A DNA stretch of 41,854 nt from a virus. The translations under genes and the position numbers were made by a program. The DNA lies in the IMG/VR virus record IMGVR_UViG_3300034106_000421, positions 1 to 41,854 of that record. One strand, 5' to 3'. Shown one piece after another: positions 1 through 41,854 of this stretch (position 1 is the stretch's first letter; each line of letters starts with the position of its first letter). The notes under the pieces were generated by a model. The model saw nothing but the letters and a program-made list of their open reading frames with translations. It made no database searches and was not told where the DNA came from.

Positions 1-44
1 TTATTGATGCCCGCCCAGTTGTAATTCAGAAGGTGGGTAACTAA
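1..44 (+). CDS. 3' end of the hypothetical gene that is complete at 41441-41668
   Basis: This is the last 14 codons and stop of a 75-residue hypothetical protein whose full copy lies at the right end of the window. It is cut by the contig start and is not a broken gene: joining the ends across the 230-base overlap restores the reading frame. The gene just downstream (start 47) follows after 2 bases, so the two are probably translated from one message. Confidence 0.9.
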   Translation, partial: IDARPVVIQKVGN

Positions 45-230
45 TTATGAATTCATTACCTAAATTCAACGAAGCAGATAAATATATTGTTACAGCAGTT
101 AATTCTTTAACTGGTGCAGTTGCTATGGAAACTTTTAGAGATGGCGATTACACATGTTACGGTCCAACTGTTCTTAATGATGAAATCAAAATGAATGATT
201 TTATCCGCGATCTAGTTATTCGCCAATACC
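1..230. repeat. Direct terminal repeat of the contig, left copy
   Basis: Bases 1-230 are repeated at 41625-41854. Only position 104 differs (T here, C at 41728). The repeat covers the end of one gene and the first half of the next and does not fall on a gene or operon boundary. The simplest reading is assembly overlap of a circular or circularly permuted genome of about 41,624 bp. A true short direct terminal repeat on the virion DNA cannot be excluded from sequence alone. Confidence 0.95.
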
Positions 231-412
231 CAGTAGTTGTAACTCAATCAAAACTTAACAAAATGGGATTAGTTGATTATCAATTAATAATTACTATTCA
301 CCCTGATTCAATCTACTGCGATTGTGGCAAAGGAATTCTTTGCCCGCTAAACAAGCAACAAGTTAATTACTGGCACGGACAAGTTGTTACTAGAGAAATG
401 TTGGCCAAATAA
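47..412 (+). CDS. Hypothetical early protein, 121 aa
   Basis: Not recognised. The start ATG at 47 has a Shine-Dalgarno-like AGGTGGG about 10 bases upstream. The protein is soluble, with no signal peptide or membrane segment, and has a short cysteine cluster near the C-terminus (CDCGKGILC, about residues 91-99) that could bind metal. The stop overlaps the next ATG (TAATG), implying translational coupling in a string of small genes. A second, partial copy at 41671-41854 belongs to the terminal repeat and carries a Ser-to-Pro change at residue 20. Confidence 0.75.
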   Translation: MNSLPKFNEADKYIVTAVNSLTGAVAMETFRDGDYTCYGPTVLNDEIKMNDFIRDLVIRQYPVVVTQSKLNKMGLVDYQLIITIHPDSIYCDCGKGILCPLNKQQVNYWHGQVVTREMLAK

Positions 413-540
413 TGATTACTAAACAATGGATTAAAGAAAATGTATGTAATACCTGTGGCATGGTTATTACAAACAGATGGACCAATCACAAAATGTACAA
501 AGAGTGTGAAAAAGAATTAGCCAAGAAAGAGGCAAAATAA
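412..540 (+). CDS. Cysteine-containing mini-protein, 42 aa
   Basis: The ATG overlaps the preceding stop (TAATG) and the TAA overlaps the next ATG, the tight packing expected of a real coupled gene. The product is basic and has a Cys-x2-Cys pair followed by His and Cys (CNTC at residues 12-15, then H26 and C33), a spacing compatible with one zinc site. No family recognised. It is one of several Cys-rich mini-proteins in this arm. Function unknown; calling it zinc-binding is inference from residue spacing. Confidence 0.6.
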   Translation: MITKQWIKENVCNTCGMVITNRWTNHKMYKECEKELAKKEAK

Positions 541-722
541 TGAAGTTAAAAAAATGGAGCGCTGGTTCATATCAATATGGAAAATGGTCTATTGAAAAAA
601 TAGATGGTGCTTGGTTAGTAAGGAGCAGTCAATTTTATCCTGAACACACTACTTGGGATAACACATTAAAAGGTGCAAAAGAATTTATTGAGCGAACAGA
701 AGGTTGGAACAACAATGGCTGA
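540..722 (+). CDS. Hypothetical small tryptophan-rich protein, 60 aa
   Basis: Not recognised with certainty. The first 40 residues alternate aromatic and polar residues with four tryptophans (W6, W17, W25, W39), which suggests a small beta-sheet. A helix ending in ERTEGW follows. This strand-strand-helix layout is common in phage accessory proteins. The start overlaps the stop of the upstream gene and the end overlaps the start of the next one at 715. Confidence 0.65.
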   Translation: MKLKKWSAGSYQYGKWSIEKIDGAWLVRSSQFYPEHTTWDNTLKGAKEFIERTEGWNNNG

Positions 723-798
723 TGAATTATTACCATCTTTACAAGAGTTGGCTGACTTGGCCCAAAGGCTGATTGAACTCACCCAGGAGGCTAAATAA
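715..798 (+). CDS. Very short helical ORF, 27 aa
   Basis: The ATG lies 8 bases inside the end of the previous gene and its TAA overlaps the next ATG (TAATG at 796-800). That exact packing is the main reason to accept it. The product is a single amphipathic, acidic helix rich in Leu and Glu. No family recognised. It may act mainly to couple translation to the next gene, whose ribosome-binding site (CAGGAGG) lies in this frame. Confidence 0.4.
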   Translation: MADELLPSLQELADLAQRLIELTQEAK

Positions 799-989
799 TG
801 AGAGCCTACAAAATCTTTTATCCAGCCTCTAGTGGGGCAGGAAAGTGGCATACAGGGTGCAAAATCCTGGAAACAGCCACCTGCGCCCCTACGGTGGTCC
901 TAGACCGCTCCCAAACCCCCATACATGTCACTCCTGACCAGGCTCAGGTCCACCCCCTGATCTGCCGCAGGTGTTTATCCCAAAAATAG
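798..989 (+). CDS. Hypothetical Cys/His-rich protein, 63 aa
   Basis: Preceded by a strong AGGAGG ribosome-binding site 7 bases before the ATG. It has cysteines at residues 21, 29, 56 and 59 plus H18, and the last pair forms a CRRC knuckle, so a single zinc site is plausible. The second half is visibly more GC-rich (runs of C and G) than its neighbours, which may mark separate acquisition. It is the last gene before a promoter region. Function unknown. Confidence 0.65.
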   Translation: MRAYKIFYPASSGAGKWHTGCKILETATCAPTVVLDRSQTPIHVTPDQAQVHPLICRRCLSQK

Positions 990-1001
990 TCCTATAAGAA
1001 G

Positions 1002-1066
1002 TTGCACAATCTTTCCCAAATGTGTGGTACGCTTAGGCCATAGGGGAAAAGATCCCCACAAAGGAG
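1002..1066 (+). promoter_or_regulatory. Promoter and leader hairpin of early operon, copy A
   Basis: The gap 990-1073 holds a possible -35 (TTGCAC, 1002-1007, loosely spaced), a -10-like TACGCT (1028-1033), an inverted repeat GGGGAAAAGATCCCC (1043-1057, stem GGGGA/TCCCC) and AAGGAG (1061-1066) before the ATG at 1074. The block from TAGGGG to the start codon is nearly identical to that at 41407-41443, so the two transcription starts share a leader. The hairpin sits directly before the ribosome-binding site and could tune translation or message stability. Promoter boxes are by eye. Confidence 0.6.
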
Positions 1067-1073
1067 AAGGCAA

Positions 1074-1352
1074 ATGAACAAGAAGTACACAGGATCAATT
1101 GGCGGTAATGGTTTCCAAGATCTTAATTACTATGCAGTTGATCAAATGGTTGCATCATCAATCTCATTAAAATCATTAGCAACTAAGACAACACAATTAC
1201 AACGCACAGTTAATCAATTAACAAAAATTCTACAAACAATGCCAGCAGAAATGTTTGATTTAGTTGGCGCTGACATTCTTGCCGCAGGCGAAAAACTTAA
1301 TGATGCCGCAGGTGCAATTGCAGTTGCACATGACAAGAAAGCAGGTTTCTAA
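1074..1352 (+). CDS. Hypothetical helical protein, 92 aa
   Basis: First gene after the copy-A promoter and leader, with AAGGAG 8 bases before the ATG. The protein is Ala/Leu/Thr-rich and predicted helical, with heptad-like spacing across residues 30-56 (LKSLATKTTQLQRTVNQL), so a short coiled coil is likely. No signal peptide or membrane segment. No family recognised. First position after a promoter with an optimised leader suggests high early expression, as is common for host-takeover proteins; that role is inference only. Confidence 0.75.
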   Translation: MNKKYTGSIGGNGFQDLNYYAVDQMVASSISLKSLATKTTQLQRTVNQLTKILQTMPAEMFDLVGADILAAGEKLNDAAGAIAVAHDKKAGF

Positions 1353-1354
1353 TT

Positions 1355-1759
1355 ATGTTTTATTACAAAGCAGAAGCAACATTTACAATTAATGGTGCAG
1401 ATGTAACTCTTAACGGTTGCAAAGCATCAGAGCGCAATTACTCACATGCCGTAATTACAGTTGCATCAGTTACAAATGAAACTTATCTTGACGGCACACC
1501 TAATCTTGATTTTGGCAAAACTATTTCTATGATTTCATTTCATCAAGGTTTAGATAATGCAATCAAAGCATCTAAATCAAACACTCATGCAACTTATGGT
1601 GGCCAAGGTTATTTAGATCGCAAAGGCAACATTAAGCGTCAAATTAATCCAACTGCTGATATTAGAATTGTTGAAACAACATTAGTAGATAGCAAGACTT
1701 ACCGTAACTTTAAACCAACTTATATTGATTACAATGGTCAGGTGGTAACAACTAAATAG
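1355..1759 (+). CDS. Hypothetical protein, 134 aa
   Basis: Follows the previous gene by 2 bases and ends at the structured intergenic element at 1767. The sequence alternates beta-strand-like stretches with polar turns, has one cysteine and no membrane segment. No conserved motif recognised. The context is the first early operon. Function unknown. Confidence 0.75.
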   Translation: MFYYKAEATFTINGADVTLNGCKASERNYSHAVITVASVTNETYLDGTPNLDFGKTISMISFHQGLDNAIKASKSNTHATYGGQGYLDRKGNIKRQINPTADIRIVETTLVDSKTYRNFKPTYIDYNGQVVTTK

Positions 1760-1766
1760 TTATACA

Positions 1767-1837
1767 GCCCGCCCCTAGTGGGTTAGCGCAGATGCAATCT
1801 CTGCGGCGGGCGCTAGTAGTACCACCGTGGTACTACT
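1767..1837 (+). ncRNA. Structured intergenic element: nested hairpins plus a 23-bp palindrome
   Basis: The non-coding stretch 1760-1858 has an outer stem GCCCGCC (1767-1773) with GGCGGGC (1805-1811). This encloses a short CCC/GGG hairpin and a perfect CGCAGA/TCTGCG stem (1787-1792 with 1800-1805, 7-base loop), together a possible three-way junction. Immediately after lies a perfect palindrome, AGTAGTACCAC-C-GTGGTACTACT (1815-1837), followed by TATT. The second part could be a terminator or an operator. The first resembles a structured 5' leader or small RNA. It sits between two hypothetical genes, with GGAAGG before the next ATG. Type is uncertain; terminator plus leader is the main alternative. 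Confidence 0.5.
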
Positions 1838-1858
1838 TATTAACGGAAGGCAAACCGT

Positions 1859-2302
1859 ATGACAGCAACACAAGAACTAATAGTTAAAGCACATGCAAGA
1901 GCAAAGGTTGCAGATGCTATTAGCGAAGTAACATCTACAACTGATAATAAATTGACAATCACCACATCAATTTTATTTAATGATTTTCCATGTGTAACCA
2001 ATTACGGTTATTATGGAACTGATGAATATGATGTGTATGCAATCAGGATCACAATTAGCACAGAAGTTAATTGTGGCTCTGAATACACAGAACCAGGCGT
2101 ATCGCACTATTACAGAATAAATTACAAAGCAGTTTTGCGTAATGGTGCAATTGGATCTGTAACTAAAAAAGAACTTACTCACAGAACTACACTTTCAAAC
2201 ATGATAGGTGCAGTTGCTGTTACACAATTAGAGCAATCTAATGTTAAACAATTAATGGGTCATGCTAGAAATATGTTAAGCATGATGGAGGCGTACAAAT
2301 AA
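1859..2302 (+). CDS. Hypothetical protein, 147 aa
   Basis: The start ATG follows GGAAGGCAAACCGT, the same purine-rich leader style used elsewhere in this genome. The N-terminal 25 residues look helical, the middle (about 30-105) is beta-rich with aromatic pairs, and the C-terminus is helical and Met-rich. No membrane segment or known motif. The next gene overlaps its stop by one base (TAATG), so the two are coupled. Confidence 0.75.
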   Translation: MTATQELIVKAHARAKVADAISEVTSTTDNKLTITTSILFNDFPCVTNYGYYGTDEYDVYAIRITISTEVNCGSEYTEPGVSHYYRINYKAVLRNGAIGSVTKKELTHRTTLSNMIGAVAVTQLEQSNVKQLMGHARNMLSMMEAYK

Positions 2303-2592
2303 TGAAAAGCGTATTTATTGAAGCCCGTGAGTGGTTTGATAAATCGGGTGGCAATAGTTACTGGTCCGCTCAAATTAAAGTTAATGGGGATTTAGTTTTA
2401 ACAATTCCCATGACTTACGGTTATGACACCGCTTATTTGCATGAGTCTTTACAGGCTCTGCATCAAGCAAGACATATACCTACATTTGATTTATGGAATT
2501 TAAGGCAAGATGGATTCCATATTTATCACACAAAATACTCAACAACTAAAAACAGAATGTTCAAATTAGAGAAAGAAAGTACCTGTGTATGA
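2302..2592 (+). CDS. Hypothetical protein, 96 aa
   Basis: Starts at the overlapping TAATG of the upstream gene. Small soluble protein with several tryptophans and histidines. No family recognised. Its last codons overlap the start of the next gene at 2589, which continues the chain of coupled small genes. Confidence 0.7.
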   Translation: MKSVFIEAREWFDKSGGNSYWSAQIKVNGDLVLTIPMTYGYDTAYLHESLQALHQARHIPTFDLWNLRQDGFHIYHTKYSTTKNRMFKLEKESTCV

Positions 2593-2765
2593 AATTTACA
2601 ATAGAAATGACCGTTGATTTTGAGGGCTTTCAGATTCCTGAAAACAAAAGCCTTTCAATGATTAACGCTATGCAAAGAGAGCAAGTTGCTAATGCGGTGC
2701 AAAGCGCTCTCACAGCAATGAAACCGCAAATCCATAATGTGTACAAACAGAGGACCAATGGCTAA
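2589..2765 (+). CDS. Hypothetical protein, 58 aa
   Basis: The ATG overlaps the end of the previous gene (ATGA). The frame stays open for 58 codons and its stop overlaps the start at 2758 of the following gene. The first 20 residues look like two beta strands. The rest is an amphipathic helix (about residues 24-45). No family recognised; accepted on overlap architecture and normal composition. Confidence 0.55.
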   Translation: MKFTIEMTVDFEGFQIPENKSLSMINAMQREQVANAVQSALTAMKPQIHNVYKQRTNG

Positions 2766-2931
2766 CCAGGAAATCCAAGATCCACGCTGTGCTTGGTGTG
2801 GAACTGGGGGCAGTTCAGCAAACAGAGTGATCATCTTTGTTCAAGATGATGGTTCTTATTTGTGTGAATGTGAATGGTGTGCATCAACGGAATACTTTAG
2901 GAGGAAGGCATCAAATGGAAATGGAAACTAA
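2758..2931 (+). CDS. Zinc-ribbon-like mini-protein, 57 aa
   Basis: The chosen start (2758) has AGAGGA just upstream; an in-frame ATG at 2737 is possible but lies deeper in the upstream gene. The protein has CAWC (C11, C14) and CECEWC (C36, C38, C41), two cysteine knuckles about 22 residues apart, the pattern of a small zinc ribbon. Such proteins may bind nucleic acid or other proteins. No named family. It overlaps the next gene by 17 bases. Confidence 0.6.
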   Translation: MANQEIQDPRCAWCGTGGSSANRVIIFVQDDGSYLCECEWCASTEYFRRKASNGNGN

Positions 2932-3109
2932 TTGGAAATTAACACGCAGGGGCTGGTTTTTTTTGGTAATCATGCCTGTTGCAGTGTTCATTGTAATGTT
3001 TACTTACGCAACACATGATGTGTGTTATGTAGGTCAGCCTGACGGCAATATGTTTGGCTATGGATCATGTTCAGCAATGATTGACAGAGTAATAGAGGAA
3101 GGCAAATAA
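2915..3109 (+). CDS. Small single-pass membrane protein, 64 aa
   Basis: Start chosen at 2915 because GAGGA precedes it by a good distance and a basic stretch (WKLTRRGW) then leads directly into a hydrophobic segment, about residues 14-32. The C-terminal half has two cysteines and would lie outside if the positive-inside rule holds. The last base is shared with the next ATG (TAATG). No family recognised. Its neighbour is a secreted protein, so both may act at the cell envelope. Confidence 0.6.
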   Translation: MEMETNWKLTRRGWFFLVIMPVAVFIVMFTYATHDVCYVGQPDGNMFGYGSCSAMIDRVIEEGK

Positions 3110-3765
3110 TGAAAAAGAAAATAGCAATATCAGCATTAATAGCAGTGTTGGCTTATGCCGCATTAAACATTTTTGCGTCTGATGCGAGAGCAGATGTCTA
3201 TGTAAAAGTAGATGCAAATGGCAACGCAATAGGCGGAGCAATTATGTGTGATGCAGGAACTTGCGGTGCAGGAAGTGAATACTCACGCTTAACTTTGCAA
3301 CCAGGTGAAAGTTATGTGTTACAAGGAACTGGTCACGCAGGTATTGGCAACAACAATCCCAACACGCAGGTTAAAGTTGATTTGCAAACAAATGAATGGA
3401 CCGTAACGCGGGAAGTTGTAGTTGTGCCTGTTGAGCCTGTTGTAATAAACAATCAACCAGTGTTGTCTTATACAACGCAAACTGTTGAAAAATTTACACC
3501 CGCAACAAGTCCAGGTAATGACAGGCCAGCACCAGTGCTTGTTGTAAATCCAACACCAGTTGTAATTCCAATTGACTCAACTACGGCTACCGCAACAACA
3601 GACACCAGTACCGCTACAACTGACACAACCACAGCCAATTTGTTAATGGCAACTGCATCTATTGATTATTTAACAATAGATTGGGAAACAGTTGATATTT
3701 ACAATTTTGATTGGGATTCATTTTGGGCATGGCTGACAGAAAGATTGTGGGCGTTTAAACCATGA
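3109..3765 (+). CDS. Secreted protein with Thr-rich low-complexity region, 218 aa
   Basis: The N-terminus is a classic signal peptide: MKKK, a hydrophobic core to about residue 22, then an ASDARA-type cleavage region near residue 28. The mature protein has a beta-rich domain with two cysteines (about 29-110), a Pro/Val-rich linker (111-155), a Thr/Ala/Asp low-complexity tract (156-176) and an aromatic acidic tail with many Trp and Asp. No enzyme motif is seen. It could coat the infected cell or block superinfection; that is inference. The start overlaps the upstream stop. Confidence 0.7.
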   Translation: MKKKIAISALIAVLAYAALNIFASDARADVYVKVDANGNAIGGAIMCDAGTCGAGSEYSRLTLQPGESYVLQGTGHAGIGNNNPNTQVKVDLQTNEWTVTREVVVVPVEPVVINNQPVLSYTTQTVEKFTPATSPGNDRPAPVLVVNPTPVVIPIDSTTATATTDTSTATTDTTTANLLMATASIDYLTIDWETVDIYNFDWDSFWAWLTERLWAFKP

Positions 3766-3983
3766 CTCCAGGATTTTCAATGATGGGATCAGGTATTTAT
3801 TCACAAGAAGTGGATAGAGAAATAGTTTGCGCTGAGTTATGCACAGAGTGTGAGGAACAAAGTAAAACCTGTGATAACTATTGGACTGAAAACATGAATA
3901 CAGATGATTGGGGCAACATTGAATACAGCACTACCTGTTCAAAATGTCAGCATCAAGTAACTTACAAGGAGGAAGCAGAATGA
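3762..3983 (+). CDS. Cysteine-rich zinc-ribbon-like protein, 73 aa
   Basis: Starts at an ATGA overlap with the upstream gene; an internal ATG at 3780 is an alternative. Cysteines at residues 23, 27, 30, 37, 59 and 62 form Cys-x3-Cys-x2-Cys and Cys-x2-Cys knuckles, followed by H64. The protein is strongly acidic, so nucleic-acid binding is less likely than protein binding. No family recognised. It overlaps the next start by 4 bases. Confidence 0.6.
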   Translation: MTPGFSMMGSGIYSQEVDREIVCAELCTECEEQSKTCDNYWTENMNTDDWGNIEYSTTCSKCQHQVTYKEEAE

Positions 3984-4198
3984 ATTATGTAATAGTTGTA
4001 ATAGATGATGGCAAAGAAAGTTGGAAAAATTATTACAATAATTGCGTAGATGCAGTTAATGATTTCCATAAATTTACGGATCATGGCTTGGCGGAGTTAG
4101 ATAGGACCATCACGCTCATAGAACCCAACGATAAATTACACACTAAAACCTTCATTAGACCAGGTTTAGAGGGTAAACTTTTCCTGTCCTATAAATAA
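3980..4198 (+). CDS. Hypothetical protein, 72 aa
   Basis: Start chosen at 3980 because AAGGAGGAAGC lies immediately upstream and the ATG overlaps the previous stop (ATGA). It begins with a hydrophobic beta strand (MNYVIVVIDDG) followed by a helix, compatible with a small alpha/beta fold. No motif recognised. Confidence 0.65.
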   Translation: MNYVIVVIDDGKESWKNYYNNCVDAVNDFHKFTDHGLAELDRTITLIEPNDKLHTKTFIRPGLEGKLFLSYK

Positions 4199-4216
4199 CC
4201 TGAAAGGGGTAAATAA

Positions 4217-4306
4217 ATGGATCAAATGATTAAACGCTGTGCTTATGGTGCATGGCACTTTGGAGAACAACTTTGCGGGGCTTGTAAGAAGGAGCGAAAG
4301 GCCTAA
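4217..4306 (+). CDS. Mini-protein with Cys/His motif, 29 aa
   Basis: The ATG has AAGGGG upstream. The peptide carries C8, H14, C20 and C23 (CGAC), enough ligands for one zinc ion, in a basic background. Very short, so acceptance rests on the ribosome-binding site, the filled intergenic gap and its likeness to other Cys-rich mini-genes in this arm. Function unknown. Confidence 0.45.
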   Translation: MDQMIKRCAYGAWHFGEQLCGACKKERKA

Positions 4307-4344
4307 GCCTGCGCCGTTTTACCCAATTCCTTTTAATAGCCGTT

Positions 4345-4752
4345 TTGTCGGTAGGAATTGTGGCTATATCCCCTGCTAAAGCAATTGCTCCAGTAATGAG
4401 CAAAGAACAAAAACATAATTTTGCGATTTCTTTAATGAAGCCAAAAGATTACGCTAGGTTGATGGTTGGAAAACAATTTAAACAACCAACAACAGAATTC
4501 AGGTGCTTGGCACAATTGTGGGGCAAAGAATCAGCGTGGAATTACAAGGCTAAATCTCCTACGCATGATTACGGAATTCCACAAAGACACATGAAGCGCA
4601 ATACTAAGGCTCAAATTGCTAACTTTATGGAAAACCCGCATACTCAAATTCAGTGGGGGTTAAACTACATAAAAGTTAGATATAAAACTCCTTGTGGAGC
4701 GTTAGAATCATGGCTATCAAGATCAAAAAATGGGCGTGGGGGTTGGTATTAA
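4345..4752 (+). CDS. Secreted lytic transglycosylase-like protein, 135+ aa
   Basis: Residues 52-135 fit the actinobacterial lytic transglycosylase-like domain that cleaves peptidoglycan glycan strands: catalytic-type KESAW (E62 from the TTG start), YGIPQ (76-80), TQIQWGLNYI (100-109), paired cysteines C54 and C117, and the terminal GGWY. The annotated TTG (4345) cuts a good signal peptide in half. Reading upstream in frame adds RRFTQFLLIAV before the hydrophobic core, so translation may begin at CTG 4309, with AAAGG 7 bases before it. Predicted cleavage is after SPAKA. It may act in infection or exit. It is separate from the main lysis cassette. Confidence 0.8.
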   Translation: MSVGIVAISPAKAIAPVMSKEQKHNFAISLMKPKDYARLMVGKQFKQPTTEFRCLAQLWGKESAWNYKAKSPTHDYGIPQRHMKRNTKAQIANFMENPHTQIQWGLNYIKVRYKTPCGALESWLSRSKNGRGGWY

Positions 4753-4835
4753 TGAGCATTATTCCTGTTTATGTAGAACCAGTATTTCCAACTATTGACC
4801 CGTCTGAAATCTACGAAGATGATGATGAAGATTAG
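4710..4835 (+). CDS. Small protein with hydrophobic segment and acidic tail, 41 aa
   Basis: The start lies inside the 3' end of the transglycosylase-like gene in another frame. The stop overlaps the GTG of the next gene. The N-terminus is basic (AIKIKKW), followed by a hydrophobic stretch (about residues 8-22) and a very acidic end (EDDDED). That charge layout suits a short membrane-anchored peptide, possibly a partner of the overlapping cell-wall enzyme. No family recognised. Confidence 0.45.
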   Translation: MAIKIKKWAWGLVLMSIIPVYVEPVFPTIDPSEIYEDDDED

Positions 4836-5167
4836 TGGACAAGAAAGTTGTTGAATTAGTCCATGCTAGGGCGGCGGGCTACTGCGAAAAGTGCGGTATG
4901 CCTGCCCTGGAGAACATGGCGTTGCATCACAGAAAACTTAAATCTAGAGGCGGAAAGGACACACCTGCCAATCTAATTTATGTGCATCACGGGTGTCATA
5001 ATTTGAAAACCGATAGTATCCACCTTGCACCAGGCTATGCCACGGAAAAAGGTTGGATCGTTCCATCTTGGGAAGAACCGACCAGTTTTCCAATGGTCAA
5101 GCCTGATGGCACAATTGTCTTATTACAAGATGATGGTACAGAGGCCATTATGATGGAAGGTGATTAA
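4835..5167 (+). CDS. HNH endonuclease, 110 aa
   Basis: HNH nucleases cut DNA with a beta-beta-alpha-metal active site. Here the zinc knuckle CEKC (C17, C20), the LHHRKLKSRGG core (H31/H32), the Asn of ANL (N46) and HHGCHN (51-56) are all present in order. It starts with GTG, sharing bases with the upstream TAG. It lies directly before SSB, not beside the terminase, so it could serve recombination, host DNA degradation or homing, although no intron or intein is apparent nearby. HNH proteins also help some terminases; distance makes that less likely. Confidence 0.9.
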   Translation: MDKKVVELVHARAAGYCEKCGMPALENMALHHRKLKSRGGKDTPANLIYVHHGCHNLKTDSIHLAPGYATEKGWIVPSWEEPTSFPMVKPDGTIVLLQDDGTEAIMMEGD

Positions 5168-5526
5168 TGCAAATTACAGTTAAAGGCAATGTTGGTAATG
5201 ACATTGACTTAAAATTTAGTAAAAATAATAAGGCTTATGCAACATTTAGTTTGGCCTATACACCAAGAACTAAACAAGGTGATCAATGGGTTGATGGCGA
5301 TACAACTTGGTTTAGAGTTGTTCAGTTTGATAAAAAGGCTGAAGCGCTCGCAGACTCAATTAAAAAAGGTGACAGTGTTGTTGTTGTAGGTGAAATGAAA
5401 CAATCCACATACAAAGACCGTGACGGCAATGACAAATCAGTGCTTGAAATTACTGCAACTGATGTAGGTTTAGTACCTAGATTACAAACTAAGTCAAAAG
5501 CGAAGGAGCAGATGCCAACATGGTAG
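5167..5526 (+). CDS. ssb: Single-stranded DNA-binding protein, 119 aa
   Basis: The N-terminal 105 residues fit the SSB OB-fold: GNVGNDIDLKF, then TPRTKQGD, WFRVVQFDKKAEALADSIKKGD and VVVVGEMKQSTYKDRDG. It binds ssDNA during replication and recombination. The usual long flexible linker and acidic DDDIPF-type C-terminal tip are missing; the protein ends KEQMPTW, so it may not recruit host partners the way bacterial SSB does. Coupled with the HNH gene by the TAATG overlap. Confidence 0.92.
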   Translation: MQITVKGNVGNDIDLKFSKNNKAYATFSLAYTPRTKQGDQWVDGDTTWFRVVQFDKKAEALADSIKKGDSVVVVGEMKQSTYKDRDGNDKSVLEITATDVGLVPRLQTKSKAKEQMPTW

Positions 5527-5708
5527 AAGAAAATTTATTAAGCGCGGCTGAAGTTACGGAATTGTTAGGCATTACATTAAACAATTTGCGTCAAATACAA
5601 CACCGCAAAACTCTTACTTGGGTTTCTAAAAGCGGGCGTAATGTTTATTATCGCAAAGAAGATGTAGAGGCTTATCAAGTTAAAAGAAGCGCTCGCGTTA
5701 ATGGCTGA
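5520..5708 (+). CDS. MerR/excisionase-like helix-turn-helix DNA-binding protein, 62 aa
   Basis: The whole protein is one winged helix-turn-helix of the MerR/Xis type: LLSAAEVTELLGITLNNLRQIQ is the HTH and the VSKSGRNVYYRKEDVEAY end is the wing-strand and final helix. Such proteins act as excisionases or small regulators. No integrase was found in the genome, so a regulatory role, or a relict, fits better than excision. It overlaps ssb by 7 bases. Confidence 0.8.
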   Translation: MVEENLLSAAEVTELLGITLNNLRQIQHRKTLTWVSKSGRNVYYRKEDVEAYQVKRSARVNG

Positions 5709-5877
5709 TGTAAACAATATTCAAGAAATGCTCAAAGTGGTTGCTATGCAAAACCGCCAAAAAGTTATTTCTGAAATTACAGCGTTTTGTTCTGAGTATC
5801 ACCATCACTTAGATGGGCGTGATGTTGTAATTGTTGATCAATTATTGGAATTCCTCAATCCAGTACCACAGGAGTAA
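5701..5877 (+). CDS. Hypothetical protein, 58 aa
   Basis: The ATG overlaps the end of the helix-turn-helix gene by 8 bases. Predicted mostly helical with a YHHH run near residue 33. No family recognised. It is accepted for its overlap-coupled start and because it fills the gap exactly. Confidence 0.55.
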   Translation: MADVNNIQEMLKVVAMQNRQKVISEITAFCSEYHHHLDGRDVVIVDQLLEFLNPVPQE

Positions 5878-5896
5878 TAAACGCTAGACTTTTTCC

Positions 5897-6091
5897 ATGC
5901 TGACCATAGAAAAAGAAGTAACTATTGCTGAGATAGATGAAGCCATCAGCAATGTTCACGCTATGTTAAAAACAGACACCTATGGCAACCGCATGGATTG
6001 GCGCAAAAAACAGATTTTGCAAACATCTTTAGATGATTTATTAGACGCTAGATTAAATTTACAAAAGACAGGTAACGCAGTCATTGAGTGA
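5897..6091 (+). CDS. Hypothetical helical protein, 64 aa
   Basis: Predicted two helices, acidic and basic residues balanced, no membrane segment. No clear Shine-Dalgarno sequence precedes the ATG (the upstream bases are pyrimidine-rich), so translation initiation may be weak or leaderless. It is the last clear gene before the terminase control region. Function unknown. Confidence 0.6.
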   Translation: MLTIEKEVTIAEIDEAISNVHAMLKTDTYGNRMDWRKKQILQTSLDDLLDARLNLQKTGNAVIE

Positions 6092-6167
6092 TGCAGGCTT
6101 TGATGAAACCTGGATTGATACTGATGATCTAAGAATTACGCTATGTCACGAAGGTAACCAAAAGTAA
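6084..6167 (+). CDS. Possible short ORF with TTG start, 27 aa
   Basis: A TTG overlaps the end of the previous gene and opens a 27-codon acidic frame that runs into the GTAAC repeats. Supporting evidence is weak: there is no good ribosome-binding site and no family, and the repeats downstream suggest the region is regulatory. Included as tentative only. Confidence 0.2.
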   Translation: MSDAGFDETWIDTDDLRITLCHEGNQK

Positions 6168-6213
6168 CCTTATGTAACTTTCCCTCAATTTGCGGGATAA
6201 AGTTTCCTAGAAT
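6154..6213 (+). promoter_or_regulatory. Helically phased GTAAC repeats and promoter before the packaging genes
   Basis: GTAAC occurs at 6154, 6164 and 6174, an exact 10-base period, so the three copies face the same side of the DNA helix. A -10-like TAGAAT follows (6208-6213), 15 bases before the terS ATG at 6228. No good -35 is visible at 17 bases, which fits a promoter needing an activator bound at the repeats. Alternatively the repeats are a TerS recognition (pac) site, since TerS sites often lie beside terS. The sequence shows only the repeats; both roles are inference. Confidence 0.55.
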
Positions 6214-6227
6214 AAAGTGAACACATA

Positions 6228-6749
6228 ATGGTAAACAAAACCCCACTACATGAGTTGGTTGATCGTGAGAAGCAGATCATTGAACTACGCATTGAGGGCT
6301 TTACCTGGAGGCAAATAGCAGAGCGAACACAAATGTCACCAGCAGGAGCGCTAAAGGCTTACAACCGTGCAATGGTTAGAACGCTTAAACCAGCATCTGA
6401 TGAATTGCGTGAATTGGAATTAGATCGCCTAGATACGCTCCAACAAACTTATTGGCAACCAGCAGTGCAGGGAAATCTAAGAGCCGCAGATTTCATTTTG
6501 CGCGTAATTGATAAGCGGGCAAAGATCTTGGGGCTTGATGCTCCAACTAAGATCCAGGCAGAGGTGGTGACTTATGACGGAGGAACAAATCTTGACGCAG
6601 AAGTTGATGCAATCGCAAGACTCATTGATGCAAGCACAACCGTTGCTGATGACGGAACAGAGATCCACACCATCACTGAATTCCAGGATCAAAGCGAGCA
6701 GGTGGGTATGGAAAAACAAACTGGCCAGGAAGGAACAATTACCGCCTGA
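6228..6749 (+). CDS. terS: Terminase small subunit, 173 aa
   Basis: TerS recognises the packaging site on concatemeric phage DNA and delivers it to TerL. The N-terminal 55 residues carry a helix-turn-helix (RIEGFTWRQIAERTQMSPAG). A helical oligomerisation region follows (about 57-110), and then an acidic, low-structure tail. The assignment rests on this domain plan and on adjacency to an unmistakable TerL. Its last 176 bases overlap the annotated start of terL in another frame, which is unusually long. Confidence 0.8.
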   Translation: MVNKTPLHELVDREKQIIELRIEGFTWRQIAERTQMSPAGALKAYNRAMVRTLKPASDELRELELDRLDTLQQTYWQPAVQGNLRAADFILRVIDKRAKILGLDAPTKIQAEVVTYDGGTNLDAEVDAIARLIDASTTVADDGTEIHTITEFQDQSEQVGMEKQTGQEGTITA

Positions 6750-8004
6750 AGGTGATTGGAACATTTGGCTTTACATGGCTGGCAGAGGTGCTGGAAAGAC
6801 CCGTACAGCCGCAGAATGGCTTGCCTGGGAGGCTATTAGACAGCCTGCTACAAGATGGGCCATAGTTGCCCCTACCTTTTCTGACGCAAGAGATACATGC
6901 GCTGAAGGTGAATCAGGCGTAGTTTCTGTTTTAAATCGCTTTCACATGTTACAGAATTACAACAGATCTATTGGCGAAATCTTATTAACCAATGGAAGCC
7001 GCATAAAACTTTTTTCTGCTGATCAACCTGAACGCTTTAGAGGACCGCAACATCATGGGGCTTGGTGTGATGAATTAGGTGCATTTAGATATGAAGAAGC
7101 CTGGGATCAATTGCAGTTTGGATTACGCCTTGGCAAGAAACCTAGAGTTGTTGTAACTACTACTCCGCGCCCAACTCCTTTAATTAGAATGTTGGCTAAC
7201 CGCAAAGACGGATCTGTAACTATAACCAGGGGAACTACATTTGATAACGCGGCTAATTTAGCCCCATCTGCCCTCATGGAACTCCAGGCGCGATACAACG
7301 GAACAAGATTAGGCAGACAAGAACTTTATGGCGAAATTCTTGATGATGTGGAAGGCGCTTTATGGACTAGAGGCGTAATTGACCGCAACCGTGTAGATGC
7401 ACAACCAGCGTTATCCAGGATTGTAGTTTCTATTGACCCTGCTGTAACCAGTAATGAGAAATCAGATGAAACAGGAATTGTTGTTGTTGGATCTAGTAGT
7501 GACGGGCAAGGTTATGTACTGGGAGATTACAGTTTCAAAGGATCGCCATTAGCCTGGGCAACAAAAGCCGTAGATTTGTTTGACGCATATAAAGCAGATG
7601 CAATCCTGGTAGAAGTAAACCAAGGCGGAGATATGGTTAGTGCAGTTTTGAAACAAGTAAGATCAGGGATACCGATTAGAGAAGTGCGAGCGCATGTCGG
7701 TAAGAAATTACGGGCTGAACCAGTAGCGGCAATGTATGAACAAGGCAGAATCCACCATGTAGGAGAATTTGCCTGGCTAGAAGATCAAATGACTAACTGG
7801 ACACCTGAAGATCCATACTCCCCCGATAGAATTGACGCACTTGTACAAGGATTTTCTGATTTACTTGGCAAGGTAACGGTTAGCAATTACTTTAATGCGA
7901 TTTCTAACATGTGTCCTAGTTGCGGGCTACCAATGCCTAAAAGTTTTGGCAACTGTTCCGCATGTGGAGCGGCTATGATTAGCACTGTTTCTGAAGGAGA
8001 ATAA
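6574..8004 (+). CDS. terL: Terminase large subunit, 476 aa, with C-terminal zinc ribbon
   Basis: ATP-driven DNA packaging motor and headful/site nuclease. Walker A is AGRGAGKT (residues 69-76) and the Walker-B-type acidic motif is WCDELGAF. The nuclease domain begins SIDPAVTSNEKSDETG, with further acidic positions at ILVEVNQGGD and PDRIDAL. The final 31 residues hold CPSC and CSAC knuckles (C447, C450, C461, C464), a zinc ribbon not usual in this family. The start at 6574 has GAGGTG upstream. A later in-frame ATG (6649) would still leave the conserved ARKEQLPPEGDW entry intact. Confidence 0.96.
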   Translation: MTEEQILTQKLMQSQDSLMQAQPLLMTEQRSTPSLNSRIKASRWVWKNKLARKEQLPPEGDWNIWLYMAGRGAGKTRTAAEWLAWEAIRQPATRWAIVAPTFSDARDTCAEGESGVVSVLNRFHMLQNYNRSIGEILLTNGSRIKLFSADQPERFRGPQHHGAWCDELGAFRYEEAWDQLQFGLRLGKKPRVVVTTTPRPTPLIRMLANRKDGSVTITRGTTFDNAANLAPSALMELQARYNGTRLGRQELYGEILDDVEGALWTRGVIDRNRVDAQPALSRIVVSIDPAVTSNEKSDETGIVVVGSSSDGQGYVLGDYSFKGSPLAWATKAVDLFDAYKADAILVEVNQGGDMVSAVLKQVRSGIPIREVRAHVGKKLRAEPVAAMYEQGRIHHVGEFAWLEDQMTNWTPEDPYSPDRIDALVQGFSDLLGKVTVSNYFNAISNMCPSCGLPMPKSFGNCSACGAAMISTVSEGE

Positions 8005-8361
8005 ATGGCTGTTACTTACAACACCACAATTGATCAGGGTTCTGATTGGTACTTTACAGTCACTTACGCAAACCCTAATGGCACGCCAATTAACATTACT
8101 AACTACACGGCGGCTATGCAGTTGCGTGCTACTCCACAAAGCGTGAATCCAGTATTGACTTTAACTACACAAAACGGCGGAATCACAATTACGGGCGCAA
8201 CTGGAACTGTTGCATTGCACGCCACAGCCGCACAAACTATGGATATTGTTGAAGGCTCATACGCTTATGACATTGAGATTTATTCACCAGCATCACCAAC
8301 AACTGTAACTACACGATTAGTGCAAGGCCAAATTTTAGTTAGCGCGGAGGTAACACGGTGA
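8005..8361 (+). CDS. Beta-sandwich structural protein, 118 aa
   Basis: The sequence pattern (TIDQGSDWYFTVTYANPNG, NITNYTAAMQLRA, GTVALHATAAQT, GSYAYDIEIYSP, TRLVQGQILV) matches a widespread small phage beta-sandwich like the N-terminal domain of baseplate/fibre proteins. It begins right after terL and overlaps the next gene (GGTGA). A fibre-attachment or adaptor role is likely. Position between terL and portal is unusual for a tail component. Confidence 0.65.
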   Translation: MAVTYNTTIDQGSDWYFTVTYANPNGTPINITNYTAAMQLRATPQSVNPVLTLTTQNGGITITGATGTVALHATAAQTMDIVEGSYAYDIEIYSPASPTTVTTRLVQGQILVSAEVTR

Positions 8362-8648
8362 GCCAAGACCAAATTACGGTATCGCCAGTAATCAACCAAA
8401 TCACTGTTGCCTCACCTGGACCACAAGGACCATCAGGCGCATTTCAACCATCTGATATTGCTTATACTCATGTGCAAGCCGTAGCAAGCGCTACTTGGAC
8501 TATTAACCATAATCTTGGTTTTAATCCAACGGCGGTTGTATTGGACTCATCAGGAACGCAATGTGAAGGCACTTTCAGTTATCCTACGGTTAATCAAATG
8601 GTGATCACATTTAGTTCAGCATTTACAGGAAACGCTTATGTTGTATAG
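8358..8648 (+). CDS. Small fibre-like structural protein, 96 aa
   Basis: GTG start overlapping the upstream TGA, with GGAGG nearby. After a short collagen-like turn (GPQGPSG, residues 22-28) comes a beta domain, WTINHNLGFNPTAVVLDSSG and FSSAFTGNAYV, a module seen in many phage fibre and tail-associated proteins. The same INHNLG/THSLNT-type module recurs at the C-terminus of the next protein (YTVTHSLNTKDVQVTIYD), suggesting a shared domain. Confidence 0.65.
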   Translation: MSQDQITVSPVINQITVASPGPQGPSGAFQPSDIAYTHVQAVASATWTINHNLGFNPTAVVLDSSGTQCEGTFSYPTVNQMVITFSSAFTGNAYVV

Positions 8649-8658
8649 GAGCATATAA

Positions 8659-10113
8659 ATGGCAAGAAAATTTTTAGTATCTATTGACTTAAACAAGAAT
8701 GAATTGCAGAACGCGGTTATACAAAACCTTGCTACTGCTCCCGCGACACCGCTTGATGGTCAGATTTACTACAACACTTCTGATGACACGCTTTATTTTT
8801 GGAACGGATCTGCGTGGATCAATGTTGTTCAACAAGCAGAAATTCTTTACGACACATTTGCTAACCGCCCAGTAGCAGGCGCAGGCAACACAGGATCATT
8901 ATTTTTTGCAACAGATCAAAACCTTCTTTATTTTTCAAATGGTTCTGCATGGTCACAAATAAGTACATTTGGAAACGCAACAGCAACTACTGCTTATGGT
9001 GACAGCGCAGTAAACGGATCAGCAAACACTTATTCACGCTCTGATCACACACACGGTACGCCATCTCTTACATCTACTGCACCACAAACACTGGCCGTAG
9101 GTGGTACAAACACAGTGGGTACTGCAACAACACCAGCCCGCGCAGACCATGTTCACGCACTACCTAATTTTGGCACTGTCACAGCACAAACATCATTTGG
9201 TTCATCATCAGGCAATGGATCAGGCACAGAATTTGCGCGTAATGATCATACACACGGCACGCCAACACACGATAACGCCGCACATAGTGCCATTAATCTT
9301 TCAGCACTTACTGTTCCAACAGCAGATGTGGCATTTGCTACATACAAGATCACAGGTTTGGGAAATCCAACTTCAGATCAAGATGCCGCAACAAAATACT
9401 ATGTAGATCAGGCTGTTCAAGGTCTTACATGGAAAGCGGCGGCTAATCTTCTTTCAACAGTCAATGTGGCGCTTACAGGATCTACTGGAACGCTTAACAT
9501 TGATACATACGGCGCACTTACAAGCGCAGATGTAGGTTATCGCATTGTTCTTACTGGTCAAACAACAGATACAGAAGATGGCATTTATGTTTATGCTGAC
9601 AATGGAACTAACTACACACTTTCACGCGCAACAGATGGCAACCCATATACAGAACTTATTGGCGCATCTATTTATGTGCAAGAGGGAACAACAAAGGCTG
9701 GAACATCTTGGGTTCAGTCAAATCATTACCTAACTTCTTTTGCAGGTCAGAATTGGGTGCAAATTGCAGGACCAGGAACACTTACAGCAGGCAATGGCAT
9801 CAATATCACAAGCAATGTTGTTTCTGCTGTTGTTGAGGCTGGTGCTGGTCTTAGCCTTTCAGGTTCAGGACTTGCAATTGATACAGCCGTGGTTGTACGC
9901 AAATACGCCGCCTCAATTGGTGATGGATCTGCTACTTCTTACACAGTTACCCATAGCCTTAACACCAAAGATGTTCAGGTAACTATTTATGACAATTCCG
10001 CCCCATTTGCTGAAGTAATTTGTGATGTCCAGCATACAAGTACATCAGCAGTGACCTTGTTATTCTCAGTTGCGCCAACTTCAAATCAGTATAGAGTTGT
10101 AGTCCAAGGTTAA
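8659..10113 (+). CDS. Tail-fibre-like protein with DHTHG repeats, 484 aa
   Basis: AGGAG precedes the ATG. Domain order: an N-terminal segment with YYNTSDDTLYFWNGSAW (about 37-53) repeated as LLYFSNGSAW; three copies of an AR/RS-DHTHG-type motif in the middle (about 124-200), the His-x-His pattern that can bind iron in trimeric fibres; ITGLGNP..DQDAATKYYVD, typical of phage fibres; and a C-terminal INHNLG-like beta domain. It is probably a receptor-binding or accessory fibre. Placement before portal, away from the other tail genes, is odd. Confidence 0.75.
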   Translation: MARKFLVSIDLNKNELQNAVIQNLATAPATPLDGQIYYNTSDDTLYFWNGSAWINVVQQAEILYDTFANRPVAGAGNTGSLFFATDQNLLYFSNGSAWSQISTFGNATATTAYGDSAVNGSANTYSRSDHTHGTPSLTSTAPQTLAVGGTNTVGTATTPARADHVHALPNFGTVTAQTSFGSSSGNGSGTEFARNDHTHGTPTHDNAAHSAINLSALTVPTADVAFATYKITGLGNPTSDQDAATKYYVDQAVQGLTWKAAANLLSTVNVALTGSTGTLNIDTYGALTSADVGYRIVLTGQTTDTEDGIYVYADNGTNYTLSRATDGNPYTELIGASIYVQEGTTKAGTSWVQSNHYLTSFAGQNWVQIAGPGTLTAGNGINITSNVVSAVVEAGAGLSLSGSGLAIDTAVVVRKYAASIGDGSATSYTVTHSLNTKDVQVTIYDNSAPFAEVICDVQHTSTSAVTLLFSVAPTSNQYRVVVQG

Positions 10114-10151
10114 TAACTTCCCGCAGTACAAGGGGATAAAGGGAGATACAC

Positions 10152-12026
10152 ATGGGTCTGCGTGACCGTATCGCAAGAGCAATAGCAACTGGCAGTGTAG
10201 AAAAAGGTCCAAACCTTCCTGCTGGTACAACAACTATTGGTACTGATGCCTTAATGGCACAAAGCGGATTAGCCATGCAACAAACTTATGGCAATAGCGT
10301 TGCGCTACCACGCGCACCATTCTCTGCAACAGTTCCATTTGGTCCTGGTAACCCAATTACACCAGGTGCAATTAACCCAATTGATCCTGCTACTGGTCGG
10401 CCACAGCCACGCCGTTATGAATATCAAGTTGCACAGAACATCAACATTACAGAAACACGCCTTGTACCTTTTACTACATTAAGAGCCGCATCAGAACAAA
10501 TTGATATTTTGCGCCGTTGCATTGAAGTAATTAAAAACAAAATGTCAGGTTTAGAGTTTGACATTGTTATGGGAACAGACGCATCTGAAAAAATTGCGGC
10601 GGGAGCAGGCGGAGATCATGTCCGTGCTATGGCAAAAGCCCGTGAAAAATACACAGATGAAATTAATCGCTTGCGTACTTTTTGGGAAGTGCCTGATAAA
10701 GCCAACGGATATACCTGGGCTGATTGGTTAAACATTGCGTTAGAGGACATTCTTGTTATTGATGCGTGGGCCGTTTATCCTCAACCAACAGTAGGCGGGG
10801 ATCTATTTGGTTTCCAAATTCTTGATGGCGCAACTATTAAACCTTTAATTGATGATCGCGGTATGCGCCCATTAGCACCTAATGCGGCTTTCCAGCAGAT
10901 CCTTTATGGTTTTCCACGCTCTGAATTTTCTGCAACTGACGAAGATCCAAAAGCAGATGGTGAATTTACTGCTGATCAATTGGCTTATTGTGTGCGTAAT
11001 CGCCGTTCTATTTCTGTATATGGATTTAGCCCAACAGAGCGAGCGCTACCGCTAGCAGACATTTATCTACGCCGCCAGCAATGGATTAGAGCGGAATACA
11101 CAGACGGTGTAATGCCTGATTTGATGTTTACTACTGATGAAGATTGGGGAACTAACCCTGATTTACTACGCGCTTATGAAAACATTTTAAATGATGATCT
11201 TGCAGGACAAACTCAACAGCGCAAACGCGCTCGCTTGCTACCAAAAGGATTAGCCCCAATAGTTAATGAAGGCTATGGGGAAAAGTTTAAAGATACGCTT
11301 GATGATTATTTGATTACCAGCATTTGTGGACACTACGGCGTACAACCTGCTGAAATTGGGTTTGCTCCAAAGGGCGGATTAGGCGGCGGCGGATTTGAAG
11401 AAGGCCGTGCTGAGAACGCTGAGGCCATTGGAATTCAACCATTGGCTAACTGGATTTCAAAGATGGTTACAAACCTTTCTTACACATATTTAGGTATGCC
11501 ACGCGAACTTGAATTTAAATTAATGACATCACAGCGTTTAGACAATGAAGAAAATGCGCGTAAGTCACAGATTGAAGTTACTAGCGGAGGGAAAACAATT
11601 AATGAGCGTAGATCAGAATTGGGATTGCCATTGCTTGATACCCCACAAGCCGACATGCCAATGCTTGTGTCAGGATCTAGCGTGTACTTGTTCTCCCCTG
11701 ACGGAATCATCAACGCATCAACAGTTTCAACTGCTCCAACTCTTGAAGGGGCTAACGCAACACCAACAGCCGCAACCACTCCTAATCCGCTTGATCAAAA
11801 ACCTGAGAAAGAAGGCACGGAAGAAGAAAGAGTTGAATCTGATGAAGTTGAAAAGGCACAATCTGCGGAAGTAAAAGCATTTATGAAGTGGGCTAATAAA
11901 GGCAAACGGGCAAGACTGTTTGAATTTAAAAGCCTAGATCCAATTGTGGCAGATGCACTTAATCGTTGTGCTTTTGACGGTGATTTAGAAACTGCTAGGG
12001 CGCTCGCTAAGGCTTATTTAACATGA
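10152..12026 (+). CDS. Portal protein, 624 aa
   Basis: The portal ring is the DNA entry and exit gate of the head and docks TerL. Evidence: size, position after the packaging genes and before MuF, and the portal-like pattern of IDILRRCIEVIKNKMSG, DALVIDAWAVYPQ-type text, a long helical stem and GHYGVQPAEIGF followed by a glycine-rich loop. The C-terminal 120 residues are acidic, rich in Pro/Thr/Glu and probably disordered, then helical. It overlaps the MuF gene by 4 bases (ATGA). Confidence 0.9.
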   Translation: MGLRDRIARAIATGSVEKGPNLPAGTTTIGTDALMAQSGLAMQQTYGNSVALPRAPFSATVPFGPGNPITPGAINPIDPATGRPQPRRYEYQVAQNINITETRLVPFTTLRAASEQIDILRRCIEVIKNKMSGLEFDIVMGTDASEKIAAGAGGDHVRAMAKAREKYTDEINRLRTFWEVPDKANGYTWADWLNIALEDILVIDAWAVYPQPTVGGDLFGFQILDGATIKPLIDDRGMRPLAPNAAFQQILYGFPRSEFSATDEDPKADGEFTADQLAYCVRNRRSISVYGFSPTERALPLADIYLRRQQWIRAEYTDGVMPDLMFTTDEDWGTNPDLLRAYENILNDDLAGQTQQRKRARLLPKGLAPIVNEGYGEKFKDTLDDYLITSICGHYGVQPAEIGFAPKGGLGGGGFEEGRAENAEAIGIQPLANWISKMVTNLSYTYLGMPRELEFKLMTSQRLDNEENARKSQIEVTSGGKTINERRSELGLPLLDTPQADMPMLVSGSSVYLFSPDGIINASTVSTAPTLEGANATPTAATTPNPLDQKPEKEGTEEERVESDEVEKAQSAEVKAFMKWANKGKRARLFEFKSLDPIVADALNRCAFDGDLETARALAKAYLT

Positions 12027-14473
12027 TCCAGGGCGCTCTAGAGGCAGATGGGCGCATAGCGGCAAAGAACGCAACCAAGATCAGGGCGGCTCTTATGGAA
12101 ATGGCCGATTACAAAAAGATCTTTTTGCAGTATCAAGAAACGCAACCAATCTCTACCCAAAACAAAGCACAAGACAATGCCCGCGCTCGCTCCTGGGCAA
12201 TTATGAATGTGCGCTTACGAACTGAAGCATTGGCATCAACACTATGGCGCACTTGGGCTGAGGCTTATGTACTTGGGGAAGCGGCGGCTGATGAATGGAT
12301 TAAAAAAACAATCCAGGCTAACAAAGCGGCTGATGATGGCTACATTGATTGGAAGAATTGGCAACCAGGAGATAAAGCAGGCGCATTAATGTTGCGTAGG
12401 CCAGGTGCTTTCCAAAGATTATTAGATCAAACCAATGTAACTATTAAAGGCATGGAAAGAACCAGCATCACAGACATAGGCAATGCCTTGGCTACCACAA
12501 TAGAACTTGGATTAGATGCTGAAAGAGCCTCTATTCTCATAGGTAAACATGTGGCTAGCGCATCAAGAGCATTAACAATTGCTATCACTGAACAGAATAG
12601 AGCCATGTCTGCGGCCACAATTCAACGCTACAAAGATGCTGATTTACAAAAGATGGAATGGCATGTGTCAGATCCATGCGATAAATGCGCTCAAAATGCA
12701 GGTGCAGTAGTTCCTATTGGCACATCATTTCCTACTGGAGCAACACAGCCACCGCAACACCCACATTGCCGTTGCGTTTTATTGCCAGTAATTCCTGGAA
12801 TGGAAGAAGATGATTTAGCCCCAACTGGTACAACGCTGGTAACTCCGCCTGCTCCACCTGAATTACCTCCTGCTTTCCCAACTCCAAAACAACAAATAGA
12901 ACAAACAGTTGCGGAATTGCAAAACAGAACAATAGATCCAGGTCAAGCAATCTATGAAAAACTAGATAACCGCCCATTCATACCTGGCAAATGGGATATT
13001 GTGCCAAGAGAAGCAATGAGAGAAGTAGAACTTTCAAACATTATACGCATGAGAACTACTCCAATAGACAGAGCAAGAGCGGCTGTTATTTATGATATTC
13101 ACGCAAAGAAAATGGATCGGGATTTTGTAGCCAAAGGCGTTGTGTATAAGAACGGCCCAATAGAAGTTCAATTTGGTGGAGTGGGTCTTGCGGTCAAAGA
13201 AGAAATGCGTAAACAGGTAATTGAAGAAGTAGAAAAATTACAGTTAAGCAATCCTAAAAATCGGGTTGCAGTTCACATTACTAAAGACAGTAAAAATAAA
13301 TACGGTTGGGCTTACTTGGGCCAAGAAGATCTATGGGTTGTTCCTAAAATTGTCAAAGATGCAGAATTAAAAGTGAGCGGTGCTGGTAAATTCAAAATGC
13401 CAGTTACCCCGACCACTACTCAATTCCAATACACCCTAGCCCACGAATGGGGTCATCTAGTTGATAATCTTGCCCAAGGCTCATTGTCAAGACAGGCTGA
13501 AAGAACAACAGAAGTAATTAAAAAACTTAAAAAAGAATTTCCTGATGCGTTTACAAGCGGGTATTCAGGAAATAACAGCAGAGAATTTTACGCTGAAATG
13601 TTTACTGAGTATTACAGAACTGCTGGACAGACTAACAATAAGTTAGTTCAAGCAATGGCTACTGAATTTGGCTGGAAAGTTCCTGGAGGGGTAGTACAAC
13701 CTAAGCCTGTACCTGTTCCTATTGCAGTAGAACCTCCTAAGCCTAAAACGGTCAAAGCCAAATACAACAATCAAAATGAATTTGATAAACAAGAAATGCT
13801 CAAAATTATTGACATAAAAGAAAATCAAATGGGCGTAGTTACTATCTATGATGGAGCAACACAAAAATACATAGAGGCTTTTAAGTACACTGGAGATGAC
13901 CGCTTAAAGGCCATATTACAAGCGCAAGGCTTTACTGCTAAACCTACCGTTTTGAGCGCTAATGATTTTGCTGTATTAGAGCAATTAGGAACACCGATTA
14001 TTCACCGTGGGCTAACTGCTAGTTCTACGAAATCTGTTGATCAAATGATTAAAGAATTTAAAGATGGTGAGATGTATGTAGGTACGGGTGTTGCTGGAAA
14101 TGGTGTTTATGCAGGAACTGATTTAAACTATGTAATTAAATACGCAGGAGATAATCCTAACAATGTAATAACTATGGCTTTATCACCACAAGCAAAAGTA
14201 ATAGATATGGAAGATGCTAAGAATGGTGCTAAAACAGCAAGTAATGCTTTTTATGACAAAGCATTTAAACGCCCATATAACAATCCTGAAATGGGCAAAT
14301 TTGTAGATAGTTTTGGCGATCTTACAGAAGAACAAGCAAGGCAACTGGGTATCTTATTTAGAGATCCAGGCCGTTATGCCGCAGTTAATGGGTATGACGC
14401 AATCAAGCATGTAGATGAAGATGGCGGCATTTATGTAATCCTAAACAGAGGGGCAGTGAGGGTAAAAGAATGA
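12023..14473 (+). CDS. MuF head protein fused to metalloprotease and ADP-ribosyltransferase-like domains, 816 aa
   Basis: Residues 1-255 form a MuF (SPP1 gp7-like) minor head domain ending in the family's Cys/His cluster: DPCDKC (217-222) and HPHCRC (246-251). After a Pro-rich linker (about 260-290) a second domain carries HEWGH (474-478) and REFYAEMFTEY (520-530), the HExxH plus downstream Glu pattern of zincin metalloproteases. The last 160 residues resemble an ADP-ribosyltransferase fold: IIHRGL (659-664), GTGVAGNGVYAGTD (687-700) and a terminal ILNRGAVRV. The catalytic Glu is not obvious. MuF proteins are packaged in the head, so the C-terminal domains may be injected effectors. The MuF call is firm and the protease good. 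The ART is tentative. Confidence 0.85.
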   Translation: MIQGALEADGRIAAKNATKIRAALMEMADYKKIFLQYQETQPISTQNKAQDNARARSWAIMNVRLRTEALASTLWRTWAEAYVLGEAAADEWIKKTIQANKAADDGYIDWKNWQPGDKAGALMLRRPGAFQRLLDQTNVTIKGMERTSITDIGNALATTIELGLDAERASILIGKHVASASRALTIAITEQNRAMSAATIQRYKDADLQKMEWHVSDPCDKCAQNAGAVVPIGTSFPTGATQPPQHPHCRCVLLPVIPGMEEDDLAPTGTTLVTPPAPPELPPAFPTPKQQIEQTVAELQNRTIDPGQAIYEKLDNRPFIPGKWDIVPREAMREVELSNIIRMRTTPIDRARAAVIYDIHAKKMDRDFVAKGVVYKNGPIEVQFGGVGLAVKEEMRKQVIEEVEKLQLSNPKNRVAVHITKDSKNKYGWAYLGQEDLWVVPKIVKDAELKVSGAGKFKMPVTPTTTQFQYTLAHEWGHLVDNLAQGSLSRQAERTTEVIKKLKKEFPDAFTSGYSGNNSREFYAEMFTEYYRTAGQTNNKLVQAMATEFGWKVPGGVVQPKPVPVPIAVEPPKPKTVKAKYNNQNEFDKQEMLKIIDIKENQMGVVTIYDGATQKYIEAFKYTGDDRLKAILQAQGFTAKPTVLSANDFAVLEQLGTPIIHRGLTASSTKSVDQMIKEFKDGEMYVGTGVAGNGVYAGTDLNYVIKYAGDNPNNVITMALSPQAKVIDMEDAKNGAKTASNAFYDKAFKRPYNNPEMGKFVDSFGDLTEEQARQLGILFRDPGRYAAVNGYDAIKHVDEDGGIYVILNRGAVRVKE

Positions 14474-14682
14474 TTACAGATCATGTGATAAGCATAAAAT
14501 GGGCAACAGCAATTAACAGTTTTAAAGTAAACAAGATAGAAGATGCTGAGGCTCTTGATCAATTTAGAGATTGGTATTTAAAAGCATCATCAATTGATGA
14601 AGTACCACAACCATATAGAAACTGGGTATTGACAGGCTTGCCTGCTAAATACACAAAACAGACACCAATAAAGGAGGCGTAA
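14470..14682 (+). CDS. Small protein coupled to the MuF-effector gene, 70 aa; possible immunity/antitoxin
   Basis: Starts within the stop of the MuF fusion (ATGA), so it is made in step with it. The protein is soluble with three tryptophans and no membrane segment. No family recognised. In polymorphic toxin systems a small gene right after the toxin often encodes its inhibitor. That context alone supports the suggestion and the sequence shows no immunity-domain signature. A plain head-assembly role is equally possible. Confidence 0.6.
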   Translation: MITDHVISIKWATAINSFKVNKIEDAEALDQFRDWYLKASSIDEVPQPYRNWVLTGLPAKYTKQTPIKEA

Positions 14683-14685
14683 TTA

Positions 14686-14904
14686 ATGAATGATAAAGAA
14701 GAAAGTTGCGATCCAGTAGATTTTATAGATCCAAAAGAAGCGACATTACAGGAACTTTATTACTTGGCTGAAAGAGGGGTGGCGGAGGCCAAAAGAATAG
14801 TGGCGGAATATGACAAAGAGGCTGAAGCAGAATTACAGCGCAGAGAAAAACTAATTGATACAGTTAGCGCTAAGGCATTAACCATTGAATGGATTGAGGA
14901 CTAA
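14686..14904 (+). CDS. Hypothetical acidic helical protein, 72 aa
   Basis: GGAGG lies 9 bases before the ATG. The protein is acidic, with a long charged helix (about residues 19-60, rich in Glu/Ala/Arg), likely coiled coil. Between the MuF gene and the capsid genes it could be a scaffold accessory; no family recognised. Confidence 0.6.
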   Translation: MNDKEESCDPVDFIDPKEATLQELYYLAERGVAEAKRIVAEYDKEAEAELQRREKLIDTVSAKALTIEWIED

Positions 14905-14905
14905 A

Positions 14906-15187
14906 ATGGCAACACAACATGTAAACGCTAGTACACAAACAACAGCGTCAGTTTTACTTTATGTAAGCCCAAATGCAAAAGCATTAACACCAGTAACAAT
15001 TTACAACGGTCACAGCGCGGCAATCTTTATTGGAGATAGCACCATTACTACATCAGGTGCAACAATTGGTCGCACTATTCCTAACGCACAATCACAAACA
15101 TTTTATGTCAATCCAAATGATGTTATCTACGGAATTTCTGCCGCCGCCTCTGCCGCAGGAGCAATTGTCATAACTTATACTGCTTAA
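14906..15187 (+). CDS. Small beta-rich virion protein, 93 aa
   Basis: Start chosen at 14906, which has GAGGA 6 bases upstream. Ser/Thr/Ala-rich beta pattern (VTIYNGHSAAIFIGDSTIT, then FYVNPNDVIYGISA), similar to small head-decoration or spike-cap proteins that lie beside capsid genes. Directly before the protease/scaffold gene. Role in decorating the capsid is inferred from position and composition. Confidence 0.55.
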   Translation: MATQHVNASTQTTASVLLYVSPNAKALTPVTIYNGHSAAIFIGDSTITTSGATIGRTIPNAQSQTFYVNPNDVIYGISAAASAAGAIVITYTA

Positions 15188-15204
15188 CCAAGGAGAAAAT
15201 AATA

Positions 15205-16686
15205 ATGGCTAACTTAACAACCACTTCATACTTTAGTATTGAAAAGGCTGATCGCAACGCAGACGGCACTATGACTGTTTACGGTAAAGCAACTGATGAC
15301 TCACTAGATATTGACCAACAAATTTGTGACGGTGAATGGTTAGATCGTGCCATGCCACATTGGTTTAAATCAGGTGGCAACATCAGAGAACAACACAGCA
15401 ACATTGCGGCTGGCGTTGCTAAAGAATATGAGGCAAAAACTGACGGTCATTACATCACTGCTTTGGTAGTAGATCCAGTTTCTGTTAAGAAGGTGGACTC
15501 AGGAGTGCTTAAAGGTTTCTCTATTGGAATTAAAAACCCACGCGTAGTCCGCGATCACAAAGCGGCTAATGGTCGGATTGTAGATGGACAGATTGTTGAA
15601 GTTTCCCTGGTGGATCGCCCTGCAAACCCTAACTGCCAATTGGTTTTGGCTAAGTCTGCATCAGGAGATGAAACCGTGATCCAGGTAGAAGAATTACATG
15701 AAACTTCAGTAATTCAGAAAAATAATCTAATACAATCTGAGAATAAATCAGAGAAAGAAAGTGACTCAATGGAAAAAACAATTATCTCAATACCTAAGTC
15801 CATTGTGGGCGATCTTCTAAAGTTTGATAAGACTCAATTTGAAGCGGCCCGCGAAGCACTTGCTAATTTAATTTCCGTTGAAGCACAAGAAATGAAACAA
15901 GGCAGTAACGAAATTGGATCTATTTCACATCTATTAGAAGCAGTAGCACACCTTGCCGCTTGGTATGAAGGCGAGAAAGCAGAGGGAGAAGTAATGGAAG
16001 AAACAGAAATTGAATTGTCTAGTAAAGCAGATGATAAAGAAATGATGCCTGCTAAGGGTGAAACTAAAGATGCTTTTATGAAGCGTTGCAAAGAAGCAGG
16101 AAAATCTGATGAATATGGAATGAAATGTTGGGATAAATACATGAGCAAATCTGATGCGGCAGAAGATATAACACCTACTGGTGAAACTGGCGCAAATCTA
16201 GATACAGCAACAATTGTTCCTCCATCTGAGTCACCTAAATCTGCTGAAGTTGGCGGACTAGAGGTAGCAGATACGGTTGCAGAAGAAGCACAAGCAACTG
16301 AAGAAGTACCTGCTGAAGAAGCAAAAGAAGTTTCTGCTGATGAAAATTCCGCAGATAAGTTAGAAGCCATAGTAGAAGAAGTGGTAGATAAAGCAACAAA
16401 GGCTCTCAAATCAGAGATTGCAAACCTTGTGTCCGCAAAAGAGGCGGCTGAGGCTAGAGCAATGAATTTGGAAACTGAGTTGGCAACCGCTAAATCTTTG
16501 GCTATCGGTGGCGGACCAAAACGGACAGCAAATCCAATAGATGTAAAAACAACATCTGATTTGCTAACTAAGGCCGCCGTCTATAAAGCGAAAGCACAAG
16601 CAACAACTGACCCAGTTCTTGCTAAGGGATACAAACAACTTGCTGAAGAATTTTTAAGCAAGCATGATGAATCTCTTAATAAGTAA
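15205..16686 (+). CDS. Prohead protease fused to scaffold-like region, 493 aa
   Basis: Cleaves the scaffold and capsid N-terminus during head maturation. Residues 1-150 fit the HK97/XkdF-type serine protease fold: IREQHSNIAAG (His64), LKGFSIGI (Ser106) and VEVSLVDRPANPNC (131-144). A segment at about 287-312 (KDAFMKRCKEAG.., KCWDKYM) resembles another conserved XkdF-associated helix. The remainder is Glu/Ala-rich and probably coiled coil, as expected of a scaffold. So one gene supplies both protease and scaffold. AAGGAG precedes the ATG, and the major capsid gene follows. Confidence 0.88.
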   Translation: MANLTTTSYFSIEKADRNADGTMTVYGKATDDSLDIDQQICDGEWLDRAMPHWFKSGGNIREQHSNIAAGVAKEYEAKTDGHYITALVVDPVSVKKVDSGVLKGFSIGIKNPRVVRDHKAANGRIVDGQIVEVSLVDRPANPNCQLVLAKSASGDETVIQVEELHETSVIQKNNLIQSENKSEKESDSMEKTIISIPKSIVGDLLKFDKTQFEAAREALANLISVEAQEMKQGSNEIGSISHLLEAVAHLAAWYEGEKAEGEVMEETEIELSSKADDKEMMPAKGETKDAFMKRCKEAGKSDEYGMKCWDKYMSKSDAAEDITPTGETGANLDTATIVPPSESPKSAEVGGLEVADTVAEEAQATEEVPAEEAKEVSADENSADKLEAIVEEVVDKATKALKSEIANLVSAKEAAEARAMNLETELATAKSLAIGGGPKRTANPIDVKTTSDLLTKAAVYKAKAQATTDPVLAKGYKQLAEEFLSKHDESLNK

Positions 16687-16711
16687 CTAAATTATCTCTG
16701 AAAGGATAACC

Positions 16712-18397
16712 ATGGCACTGAACGCTCCAAAGGTCGCTGACCTTTTTAGTGATGCTAGTCCAAAGGAAGCCGCAGAGCGTTTTGAAGAATTTTCTACTGA
16801 ATTAAGTAAGAGTCTTTCAAACGCATCTCATGTTCCAGGACAAGCACCAACCACTGATCCTTTGGCAACAATGGAAGCACTTGTAGCAAACAAGTCACTT
16901 TCTGCTGAAGCATCTGCTGGATTAAACAATGCACTTGCCGCGCAACGCGTAGCAATGCAAGACATTCAAAAAGAAATTACACTTACCACTCCACTTAGCA
17001 CATCTTTTGCGGCATTTGACCTAGAAGCACCTGCTAAGTTACTGACCCCACGCCCAACTCCACTACGCAACAGAATTCCACGCAAAAAAGGCGTTGGTAC
17101 TTCTCACCGTGTAAAGAGAATCCTGGGTTACACAGGTACAGGAACTGGCGGACAAGGACAAATTTGGCCAGGTATTACAGAAAGCACACAGAATAACTTT
17201 GCTGGCGGTGGATCTACACCTCTAGAGTTAATCCGTGGTCCTCAGATCTCTTACACAGCAGATGATCTGATCTTGCCTTACAACTCATACTCACTATCTG
17301 ATCAAGTATCTTTTGATGCTAATTTCTCAGGTTTGGGTTATCAAGATCTACGCCAGTTATCATCAACTTCTACTCTGTACGCAACAATGCTTATGGAAGA
17401 ACGCATGATGCTTATGGCACGCGGTACTGCTTCAGGTTACTCAGGTGTGATTGCCGCACCAACAGCACTTGTAGCATCATCACCTGCGGCTTCAGGCTCA
17501 CAAACAGCCTTGGCTTCAGGAACTTATTATGTTTATATCACTGCTGACGCAGGTATTTCTGCTAACGGCTTTGGTGAGTCCATTGTTTCAGCAGTTGCAT
17601 CAGAAACTGTTGCTACTGGTGATGTTCTAACTGTGTCCTTCACAGGTTCAGTTGGCGCACTTGGCTACAATGTTTATGTCGGAACTGCAACTGGTACTGC
17701 TAACTGCACATACCAAGGAACAGTAAAGGGTGCATTGTCAGTAACAATTCAAGGTGCATCTGCAACTAACCTTCCTGCAAATAACTTTGCGTTTTCTACA
17801 ACAGGAGCGGCGGCATCTCGCGCTAACACAAACACTTCTGCTTATGCAACAGGTTATGACGGAATCCTTCCAACAGTGCTTGGTCCAAACACAGGGTTCA
17901 ACAACGCAATCAACAGCACATTCTCAACTGCTAACCCAGGTGTAGAATTCCAAACTGTTTTTGCTAACTTGTACCAAAATGTCAAGGCTGATCCTGACAT
18001 GGTTCTTATGAACGGAAATGATCGTAAGCAACTATCTGATGCGATCAAAAACGGATCAAACGCTAACTACCGTTTGGTAATCAATCAACCAGGTGAAACT
18101 GGAACTACTTATGGTTCTATTGTCACTGGTTTGCAGAACGAAGTAACAGGAAAAGCAGTGGACATCATGGTTCACCCATGGTTGAACTCAGGCGTAGCCC
18201 CAGTTCTATCATTCACTTTGCCAATTCCTGATACACAAGTTTCTGATGTTTGGGCGAACTTCTTAGTACAGGATTACATGGGTATCCAATGGCCTGTAAC
18301 TCAGTTCACTTATGACTTCTCAACTTACTTCCGTGGAACATTCTTCTGTACCGCTCCTGCATGGAACGGCGCAGTTTCAGGTATCATTCCAGCGTAA
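16712..18397 (+). CDS. Major capsid protein (HK97 fold) with inserted Ig/FN3-like domain, 561 aa
   Basis: Builds the icosahedral shell. Position after the protease, strong AAAGGA site and optimised codon use support this. The N-terminal 90 residues are helical and probably a delta/scaffold segment. Capsid-like text follows (LLTPRPTPLRNRIPR, LGYQDLRQLSSTST, LYATMLMEERMML). Residues about 250-345 (TYYVYITADAG, GESIVSAVASETV, LGYNVYVGTATG) look like a fibronectin-III/Ig-like insertion displayed on the capsid surface. The fold then resumes to QDYMGIQWP. It ends at a strong terminator, fitting very high expression. Confidence 0.9.
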   Translation: MALNAPKVADLFSDASPKEAAERFEEFSTELSKSLSNASHVPGQAPTTDPLATMEALVANKSLSAEASAGLNNALAAQRVAMQDIQKEITLTTPLSTSFAAFDLEAPAKLLTPRPTPLRNRIPRKKGVGTSHRVKRILGYTGTGTGGQGQIWPGITESTQNNFAGGGSTPLELIRGPQISYTADDLILPYNSYSLSDQVSFDANFSGLGYQDLRQLSSTSTLYATMLMEERMMLMARGTASGYSGVIAAPTALVASSPAASGSQTALASGTYYVYITADAGISANGFGESIVSAVASETVATGDVLTVSFTGSVGALGYNVYVGTATGTANCTYQGTVKGALSVTIQGASATNLPANNFAFSTTGAAASRANTNTSAYATGYDGILPTVLGPNTGFNNAINSTFSTANPGVEFQTVFANLYQNVKADPDMVLMNGNDRKQLSDAIKNGSNANYRLVINQPGETGTTYGSIVTGLQNEVTGKAVDIMVHPWLNSGVAPVLSFTLPIPDTQVSDVWANFLVQDYMGIQWPVTQFTYDFSTYFRGTFFCTAPAWNGAVSGIIPA

Positions 18398-18412
18398 GTT
18401 ACAACTAAATAA

Positions 18413-18456
18413 AGAAAGGGTGTGTCCTCCGAAAAGGCGCACCCTTTCTGTTTATT
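18413..18456 (+). terminator. Rho-independent terminator after the major capsid gene
   Basis: A 12-bp stem, AGAAAGGGTGTG (18413-18424) pairing with CGCACCCTTTCT (18438-18449) with one G-T wobble, has a 13-base loop and is followed by GTTTATT. It lies 15 bases after the capsid stop codon. It probably sets the high capsid-to-connector ratio while allowing partial read-through to the tail genes, since no obvious new promoter precedes 18468. Confidence 0.9.
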
Positions 18457-18467
18457 AGGAGGCAAAA

Positions 18468-18743
18468 ATGTCTAAATTTATAGCACCTGACAAGGGTGTA
18501 AAAGAAACAGTAATTGGTGGCAAAAGTTATTACACAGATCGCCAAGGTGTTTATCATGTAGAAAACAAGGCGCATCAAAAAGCAATGAAGGCTGAAGGTT
18601 ATTTTGAGGCATCATTAAATCCAATTTCTGCTGAGGACCGCACACGCGGATTTACTTGCGTAGAATGTGGCTTTAATGGTTGGTTTAGAAAATGTGGGCG
18701 TTGCGGACATGAAAGTTCTACGCCACAGCGAGATGGAGAATAG
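18468..18743 (+). CDS. Zinc-ribbon protein, 91 aa
   Basis: Starts after a strong AGGAGG. The C-terminus has CVEC and CGRC knuckles (C64, C67, C76, C79, an 8-residue gap), a compact zinc ribbon. The first 50 residues include GGKSYYTDRQGVYHVENKAHQKAMKAEGY, which resembles segments of small head-to-tail region proteins. Found between capsid and connector genes; probably structural or an assembly factor. Confidence 0.65.
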   Translation: MSKFIAPDKGVKETVIGGKSYYTDRQGVYHVENKAHQKAMKAEGYFEASLNPISAEDRTRGFTCVECGFNGWFRKCGRCGHESSTPQRDGE

Positions 18744-18746
18744 AAA

Positions 18747-19637
18747 ATGGCAGTAGGCATTACCTCTGACACCTTTAGAGAAAACCCTTATATTTCTGTA
18801 ACGGAATACAAAAACGCGCCTACATCTTTACCTTTAAGCACTTTAGTTGTAAACGGTAATCAGCAAGCACAAGATGCGGAATTAGCAAATGTAATTTTGC
18901 GTGCATCTTCATTTATGAATGAGTATTTAAATCAAAATTTAGTAGCGGATCAATACACAGAAACACAAAGAATTAGATATTCAGCATCAGGTGGGTATTA
19001 CGCATTACACCCAAACAACTCTCCAATTATTTCTTTATCTTCTTTTCAATATGGGGCAAACCCAAATGAGTTGTACGCAATCTCAGATTGTTCTAAATGC
19101 TGGTTTGAGGGCCAACAAATTATTATTCCTAGCCCTTTACTTGGGTTTAACACTACCTCACAAGGCCCAATTCAGTTTGGAGGCATCAATCCAACGGGGT
19201 GGACATTTACCAAGTACACCTATGTTTCAGGCTTTGTAAACACTTCTCTAGCCTCAAATATAGCCATTGGAGCAACCTCCATAGTGGTAGATGACCCAAC
19301 AGGCATTATTGCTGGACAGCGTTACCGATTAATTGACACCTATAAAAACGAATGGGTAACAGTTAGTTCTACTTATACCTACGGAAATTCAACCGTAACT
19401 TTAAGTAGTCCATTAGTTTTTGCCCATGACGCAGGTGCAGTATTTAGCAACATGCCAAATGTTTTAAAAGAGGCTTGTGTATTAATTACATCTGCTTTTA
19501 TTAAGATGCGTGGCGCTGGATCTTTGACAATGCAATACACCACTACTCCTGCAAGTAATACGCCCAATGTAGAGCGCTATGGCAATGAGATTGCTTTGGC
19601 TTTAGATATGGTGAACAAGTACCGCAGGATTAGATAA
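18747..19637 (+). CDS. Head-tail connector (adaptor) protein, 296 aa
   Basis: The adaptor ring sits under the portal. The N-terminal part (SVTEYKNAPTS, ELANVILRASSFMNEYLNQN) and C-terminal helix (LKEACVLITSAFIKMRG, IALALDMVNKYRRIR) match the helical HK97 gp6/SPP1 gp15-type adaptor. The middle (about 70-235) is a beta-rich insertion including SIVVDDPTGIIAGQRYRLID, a repeated tail/virion motif. The family core is usually much shorter, so this insertion is notable. Overlaps the next gene by one base. Confidence 0.75.
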   Translation: MAVGITSDTFRENPYISVTEYKNAPTSLPLSTLVVNGNQQAQDAELANVILRASSFMNEYLNQNLVADQYTETQRIRYSASGGYYALHPNNSPIISLSSFQYGANPNELYAISDCSKCWFEGQQIIIPSPLLGFNTTSQGPIQFGGINPTGWTFTKYTYVSGFVNTSLASNIAIGATSIVVDDPTGIIAGQRYRLIDTYKNEWVTVSSTYTYGNSTVTLSSPLVFAHDAGAVFSNMPNVLKEACVLITSAFIKMRGAGSLTMQYTTTPASNTPNVERYGNEIALALDMVNKYRRIR

Positions 19638-20140
19638 TGACTACATCAACTCTTACAGGCCGCAGTGCAGTCCGCGCTACATTGTCAGAATTTATATCTA
19701 ATCCACCTATTGAAAATGTGAATCAGGTATTTACTTCTTTTCCTAAAAATATCAACTACGAAATAAATGCACAGGCAGGTCAAATGACCCGTAGCGCAGT
19801 AGTGGTTTATATTGCTGATGAATATGAAAACCGTTTGGCTATTGGTGGTGCTACTAACGGTTGGAAGCGTATTGATTACACCGTAATTCTTCAGATCTTT
19901 TGCATCTCATTTCACAGAGATAGCCTTACAGTTATGTCAGATTTTGACAATGTTGTAGATAACATTAAAGAACGCCTTAGATCAGATCATAATTTTGGCG
20001 ACACTACGGGCAACCTTGTATGGCAAGGCGCTGAACCAGTTATACAAGCCCGCTATGGAGAACCTAGCACTGAGAAAGAAGGCATTACAGAAATCTTTGC
20101 TGAGATACAATTCCCCGTAACACAGATGATCCAAGCATAA
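19637..20140 (+). CDS. Tail terminator or head-closure protein, 167 aa
   Basis: The position between adaptor and tail tube, size and alpha/beta pattern (helix 8-21, then strands RSAVVVYIADEY and RIDYTVILQIFC, a helix DFDNVVDNIKERLR, and a last strand ITEIFAEIQFPV) fit the tail-terminator fold that caps the tail tube at the head side. Family-level similarity is weak by eye, so tail terminator versus neck protein is not settled. Confidence 0.6.
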   Translation: MTTSTLTGRSAVRATLSEFISNPPIENVNQVFTSFPKNINYEINAQAGQMTRSAVVVYIADEYENRLAIGGATNGWKRIDYTVILQIFCISFHRDSLTVMSDFDNVVDNIKERLRSDHNFGDTTGNLVWQGAEPVIQARYGEPSTEKEGITEIFAEIQFPVTQMIQA

Positions 20141-20145
20141 GGAGC

Positions 20146-20346
20146 ATGATGAAATACAAGTACAATGGAACAGATGAACGCGTGTTCCCTAGTGTTGGGA
20201 TCACTGTAAAACCTGGTGATGAATTTGAAGCACCTGAAGGATTTGTTGCAAAAGATGTAACGCCTGCTGGAGCAAAACCTGCGTTTACAAAAGAATCTGA
20301 AACAACAAAAGTGTCTGTAACAACAGACAAGAAATTAGGAGAGTAA
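20146..20346 (+). CDS. Small neck/tail-region protein, 66 aa
   Basis: Tandem ATGATG start after AGGAG. Beta-rich N-terminus (KYKYNGTDERVFPSVGITVKPGD) followed by FEAPEGF and a charged Thr/Lys tail. This short pattern, a Phe-Pro hairpin then a GD turn, is common in small proteins encoded near tail tube genes. Function not established. Confidence 0.6.
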   Translation: MMKYKYNGTDERVFPSVGITVKPGDEFEAPEGFVAKDVTPAGAKPAFTKESETTKVSVTTDKKLGE

Positions 20347-20350
20347 CCAA

Positions 20351-21337
20351 ATGGCCGTGCAACAATCCGTTAGATCGTACCTTGGTATTGCAAAAGAAGT
20401 AACCAAAGGTACTGCCGTAGCACCAACCGATTTTATTCCAGTATCAAAAGACTCATTGAAGCCTGTTGATATTGTTGATCCATTATTTGACACAGGACTA
20501 CGCGGTTCAAATGTATTGAATTACAATTACATTCCTGGCCGTACCCGTTCAACCGTTGATTACGGCGGCGCTGTATTTGCTGACACCGTTGGTTATGCAA
20601 TTGCTGGACTATTAGGTTCAGTTGCAACAACAGGTGCATCTGCTCCATACACCCACACAATCTCATTGTTTAATAGCCTTACATCAAATGTAGATGTACA
20701 ACCAATCTCTTATACATTGACAGATTTCTATGCTGTTGATGTTCGTTCATATCCTGGTTGCCAATTCTCTGACTTCTCATTGAAGTTCAACGCAGATGGC
20801 ATGTTGGAATATGACACTAAGACAACAGGTTACGCATCAGAACTTGTTTCAGATCCAACACCTACATTCTCAACAGTTCTGCCAACTCCAGTGTGGCGCG
20901 GTACTGTTTCAATTGGTGGATCAGCAGTAACAACTGCTATGTCAGGCAACATTGACATGAAGCGCCCTGCCACTCCAATTTACGGCATCTCAAATACACA
21001 AGATCCGTACCAAGTATTCCTTGGACCTTTGGAAGTAACTGGCAAGATTACATTTGTTATGGAAAATGACAGCCAATTACTTAACTTCTTAAATAACAGC
21101 CAACCTGCAATTGTTCTTAACTGGGCTTATGGCGCAGGTGCGGCGGCTGTACAAATCCAGGCAACAATCACTAAAGGTGCTTACACTGCTGGTGTTATTG
21201 AGCGTGGAGAAGATTTTGTACAAGTAACAATTGATCTAAACGGTCAATCAAATACAACTGACGCTGGTTCTTCAGGCGGCTACTCGCCTATCAAATGGGT
21301 GTTGCAGAACGCTAAAGCATCAGGCACATACGCATAA
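20351..21337 (+). CDS. Major tail (tube) protein, 328 aa
   Basis: Forms the non-contractile tail tube. The N-terminus (YLGIAKEVTKGTAVAPTDFIPV) and the body (alternating strands, FADTVGYAIAGLLG, and a YPGCQFSDFSLKFNADGMLEYDTKTTG segment with a following FVMENDSQLLNFL helix) are typical of actinophage and related tail tube proteins. Codon use is skewed to abundant codons, fitting high expression. Directly upstream of a hairpin and the chaperone genes, the conserved siphovirus order. Confidence 0.88.
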   Translation: MAVQQSVRSYLGIAKEVTKGTAVAPTDFIPVSKDSLKPVDIVDPLFDTGLRGSNVLNYNYIPGRTRSTVDYGGAVFADTVGYAIAGLLGSVATTGASAPYTHTISLFNSLTSNVDVQPISYTLTDFYAVDVRSYPGCQFSDFSLKFNADGMLEYDTKTTGYASELVSDPTPTFSTVLPTPVWRGTVSIGGSAVTTAMSGNIDMKRPATPIYGISNTQDPYQVFLGPLEVTGKITFVMENDSQLLNFLNNSQPAIVLNWAYGAGAAAVQIQATITKGAYTAGVIERGEDFVQVTIDLNGQSNTTDAGSSGGYSPIKWVLQNAKASGTYA

Positions 21338-21347
21338 ATAAATCCTA

Positions 21348-21403
21348 GAGTAAGCGGGTCGGTTGTAGGGCGATTGCCTTCCCGCCCTCCCGCCCGCTTA
21401 CTC
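21348..21403 (+). terminator. Bipartite nested hairpin after the tail tube gene
   Basis: The gap 21338-21446 has a perfect 11-bp stem GAGTAAGCGGG (21348-21358) with CCCGCTTACTC (21393-21403) enclosing a second 6-bp stem AGGGCG (21367-21372) with CGCCCT (21383-21388). No U-tract follows, so it may be an attenuator, RNA processing site or mRNA-stabilising structure instead of a standard terminator. A -10-like TATGAT (21411-21416) comes right after, then AGGAGG before the chaperone start. It would lower expression from tube to chaperone. Confidence 0.65.
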
Positions 21404-21446
21404 CTTCAAGTATGATTATGGGAAGGCAATTTAACCAGGAGGCATA

Positions 21447-21809
21447 ATGTCAGAATCAAAGAAAATCACATTACCATCAGGCGCAACTGTAACTTTGCGT
21501 GATGAAAATACGATCCGATATAAGGACCGTAAGATGCTATACAAAACCGTTGATAAAGAAACAGATAGTGAACTTGGCAAGGCACTAGCCATGACTGAAA
21601 CATTAATTCAAATGTTAGTTGTTGAGTGGAGTTTTGATTTACCAGTACCAATGATTAAAAAAGAAAGTTTAGAAGAATTATCCATTGCTGATTTTGATGC
21701 TCTAGTTGAAAAGACAAAGGAAATTCAGAAAGCGCTATTCCCTAGCCTTTCAGATACTCCTGAGAATGAGGCAAACCCAAAAGCGATTATCGCCAACTCC
21801 AACGGCTAA
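21447..21809 (+). CDS. Tail assembly chaperone, short form (gpG-like), 120 aa
   Basis: Chaperone that coats the tape measure during tail assembly. It lies in the conserved spot between tail tube and tape measure. The sequence is helical and acidic (LPSGATVTLRDENTIRYKDRKML, then METLIQMLVVEWSFDLP-like text). Near its end, 27 bases before the stop codon, lies CCCAAAA, where a fraction of ribosomes slip to the -1 frame and add the T extension at 21782-22003. AGGAGG precedes the ATG. Confidence 0.88.
   Translation: MSESKKITLPSGATVTLRDENTIRYKDRKMLYKTVDKETDSELGKALAMTETLIQMLVVEWSFDLPVPMIKKESLEELSIADFDALVEKTKEIQKALFPSLSDTPENEANPKAIIANSNG
21776..21782 (+). promoter_or_regulatory. -1 ribosomal frameshift slippery heptamer CCCAAAA
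   Basis: In the chaperone frame the bases read C CCA AAA, the canonical X XXY YYZ form that allows both tRNAs to re-pair after a one-base backward slip. From 21782 the -1 frame stays open to a TGA at 22001-22003. The position, just before the zero-frame stop in the gene preceding the tape measure, matches the G/GT frameshift conserved in siphophages. Confidence 0.9.
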
Positions 21810-22003
21810 AATGGCTGTTAGAGGGTGGCGAGCGCCATGAGGCGTTTGATTTCCCTGATGAACAATGGAACTACTATTTCATGGCAGATAAATTTGGTTG
21901 GACACCTGAACAGGTAGATAACCTCCCTGCTGGAACAGTGGATTGGCTGTTAGCAATTGCAACAGTTGTTGAGCAGGTAAAGGCTGAAAGGGCTAATGGT
22001 TGA
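21782..22003 (+). CDS. Tail assembly chaperone T extension, made by -1 frameshift, 73 aa added
   Basis: This reading frame has no start of its own and is joined to codon 112 of the short form, giving a fusion of about 185 residues. It encodes a chaperone-like C-terminal domain with FPDEQWNYYFMADKFGWTP, QVDNLPAGTVDWLLAIAT and a helical end, the FGWTPxxVDxLP pattern seen in T-extensions of other phages. The TGA overlaps the next ATG. An ordinary ORF search misses it, leaving an apparent 190-base gap. Confidence 0.88.
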   Translation, partial: SDYRQLQRLKWLLEGGERHEAFDFPDEQWNYYFMADKFGWTPEQVDNLPAGTVDWLLAIATVVEQVKAERANG

Positions 22004-22479
22004 TGGCTGGCGGTGCTTTTGTATTTAAGAATCTTGATGAAGTCCTAAAAGATTTTAAAGTCACGGGCCAAGCAATTGAACAAGGTGTGCAAATTGGAAT
22101 TATGCGTGCTGGTCTAGTTATAGAACGCCAGGCTAAATTAAACTTTCAAGGCACAAGATCTTATGAAAAAAGAATAAGTAAAAAGACAGGTAACGCCTGG
22201 TTAAGAATTACACCACCCCGTCACATTGGTGGAACTGGACCAAATACGGTCACAGGTAATTTGAAAAGATCTATACATACAACTACCCGTACAGGGTTTG
22301 GCACTTACATTGCAGAAATTGGCGCATCAATGGTTTATGCCCGCGCCGTTGAACAAGGCTTACCGCAGAATCCAAGTGTAAAATATCCATACTTAGAACC
22401 TGCCGCTCTAATGATGATTAGAAACGGTACAGTTCAGCGTGTATTTGTAACTGCTATCAAAGAGAAATTGAGGGGATAA
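22003..22479 (+). CDS. HK97 gp10-like tail/neck protein, 158 aa
   Basis: Start chosen at ATG 22003, which overlaps the frameshift product's TGA; a TTG at 22000 is an alternative. The pattern (GIMRAGLVIERQAKLNF, a PPRHIGGTGP loop, GNLKRSIHTTT, YARAVEQGLP, YPYLEPA) fits the HK97 gp10 family of neck/tail-completion proteins. That gene usually lies before the tail tube. Here it comes after the chaperones, so the order is rearranged. Confidence 0.75.
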   Translation: MAGGAFVFKNLDEVLKDFKVTGQAIEQGVQIGIMRAGLVIERQAKLNFQGTRSYEKRISKKTGNAWLRITPPRHIGGTGPNTVTGNLKRSIHTTTRTGFGTYIAEIGASMVYARAVEQGLPQNPSVKYPYLEPAALMMIRNGTVQRVFVTAIKEKLRG

Positions 22480-22480
22480 A

Positions 22481-25207
22481 GTGGCAACAATTGACCCCCT
22501 AGTAATTAAATTACAAGCAGATGTTAATGATTTAAAGGCTGGTTTGACTCAGGCTACAAATGCAATCAAAGGCGTAGATGATAGTGTTAAAACTGCATCA
22601 ACAGGTATGTCTAGTTTTATTACAAAGATCAAACAAGTAGGTGCAACCATGGGTGTTGCATTTGCTGGTACAGCAATAGTTAAATTTGGTAAAGACACCA
22701 TATTAGCGGCAAGCAATATGAATGAATCTTTATCTAAGATGAATGTGGTCTTTGGTGAAAACGCACAGGCTGTTGAAAAATGGGCAAATACATCTGCTGA
22801 GGCTATGGGTTTATCAAAACAAAAAACCATTGAAGCGGCTGGTACTTACGGAAACTTATTCCAAGCATTTGGTATTGGTCAAGATAGCGCTACAAAAATG
22901 TCCACTAGCCTTGTGCAGTTGGCATCTGATATGGCCTCTTTTAACAACACATCTGTTGATGATGCGTTACTAGCATTACGCTCAGGTTTGTCAGGTGAAA
23001 CAGAACCACTAAAGAAATTTGGTATTGCTTTATCTGAAGTTAGATTAAAAGAAGAAGCAATGAGTATGGGTCTGATCAAGACTACAAGCGGTGTATTACC
23101 GCCTGCAATTAAGGCACAAGCGGCTTTCTCATTGGCTATGAAAGACTCAGCATTAGCACAGGGTGACTTTGCAAGAACTGCTGACGGCACTGCTAACACC
23201 ATGAAAATATTGCAAGCCAAAATGGAAAACGCTAAAGCCGCATTGGGTGCTGGATTGTTACCTGTATTTCAAGGTTTGTTGTTAGTGTTAAAACCTATTA
23301 TTGGCGGATTAGAAAAGTTTGGTAATTTTCTTGCCAAAAATAAAGATGATGTAAAAGTATTTGTTATTGCCTTAGCCACTTTTACTGCCGCTTGGGGTGC
23401 GTACACACTTGCTGTTAATGCGGCCAAGATCGCGCAGATGGCATTTAATGCTGTTATGAAAGTAAATCCTATGGTGGCTATTGCTACCGCTATTGGTTTA
23501 GTGGCAGTAGGTCTAGTTAGATTATTTAAATCAAATGAAGCGTTTAGAAACGCTGTGATTGCTACTGGCAAAGCAGGCTTGATGGCGTTTGCTTCTATTG
23601 TGCCTATGATCGGTAAAGTATTTGAAGGCATTATGAAAGTAGCAACAGGTCCATTGCGTGCCTTGTTATCTGCGCTTTCACATCTTCCTGGCGTTGGTAA
23701 ATACGCCAAGGCTGGTCTAGATGTTATGAACAAAGGGCTAAACGGCATATCTGATTTTGCTGACGGAGCGGCTAGAAAGGCTAAAGAACTAGCCTCTAAT
23801 CTAGATAAATTGGGTAAAGAGGCTGACAAATCTTCTAAGAAAGTTGATACAGCAGTAAAAGGTACAACTACTGGCGGCGCGGGCAAAGGCGGCGGAATAA
23901 GTGCGGCTGATAAAAAGAAAATTGATGGGTACATGAAAGATGTAAAAGAAATTTATGCCCAAATGAATGAAGTAACTGCTGAGGCGGCTGAAAAAAAGGC
24001 TGAAGAATTAAAAGATTACCAGGACAAACAATTTGAATTACACAAGCGTTATGATGAACGCGTATTAGATATTACTAAATCTTACAATAAAAAAATTGTA
24101 GAGATAGAAAAAGAAAAGCAAGAAAGAATTACAGATCTGCAAAAGGTTGCCGCAGAAAAAAGATCTGATTTAGTCAAGTCTGCCGCAGAAAAAGAACGCT
24201 CAATCTTGCAACAATCTATTGACCGTTTGCGTTCAGCCTTTGCATCTAAGACATCATTTAATTTAACTGAGGCTTTTGGTACAGGTTCTGATGCTGGCGG
24301 ATTAATTACTAAACTTAAAGCAAGTTTAACTGGTGCTAAAAAACTACAAGAAAACGCCGCAGACCTTGCTGGTAAAGGTTACAGCCAAGTATTTATTGAG
24401 GAAGTAGTCAAAAACGGTCCTGAGATTGGCAACAAAATTGCTGATGCTCTAAAAGCGGCTAGCCCTGAAGCCACAAAAGAATTGCAAGATTTGTGGAGCG
24501 CTGTTGATACAACATCAAGAACTGGATTAGATGCACTAGCAACAACTATGAACGCTGGCGGTAAGTTAGCAACTGATGAACTACGCACCGCTTATTCACA
24601 AGTAGCAATAGATCTTAAAAACTCTTTAGCAGAAGTAGATGCTGAACTATTGCAAAGCATGGCAGAGGCTAATAAGGCTTACTCAGAAGCCATGACTGAA
24701 GCAAAAATAGTTAGAGATGAAGCACTTGCTGAAGCACAAAAAGATTTAACTGACGCTTTATTAAAGGCTCAGAAAGAATATGAAAAGGCTATTGATGAAA
24801 TCAACAAAACCACACAAAAGAAACTAGATGATTTACAGGCTAAGTTAAGAGAAACTATGGCATTGATTGCGGCTATCAGCGCGGCACAAGCGGCGGCGGC
24901 ATCTATGGCTAGTGCTACTGTTTCTCCTTATGTAACTAGCGGACCATTTAATGCAAACGGAGGCGTTGGCAATACTCCTTATGGTCCATCAAGTTCAGTG
25001 ACAGTAAACAATCAATTTAATTCAACTACACCACCTAATCCAAATACAGTAAGCCAAGCGGCAGTAAGCGGTATTAAATATGGAGCGGCTATTGTTCCTA
25101 CATCTAACTTTACTTATGGCGCTGGTAATCCTAAATCACCAGTTGTTGTAAAACCTTCTTCAAACTTTAATTACGGATCAGGCAATCCATATATGAAGGC
25201 TAAATGA
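22481..25207 (+). CDS. Tape measure protein, 908 aa
   Basis: Determines tail length and helps DNA injection. It starts with GTG after AGGGGAT. N-terminal helical region (LQADVNDLKAGLTQATNAIKG, a common TMP opening), central hydrophobic segments (about 285-345, IALATFTAAWGAYTL and VAIATAIGLVAVGLV) that may enter the membrane, long Lys/Glu coiled coils (about 480-600 and 705-800), and a Gly/Ser/Pro-rich C-terminus with two SNFxYGxGNP repeats. The length is consistent with a tail of roughly 135 nm using about 0.15 nm per residue. Confidence 0.95.
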   Translation: MATIDPLVIKLQADVNDLKAGLTQATNAIKGVDDSVKTASTGMSSFITKIKQVGATMGVAFAGTAIVKFGKDTILAASNMNESLSKMNVVFGENAQAVEKWANTSAEAMGLSKQKTIEAAGTYGNLFQAFGIGQDSATKMSTSLVQLASDMASFNNTSVDDALLALRSGLSGETEPLKKFGIALSEVRLKEEAMSMGLIKTTSGVLPPAIKAQAAFSLAMKDSALAQGDFARTADGTANTMKILQAKMENAKAALGAGLLPVFQGLLLVLKPIIGGLEKFGNFLAKNKDDVKVFVIALATFTAAWGAYTLAVNAAKIAQMAFNAVMKVNPMVAIATAIGLVAVGLVRLFKSNEAFRNAVIATGKAGLMAFASIVPMIGKVFEGIMKVATGPLRALLSALSHLPGVGKYAKAGLDVMNKGLNGISDFADGAARKAKELASNLDKLGKEADKSSKKVDTAVKGTTTGGAGKGGGISAADKKKIDGYMKDVKEIYAQMNEVTAEAAEKKAEELKDYQDKQFELHKRYDERVLDITKSYNKKIVEIEKEKQERITDLQKVAAEKRSDLVKSAAEKERSILQQSIDRLRSAFASKTSFNLTEAFGTGSDAGGLITKLKASLTGAKKLQENAADLAGKGYSQVFIEEVVKNGPEIGNKIADALKAASPEATKELQDLWSAVDTTSRTGLDALATTMNAGGKLATDELRTAYSQVAIDLKNSLAEVDAELLQSMAEANKAYSEAMTEAKIVRDEALAEAQKDLTDALLKAQKEYEKAIDEINKTTQKKLDDLQAKLRETMALIAAISAAQAAAASMASATVSPYVTSGPFNANGGVGNTPYGPSSSVTVNNQFNSTTPPNPNTVSQAAVSGIKYGAAIVPTSNFTYGAGNPKSPVVVKPSSNFNYGSGNPYMKAK

Positions 25208-26073
25208 TGACAGTCTTAACTCAAATATATTCTTTTTCATTTAACGGATTAACTTTTGGTGGTGCTAATTCTCCCTACCAAATACTTAGTGTTGATGGAC
25301 TAGAGAGCCTTCCAGGTATTCGCAATCAAGATGATAACCGTGGATATGCAGATGGTATGTTTACAGGTAGAGATTTCTTGGCTGGCCGTAATATAACTAT
25401 TTTGTTCAATACTTTTGGAGAAGGTAATAACTCCGCTCAAACAAATTTAAACACAATTCAGTCCACACTATTACCTCAACAACAAGGCACTACTCCTTTA
25501 TATTTTAAATTGCCTTCTCAGGTAGTACAAGAACAATTTATTGATGCCCGCGTGCGTCAATTTAATACAAGCATTGACCCTAATTACACCTATGGATACA
25601 TTACAAGCCAAGTTCAATTCTTTTGTCCTGATCCAAACTATTACAACAATAACTTGCAAACAGCCACACTTGCCTATTTGCCTCCTACTGGCCGTACCTA
25701 TAACCGCGTTTACAACCTTGTTTATGATCCATCTACTGCGGTTATCACTACTACTGTAAACAATTTAGGTTGGGCTACTACCTATCCAACCATCACTTTA
25801 GTTGGACCTATCGTTGATCCAATACTAGGAAACCTAACAACTGGTGATTCATTAGAATTTAACTGCACTTTGACCAACGCGGACACTCTTGTAGTTGATC
25901 TTTACAATAAACTAATCACATTGAATGGTGATCCTGCCCGTAATTTATTAGCAACAGGAACTTGGTTTGCCGCTCCCCCAGGCAATTCTGAATTCACGCT
26001 AACAGGTGATCCTGGAAGCACCGTGATTAACCAAACTCAGGCTACTATTACCTGGTATTCCGCTTACATTTAG
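25204..26073 (+). CDS. Distal tail protein (Dit-like), 289 aa
   Basis: Forms the ring between tail tube and tip and anchors fibres. The opening (FSFNGLTFGG.., SPYQILSVDGLESLPGIR..) and FTGRDFLAGRNITILFN match siphovirus Dit N-terminal domains. The C-terminal part (GDSLEFNCTLTNADTLVVDLYNK, LTGDPGST) is the galectin-like half. Tandem ATGATG start overlapping the TMP stop, the usual TMP-Dit order. Confidence 0.85.
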   Translation: MMTVLTQIYSFSFNGLTFGGANSPYQILSVDGLESLPGIRNQDDNRGYADGMFTGRDFLAGRNITILFNTFGEGNNSAQTNLNTIQSTLLPQQQGTTPLYFKLPSQVVQEQFIDARVRQFNTSIDPNYTYGYITSQVQFFCPDPNYYNNNLQTATLAYLPPTGRTYNRVYNLVYDPSTAVITTTVNNLGWATTYPTITLVGPIVDPILGNLTTGDSLEFNCTLTNADTLVVDLYNKLITLNGDPARNLLATGTWFAAPPGNSEFTLTGDPGSTVINQTQATITWYSAYI

Positions 26074-26080
26074 GAGAAAA

Positions 26081-27049
26081 ATGACATTACATAATCCACC
26101 CAGTTGGCTACAAAACGGATCTCACCCTGCGGAAAATGACCGTTTAACAACACAAGCATTGTGGGCAACTACTGGAATTATTAATACTTCCTCTTTGGCG
26201 GTAACTGCTAATTCACCAGTAAACATGTCTGTAAATGTGGCTAGCGGTTGGGCGGCAATTGTTGGTACTACTCAGCCACAAATGGGAACTTATGTTGCTT
26301 ACAATGATGCAACTGTAAATTTACCAATTACTACGGCCAACCCTACACACCCACGCATTGATCTTGTGTGCATGACGGTAAACGATTCATATTATTCAGG
26401 CGCTTTAGACAATGTTACTTTTCAAGTTATTGCTGGAACTGCAATTGCAAGCCCAGTGCCACCCGCAACACCTGCAAACTCAATTGCTTTAGCAGAGGTA
26501 ACAGTTTCTGCTGGCGCTCTTTCTATATCAAGCGGCAATATTTCAGATGAAAGAATTGAAGTTACAACAAATGTTCCCGTAACAGGTGACATAAGCGCAG
26601 TTGTAGCAGGCACAGGTTTAAGCGGCGGAGGTACAAGCGGATCTGTAACTCTTTCAATTAACACATCAGTAACGGCTGATTTAACAACTGCTCAAACTTT
26701 AACAAATAAATCTTTAACATCAGCAAAAATTAATCTTGGAATTACAACAGATACAACTACGGCATTTACTCCTGCTATTGGAGATAATGGCAAACTTGTA
26801 ACTTTGAGTAATGCTAGTCCAGTGACTGTAACTATTCCACCATTTAGTAGCGTTGCTTATCCAGTAGGCGCACAATTAAACTTTGTGCAATTAGGAGCAG
26901 GTCAAGTAACTTTTGCGCAAGGCGCAGGTGTAACTATTGTTTCAACTGGCGCAACAGCATCAGCACCTGCATTACGCGCTCAATATTCTTCAGCCACTGC
27001 AATTTGTACATCTGCTGACAATTGGTTAATTGCAGGTGATATAAGTTGA
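26081..27049 (+). CDS. Tail fibre/minor tail protein, 322 aa
   Basis: The N-terminal half (about 1-165: SHPAENDRLTTQALWATTG, VASGWAAIVGTTQ, HPRIDLVCMTVND) resembles actinophage minor tail proteins that attach fibres. The C-terminal half begins AGTGLSGGGTSGSVTL, then TAQTLTNKSLT, and ends LRAQYSSATAICTSADNWLIAGDIS, a fibre-shaft and tip module shared with the protein at 27300. AGGAG precedes the ATG, and the stop overlaps the next TTG. Confidence 0.75.
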   Translation: MTLHNPPSWLQNGSHPAENDRLTTQALWATTGIINTSSLAVTANSPVNMSVNVASGWAAIVGTTQPQMGTYVAYNDATVNLPITTANPTHPRIDLVCMTVNDSYYSGALDNVTFQVIAGTAIASPVPPATPANSIALAEVTVSAGALSISSGNISDERIEVTTNVPVTGDISAVVAGTGLSGGGTSGSVTLSINTSVTADLTTAQTLTNKSLTSAKINLGITTDTTTAFTPAIGDNGKLVTLSNASPVTVTIPPFSSVAYPVGAQLNFVQLGAGQVTFAQGAGVTIVSTGATASAPALRAQYSSATAICTSADNWLIAGDIS

Positions 27050-27300
27050 GTAGATTAGCCTTAACCCCAACAAATGTACCTGCAAGCGCAACAGATATTA
27101 ATAATCCCACCCTGCGCCAAGGCGATCTTTATTACAACACTACAACAGGTTTGATGGTCTATAACGGTACTGCTTGGGTAGCGGTTAGCACATCAACTAC
27201 AAATGAACTAGATGCTGGTGTATTTGATAGCATTGCCCCATATCAAGGCGGTTTCCCTAGCGATACAGCAACACAAACTTTTAACGGAGGTACTCCATAA
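27046..27300 (+). CDS. Short fibre-associated protein, 84 aa
   Basis: TTG start overlapping the upstream TGA. Carries RQGDLYYNTTTGLMVYNGTAWVAVS, the same YYNT..L..YNG.AW module found in the protein at 8659 and, more loosely, at 32876; this unit is a phage fibre attachment motif. Ends in overlap with the next ATG (TAATG). Probably a structural adaptor. Confidence 0.6.
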   Translation: MSRLALTPTNVPASATDINNPTLRQGDLYYNTTTGLMVYNGTAWVAVSTSTTNELDAGVFDSIAPYQGGFPSDTATQTFNGGTP

Positions 27301-27947
27301 TGGCCGTAGTAACCCAAATTCAAGTACGCAGAGGAACAGCCTCACAGTGGACCGCCACTAATCCAGTTTTAGCCGCAGGTGAGTGGGGCTATGAGTCAGA
27401 CACTAACAAGGCAAAAATTGGTAACGGATCAAGTGCTTGGAATTCATTATCTTATTTTGGCGGAACTGGAACAGTATCTAGCATAACTGCTGGCACAGGT
27501 CTATCAGGTGGAACAATTACTTCTACTGGAACTATTGCTATTGATACTGCCACAACCGTAGATGTATCTACTGCCCAAACATTAACTAATAAAACTTTAA
27601 CTGGTGTTATTTACACACAAACACTTCTCACGCCATCATTTACTACCAACGCTTACACACTAGCGTTAGGCGATCAAGGCGATATTCTATTAGCAAGCAA
27701 CGGAGCAACCGCAGGAACAATTAACATTCCTACTAATGGTTCTGTTGGATTCCCAATAGGAACTCAGATTACAATTATTCAAACAGGTGCAGGACAATTA
27801 ACTATTCAAGCAAGTTCAAGCGGAACAACAACAGTTAATTCAACTGGTGCTACTGCTACTGCCCCTAAACTTCGTGCGCAAAATTCATCTGCTACTTGTA
27901 TCAAAACAGGCACAGATACTTGGTATGTGCTAGGAGATATTTCCTAA
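27300..27947 (+). CDS. Tail fibre protein, 215 aa
   Basis: Opens with IQVRRGTASQWTATNPVLAAGEWGYESDTNKAKIGNG, a widespread phage fibre N-terminus. A shaft follows (GTGLSGGTITSTGTIAI, TAQTLTNKTLT), then a tip with SVGFPIGTQITIIQTGAGQLTI and LRAQNSSATCIKTGTDTWYVLGDIS. The C-terminal 150 residues are homologous to those of the protein at 26081, so one arose by duplication of the other. Overlaps the next ATG. Confidence 0.8.
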   Translation: MAVVTQIQVRRGTASQWTATNPVLAAGEWGYESDTNKAKIGNGSSAWNSLSYFGGTGTVSSITAGTGLSGGTITSTGTIAIDTATTVDVSTAQTLTNKTLTGVIYTQTLLTPSFTTNAYTLALGDQGDILLASNGATAGTINIPTNGSVGFPIGTQITIIQTGAGQLTIQASSSGTTTVNSTGATATAPKLRAQNSSATCIKTGTDTWYVLGDIS

Positions 27948-28525
27948 TGCCAATTCTAGGAGTTATTGCTTCATCTACACGCCAAGGTCAGGCTACTGAT
28001 ACTGGTGCTATGTTTCCTATATTTGCTACAACAGTAGGTTCTGCTGGTGCGGCATCAGTAACATTTTCTAACATACCTTCAACTTACACTCACTTACAAT
28101 TAAGAACTTATACAAGATCAACTAATGGTAATTCTAATGATGCTGGTGGTATGAACACTACATTTAATTCAGATACTACAGCCTCTTATGCTTTTCATTA
28201 CATGATCGCTTCTGGTGGGGGCACTAACCAAATAACAACTGGTAACGCTAGTTCAAATACTAATTTTGTTATGGGTTTTACTAATAGCAGTAATTACAAT
28301 GCAACAAATTATAGTGGAAGCATAGTGGACATTTTAGAATATAAAAACACAAGCAAATTAAAAACAGTTAGAGCCTATGGCGGTAATGACGGTAATACTG
28401 CTGGTTTCGTTTGGTTTTGCTCAGGATTATGGCAAAAAACTAATGCAATAACATCTATTACTATAACTCCATGGTCAGGTAGTTTTACTCAGTATTCAAC
28501 ACTTGCTTTATACGGATTGAAATAG
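27947..28525 (+). CDS. Receptor-binding/fibre tip candidate, 192 aa
   Basis: Start chosen at 27947, sharing the last base of the previous stop (TAATG). The domain (about 27-190) begins PIFATTVGSAGAASVTFSNIPSTYTHLQLR, with a D/T..I.L..T.....T(S/A)ITI end, and is related to the N-terminal domains of the next two proteins (SVTFNSIPQNYTDLRI and NIEFTSIPQTYTDLRI). The three are therefore paralogues in a row. This beta-sandwich is common in virion adhesins of aquatic phages. Confidence 0.7.
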   Translation: MPILGVIASSTRQGQATDTGAMFPIFATTVGSAGAASVTFSNIPSTYTHLQLRTYTRSTNGNSNDAGGMNTTFNSDTTASYAFHYMIASGGGTNQITTGNASSNTNFVMGFTNSSNYNATNYSGSIVDILEYKNTSKLKTVRAYGGNDGNTAGFVWFCSGLWQKTNAITSITITPWSGSFTQYSTLALYGLK

Positions 28526-28535
28526 GAGAAAATAA

Positions 28536-29804
28536 ATGAGTACTTATACACCTATTGCTACCACAGTTTTGACTAGCACAGCATCATCTGTGACTTTTAA
28601 TTCTATTCCTCAAAATTATACAGATTTACGAATAATAGTAAGTGCAAAAACAACTGCAAGTGCTGGGCAACTTTATGGGTATCTTAATGGTGATACTGGC
28701 AATAGTTATTCACGCACTATTATGTGGAATAATAATGGTACTTATGGTTCAGCCCGTGATAGTAACTATACAACCTTAAATATAGATTATTATGGAATTT
28801 TAGATCCTAATAGATTTAACACACAAATTTTAGATTTTATGCAATACACCAATCCTAATGTTAATAAAACTTGTGTATTTCGCAATTCTAATAGTGAATA
28901 TGGTAATGATATAGTCATAGCATTATGGCGCAATACTAGTCCAATTACTCAAATAGTAATCAATTCTACTCAAACTCTTGCTATTGATACTACATTTACA
29001 TTGTATGGAATTGTAGAAGGTGGCGGATATGCTCTTGGTGGAGATATAGTTACAACAGATGGAACTTACTGGTATCACGCATTTTTATCTTCAGGTGTTT
29101 TTACTCCTACAAAAGATTTAACTTTTGAAACATTAATTGTTGCAGGTGGTGGTGCTGGCGGAGGAATTACTAACGAATCCGCAGGTGGTGGTGGTGCGGG
29201 TGGATATAGATTATTAACTAATCAAGCCGCCGTAAATTCTACAAATTATGTAATAACTGTTGGTAGCGGTGGCGCTGGAGTTGCAAATAGCAGGGGAAGC
29301 GCTGGCACTAATTCAAGTGTAATTGGCGGTGCTATTTTGCTTTCATCAACTGGTGGTGGCGGTGGCGGTGGTACTTCTATTGGTAGTGGTGGTGCTGGTG
29401 GTTCAGGTGGCGGTTCATACAATGTTAGTGGTGGTGCTGGTAATGCTGGTGGTTATACACCAGTAGAAGGATATGCAGGAGGTCACCCTTATGCTGGTGG
29501 CGGTGGCGCTAGTCAAGCAGGCGCTTATTTAGTTGCTGGTAATGGTTCTAATTCTGCTTCAACTTGGGCTAGCGCAACTGGAACTGGTGTTAGTGGTTAT
29601 TATGCTGGCGGTGGTAGTCCAGGTCAAACTTCAACTTCATCTTTAGGTGGCGGTGGTCGTGGTGAAGCACCTCTTAATAATAATAATCAAGCCGCAGGCA
29701 CTATAAATACAGGTTCAGGTGGCGGTGGGCGTTGGAATAGTGGAAGCAATACAGTTGGCGCTTCAGGCGGATCAGGAATTGTGATTGTGAGGTATGCGGT
29801 CTAA
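28536..29804 (+). CDS. Glycine-rich adhesin-like tail protein 1, 422 aa
   Basis: N-terminal beta-sandwich (1-165; SVTFNSIPQNYTDLRI) as in the neighbours. A bridge (TDGTYWYHAFLSSGVFTPTKDLTFETLIVAGGG) then leads to a glycine-rich domain (about 205-420) with many GGGG and GGGGAGG runs, ending SGGSGIVIVRY. Such domains can form polyglycine-II helix bundles that present variable loops for receptor binding, as in T-even-like gp38 adhesins. Near-identical bridge and end segments occur in the next gene. Confidence 0.78.
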   Translation: MSTYTPIATTVLTSTASSVTFNSIPQNYTDLRIIVSAKTTASAGQLYGYLNGDTGNSYSRTIMWNNNGTYGSARDSNYTTLNIDYYGILDPNRFNTQILDFMQYTNPNVNKTCVFRNSNSEYGNDIVIALWRNTSPITQIVINSTQTLAIDTTFTLYGIVEGGGYALGGDIVTTDGTYWYHAFLSSGVFTPTKDLTFETLIVAGGGAGGGITNESAGGGGAGGYRLLTNQAAVNSTNYVITVGSGGAGVANSRGSAGTNSSVIGGAILLSSTGGGGGGGTSIGSGGAGGSGGGSYNVSGGAGNAGGYTPVEGYAGGHPYAGGGGASQAGAYLVAGNGSNSASTWASATGTGVSGYYAGGGSPGQTSTSSLGGGGRGEAPLNNNNQAAGTINTGSGGGGRWNSGSNTVGASGGSGIVIVRYAV

Positions 29805-31189
29805 TGGCTAACATGCGATTAATTGAAACAAAAACAGTTGGCGCTGGTGGTGTTGCAAACATAGAATTTACTTCTATACCTCAAACTTACACTGATTTGA
29901 GAATTGTATATTCAGCAAGAAGCACAAGCGGTAGTGGATATTCAGTAAATTTATATTTAACATTTAATAATTCAACTTCTAGATATTATGAAAATCTTTT
30001 ATATTCTTCGGCTGGAATTATGGGCGGAACAAATAAAAGTAACACAGATCCATACTTAAACTGGGCAACTTTAGCGCAAGGTGCAGAAACTAATGTATGG
30101 ACTAGTGGTCAAGTTTATATTACAAATTATACTAGTAGTAACTCAAAGTCATTGTCTTCAGATTTTGTAAGTGAAGGCAATAACACATCTCCTTGGCAAA
30201 TGTTAAATGCAGGTGCATGGAATCCAACTTCCAATGTTGCGATAACATCTATTAAAGCAACAAGTAGTGCTGGAAATATTGCAGAAGGTTCTACATTTTA
30301 TTTGTATGGAGTTTCTAACACTATTGCTAGTGGTGCTAAAGCCTATGGTGGTTATGTAAGCGAAGATACTAATTACTGGTATCACACATTTTTATCATCA
30401 GGTACATTTACACCTACACAATCTTTATCTTGTGATATTTTGGTTGTTGCTGGTGGCGGTGGTGGTGCTACTGCAAGATATGGAAATAGCACAGGCGGTG
30501 GTGGTGGTGCTGGTGGTTTAGTTGCATTAACATCACAATCATTATCCGCAACCGCATATTCCGTAACTGTTGGCGCTGGTGGCGTTAGAGGTACTGCAAG
30601 TGTTACTGCAACACAAGGCGGTAATTCACAATTTGCTTCAACTACTGCCGCAGTTGGTGGTGGTCGTGGTGCTGGATACAATGGTGGATTTTATGCTTCA
30701 GGAACAGGCGGTTCAGGCGGAGGTGGTCAAGGATTTGCTGAAAGTTCAGGAACAACTAGCGGTGCGGCTGGAACTTCAGGACAAGGAAATACTGGCGGTT
30801 CATCAATCTATAATTATCCTGCTTATACAAATTATGCTTCAGGTGGCGGTGGAGGTGCGGGAGCAGTAGGTCAAGATGCTCAAACACAATATCAAAGCGG
30901 TAATGGCGGTAATGGTTCTAATGCTTATTCATCTTGGGCTAGTGCAACCATTACTGGCGATCAAGGTTATTACGCTGGTGGCGGTGCTGGTGGTGGTTAC
31001 ATAAATTCACCTTTAGTTGTTGGTGGTAATGGTGGTTTAGGTGGAGGTGGAGATGGAGAATATAGTTCTTCATTTTCAACTTTTGCTGGAGCAACTAATA
31101 CTGGTGGCGGTGGTGCTGGAGGTAGCACTAATTTCACAACATCAGGCGCAGGTGGTAGTGGTTTAGTTATAGTAAGATACGCGAAATAA
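29804..31189 (+). CDS. Glycine-rich adhesin-like tail protein 2, 461 aa
   Basis: Paralogue of the preceding gene: the same N-terminal IPQTYTDLRI domain, the same bridge (TNYWYHTFLSSGTFTPTQSL) and the same end (GAGGSGLVIVRYAK), with a different set of glycine-rich loops between about 215 and 455. The conserved frame with divergent loops suggests two receptor-binding specificities or a recombination reservoir. It overlaps the previous stop by one base. Confidence 0.78.
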   Translation: MANMRLIETKTVGAGGVANIEFTSIPQTYTDLRIVYSARSTSGSGYSVNLYLTFNNSTSRYYENLLYSSAGIMGGTNKSNTDPYLNWATLAQGAETNVWTSGQVYITNYTSSNSKSLSSDFVSEGNNTSPWQMLNAGAWNPTSNVAITSIKATSSAGNIAEGSTFYLYGVSNTIASGAKAYGGYVSEDTNYWYHTFLSSGTFTPTQSLSCDILVVAGGGGGATARYGNSTGGGGGAGGLVALTSQSLSATAYSVTVGAGGVRGTASVTATQGGNSQFASTTAAVGGGRGAGYNGGFYASGTGGSGGGGQGFAESSGTTSGAAGTSGQGNTGGSSIYNYPAYTNYASGGGGGAGAVGQDAQTQYQSGNGGNGSNAYSSWASATITGDQGYYAGGGAGGGYINSPLVVGGNGGLGGGGDGEYSSSFSTFAGATNTGGGGAGGSTNFTTSGAGGSGLVIVRYAK

Positions 31190-31197
31190 GGAGAAAC

Positions 31198-31542
31198 ATG
31201 GCGCACTTTGCTGAAATAGATAATAACGGAACTGTACTTAGAGTTTTAGTTGTAGGAAATGACCAAGAACATAGGGGTCAAGATTTTCTTGCTAATGATT
31301 TAGGGCTTGGTGGTACATGGGTTCAAACATCATATAACAATAATATACGCAAACAATTTGCTGGCGTTGGATTTAAATATGACGCTGATGCAGATGTGTT
31401 TATTGCACCTCAACCTTATGACTCATGGACATTAGATAATAATTACGATTGGCAAGCACCAGTAGCCAAGCCTGATGATGAAAATATGTATAACTGGAAT
31501 GAAGAAAACCAAGAATGGGAGATCGTAAATGTCGCTGAATAA
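31198..31542 (+). CDS. Conserved small virion-associated protein of aquatic phages, 114 aa
   Basis: The pattern AEIDNNGTVLRVLVVGND, GGTWVQTSYNNNIRKQFAGVGF, YDADADVFIAPQPYDSWTLD and a WNEENQEW ending is, from memory, widely shared by cyanophages and other aquatic phages near tail-fibre genes. Function unknown; probably fibre-associated. AAGGAG before the ATG. The C-terminus overlaps the next gene by 14 bases. Confidence 0.75.
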   Translation: MAHFAEIDNNGTVLRVLVVGNDQEHRGQDFLANDLGLGGTWVQTSYNNNIRKQFAGVGFKYDADADVFIAPQPYDSWTLDNNYDWQAPVAKPDDENMYNWNEENQEWEIVNVAE

Positions 31543-31759
31543 AATGATTGTAGATTGCTCTACTGGCAAAACAACTATTGTGCCTTTAACTGCGCAAGAA
31601 ATTTCTGACAGAGATCAAGCCGCCGCAAAATACGCAGAGGAAAAAGCCAAGCGTGAGGCTGATGCTCAGGCATTAGCGGCTAATAAAGAGTCAGCAAAGG
31701 CTAAATTAATTGCTGGAGAACCTTTAACTGAGGAAGAAGCCGCCGCACTGGTAATCTAG
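31529..31759 (+). CDS. Small fibre-cluster protein with charged helix, 76 aa
   Basis: Starts inside the previous gene with GGGAG upstream. It has an N-terminal KMIVDCSTGKTTIVPLT strand pair, then a long Ala/Glu/Lys/Asp helix (25-60) and PLTEEEAAAL. This organisation, common in phages beside fibre genes, suggests a small assembly factor or fibre-bound helix. Exact role unknown. Confidence 0.65.
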   Translation: MSLNKMIVDCSTGKTTIVPLTAQEISDRDQAAAKYAEEKAKREADAQALAANKESAKAKLIAGEPLTEEEAAALVI

Positions 31760-31763
31760 CGGT

Positions 31764-32876
31764 ATGCCAGTAACCACATACCGATATTTATTGGTTGATC
31801 TTTTAACCAATGACATCATTGCTGAACTTCCATTAACAGAGGTTGGCTTTACTCAACAATTAAATCAACCTGGAACTTTTCAAGGTCACCTGCTTTTGTC
31901 AGGTATTAACACATTCCAGTTCAATGTTGATCCATCTACTATCCCAGGCAAATGCGGAATTTATGTAGATCGCAACGGCATTTTGGTATGGGGCGGAGTT
32001 ATTTGGGGGCGCTCATATAACAGCACAGATCAGACAGTTACTTACTATGCCCGTGAATGGTTATCTTATTTTGAGCGTAGGCGTATTACCCAAGATGTTG
32101 AATTTACAGGAATAGATCAATTAGTTATTGCTAAAACTTTGATTGAAGATGCACAGACCGCCGCATACGGTGACATTGGTGTGTTGTATAACCAATCAGG
32201 TCAAACAGTTTCAGGCGTTCTAGTTGATCGTGTTTATTATTATTATGAAATTAAAGGTGTTTTCCAGGCTATCCAAGATTTATCCCGTCAATCAGATGGA
32301 TTTGATTTCTATATTGATGTTTTCTATGACCCAATTACAGGCTTACCCGCTAAATCATTTAATACTTATTATCCCCGTAGCGGTTTAGTTTATGATCCTG
32401 ATGACATAGATGTTCCCGTGTTTGAATTTCCCGCAGGTAACATTGTTGAGTATGAATATCCTGAAGATGGATCTATTGCGGCTAACTCAGTTTACGCATT
32501 AGGCGCTGGATCTAATGAAGGTAAATTAGTTTCTAACGCACAAGATGCTTCTAAATTTGTTGATGGTTGGGCATTGCTAGAGGACCAGGCTAACTACTCA
32601 GATGTTACAGATCAAACAGTATTAGACAATCTAGCCGTAGGCGCAGTAACAGCCTTGGCTTACCCACCAATTACTATGAAGATAGTTGTACCTGCTTATG
32701 TAGATCCTGAATTTGGAACTTATGCAGTAGGAGATGATTGCCGCATCATTATTAGAGATGACCGTTTCCCTAATGGTTTTGATGAAGTTTTCCGTATAGT
32801 TGGTTTGACAGTACAACCAGGTGAAGATGGACCTGAGCGTGTAACGCTTTCATGTACAACAGGAACGGTGCAATAA
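31764..32876 (+). CDS. Minor tail protein, baseplate hub-like (Gp37-like), 370 aa
   Basis: The order of motifs (YLLVDLLTNDIIAELPLTEVGFTQQLNQPGTF, WGGVIWGRSYNSTDQTVTYYAREWLSYFERR, a long mid region, and GDDCRIIIRD..DEVFRIVGLTVQP) matches the actinophage Gp37-like minor tail family, whose fold recalls the gp27/Tal hub at the tail tip. It probably joins Dit and fibres. In most siphophages it follows Dit directly; here seven to eight fibre genes separate them. Confidence 0.72.
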   Translation: MPVTTYRYLLVDLLTNDIIAELPLTEVGFTQQLNQPGTFQGHLLLSGINTFQFNVDPSTIPGKCGIYVDRNGILVWGGVIWGRSYNSTDQTVTYYAREWLSYFERRRITQDVEFTGIDQLVIAKTLIEDAQTAAYGDIGVLYNQSGQTVSGVLVDRVYYYYEIKGVFQAIQDLSRQSDGFDFYIDVFYDPITGLPAKSFNTYYPRSGLVYDPDDIDVPVFEFPAGNIVEYEYPEDGSIAANSVYALGAGSNEGKLVSNAQDASKFVDGWALLEDQANYSDVTDQTVLDNLAVGAVTALAYPPITMKIVVPAYVDPEFGTYAVGDDCRIIIRDDRFPNGFDEVFRIVGLTVQPGEDGPERVTLSCTTGTVQ

Positions 32877-33490
32877 TGGGTTACATAAATCAACCGCCGC
32901 AATTGCAATCTATGTTTAATGATTTAGAGCAAAGATTACGCAAATTAGAAACAGCCGTAAGATTTACAGCGCCAAGCGTTACTACTGAACCAACATATCC
33001 ACGCGTGGCTGACATCATTTATGAAAACACTGATGATCAAATGAAATATTGGAACGGTACAGAGTGGGTTGTATTTGCAGATAATTTATTAGGTGTTCCT
33101 AAAGTGCCATTTACATCTACCTGGACAGGCACGGGTTTAACTTATACAGGCACACCAGCCACAGGTTATTATTCTAGAGTCGGCAAAATGGTATTTTTTA
33201 CATTACGAATTAATTGTACAAATGTTACAAATTTTGGCACTGGTGATTATTCATTAACCCTCCCCCCTAGCCTCACCCCTAGTATTCATAATTTAGTAAC
33301 TGGCGGAATTCACGATACAAGCACGGGTGAACATCTTTTAATTTATTTAGATGTTGTTCCAAGTTCATCAACGGCTGAACTTTATTATCCGCAATCTAAC
33401 GGAACTATGGCCCGCATGGATCACAATAGTCCGCTTACATTACAAGTTGTTGATTTCTTTTATTTTACAGGCATGTATTTCCTTTCATAA
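32876..33490 (+). CDS. Fibre-like minor tail protein, 204 aa
   Basis: Start at 32876 overlaps the preceding stop (TAATG). N-terminal helix (LQSMFNDLEQRLRKLETAV, likely trimeric coiled coil), then a linker with YENTDDQMKYWNGTEWVVF, the fibre attachment motif used in other genes here, and a beta-rich tip (about 80-204). Last gene of the tail block and probably a short fibre. Confidence 0.7.
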   Translation: MGYINQPPQLQSMFNDLEQRLRKLETAVRFTAPSVTTEPTYPRVADIIYENTDDQMKYWNGTEWVVFADNLLGVPKVPFTSTWTGTGLTYTGTPATGYYSRVGKMVFFTLRINCTNVTNFGTGDYSLTLPPSLTPSIHNLVTGGIHDTSTGEHLLIYLDVVPSSSTAELYYPQSNGTMARMDHNSPLTLQVVDFFYFTGMYFLS

Positions 33491-33504
33491 GTTATTATTC
33501 AGTT

Positions 33505-33723
33505 ATGATTATTAATGAATGGCTTGGTATTTGCATTGCCGTAAGCACCCTTTTAGGATCTTTGGCAGTTGCAGTGCGTTTCCTTGTAAAACATTATTTG
33601 ATTGAATTGAAACCCAATTCAGGATCAAGTATGCGTGATGAACAAAATAGACAAGGTGAAACAATTAAAAAACTAGAAAGCCGAATTGATGAAATTTATA
33701 CTTTGCTTCTTACTCGCCCTTAG
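33505..33723 (+). CDS. Membrane protein with coiled coil (holin/accessory), 72 aa
   Basis: One hydrophobic segment (about 5-28, LGICIAVSTLLGSLAVAVRFLV) followed by a charged linker and a coiled coil (46-68). The layout occurs in small holins and in i-spanins. It overlaps the lipoprotein gene at 33689, which resembles an Rz/Rz1 arrangement, but an actinobacterial host without an outer membrane would make spanins unexpected. Part of the lysis cassette. Confidence 0.6.
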   Translation: MIINEWLGICIAVSTLLGSLAVAVRFLVKHYLIELKPNSGSSMRDEQNRQGETIKKLESRIDEIYTLLLTRP

Positions 33724-33874
33724 TTTAACTGGGTGTGGTTATCAAGGTTGGGTGCGCTACCCATGTCAAGAATTTGAAAATTGGCAAAATGCTGAGTGCA
33801 ACCCACCGCAATGTGAGGCACTTGGTTTGTGTACCAAAGATTTATTACCTGAAGTGGAAACGGTCAATGGCTAG
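33689..33874 (+). CDS. Cys-rich lipoprotein, 61 aa
   Basis: A signal peptide ends in the lipobox LTGC (residues 13-16), so the mature protein should be lipid-anchored at C16. The rest has four further cysteines in CQEF, CNPPQCEALGLC and a CTKDLL end, likely disulfide-bonded outside the cell. From memory this CNPPQC..G.CTKDLL pattern occurs in aquatic phages. Start ATG 33689, inside the previous gene in another frame; a TTG at 33686 is also possible. Role in lysis is inferred from position. Confidence 0.7.
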   Translation: MKFILCFLLALSLTGCGYQGWVRYPCQEFENWQNAECNPPQCEALGLCTKDLLPEVETVNG

Positions 33875-34172
33875 AAAAAAATATACACCTGAAGAATTAC
33901 ACGCTCGTTTAATAGTAACAATAGGAATTTTGCTTGCTATTGTTTTTGCTGGATCTGTTTTTTCTATGCTTTACGCTTTGTTATTTATTACACAGCCAAT
34001 GGCACAAGCACCTAATGACGCGGCGTTTATAGATCTTGTTTCTACTCTTTGCGTATTTTTAACAGGCACGCTTTCAGGAATATTAAGTGCTAATGGATTA
34101 AAAAGTAAACCTAAGCCTGTGCAAAATGAAGAAATAATTACGGAGGTAGAAAATGAAAAAGGCAAAAAGTAA
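33867..34172 (+). CDS. Two-pass membrane protein, putative holin, 101 aa
   Basis: Start at 33867 overlaps the lipoprotein gene by 8 bases. After a basic N-terminus (MARKKYTPEELHAR) come two hydrophobic segments, about 15-40 (IVTIGILLAIVFAGSVFSMLYALLF) and 55-76, then a charged Lys/Glu tail. Size and topology fit class II holins, which open the membrane for endolysin. The candidate holin at 34765 means the pair may act together. Confidence 0.65.
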   Translation: MARKKYTPEELHARLIVTIGILLAIVFAGSVFSMLYALLFITQPMAQAPNDAAFIDLVSTLCVFLTGTLSGILSANGLKSKPKPVQNEEIITEVENEKGKK

Positions 34173-34287
34173 ACACCCTTTTAATGACACATTAATTAAA
34201 GATGGTTGGATTGTTAAAATACGCAAAGATGGAAGAATTAAGTCTAAGATAGAACCGTATCGCCCTAGCCGACCAAAGAAGGTTTAA
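34153..34287 (+). CDS. Short basic protein, 44 aa
   Basis: The ATG overlaps the end of the holin-like gene and is preceded by GGAGG. Very basic (over one third Lys/Arg), with a WIVKIRKDGRIKSKI strand pair. It may bind nucleic acid or the endolysin. No family recognised. Ends 1 base before the endolysin start. Confidence 0.5.
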   Translation: MKKAKSKHPFNDTLIKDGWIVKIRKDGRIKSKIEPYRPSRPKKV

Positions 34288-34288
34288 C

Positions 34289-34762
34289 ATGACACTTGAA
34301 ATAAGCAAAGTTTTAAATCTGTGCAAATCACAATTAAATTACACAGAAGGCCCAAACAATGACACCAAATTTGGTAAATGGTTTGGGTTAAATAATCAGC
34401 CTTGGTGCGCTATGGCCGCATCTAAAATGTATTTTGATGCAGGCATTATCAAGAGCGTATCTGACAAACCTAAAGGTTACGCATCTTGTGATCTATGGTT
34501 AAAATATTTGACAAAAAATAACCAAATAGTTCCAGTTGGTCAGGCTAAACCAGGAGATCTTGTGTTTTTTCAATTTGATGAAGATGCCGCCGCAGATCAT
34601 GTGGGCATAGTTAAATGGCATAATACTGCCCTTAAATACATTCAGGTGTATGAAGGTAACACATCTAGCGGAAAGTCAGGTAGCCAAAGCAACGGTGACG
34701 GGTATTATTTACGCAGGCGTGATTACAAAACCATCATGGCAATAGCACGCCCAAAGGAGTAA
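34289..34762 (+). CDS. Endolysin with CHAP-like peptidase domain, 157 aa
   Basis: Degrades host peptidoglycan to release phage. The NlpC/CHAP-type cysteine peptidase/amidase pattern is visible: EGPNNDTKFGKWFGLNNQPWC with nucleophile C40, then GDLVFFQF, DHVGIVKW with H104 and YEGNTS with a possible third residue E122. It lacks a signal peptide, so it needs a holin. No obvious wall-binding domain. Small proteins of this type are common in actinophages. Confidence 0.9.
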   Translation: MTLEISKVLNLCKSQLNYTEGPNNDTKFGKWFGLNNQPWCAMAASKMYFDAGIIKSVSDKPKGYASCDLWLKYLTKNNQIVPVGQAKPGDLVFFQFDEDAAADHVGIVKWHNTALKYIQVYEGNTSSGKSGSQSNGDGYYLRRRDYKTIMAIARPKE

Positions 34763-34764
34763 AA

Positions 34765-35019
34765 ATGAACAACAAAATGAAAGCCGCATTAGCCTCATAT
34801 ACAAGATCATTAATTGTTGCTGGTGTTGCTGTTTACGGCACAGGAGAAACAAGTATTAAGGCTATTTTGATTGCCGCGTTAGCCGCTACCGCAGGGCCTG
34901 CAATCCGCGCAATCAATGTAAAAGACCCCGCATTTGGCTTTGTTGCTGATGCAGTAACGGCTGAACTTAATAAATTGCTGAAGGCAGACAAGAAAAAGTC
35001 CGCTAAAAAGAAGGCATAA
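34765..35019 (+). CDS. Holin-like membrane protein, 84 aa
   Basis: Two hydrophobic stretches (about 14-22 and 31-48, SIKAILIAALAATAGPAIRAI) and a strongly basic tail (KADKKKSAKKKA), a pattern typical of small actinophage holins placed right after the endolysin. AAAGGAG precedes the ATG. Ends just before the terminator that closes the lysis operon. Confidence 0.65.
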   Translation: MNNKMKAALASYTRSLIVAGVAVYGTGETSIKAILIAALAATAGPAIRAINVKDPAFGFVADAVTAELNKLLKADKKKSAKKKA

Positions 35020-35024
35020 TGAAA

Positions 35025-35056
35025 CGCCCCGCTACGGCGGGGCTTTCTTGCTTTTA
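35025..35056 (+). terminator. Rho-independent terminator after the lysis genes
   Basis: A GC-rich 7-bp stem GCCCCGC/GCGGGGC (35025-35042) with a 4-base loop is followed by TTTCTTGCTTTTA. It lies 5 bases after the holin-like stop codon and separates the late transcription unit from the next genes. The 72-base gap 35020-35091 also has a possible -10 (TGTAAT, around 35066), but no good -35. Confidence 0.92.
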
Positions 35057-35091
35057 GGGATCATGCTGTAATCTATGCGTGGGGGGTTTAT

Positions 35092-35340
35092 ATGGCATTA
35101 GACAAAGCAATACAGTCAATTTTAGATTCAAGAAAGATACATAACGGGTTGGGTAAGTGTGCTTACCAGGCTCTTTACGATAATTTAAACAAAGAAGATC
35201 AAAAAACTTTAGATGACGCATGGGCAAAAAATTACCCAGTCAATTTATTAGTTCAAGCGCTTAGAGCAGATGGACACAAGTGCAGTGCTGACACAATCAG
35301 AACGCACAGAATGGGAACTTGTAAGTGTCCAAAAGAGTAA
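35092..35340 (+). CDS. Small DNA-binding-like protein, 82 aa
   Basis: C-terminal half (PVNLLVQALRADGHKCSADTIRTHRMG..) has a helix-turn-helix-like spacing ending in a CKC cluster. Similar short genes in actinophages stand beside the DUF6378-type gene that follows here. Its 16-base overlap with that gene shows they are co-translated. The preceding GGGGGGTTTAT acts as ribosome-binding region. Function unknown. Confidence 0.65.
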   Translation: MALDKAIQSILDSRKIHNGLGKCAYQALYDNLNKEDQKTLDDAWAKNYPVNLLVQALRADGHKCSADTIRTHRMGTCKCPKE

Positions 35341-35582
35341 AAGAAATTCTTAATGATCGCCAAAGTGAATACGGAAGCGCTCACAAAAACTTTATATCTA
35401 TTGGGCGCATGTGGGGCGCTTTATTAGATATTGAAGATATTGAACCTGAGATAGTGGCATTGATGTTTGATGCCGCTAAATCAATAAGAATTACAGCCAA
35501 TCCTAAACATGAAGATTCTTGGTTAGACAAAGAAGGTTATATCCACCACGGGAAGGCAATAGTGTTTAACAATGAGTCTTGA
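35325..35582 (+). CDS. DUF6378-like phage protein, 85 aa
   Basis: GTG start inside the previous gene. The pattern RVKEILNDRQSEYGSAHKNFISIGRMWGALL, IEPEIVALMFDAAKSIRITANPKHEDSWLDKEGY is that of a phage family annotated as DUF6378, which is helical and MazG-like in outline; whether it hydrolyses nucleotides is not known. Overlaps the metallophosphoesterase gene by 11 bases. Confidence 0.75.
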   Translation: MSKRVKEILNDRQSEYGSAHKNFISIGRMWGALLDIEDIEPEIVALMFDAAKSIRITANPKHEDSWLDKEGYIHHGKAIVFNNES

Positions 35583-36603
35583 AAAACGATTAGAAGAATT
35601 CCCTGAAGGTGTTGAGTCAGAAGATGTAAAAGAATTGCGTGCGGCAATGATGCGTTTGCAAAAACAATTAAAGAAAGCCAAGGAACGCACAGAAGATTTA
35701 GTTAGCAGTACCTATCAAGGCGCACATGATGCCATGCTTACATTGGGCAAGATTCCGCCCGTTACACCACCGCCTGTTGATGCCCGCAGAAAAGCAGAAG
35801 TTGCTTTATGGCACATGACAGATTGGCAAGGCGCTAAAAGAACACCTAGTTACAACTCAGAAGTTATGCGTCAAAGAGTTTTAGAATTTGCGGCTAAGGC
35901 TGTAAGAATTACAGAAATTCAAAGAGCAGATCACGCTGTAAAAGATTGCACCATTATGTTTGGCGGTGACATGGTTGAAGGTTTATTCAATTTCCCAGGA
36001 CAAGTGTTTGAAATTGATAGCACATTGTTTGAGCAATATGTAAATGTAAGCCGTTTATGTATGGACTTAGTGCGTTACGCGCTTGCCAATTATGAAAAAG
36101 TTACAGTAATTGCAGAGTGGGGTAATCATGGGCGCATAGGATCTAAGCGGGATAATGTTCCTAGATCAGATAACTTTGATCGCATGTGTTATGAATTAGC
36201 ACGCCAATTACTTAAAGATGAAAAGCGTTTGGAATGGAAAGATTGCCCTGATGATATTCAACGGGTAGAAATTGGTAATTACAAAGCATTATTAATTCAC
36301 GGTGATGAAGTAGGTAGGAACGGTTTTGCATCTCCTGGTGCAATTGTTCAACATGTAAACCGTTGGCGGTCAGGCGCTTATCCTTGGGATTTTAGAGATG
36401 TTTACATTGGCCATTACCACACACATGCTGAGTGGGCTTTGGCTAATGGTGAAGGATCTGTATTTCAAACTGGATCAACTGAGTCAGAGAATAGATACGC
36501 TGGAGTTATGTTGGCCGCTAGCGCTACACCATCACAAAGATTACATTTTATTGACCCAGTAAAAGGGCGCGTAACTGCGGCGTACAAAGTATGGCTGGAT
36601 TAA
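35572..36603 (+). CDS. Calcineurin-like metallophosphoesterase, 343 aa
   Basis: An N-terminal coiled coil (15-45) precedes a metal-dependent phosphoesterase domain: WHMTDWQGA (D84) instead of the usual DxH opening, FGGDMVEG (D133), EWGNHGR (N185, H186), LIHGDEVG (H243) and YIGHYHTHAEW (H281, H283). The first metal-binding His is replaced by Trp/Gln, as in some phage members, so metal use may be altered. Substrate unknown; phage homologues are often placed with recombination genes, suggesting nuclease activity. Confidence 0.85.
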   Translation: MSLEKRLEEFPEGVESEDVKELRAAMMRLQKQLKKAKERTEDLVSSTYQGAHDAMLTLGKIPPVTPPPVDARRKAEVALWHMTDWQGAKRTPSYNSEVMRQRVLEFAAKAVRITEIQRADHAVKDCTIMFGGDMVEGLFNFPGQVFEIDSTLFEQYVNVSRLCMDLVRYALANYEKVTVIAEWGNHGRIGSKRDNVPRSDNFDRMCYELARQLLKDEKRLEWKDCPDDIQRVEIGNYKALLIHGDEVGRNGFASPGAIVQHVNRWRSGAYPWDFRDVYIGHYHTHAEWALANGEGSVFQTGSTESENRYAGVMLAASATPSQRLHFIDPVKGRVTAAYKVWLD

Positions 36604-36758
36604 TTTGTGAACATGTTTACAAAAGTATGGGATCTGAAATTTGTCCACTGTGCGCACAATGTACGCACGATACAGATTGGGTGAAACAAAATAAATTACA
36701 GGCAGAGTGGAAAATAAATAACCCAAACGCGGGTTATATTGGTTGGACCTCTATTTAA
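36591..36758 (+). CDS. Zinc-finger-like mini-protein, 55 aa
   Basis: Starts 13 bases before the previous stop in another frame. CEHVY (C6, H8) followed by C18, C21 and C24 plus H26 could hold one zinc ion. Ends in an overlap with the convergent minus-strand gene at 36755. No family recognised. Similar Cys-rich mini-proteins occur across this genome. Confidence 0.55.
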   Translation: MAGLICEHVYKSMGSEICPLCAQCTHDTDWVKQNKLQAEWKINNPNAGYIGWTSI

Positions 36759-36841
36759 ATAGGCAATAGATCAAGAGCATCTACCGCATCATCTATTGTT
36801 CTAGAATGTTCTGAACTGCATGTGCCGCAATTCTTACACAT
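36755..36841 (-). CDS. Minus-strand mini-protein, 28 aa
   Basis: Reads leftward. The ATG overlaps the end of the 72-residue gene upstream (ATGTGTAA), the standard coupling used throughout this phage, and the stop overlaps the convergent gene. It has a CKNCGTC cluster at the N-terminus (C2, C5, C8) and an acidic helix. Very short, but the position in a minus-strand operon supports it. Confidence 0.4.
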   Translation of the reverse strand: MCKNCGTCSSEHSRTIDDAVDALDLLPI

Positions 36842-37052
36842 CTTCACCCTCAATAAAATCATCTACATCATCAGTTCTAATATCTAGATTGTTTACTTTG
36901 CAGATTTCTAGCGCTCCTTCAAATAAACCTAAAGCCCTATTAGTCATATCGTGCATCTGATCGGGATAAATTGCATCACTTTCTACTTCAATTATTAAAT
37001 TGAATAAAGACAAATGAACTCTTGCGCCTGCTGATCCTGATTGTGTAGCCAT
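36834..37052 (-). CDS. Minus-strand acidic protein, 72 aa; possible regulator
   Basis: The only substantial gene on the minus strand. The protein is acidic and helical (HDMTNRALGLFEGALEICKV), with a beta stretch before it; no DNA-binding motif recognised. It starts at 37052 with GAGAGG upstream and reads away from the recombination operon across the control region at 37053-37224. Opposite orientation in an otherwise one-directional genome, next to repeated operator-like sites, suggests a distinct expression time and maybe a regulatory role. Confidence 0.7.
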   Translation of the reverse strand: MATQSGSAGARVHLSLFNLIIEVESDAIYPDQMHDMTNRALGLFEGALEICKVNNLDIRTDDVDDFIEGEDV

Positions 37053-37224
37053 AAATCAACCGCCTCTCACCAGGGATTTTCTCACTTTTTGGGGTAATTA
37101 ATGAATTCTTTTCCCGACACGCTCACCTGGGATTAATTACGGTGCTTGTAATTGTCAGACCTGCCCACCATAATTTCCCCACCAAGAGCCACAAGGCTCA
37201 CATACAGGAAGGCAAGGCAAAGCA
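37053..37224. promoter_or_regulatory. Divergent control region between minus-strand operon and recombination operon
   Basis: Non-coding 172 bases with ordered repeats: CTCACCAGGGATT (37066-37078) and CTCACCTGGGATT (37122-37134), a 13-base direct repeat with one change; an extra CTCAC at 37081; and an inverted pair GTAATTAAT (37094-37102) and ATTAATTAC (37132-37140). A rightward promoter fits TTGTAA (37146-37151), 17 bases, CATAAT (37169-37174). A small GAGCC/GGCTC hairpin follows, then AGGAAGGCAAGG before the ATG at 37225. The repeats look like operators. An origin of replication is the main alternative. Confidence 0.6.
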
Positions 37225-37800
37225 ATGGCAGGAAACTTTGAAGGCTACGAAACCGCCGCAGAGCGTTTAGTACGAATTCATGCAGACCACAAAGATCTAC
37301 GGATTCACGCAAAAATTATTGATGTAGTGCGTGATCCTGAAACATTACGGCCCATTCAATATATTGTTGAAAGCCAAATATATTACGGTGATGTTTTAAT
37401 GTTTGTTGATGTTGCAGAAGAAATGGTTGGCAGTTCTTTTGTAAACAAATCATCAGCGCTAGAAAACGCATCTACAAGCGCAACTGGCAGAGCATTAAGT
37501 CTTGCTGGTTATTTAGGCACTGATCCAAATACAAAAAAACCAACACGGCCTTTGCGTCAAGATATGGAAAAGGCACAGCGCGTAGAAGCACCTGAAGCAA
37601 AAACTCCAAAAGCAAAGCGTGAATACACACAAGAAGAAGTGGCTAGCGCTACCGCAGTAATGAGTTTAATTGATGACACTACTGATCTAGATGAACTTAA
37701 ATCAGCCTGGCAATTAAATGCTGATCTTTTAGATGTAAGTGTTAATGGCGTTACATTGCGTGATGCAATTCTTACAAAGAAAAATGAATTAAATGCTTGA
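37225..37800 (+). CDS. Putative single-strand annealing recombination protein, 191 aa
   Basis: The segment YETAAERLVRIHADHKDLRI, ..QYIVESQIYYGD.., GSSFVNKSSALENASTSATGRALSLAGYLG (about 72-101) resembles phage recombinases of the ERF/Rad52-like outline, in which an E/TSAxGRAL helix follows a beta-sheet. The C-terminal 70 residues are helical and charged. First gene of the recombination operon, with a leader hairpin and AGGAAGG. A Cas4-like nuclease five genes downstream supports an exonuclease-annealase pair. Family identity is moderate by eye. Confidence 0.6.
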   Translation: MAGNFEGYETAAERLVRIHADHKDLRIHAKIIDVVRDPETLRPIQYIVESQIYYGDVLMFVDVAEEMVGSSFVNKSSALENASTSATGRALSLAGYLGTDPNTKKPTRPLRQDMEKAQRVEAPEAKTPKAKREYTQEEVASATAVMSLIDDTTDLDELKSAWQLNADLLDVSVNGVTLRDAILTKKNELNA

Positions 37801-38104
37801 TAAAAACACGGTAGTTATAGCCCGTAATGCACAGCGCACATCTATTGCCGCCGCTCAAAAGATCCTGCCAAAAACAGGATCATTACGCCGCAAGGTGTAT
37901 GAGTACATTTTAAATCAAGGTTTACGCGGAGCAACTGATCAAGAAATGGAAATAACACTGAACATAGATGGCAACACCATCAGACCTACCAGGATAAGTC
38001 TTGTTAAAGATGGATTTATTATGGACACAGGAACAACAAGAAAAAACCAACACGGAAATGATTGCATTGTTTGGCGATCAGCAGAGGAAGGCATGTTGCT
38101 ATGA
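37793..38104 (+). CDS. Winged-helix DNA-binding protein, 103 aa
   Basis: Overlaps the previous gene by 8 bases. GSLRRKVYEYILNQGLRGATDQEMEITLNIDGNTIRPTRISLVKDGFI is a winged helix pattern (helix, TDQEME helix, recognition helix NTIRPTRISL, then the wing). Similar short phage proteins act as transcription regulators or replication accessory factors. Overlaps the next ATG by 4 bases. Confidence 0.75.
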   Translation: MLDKNTVVIARNAQRTSIAAAQKILPKTGSLRRKVYEYILNQGLRGATDQEMEITLNIDGNTIRPTRISLVKDGFIMDTGTTRKNQHGNDCIVWRSAEEGMLL

Positions 38105-38376
38105 GCGATAAGCAAAAGAAATTTAGACCTGATGCGGGCTTTGTAGTGGCCGTGCATCAAAACATTTTGGGCATTAGAGCGGTTGCGTCAGCCCTGGACA
38201 TCTTCCCTGAAGTGCTTGCTGAGGCTATGGAGGAAATGGGATTTCAATTTATTCCTGACCCTTTTAATCTTTCTTCAGATGCGGGCAAAGTTATTGCGTT
38301 GCAAGAGAAACATAAAAATGCAGGATTACAAGTTGTACAAGAACCCGTACCACAAGAAGGGCCTGCTAATGAATGA
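38101..38376 (+). CDS. Hypothetical protein, 91 aa
   Basis: Start at 38101 overlaps the upstream TGA (ATGA). A compact helical core (AVASALDIFPEVLAEAMEEMG) is followed by a Pro/Asp turn and a helical tail. The pattern might be a helix-turn-helix (IRAVASALDIFPEVLAEAM), but evidence is weak. Overlaps the next gene by 8 bases. Confidence 0.65.
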   Translation: MSDKQKKFRPDAGFVVAVHQNILGIRAVASALDIFPEVLAEAMEEMGFQFIPDPFNLSSDAGKVIALQEKHKNAGLQVVQEPVPQEGPANE

Positions 38377-38737
38377 AATAATTACACCCGCAATGATTGA
38401 AAAGCGTTTGCGGGAATTATCTAAAGAAATAGATCAAGCGCATGAAAATATGGTTGATTTGGAATTGGATTATCACCAAACTAAATCCAAATATGAATTA
38501 GCCGTAGCCCGTACACGGATTAGCCTTACCCAAAAATCTGCACCTAATGGGAAAAATTACACAGTGGGAGAGCGTGAGGATTTAGCCTTAATTGAAAATG
38601 CTGAATTACATGAGCGCATGGGAACAGTAGAGGCTTTGGTAAAAGCGGCTCGCGCTAATACGATACGGCTCAAAACCCAGGTAGAGATTGCAAGATCTGT
38701 TGGAACTTCAGTCCGCACCAGTATGGATTTAACATGA
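38369..38737 (+). CDS. Coiled-coil phage protein, 122 aa
   Basis: Start chosen at 38369 because of the GAAGGG site and overlap with the upstream stop; an upstream in-frame ATG at 38183 would run deep into the previous gene. Two long helices (about 10-50 and 72-112) form a probable antiparallel coiled coil. Conserved in many phages near recombination genes as an unnamed family (..LIENAELHERMGTVEALVKAARANTIRLKTQVEIARS). Role unknown. Confidence 0.7.
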   Translation: MNEIITPAMIEKRLRELSKEIDQAHENMVDLELDYHQTKSKYELAVARTRISLTQKSAPNGKNYTVGEREDLALIENAELHERMGTVEALVKAARANTIRLKTQVEIARSVGTSVRTSMDLT

Positions 38738-38940
38738 GATCAATAATTTTTTTGTGCTTTGGTTTGTTTTTTGGTTATTGGTTTCATTACGCACGCATGT
38801 TTTTCCATTTAATGCAGGCACAGAAAACATTAAAAGAGGCAGAAGTTTTAATGGAGTCAGTGCAAACTGATATGGACAAAATGGTTTTGGATACCCGCGC
38901 AATATTTGGTGAAGAACAATGGAATGAGGATAAATTGTGA
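38734..38940 (+). CDS. Membrane-anchored coiled-coil protein, 68 aa
   Basis: ATGA overlap with the upstream gene. N-terminal hydrophobic helix (IIFLCFGLFFGYWFHYARMFF, 4-23), then a coiled coil (28-52) facing the cytoplasm or outside. Found inside the DNA metabolism operon, an odd spot for a membrane protein. It might tether DNA complexes to the membrane; that is speculation. Overlaps the next GTG. Confidence 0.6.
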   Translation: MRSIIFLCFGLFFGYWFHYARMFFHLMQAQKTLKEAEVLMESVQTDMDKMVLDTRAIFGEEQWNEDKL

Positions 38941-39605
38941 TTGATCTTCAAGACCTATTGACCAAATCTTTAGTGGGCCATGATCAATCCAGGGCGCGAT
39001 CTAAACAAATTGAGATTGGTCCATCTAGTGCTGGAGGTTGTCGCCGCAGAGTTTGGCATGACTTAAAGCAAACAGAAAAAACTAATCAAACAGAAACGCT
39101 GGCCGCAATTCTAGGTACTTTTATTCATGCTGGTGTAGAAAAATCAATTCAAAGGTTAGATCCATTTGGTGATAATTATTTAATTGAATTAGAAGTAAGT
39201 TACGGTGACCTTAAAGGTCATTGTGATTTGTTTATTAAAGACCAAGGGCTTGTTGTTGATTGGAAAACTACAACTAAAAAAGGCGCTAGGTATTTTGGTA
39301 ATCAACAACAACGCTGGCAAATTCAACTTTACGGTTGGTTGCTAGCAAATAACGGTTATGAAGTAAAAGATGTCGCCCTAGTCGGTATTCCCCGTGATGG
39401 CGGCATGAAGGACATCTTGGTACACAGAGAACCGTACAACCCAAACATTGCACAAGAAGCATTGAATTGGTTACAGGAAATTAAAGAAATTGTAGATTTG
39501 GGTAAATCTGCACCTGAACCTGAAAAGCCAATTGCATTTTGTGCATCTTACTGTCCATATTACGATCCAACGGGGGAAATAGGTTGCCCAAGTACGGTGA
39601 AGTAG
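38937..39605 (+). CDS. Cas4/RecB-like PD-(D/E)XK exonuclease with Fe-S cysteines, 222 aa
   Basis: Likely resects DNA ends for recombination. The nuclease core is visible: GTFIHAGVE, then GHCDLFI (D97), VVDWKTT (D108, K110) and QIQLYGWLL. Four cysteines, C35 before the core and C202, C206, C217 after it, match the Fe-S cluster layout of Cas4/AddB nucleases. GTG start overlapping the upstream TGA. Together with the SSAP-like protein at 37225 it forms a probable exonuclease-annealase module. No CRISPR array is present. Confidence 0.88.
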   Translation: MIDLQDLLTKSLVGHDQSRARSKQIEIGPSSAGGCRRRVWHDLKQTEKTNQTETLAAILGTFIHAGVEKSIQRLDPFGDNYLIELEVSYGDLKGHCDLFIKDQGLVVDWKTTTKKGARYFGNQQQRWQIQLYGWLLANNGYEVKDVALVGIPRDGGMKDILVHREPYNPNIAQEALNWLQEIKEIVDLGKSAPEPEKPIAFCASYCPYYDPTGEIGCPSTVK

Positions 39606-39910
39606 ATTGGGAAAAGGCTGGTTGTAAAGAAATTTACACTGATCTTTTTTACCGCGTAGAAGAAGAACGCAGTGTTGTTGCTTATGACAATATCAACGCA
39701 CTGCGGACTGTTTGCGCGGCTTGCCCTATTTGGAAAGATTGTTTAACTTATGCAATGGAGCATGAAAATTATGGAATGTGGGGCGGAATGACTAGCATTG
39801 AACGCATAAGCATTACGCAACCAACAAAATATCCAAATCAATTAAGCAGGGCTTTAAAATCTTTTGATGAATTAGGAATTAGTTTGGCACAGATACAGGA
39901 GTGTTTATGA
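39584..39910 (+). CDS. WhiB-family Fe-S transcription regulator, 108 aa
   Basis: WhiB-like proteins carry a [4Fe-4S] cluster and bind the host principal sigma factor; they occur only in Actinobacteria and their phages. Key residues: C14, the CAACPIWKDC block (C44, C47, C53), and GMWGGM (64-69). DLFY and SIER flank them, as in the family. TTG start with GGGGGAAATAGG upstream, in overlap with the nuclease gene. It lacks a long basic C-terminus; the protein runs on into a helical tail. Likely redirects host transcription to phage promoters. Confidence 0.93.
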   Translation: MPKYGEVDWEKAGCKEIYTDLFYRVEEERSVVAYDNINALRTVCAACPIWKDCLTYAMEHENYGMWGGMTSIERISITQPTKYPNQLSRALKSFDELGISLAQIQECL

Positions 39911-40701
39911 GTATCCGTTTGATGTCTGATGTGTGGAGAACAAGTTTGCCAACAGTAGAGAAGATGGTGCTGTTGGTAATTGCTGATCATGCAAATGATG
40001 AAGGAACGCAGTCATATCCGTCACAGGCCACGATTGCTTCCAAAGCATCTATCAGCATCAGAACTGTCCAGCGTTCTGTAAACAATCTAGTTGAGCGGGG
40101 ATTCATTAGAATGTTTAAAGGCGCTGGAGGTTCTGCAAATTGCAGAGAGGACCGCAGACCACATCTTTATCAGATTAATATTAATAAATTACGGGCTGAC
40201 ATTGTGACGGGGCGTAGCAATGACGCTAACGGGGTGACATTGACGGCGGTTACGGGTGGACAATCACGCCCCATGAACCACCCTACTGAAACATCAATTA
40301 AACCATCAGAGTTGTTTGAAGAATTTTGGAAAATCTATCCACGCAAAGTTGCTAAACAAGCCGCTTTAAAGTCATGGGTAAAAATAATTCAAACAACAGA
40401 TCCTGAGATAGTGATTCGAGGGGCTACAAGGTACTTATTAGACCCTAATAGATCTCCAACATACACAGCACACCCCGCAACCTGGTTAAACGCTCACAGA
40501 TGGCTTGATGATGCTTTGCCAGTTCGTAATGTATCTCCTGAAGAAAAGAGGGAAAAAGAATTACAACTCAGCAAACAAAAAACAGAACGCGAACGCCAAG
40601 AATTTTTGGATTGGCAGAAGGAACAAGAATTACAAAGACAGAGATCCGTTCCACCACCACAAGAATTACGGGATCTTGTCAAAAAGATTGCTACAAAATA
40701 G
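39907..40701 (+). CDS. Winged-helix replication initiator-like protein, 264 aa
   Basis: The N-terminal domain (about 1-90: PTVEKMVLLVIADHANDEGTQSYPSQATIASKASISIRTVQRSVNNLVERGFI) is the HTH_36 winged helix used by phage replication initiators. The C-terminal part (FEEFWKIYPRKVAKQAALKSWVKI, TWLNAHRW) is a common partner domain in phage and plasmid replication proteins, ending in a Gln/Glu-rich helix. Start at 39907 has AGGAG at good spacing; a GTG at 39901 is too close. No DnaB or DnaC gene follows, so it probably recruits the host helicase. Confidence 0.82.
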   Translation: MSIRLMSDVWRTSLPTVEKMVLLVIADHANDEGTQSYPSQATIASKASISIRTVQRSVNNLVERGFIRMFKGAGGSANCREDRRPHLYQININKLRADIVTGRSNDANGVTLTAVTGGQSRPMNHPTETSIKPSELFEEFWKIYPRKVAKQAALKSWVKIIQTTDPEIVIRGATRYLLDPNRSPTYTAHPATWLNAHRWLDDALPVRNVSPEEKREKELQLSKQKTERERQEFLDWQKEQELQRQRSVPPPQELRDLVKKIATK

Positions 40702-40715
40702 AGCAAACATTATCC

Positions 40716-40745
40716 GTAACTGTTACTATTAATGTAATCATTACA
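40716..40745. promoter_or_regulatory. Two small palindromes before a short gene (operator-like)
   Basis: The gap 40702-40758 holds GTAACTGTTAC (40716-40726), a perfect 5+1+5 palindrome, and TGTAATCATTACA (40733-40745), a perfect 6+1+6 palindrome, centres 18 bases apart. The first contains the same GTAAC word as the phased repeats before terS. A -10-like TACTAT (40724-40729) lies between them. The layout suggests a dimeric repressor or activator. Confidence 0.5.
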
Positions 40746-40758
40746 GATTGGAAATGTT

Positions 40759-40947
40759 ATGAAAGTACACACAGTTCCTGCAAGTGTTTTACAACCAGGT
40801 GATCATGTTGTTGCTAGAAATAAAGATCTGACAGTCAAATTTGTTGATGGTCCTGATCATTGCGGCGCTTATGACATATATGGTTTTGATCAAACTGGCA
40901 AAGACCAAATTGTAATTGTGACAGACTTAGTTACACTTTATATGTGA
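40759..40947 (+). CDS. Hypothetical beta-rich protein, 62 aa
   Basis: Small beta-barrel-like sequence (VPASVLQPGDHVVARNKDLTVKFVDG) resembling short Hint/SH3-like folds, but with no catalytic residues seen. The ATG has GGAAA upstream. It overlaps the RusA gene by 4 bases. Function unknown. Confidence 0.65.
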   Translation: MKVHTVPASVLQPGDHVVARNKDLTVKFVDGPDHCGAYDIYGFDQTGKDQIVIVTDLVTLYM

Positions 40948-41351
40948 TAACTTTTTCTGTACAAGGGCAACCGATTCCGCAAGGATCAATGAAGGTCATT
41001 AACGGCCATGTCATTCATTCACAAGGATCAGCGTTAGCATCTTGGAGATCTGCAATTGCATTAAGTGCAAAACAAGCAGGTGCAAAACCGCATGTTGAAG
41101 CGGTAGATATTGAAATGATTTTTACTTTTGTTAAACCAAAAACTGTTACAAGATTAGAACCATCTGTTGCTCCTGATTTAGATAAATTAGTTAGAGCGGT
41201 ATTAGATGGATTAACTGCAATTGCATACCGTGATGACGGCCAGGTAACTACCTTGCGGGCTACCAAGGAATATGGGGCAGAACCTGGGCTTTGGGTGCAA
41301 ATGTGGCCCAAATCACCCTTTTCCCAGGAAAATGAGCGTAAAAAATCCTAA
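40944..41351 (+). CDS. rusA: RusA-like Holliday junction resolvase, 135 aa
   Basis: RusA cuts four-way DNA junctions, resolving concatemer branches before packaging. Motifs: PIPQGSMK (10-17), the acidic catalytic block PDLDKLVRAVLDGLTAIAYRDDGQV (D78, D80, D88, D97/98) and AtKEYGAEPGLW with K108. GTG start overlapping the upstream TGA. The C-terminal 20 residues are extended and basic. Completes the recombination operon. Confidence 0.92.
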   Translation: MITFSVQGQPIPQGSMKVINGHVIHSQGSALASWRSAIALSAKQAGAKPHVEAVDIEMIFTFVKPKTVTRLEPSVAPDLDKLVRAVLDGLTAIAYRDDGQVTTLRATKEYGAEPGLWVQMWPKSPFSQENERKKS

Positions 41352-41368
41352 AAAAAGTGCCACAAATA

Positions 41369-41432
41369 CTTCCAATTTCCTTGCCTATGCTTTAAGATTT
41401 CTTTTGTAGGGGAAAAGTTCCCCAAAAAGGAG
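41369..41432 (+). promoter_or_regulatory. Promoter and leader hairpin of early operon, copy B
   Basis: Gap 41352-41440. A -10-like TAAGAT (41393-41398) or TATGCT (41386-41391), a stem GGGGAA/TTCCCC in GGGGAAAAGTTCCCC (41409-41423), then AAGGAG (41427-41432) and ATG at 41441. The segment from TAGGGG onwards matches copy A at 1041-1076 almost base for base, and the hairpin stem is one pair longer here. Both operons probably answer to the same factor or RNA-level control. Confidence 0.6.
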
Positions 41433-41440
41433 CAAGGCAA

Positions 41441-41668
41441 ATGAACACAGTAATATCAGATGACAAGTTGCAATTAGTATTTACAGGCAAGCGTATGAAC
41501 GCTCGCTTTGAATACAATGTAATTTTTCAAGATGTAGATGTAGCCCGTCAATTAACTTTTAAAACTATTTGGGCTAACAACAAAGTTGAAGCAACACAAT
41601 TAGCCCGTGAATACGGTATCCGTTTTATTGATGCCCGCCCAGTTGTAATTCAGAAGGTGGGTAACTAA
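41441..41668 (+). CDS. Hypothetical early protein, 75 aa
   Basis: First gene after the copy-B promoter and leader. Beta-rich N-terminal half (KLQLVFTGKRMNARFEYNVIFQDV), then helix (KVEATQLAREYGIRFID) and a last strand (PVVIQKVG), so a small alpha/beta fold is likely. No family recognised. Its 3' end is repeated at 1-44. The next gene starts 2 bases after the stop (41671). Confidence 0.75.
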   Translation: MNTVISDDKLQLVFTGKRMNARFEYNVIFQDVDVARQLTFKTIWANNKVEATQLAREYGIRFIDARPVVIQKVGN

Positions 41669-41854
41669 TTATGAATTCATTACCTAAATTCAACGAAGCA
41701 GATAAATATATTGTTACAGCAGTTAATCCTTTAACTGGTGCAGTTGCTATGGAAACTTTTAGAGATGGCGATTACACATGTTACGGTCCAACTGTTCTTA
41801 ATGATGAAATCAAAATGAATGATTTTATCCGCGATCTAGTTATTCGCCAATACC
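41625..41854. repeat. Direct terminal repeat of the contig, right copy
   Basis: Identical to 1-230 except C at 41728 where the left copy has T at 104. This confirms circular or circularly permuted molecules and gives about 41,624 bp of unique sequence. The mismatch indicates either two population variants or a read error at one end. Confidence 0.95.
41671..41854 (+). CDS. 5' part of the hypothetical gene that is complete at 47-412
   Basis: Same gene as at 47-412, cut by the contig end. It carries Pro in place of Ser at residue 20 owing to the single C/T difference. It is not a second gene in the biological genome. Confidence 0.9.
   Translation, partial: MNSLPKFNEADKYIVTAVNPLTGAVAMETFRDGDYTCYGPTVLNDEIKMNDFIRDLVIRQY

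Follow-up and report, generated by a model that had tools for sequence, protein, structure and literature searches.

A possible clade-specific operator of GTAAC repeats beside the conserved terS promoter of a probable freshwater actinophage

An array of short GTAAC direct repeats lies just upstream of terS in the window, the whole 41,854-base viral record analyzed here, which is classed as linear. A regulatory site is the best reading of this array because its first two copies look constrained between the window and two relatives, L003 and L007. In the form that we tentatively favor, at rather less than even confidence, the array would be an accessory, clade-specific operator beside a near-leaderless terS promoter. 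Sequence inspection confirms the repeats exactly as originally described, with copies on the + strand at 6154, 6164, and 6174 and a spacing of 10 bases. The array and the features that bear on its interpretation are as follows.

5167-5526, SSB gene, upstream of the array
5520..5708, + strand, HTH_17 (BldC/Xis-type) DNA-binding protein of 62 aa, a candidate binder
5897-6091, unknown ORF, upstream of the array
6084..6167, + strand, probable small ORF of 27 aa (LSDAGFDETWIDTDDLRITLCHEGNQK) that ends inside the array
6154..6178, + strand, GTAAC array, GTAACCAAAAGTAACCTTATGTAAC, three copies at 10-base spacing
6154..6174, + strand, apparently constrained part of the array, GTAACCAAAAGTAACCTT(A/T)TG, with two copies of GTAACC, from comparison of L003, L007, and the window
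6185..6227, + strand, conserved terS promoter with a TCAATTTG block, -35, 17-base spacer, -10, and leader GAACACATA, from alignment of 56 distinct relatives
6228..6749, + strand, terS, a small protein with a sigma70-r4-like HTH (phrog_645), immediately 5' of terL
6574..8004, + strand, terL, terminase large subunit
39539..39910, + strand, WhiB-like regulator
39901..40701, + strand, O-like replication initiator with internal direct repeats at 40189-40262

The label 'RNase E' attached to phrog_645 is probably wrong because the gene sits before terL. Relatives of TerL occur in actinophages of Gordonia, Microbacterium, and Arthrobacter, and the nearest relative in a bacterial genome (L273, 77%) lies in an Actinomycetota MAG. 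These relationships point to a freshwater actinobacterium as the probable host.

The promoter next to the array was defined by the 56 distinct relatives, which share a common core of TCA(A/T)(T/C)TTGnnn-N17-TAACAT, TAAAGT, or TATAGT. In the window, this core corresponds to a -35 of TTGCGG at 6190-6195 and a -10 of TAAAGT at 6213-6218, separated by a spacer of 17 bases. As judged from this alignment, it appears to be an ordinary -35/-10 promoter common to freshwater actinophage lineages. The original prediction of a promoter lacking a -35 does not hold, as TTGnnn is conserved in this register across the 56 relatives. It had also taken TAGAAT (6209-6214) as the -10, which is the wrong register, and the position of that hexamer is not conserved among the relatives. 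After the -10, the terS relatives have a leader of 6-9 bases, such as GAACACATT, followed by ATGG, and no Shine-Dalgarno sequence is visible in the leader before the terS ATG. We infer that transcription starts near 6225, about 7 bases past the -10 and only a few bases from the ATG. Together with the missing Shine-Dalgarno sequence, this start would make the terS message leaderless or nearly so. The occurrence of short-leader terS promoters across freshwater actinophages suggests that leaderless late messages are used in this group. The core promoter is present without the array in most relatives, so the array is apparently not needed there. In some relatives, the end of a gene or a terminator hairpin stands directly against the -35, and in the window 11 bases separate the end of the array from it.

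Relatives were sought in environmental contigs because the annotated phage collection contained no DNA-level match to the array region. Searches with terS gave overlapping sets of 63, 73, and 34 loci, and the comparison set consisted of 56 distinct upstream-plus-core terS sequences. Two GTAAC copies at a spacing of 10 are found in three of them, namely the window type, the L003 type, and L007. A structured RNA element occupies the same slot, or lies slightly upstream of it, in 25 others, and the remaining 28 have neither; in many of these 28, coding sequence reaches right to the promoter. The array is intact in L001 and L006, which are near-identical to the window, and in L002, L003, and L008, whose terS is 94% identical. 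It is absent from the group with 49-56% terS identity and from every sister-lineage sequence examined. The 10-base phasing, whose conservation in aligned relatives had been proposed as a check, is retained for two intact copies in L007 (terS 76% identical), whereas the third copy has degenerated there to GCCAC, and L004 and all other lineages lack the array altogether.

The comparative evidence for copies 1 and 2 comes from the 21 bases that begin at 6154, GTAACCAAAAGTAACCTTTTG. This 21-mer is identical between L003 and L007 at 21 of 21 positions and matches at 20 of 21 in the window, while only 33 of 54 4-fold sites in terS (61%) are identical between L003 and L007, and 28 of 54 (52%) between the window and L007. 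For this reason, copies 1 and 2 appear to form a unit under constraint that accompanies the promoter. Copy 3 does not, and is apparently a lineage-specific extra. BLAST homology between L007 and the window starts exactly at 6154, and the gene upstream of this point in L007 is unrelated. Moreover, the stretch from 6154 to 6174 contains a dyad, CAAAAG-TAAC-CTTTTG, which is perfect in L003 and L007 and has one mismatch in the window.

Chance is a serious rival to the operator, and it is possible, with a lower likelihood, that the array is a coincidence in which the end of the small ORF (GGT AAC CAA AAG TAA) and the adjoining spacer were inherited by a few phages. GTAAC is the only exact 5-mer with a period-10 triplet in the 41,854-base record. 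Dinucleotide-preserving shuffles, however, give a mean of 0.11 period-10 5-mer triplets per genome, and 10% of the shuffled genomes contain one or more, so the triplet count alone is not beyond chance and only mildly unusual. The last codons of the small ORF include copy 1 and end on the TAA within copy 2, so that a probable coding end overlaps the two copies in question, and 53 of the 56 distinct upstream sequences lack the array. Coincidence is harder to reconcile with L007, where the 21-mer is unchanged despite a different upstream ORF and a divergence of about 39-48% at the 4-fold sites of terS. The retention there is also local, because the ten bases that follow the 21-mer have diverged. 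L003 encodes a 28-aa homologue of the small ORF with several synonymous changes, while L007 has an unrelated ORF instead. Two other explanations were rejected. The TAA within each repeat (6155, 6165, and 6175) would stop all three reading frames at this spacing, but this is probably a by-product because only two repeats are kept in L007. An intrinsic terminator is likewise not indicated, as the RNA fold of the array is no better than that of shuffled sequences (z of -1.4 in the window, 0.3 in L003, and -0.5 in L007) and no terminator-like site occurs there on the + strand.

In the operator reading, a small clade of freshwater actinophages would have placed a binding site directly 5' of the conserved terS promoter. 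A DNA-binding protein, encoded by either the phage or the host, may contact the pair of constrained GTAACC copies, which share a helical face, or may instead recognize the overlapping CAAAAG/CTTTTG dyad. Its binding site would lie some 50-70 bases 5' of the transcription start, and the bound protein would tune transcription of the terS operon, whether by activation or by repression. The array has the position at a promoter that an operator should have, and sequence constraint is seen for copies 1 and 2 only. The phage also encodes HTH_17 and WhiB-like regulators. Against the operator, the triplet is found in only three distinct sequences, with its third copy lost in L007, and in both the window and L003 the 3' end of the small ORF runs into copies 1 and 2. 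Thus, the earlier proposal of a regulatory array at terS is partly supported, through the two copies that look constrained among L003, the window, and L007, but the array is specific to one clade (3 of 56 sequences) and stands beside a promoter that has a -35. From the distribution of the array, it appears to be dispensable both for TerS function and for the core promoter.

The identity of the putative binder can be narrowed by comparison with known systems. HTH_17 proteins of this kind, such as BldC, bind direct repeats in a head-to-tail arrangement (PMC5859096). Like the sites of this class in Streptomyces, the array consists of head-to-tail repeats of about 9-10 bp (PMC5859096), and an HTH_17 protein is encoded 0.5 kb upstream. 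In contrast, the BldC consensus, AATTNNNN(C), is unlike the array. The HTH_17 protein is not named as the binder because relatives without the array conserve its gene just as well. The WhiB-like protein, which had also been suggested, was set aside since its gene is present at 39539-39910 but no link to the array was found. Operators of phage late or structural promoters with short direct repeats likewise have in-phase repeats, which here abut the terS -35. Compared with such operators, only two copies are constrained here, the binder is putative, and the site belongs to one small clade.

The RNA that fills the slot in other relatives is an uncatalogued structured element. It consists of hairpin 1, whose loop is often GAAACAUAAGUA, an invariant GAGUGCUGGAYA, and a terminator-like hairpin closed by GGACA/UGUUC. 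No Rfam family matches it. Examples were located at the following positions, and further loci carry it too.

L004, 2052-2124, two-hairpin RNA
L016, 4712-4786, two-hairpin RNA
L017, 4868-4941, two-hairpin RNA
L258, 2663-2735, two-hairpin RNA
L259, 2649-2724, - strand, two-hairpin RNA
L251, 3315-3391, two-hairpin RNA

The element lies in the array slot or slightly upstream of it in L004 and L009-L019, and it is also present in roughly half of the sister lineage. Covariation is strong, with double changes that keep pairs in 30 cells compared with 9.9 in shuffles; for hairpin 1 alone, the values are 30 and 9.9 (13 sequences). In addition to its place 5' of terS promoters, the element occurs just before P-loop ATPase and lipoprotein genes, and it may therefore be a terminator-based leader or attenuator.

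Because of the shared slot, descent of the array from this RNA has to be considered. Copies 1 and 2 would then mark the points where arm meets loop in a hairpin, AAGGU-AACCAAAAGUA-ACCUU, derived from hairpin 1, with the linker and the terminator-like hairpin deleted. This origin is unlikely, although several observations are consistent with it. A model of the element, R1, scores 8.1 bits at 6149-6204, where hairpin 1 consists of standard pairs throughout (E of 0.024 in a search of 501 bases); the corresponding position in L003 scores 7.2 bits. The loop-plus-stem pattern occupies the slot in each of the three array phages but is otherwise rare. Local alignment to a form with hairpin 2 deleted gives p of about 0.0005-0.02 for the window and L003 against elements of the same loop type, but there is no similarity to elements with the other loop type, and the deletion junction was picked after the sequences had been seen. 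Over the whole window, the R1 match at the slot ranks only fourth, with an E of 2, and with the better-sampled model R2 the slot is neither among the 15 best window matches nor listed in L003 or L007. A hairpin 1 with a loop ending in AAGUA at the array has a weak R1 match and small p values, but it is not among the R2 matches listed. Furthermore, the GAGUGCUGGA linker is missing at the array, and searches of the window, including those with R1 and R2, found neither the linker GAGUGCUGGAYA nor the closing hairpin 2 in the window. Somewhat less likely again is the fuller version, in which the array derives by trimming from an uncatalogued phage RNA element that controlled read-through into the terS promoter, its terminator half lost and its hairpin 1 selected as a protein-binding site.

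A site for a host regulator of the OmpR type (MtrA, or GlnR) that is exploited by the phage is improbable. In Streptomyces, MtrA recognizes the direct repeat (G/T)T(G/A)ACC-N5-GT(G/T)ACN (PMC5650626, PMC13189361), which closely resembles GTAACC-N4-GTAACC. MtrA boxes of Actinomycetota share with the array both the GTnAC direct repeats and the C that follows (PMC5650626, PMC13189361). Additionally, 47 of 60 genomes from the order of L273 have a match to the MtrA model NF040689 that exceeds the cut-off, although the best match in L273's own genome falls below it. The published copy-to-copy spacing is 11, whereas that of the array is 10, a value that among published half-site pairs is seen only for bldD-a. 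Across 99 genomes of L273's order, which may not be that of the host, GTAACCN4GTAAC shows no enrichment, with 26 occurrences; the backward control has 104. The regions upstream of 30 mtrA genes contain no GTnAC pairs at 10 or 11, and genomes of candidate hosts have no excess of GTAACC repeats at a spacing of 10 or 11. A host MtrA box was therefore rejected on both spacing and genome enrichment.

The original prediction also offered a pac-type site for TerS, and this alternative is weakened by one of the refuting conditions that had been set for it, lack of conservation where terS is the same. In such a pac or cos-type site, the repeats would be contacted by successive HTH domains of the TerS ring. 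Like pac sites recognized by TerS, the array lies directly 5' of terS, and in-phase repeats would suit a ring, yet it is not conserved even with an identical protein: the TerS of L004 matches that of L003 over 160 of 160 residues, and L004 lacks the array. Lineages with TerS of 49-76% identity have no array or two copies. A larger GTAACC cluster about 100 bases 5' of a Terminase_2 gene in an unrelated group of phages (45 contigs) could be taken in favor of packaging, but the TerS of that group is unrelated, and its inverted copy and AT-rich flanks make the cluster more operator- or origin-like. Packaging was thus abandoned as the main reading and seems barely credible.

That cluster was found in a viral scan for GTAACC-N4-GTAACC-N4-GTAAC, which gave at least 119 stretches compared with a total of 44 for the backward pattern; the matches listed fall into 56 flank clusters. 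Among these matches, the 45-contig group (L130, L086, and L067-L182) conserves five GTAACC boxes and one GGTTAC box 5' of a Terminase_2 terS; the surrounding region is AT-rich and contains CTATAG-like elements, and these phages are unrelated to the window. Also among the matches listed, 10-base GTAACC arrays adjoin genes for VapE, D5, DUF5906, prim-pol/primase, or helicase in many unrelated phages (L066, L089, L128, L145, L149, L155, L157, and others), and these arrays look like origin iterons of that initiator class. The scan shows that GTAACC boxes recur in control or origin regions of phages. A look-alike in a distant relative, L246 (GTAACCAAATGTAACCTTTTGTTAC), lies inside an opposite-strand ORF of 268 aa and was treated as a coincidence.

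Neither form of replication origin was retained for the array in the window. No gene of the VapE/D5/DUF5906/primase type is present among the scanned window ORFs, and the O-like initiator, with its own repeats, lies 33 kb away. The repeats at 40189-40262 comprise three 13-base repeats of the TTACGGGCTGACA type, candidate origin iterons, and would be a likelier origin than the GTAAC array.

Overall, if the operator reading is true, related actinophages would retain a single near-leaderless terS promoter while exchanging the control module before it, be it an operator, a structured terminator RNA, or plain coding sequence. A misleading pac candidate is also removed. Since late-gene control in actinophages is poorly known, the slot before this promoter would offer a compact and testable system.
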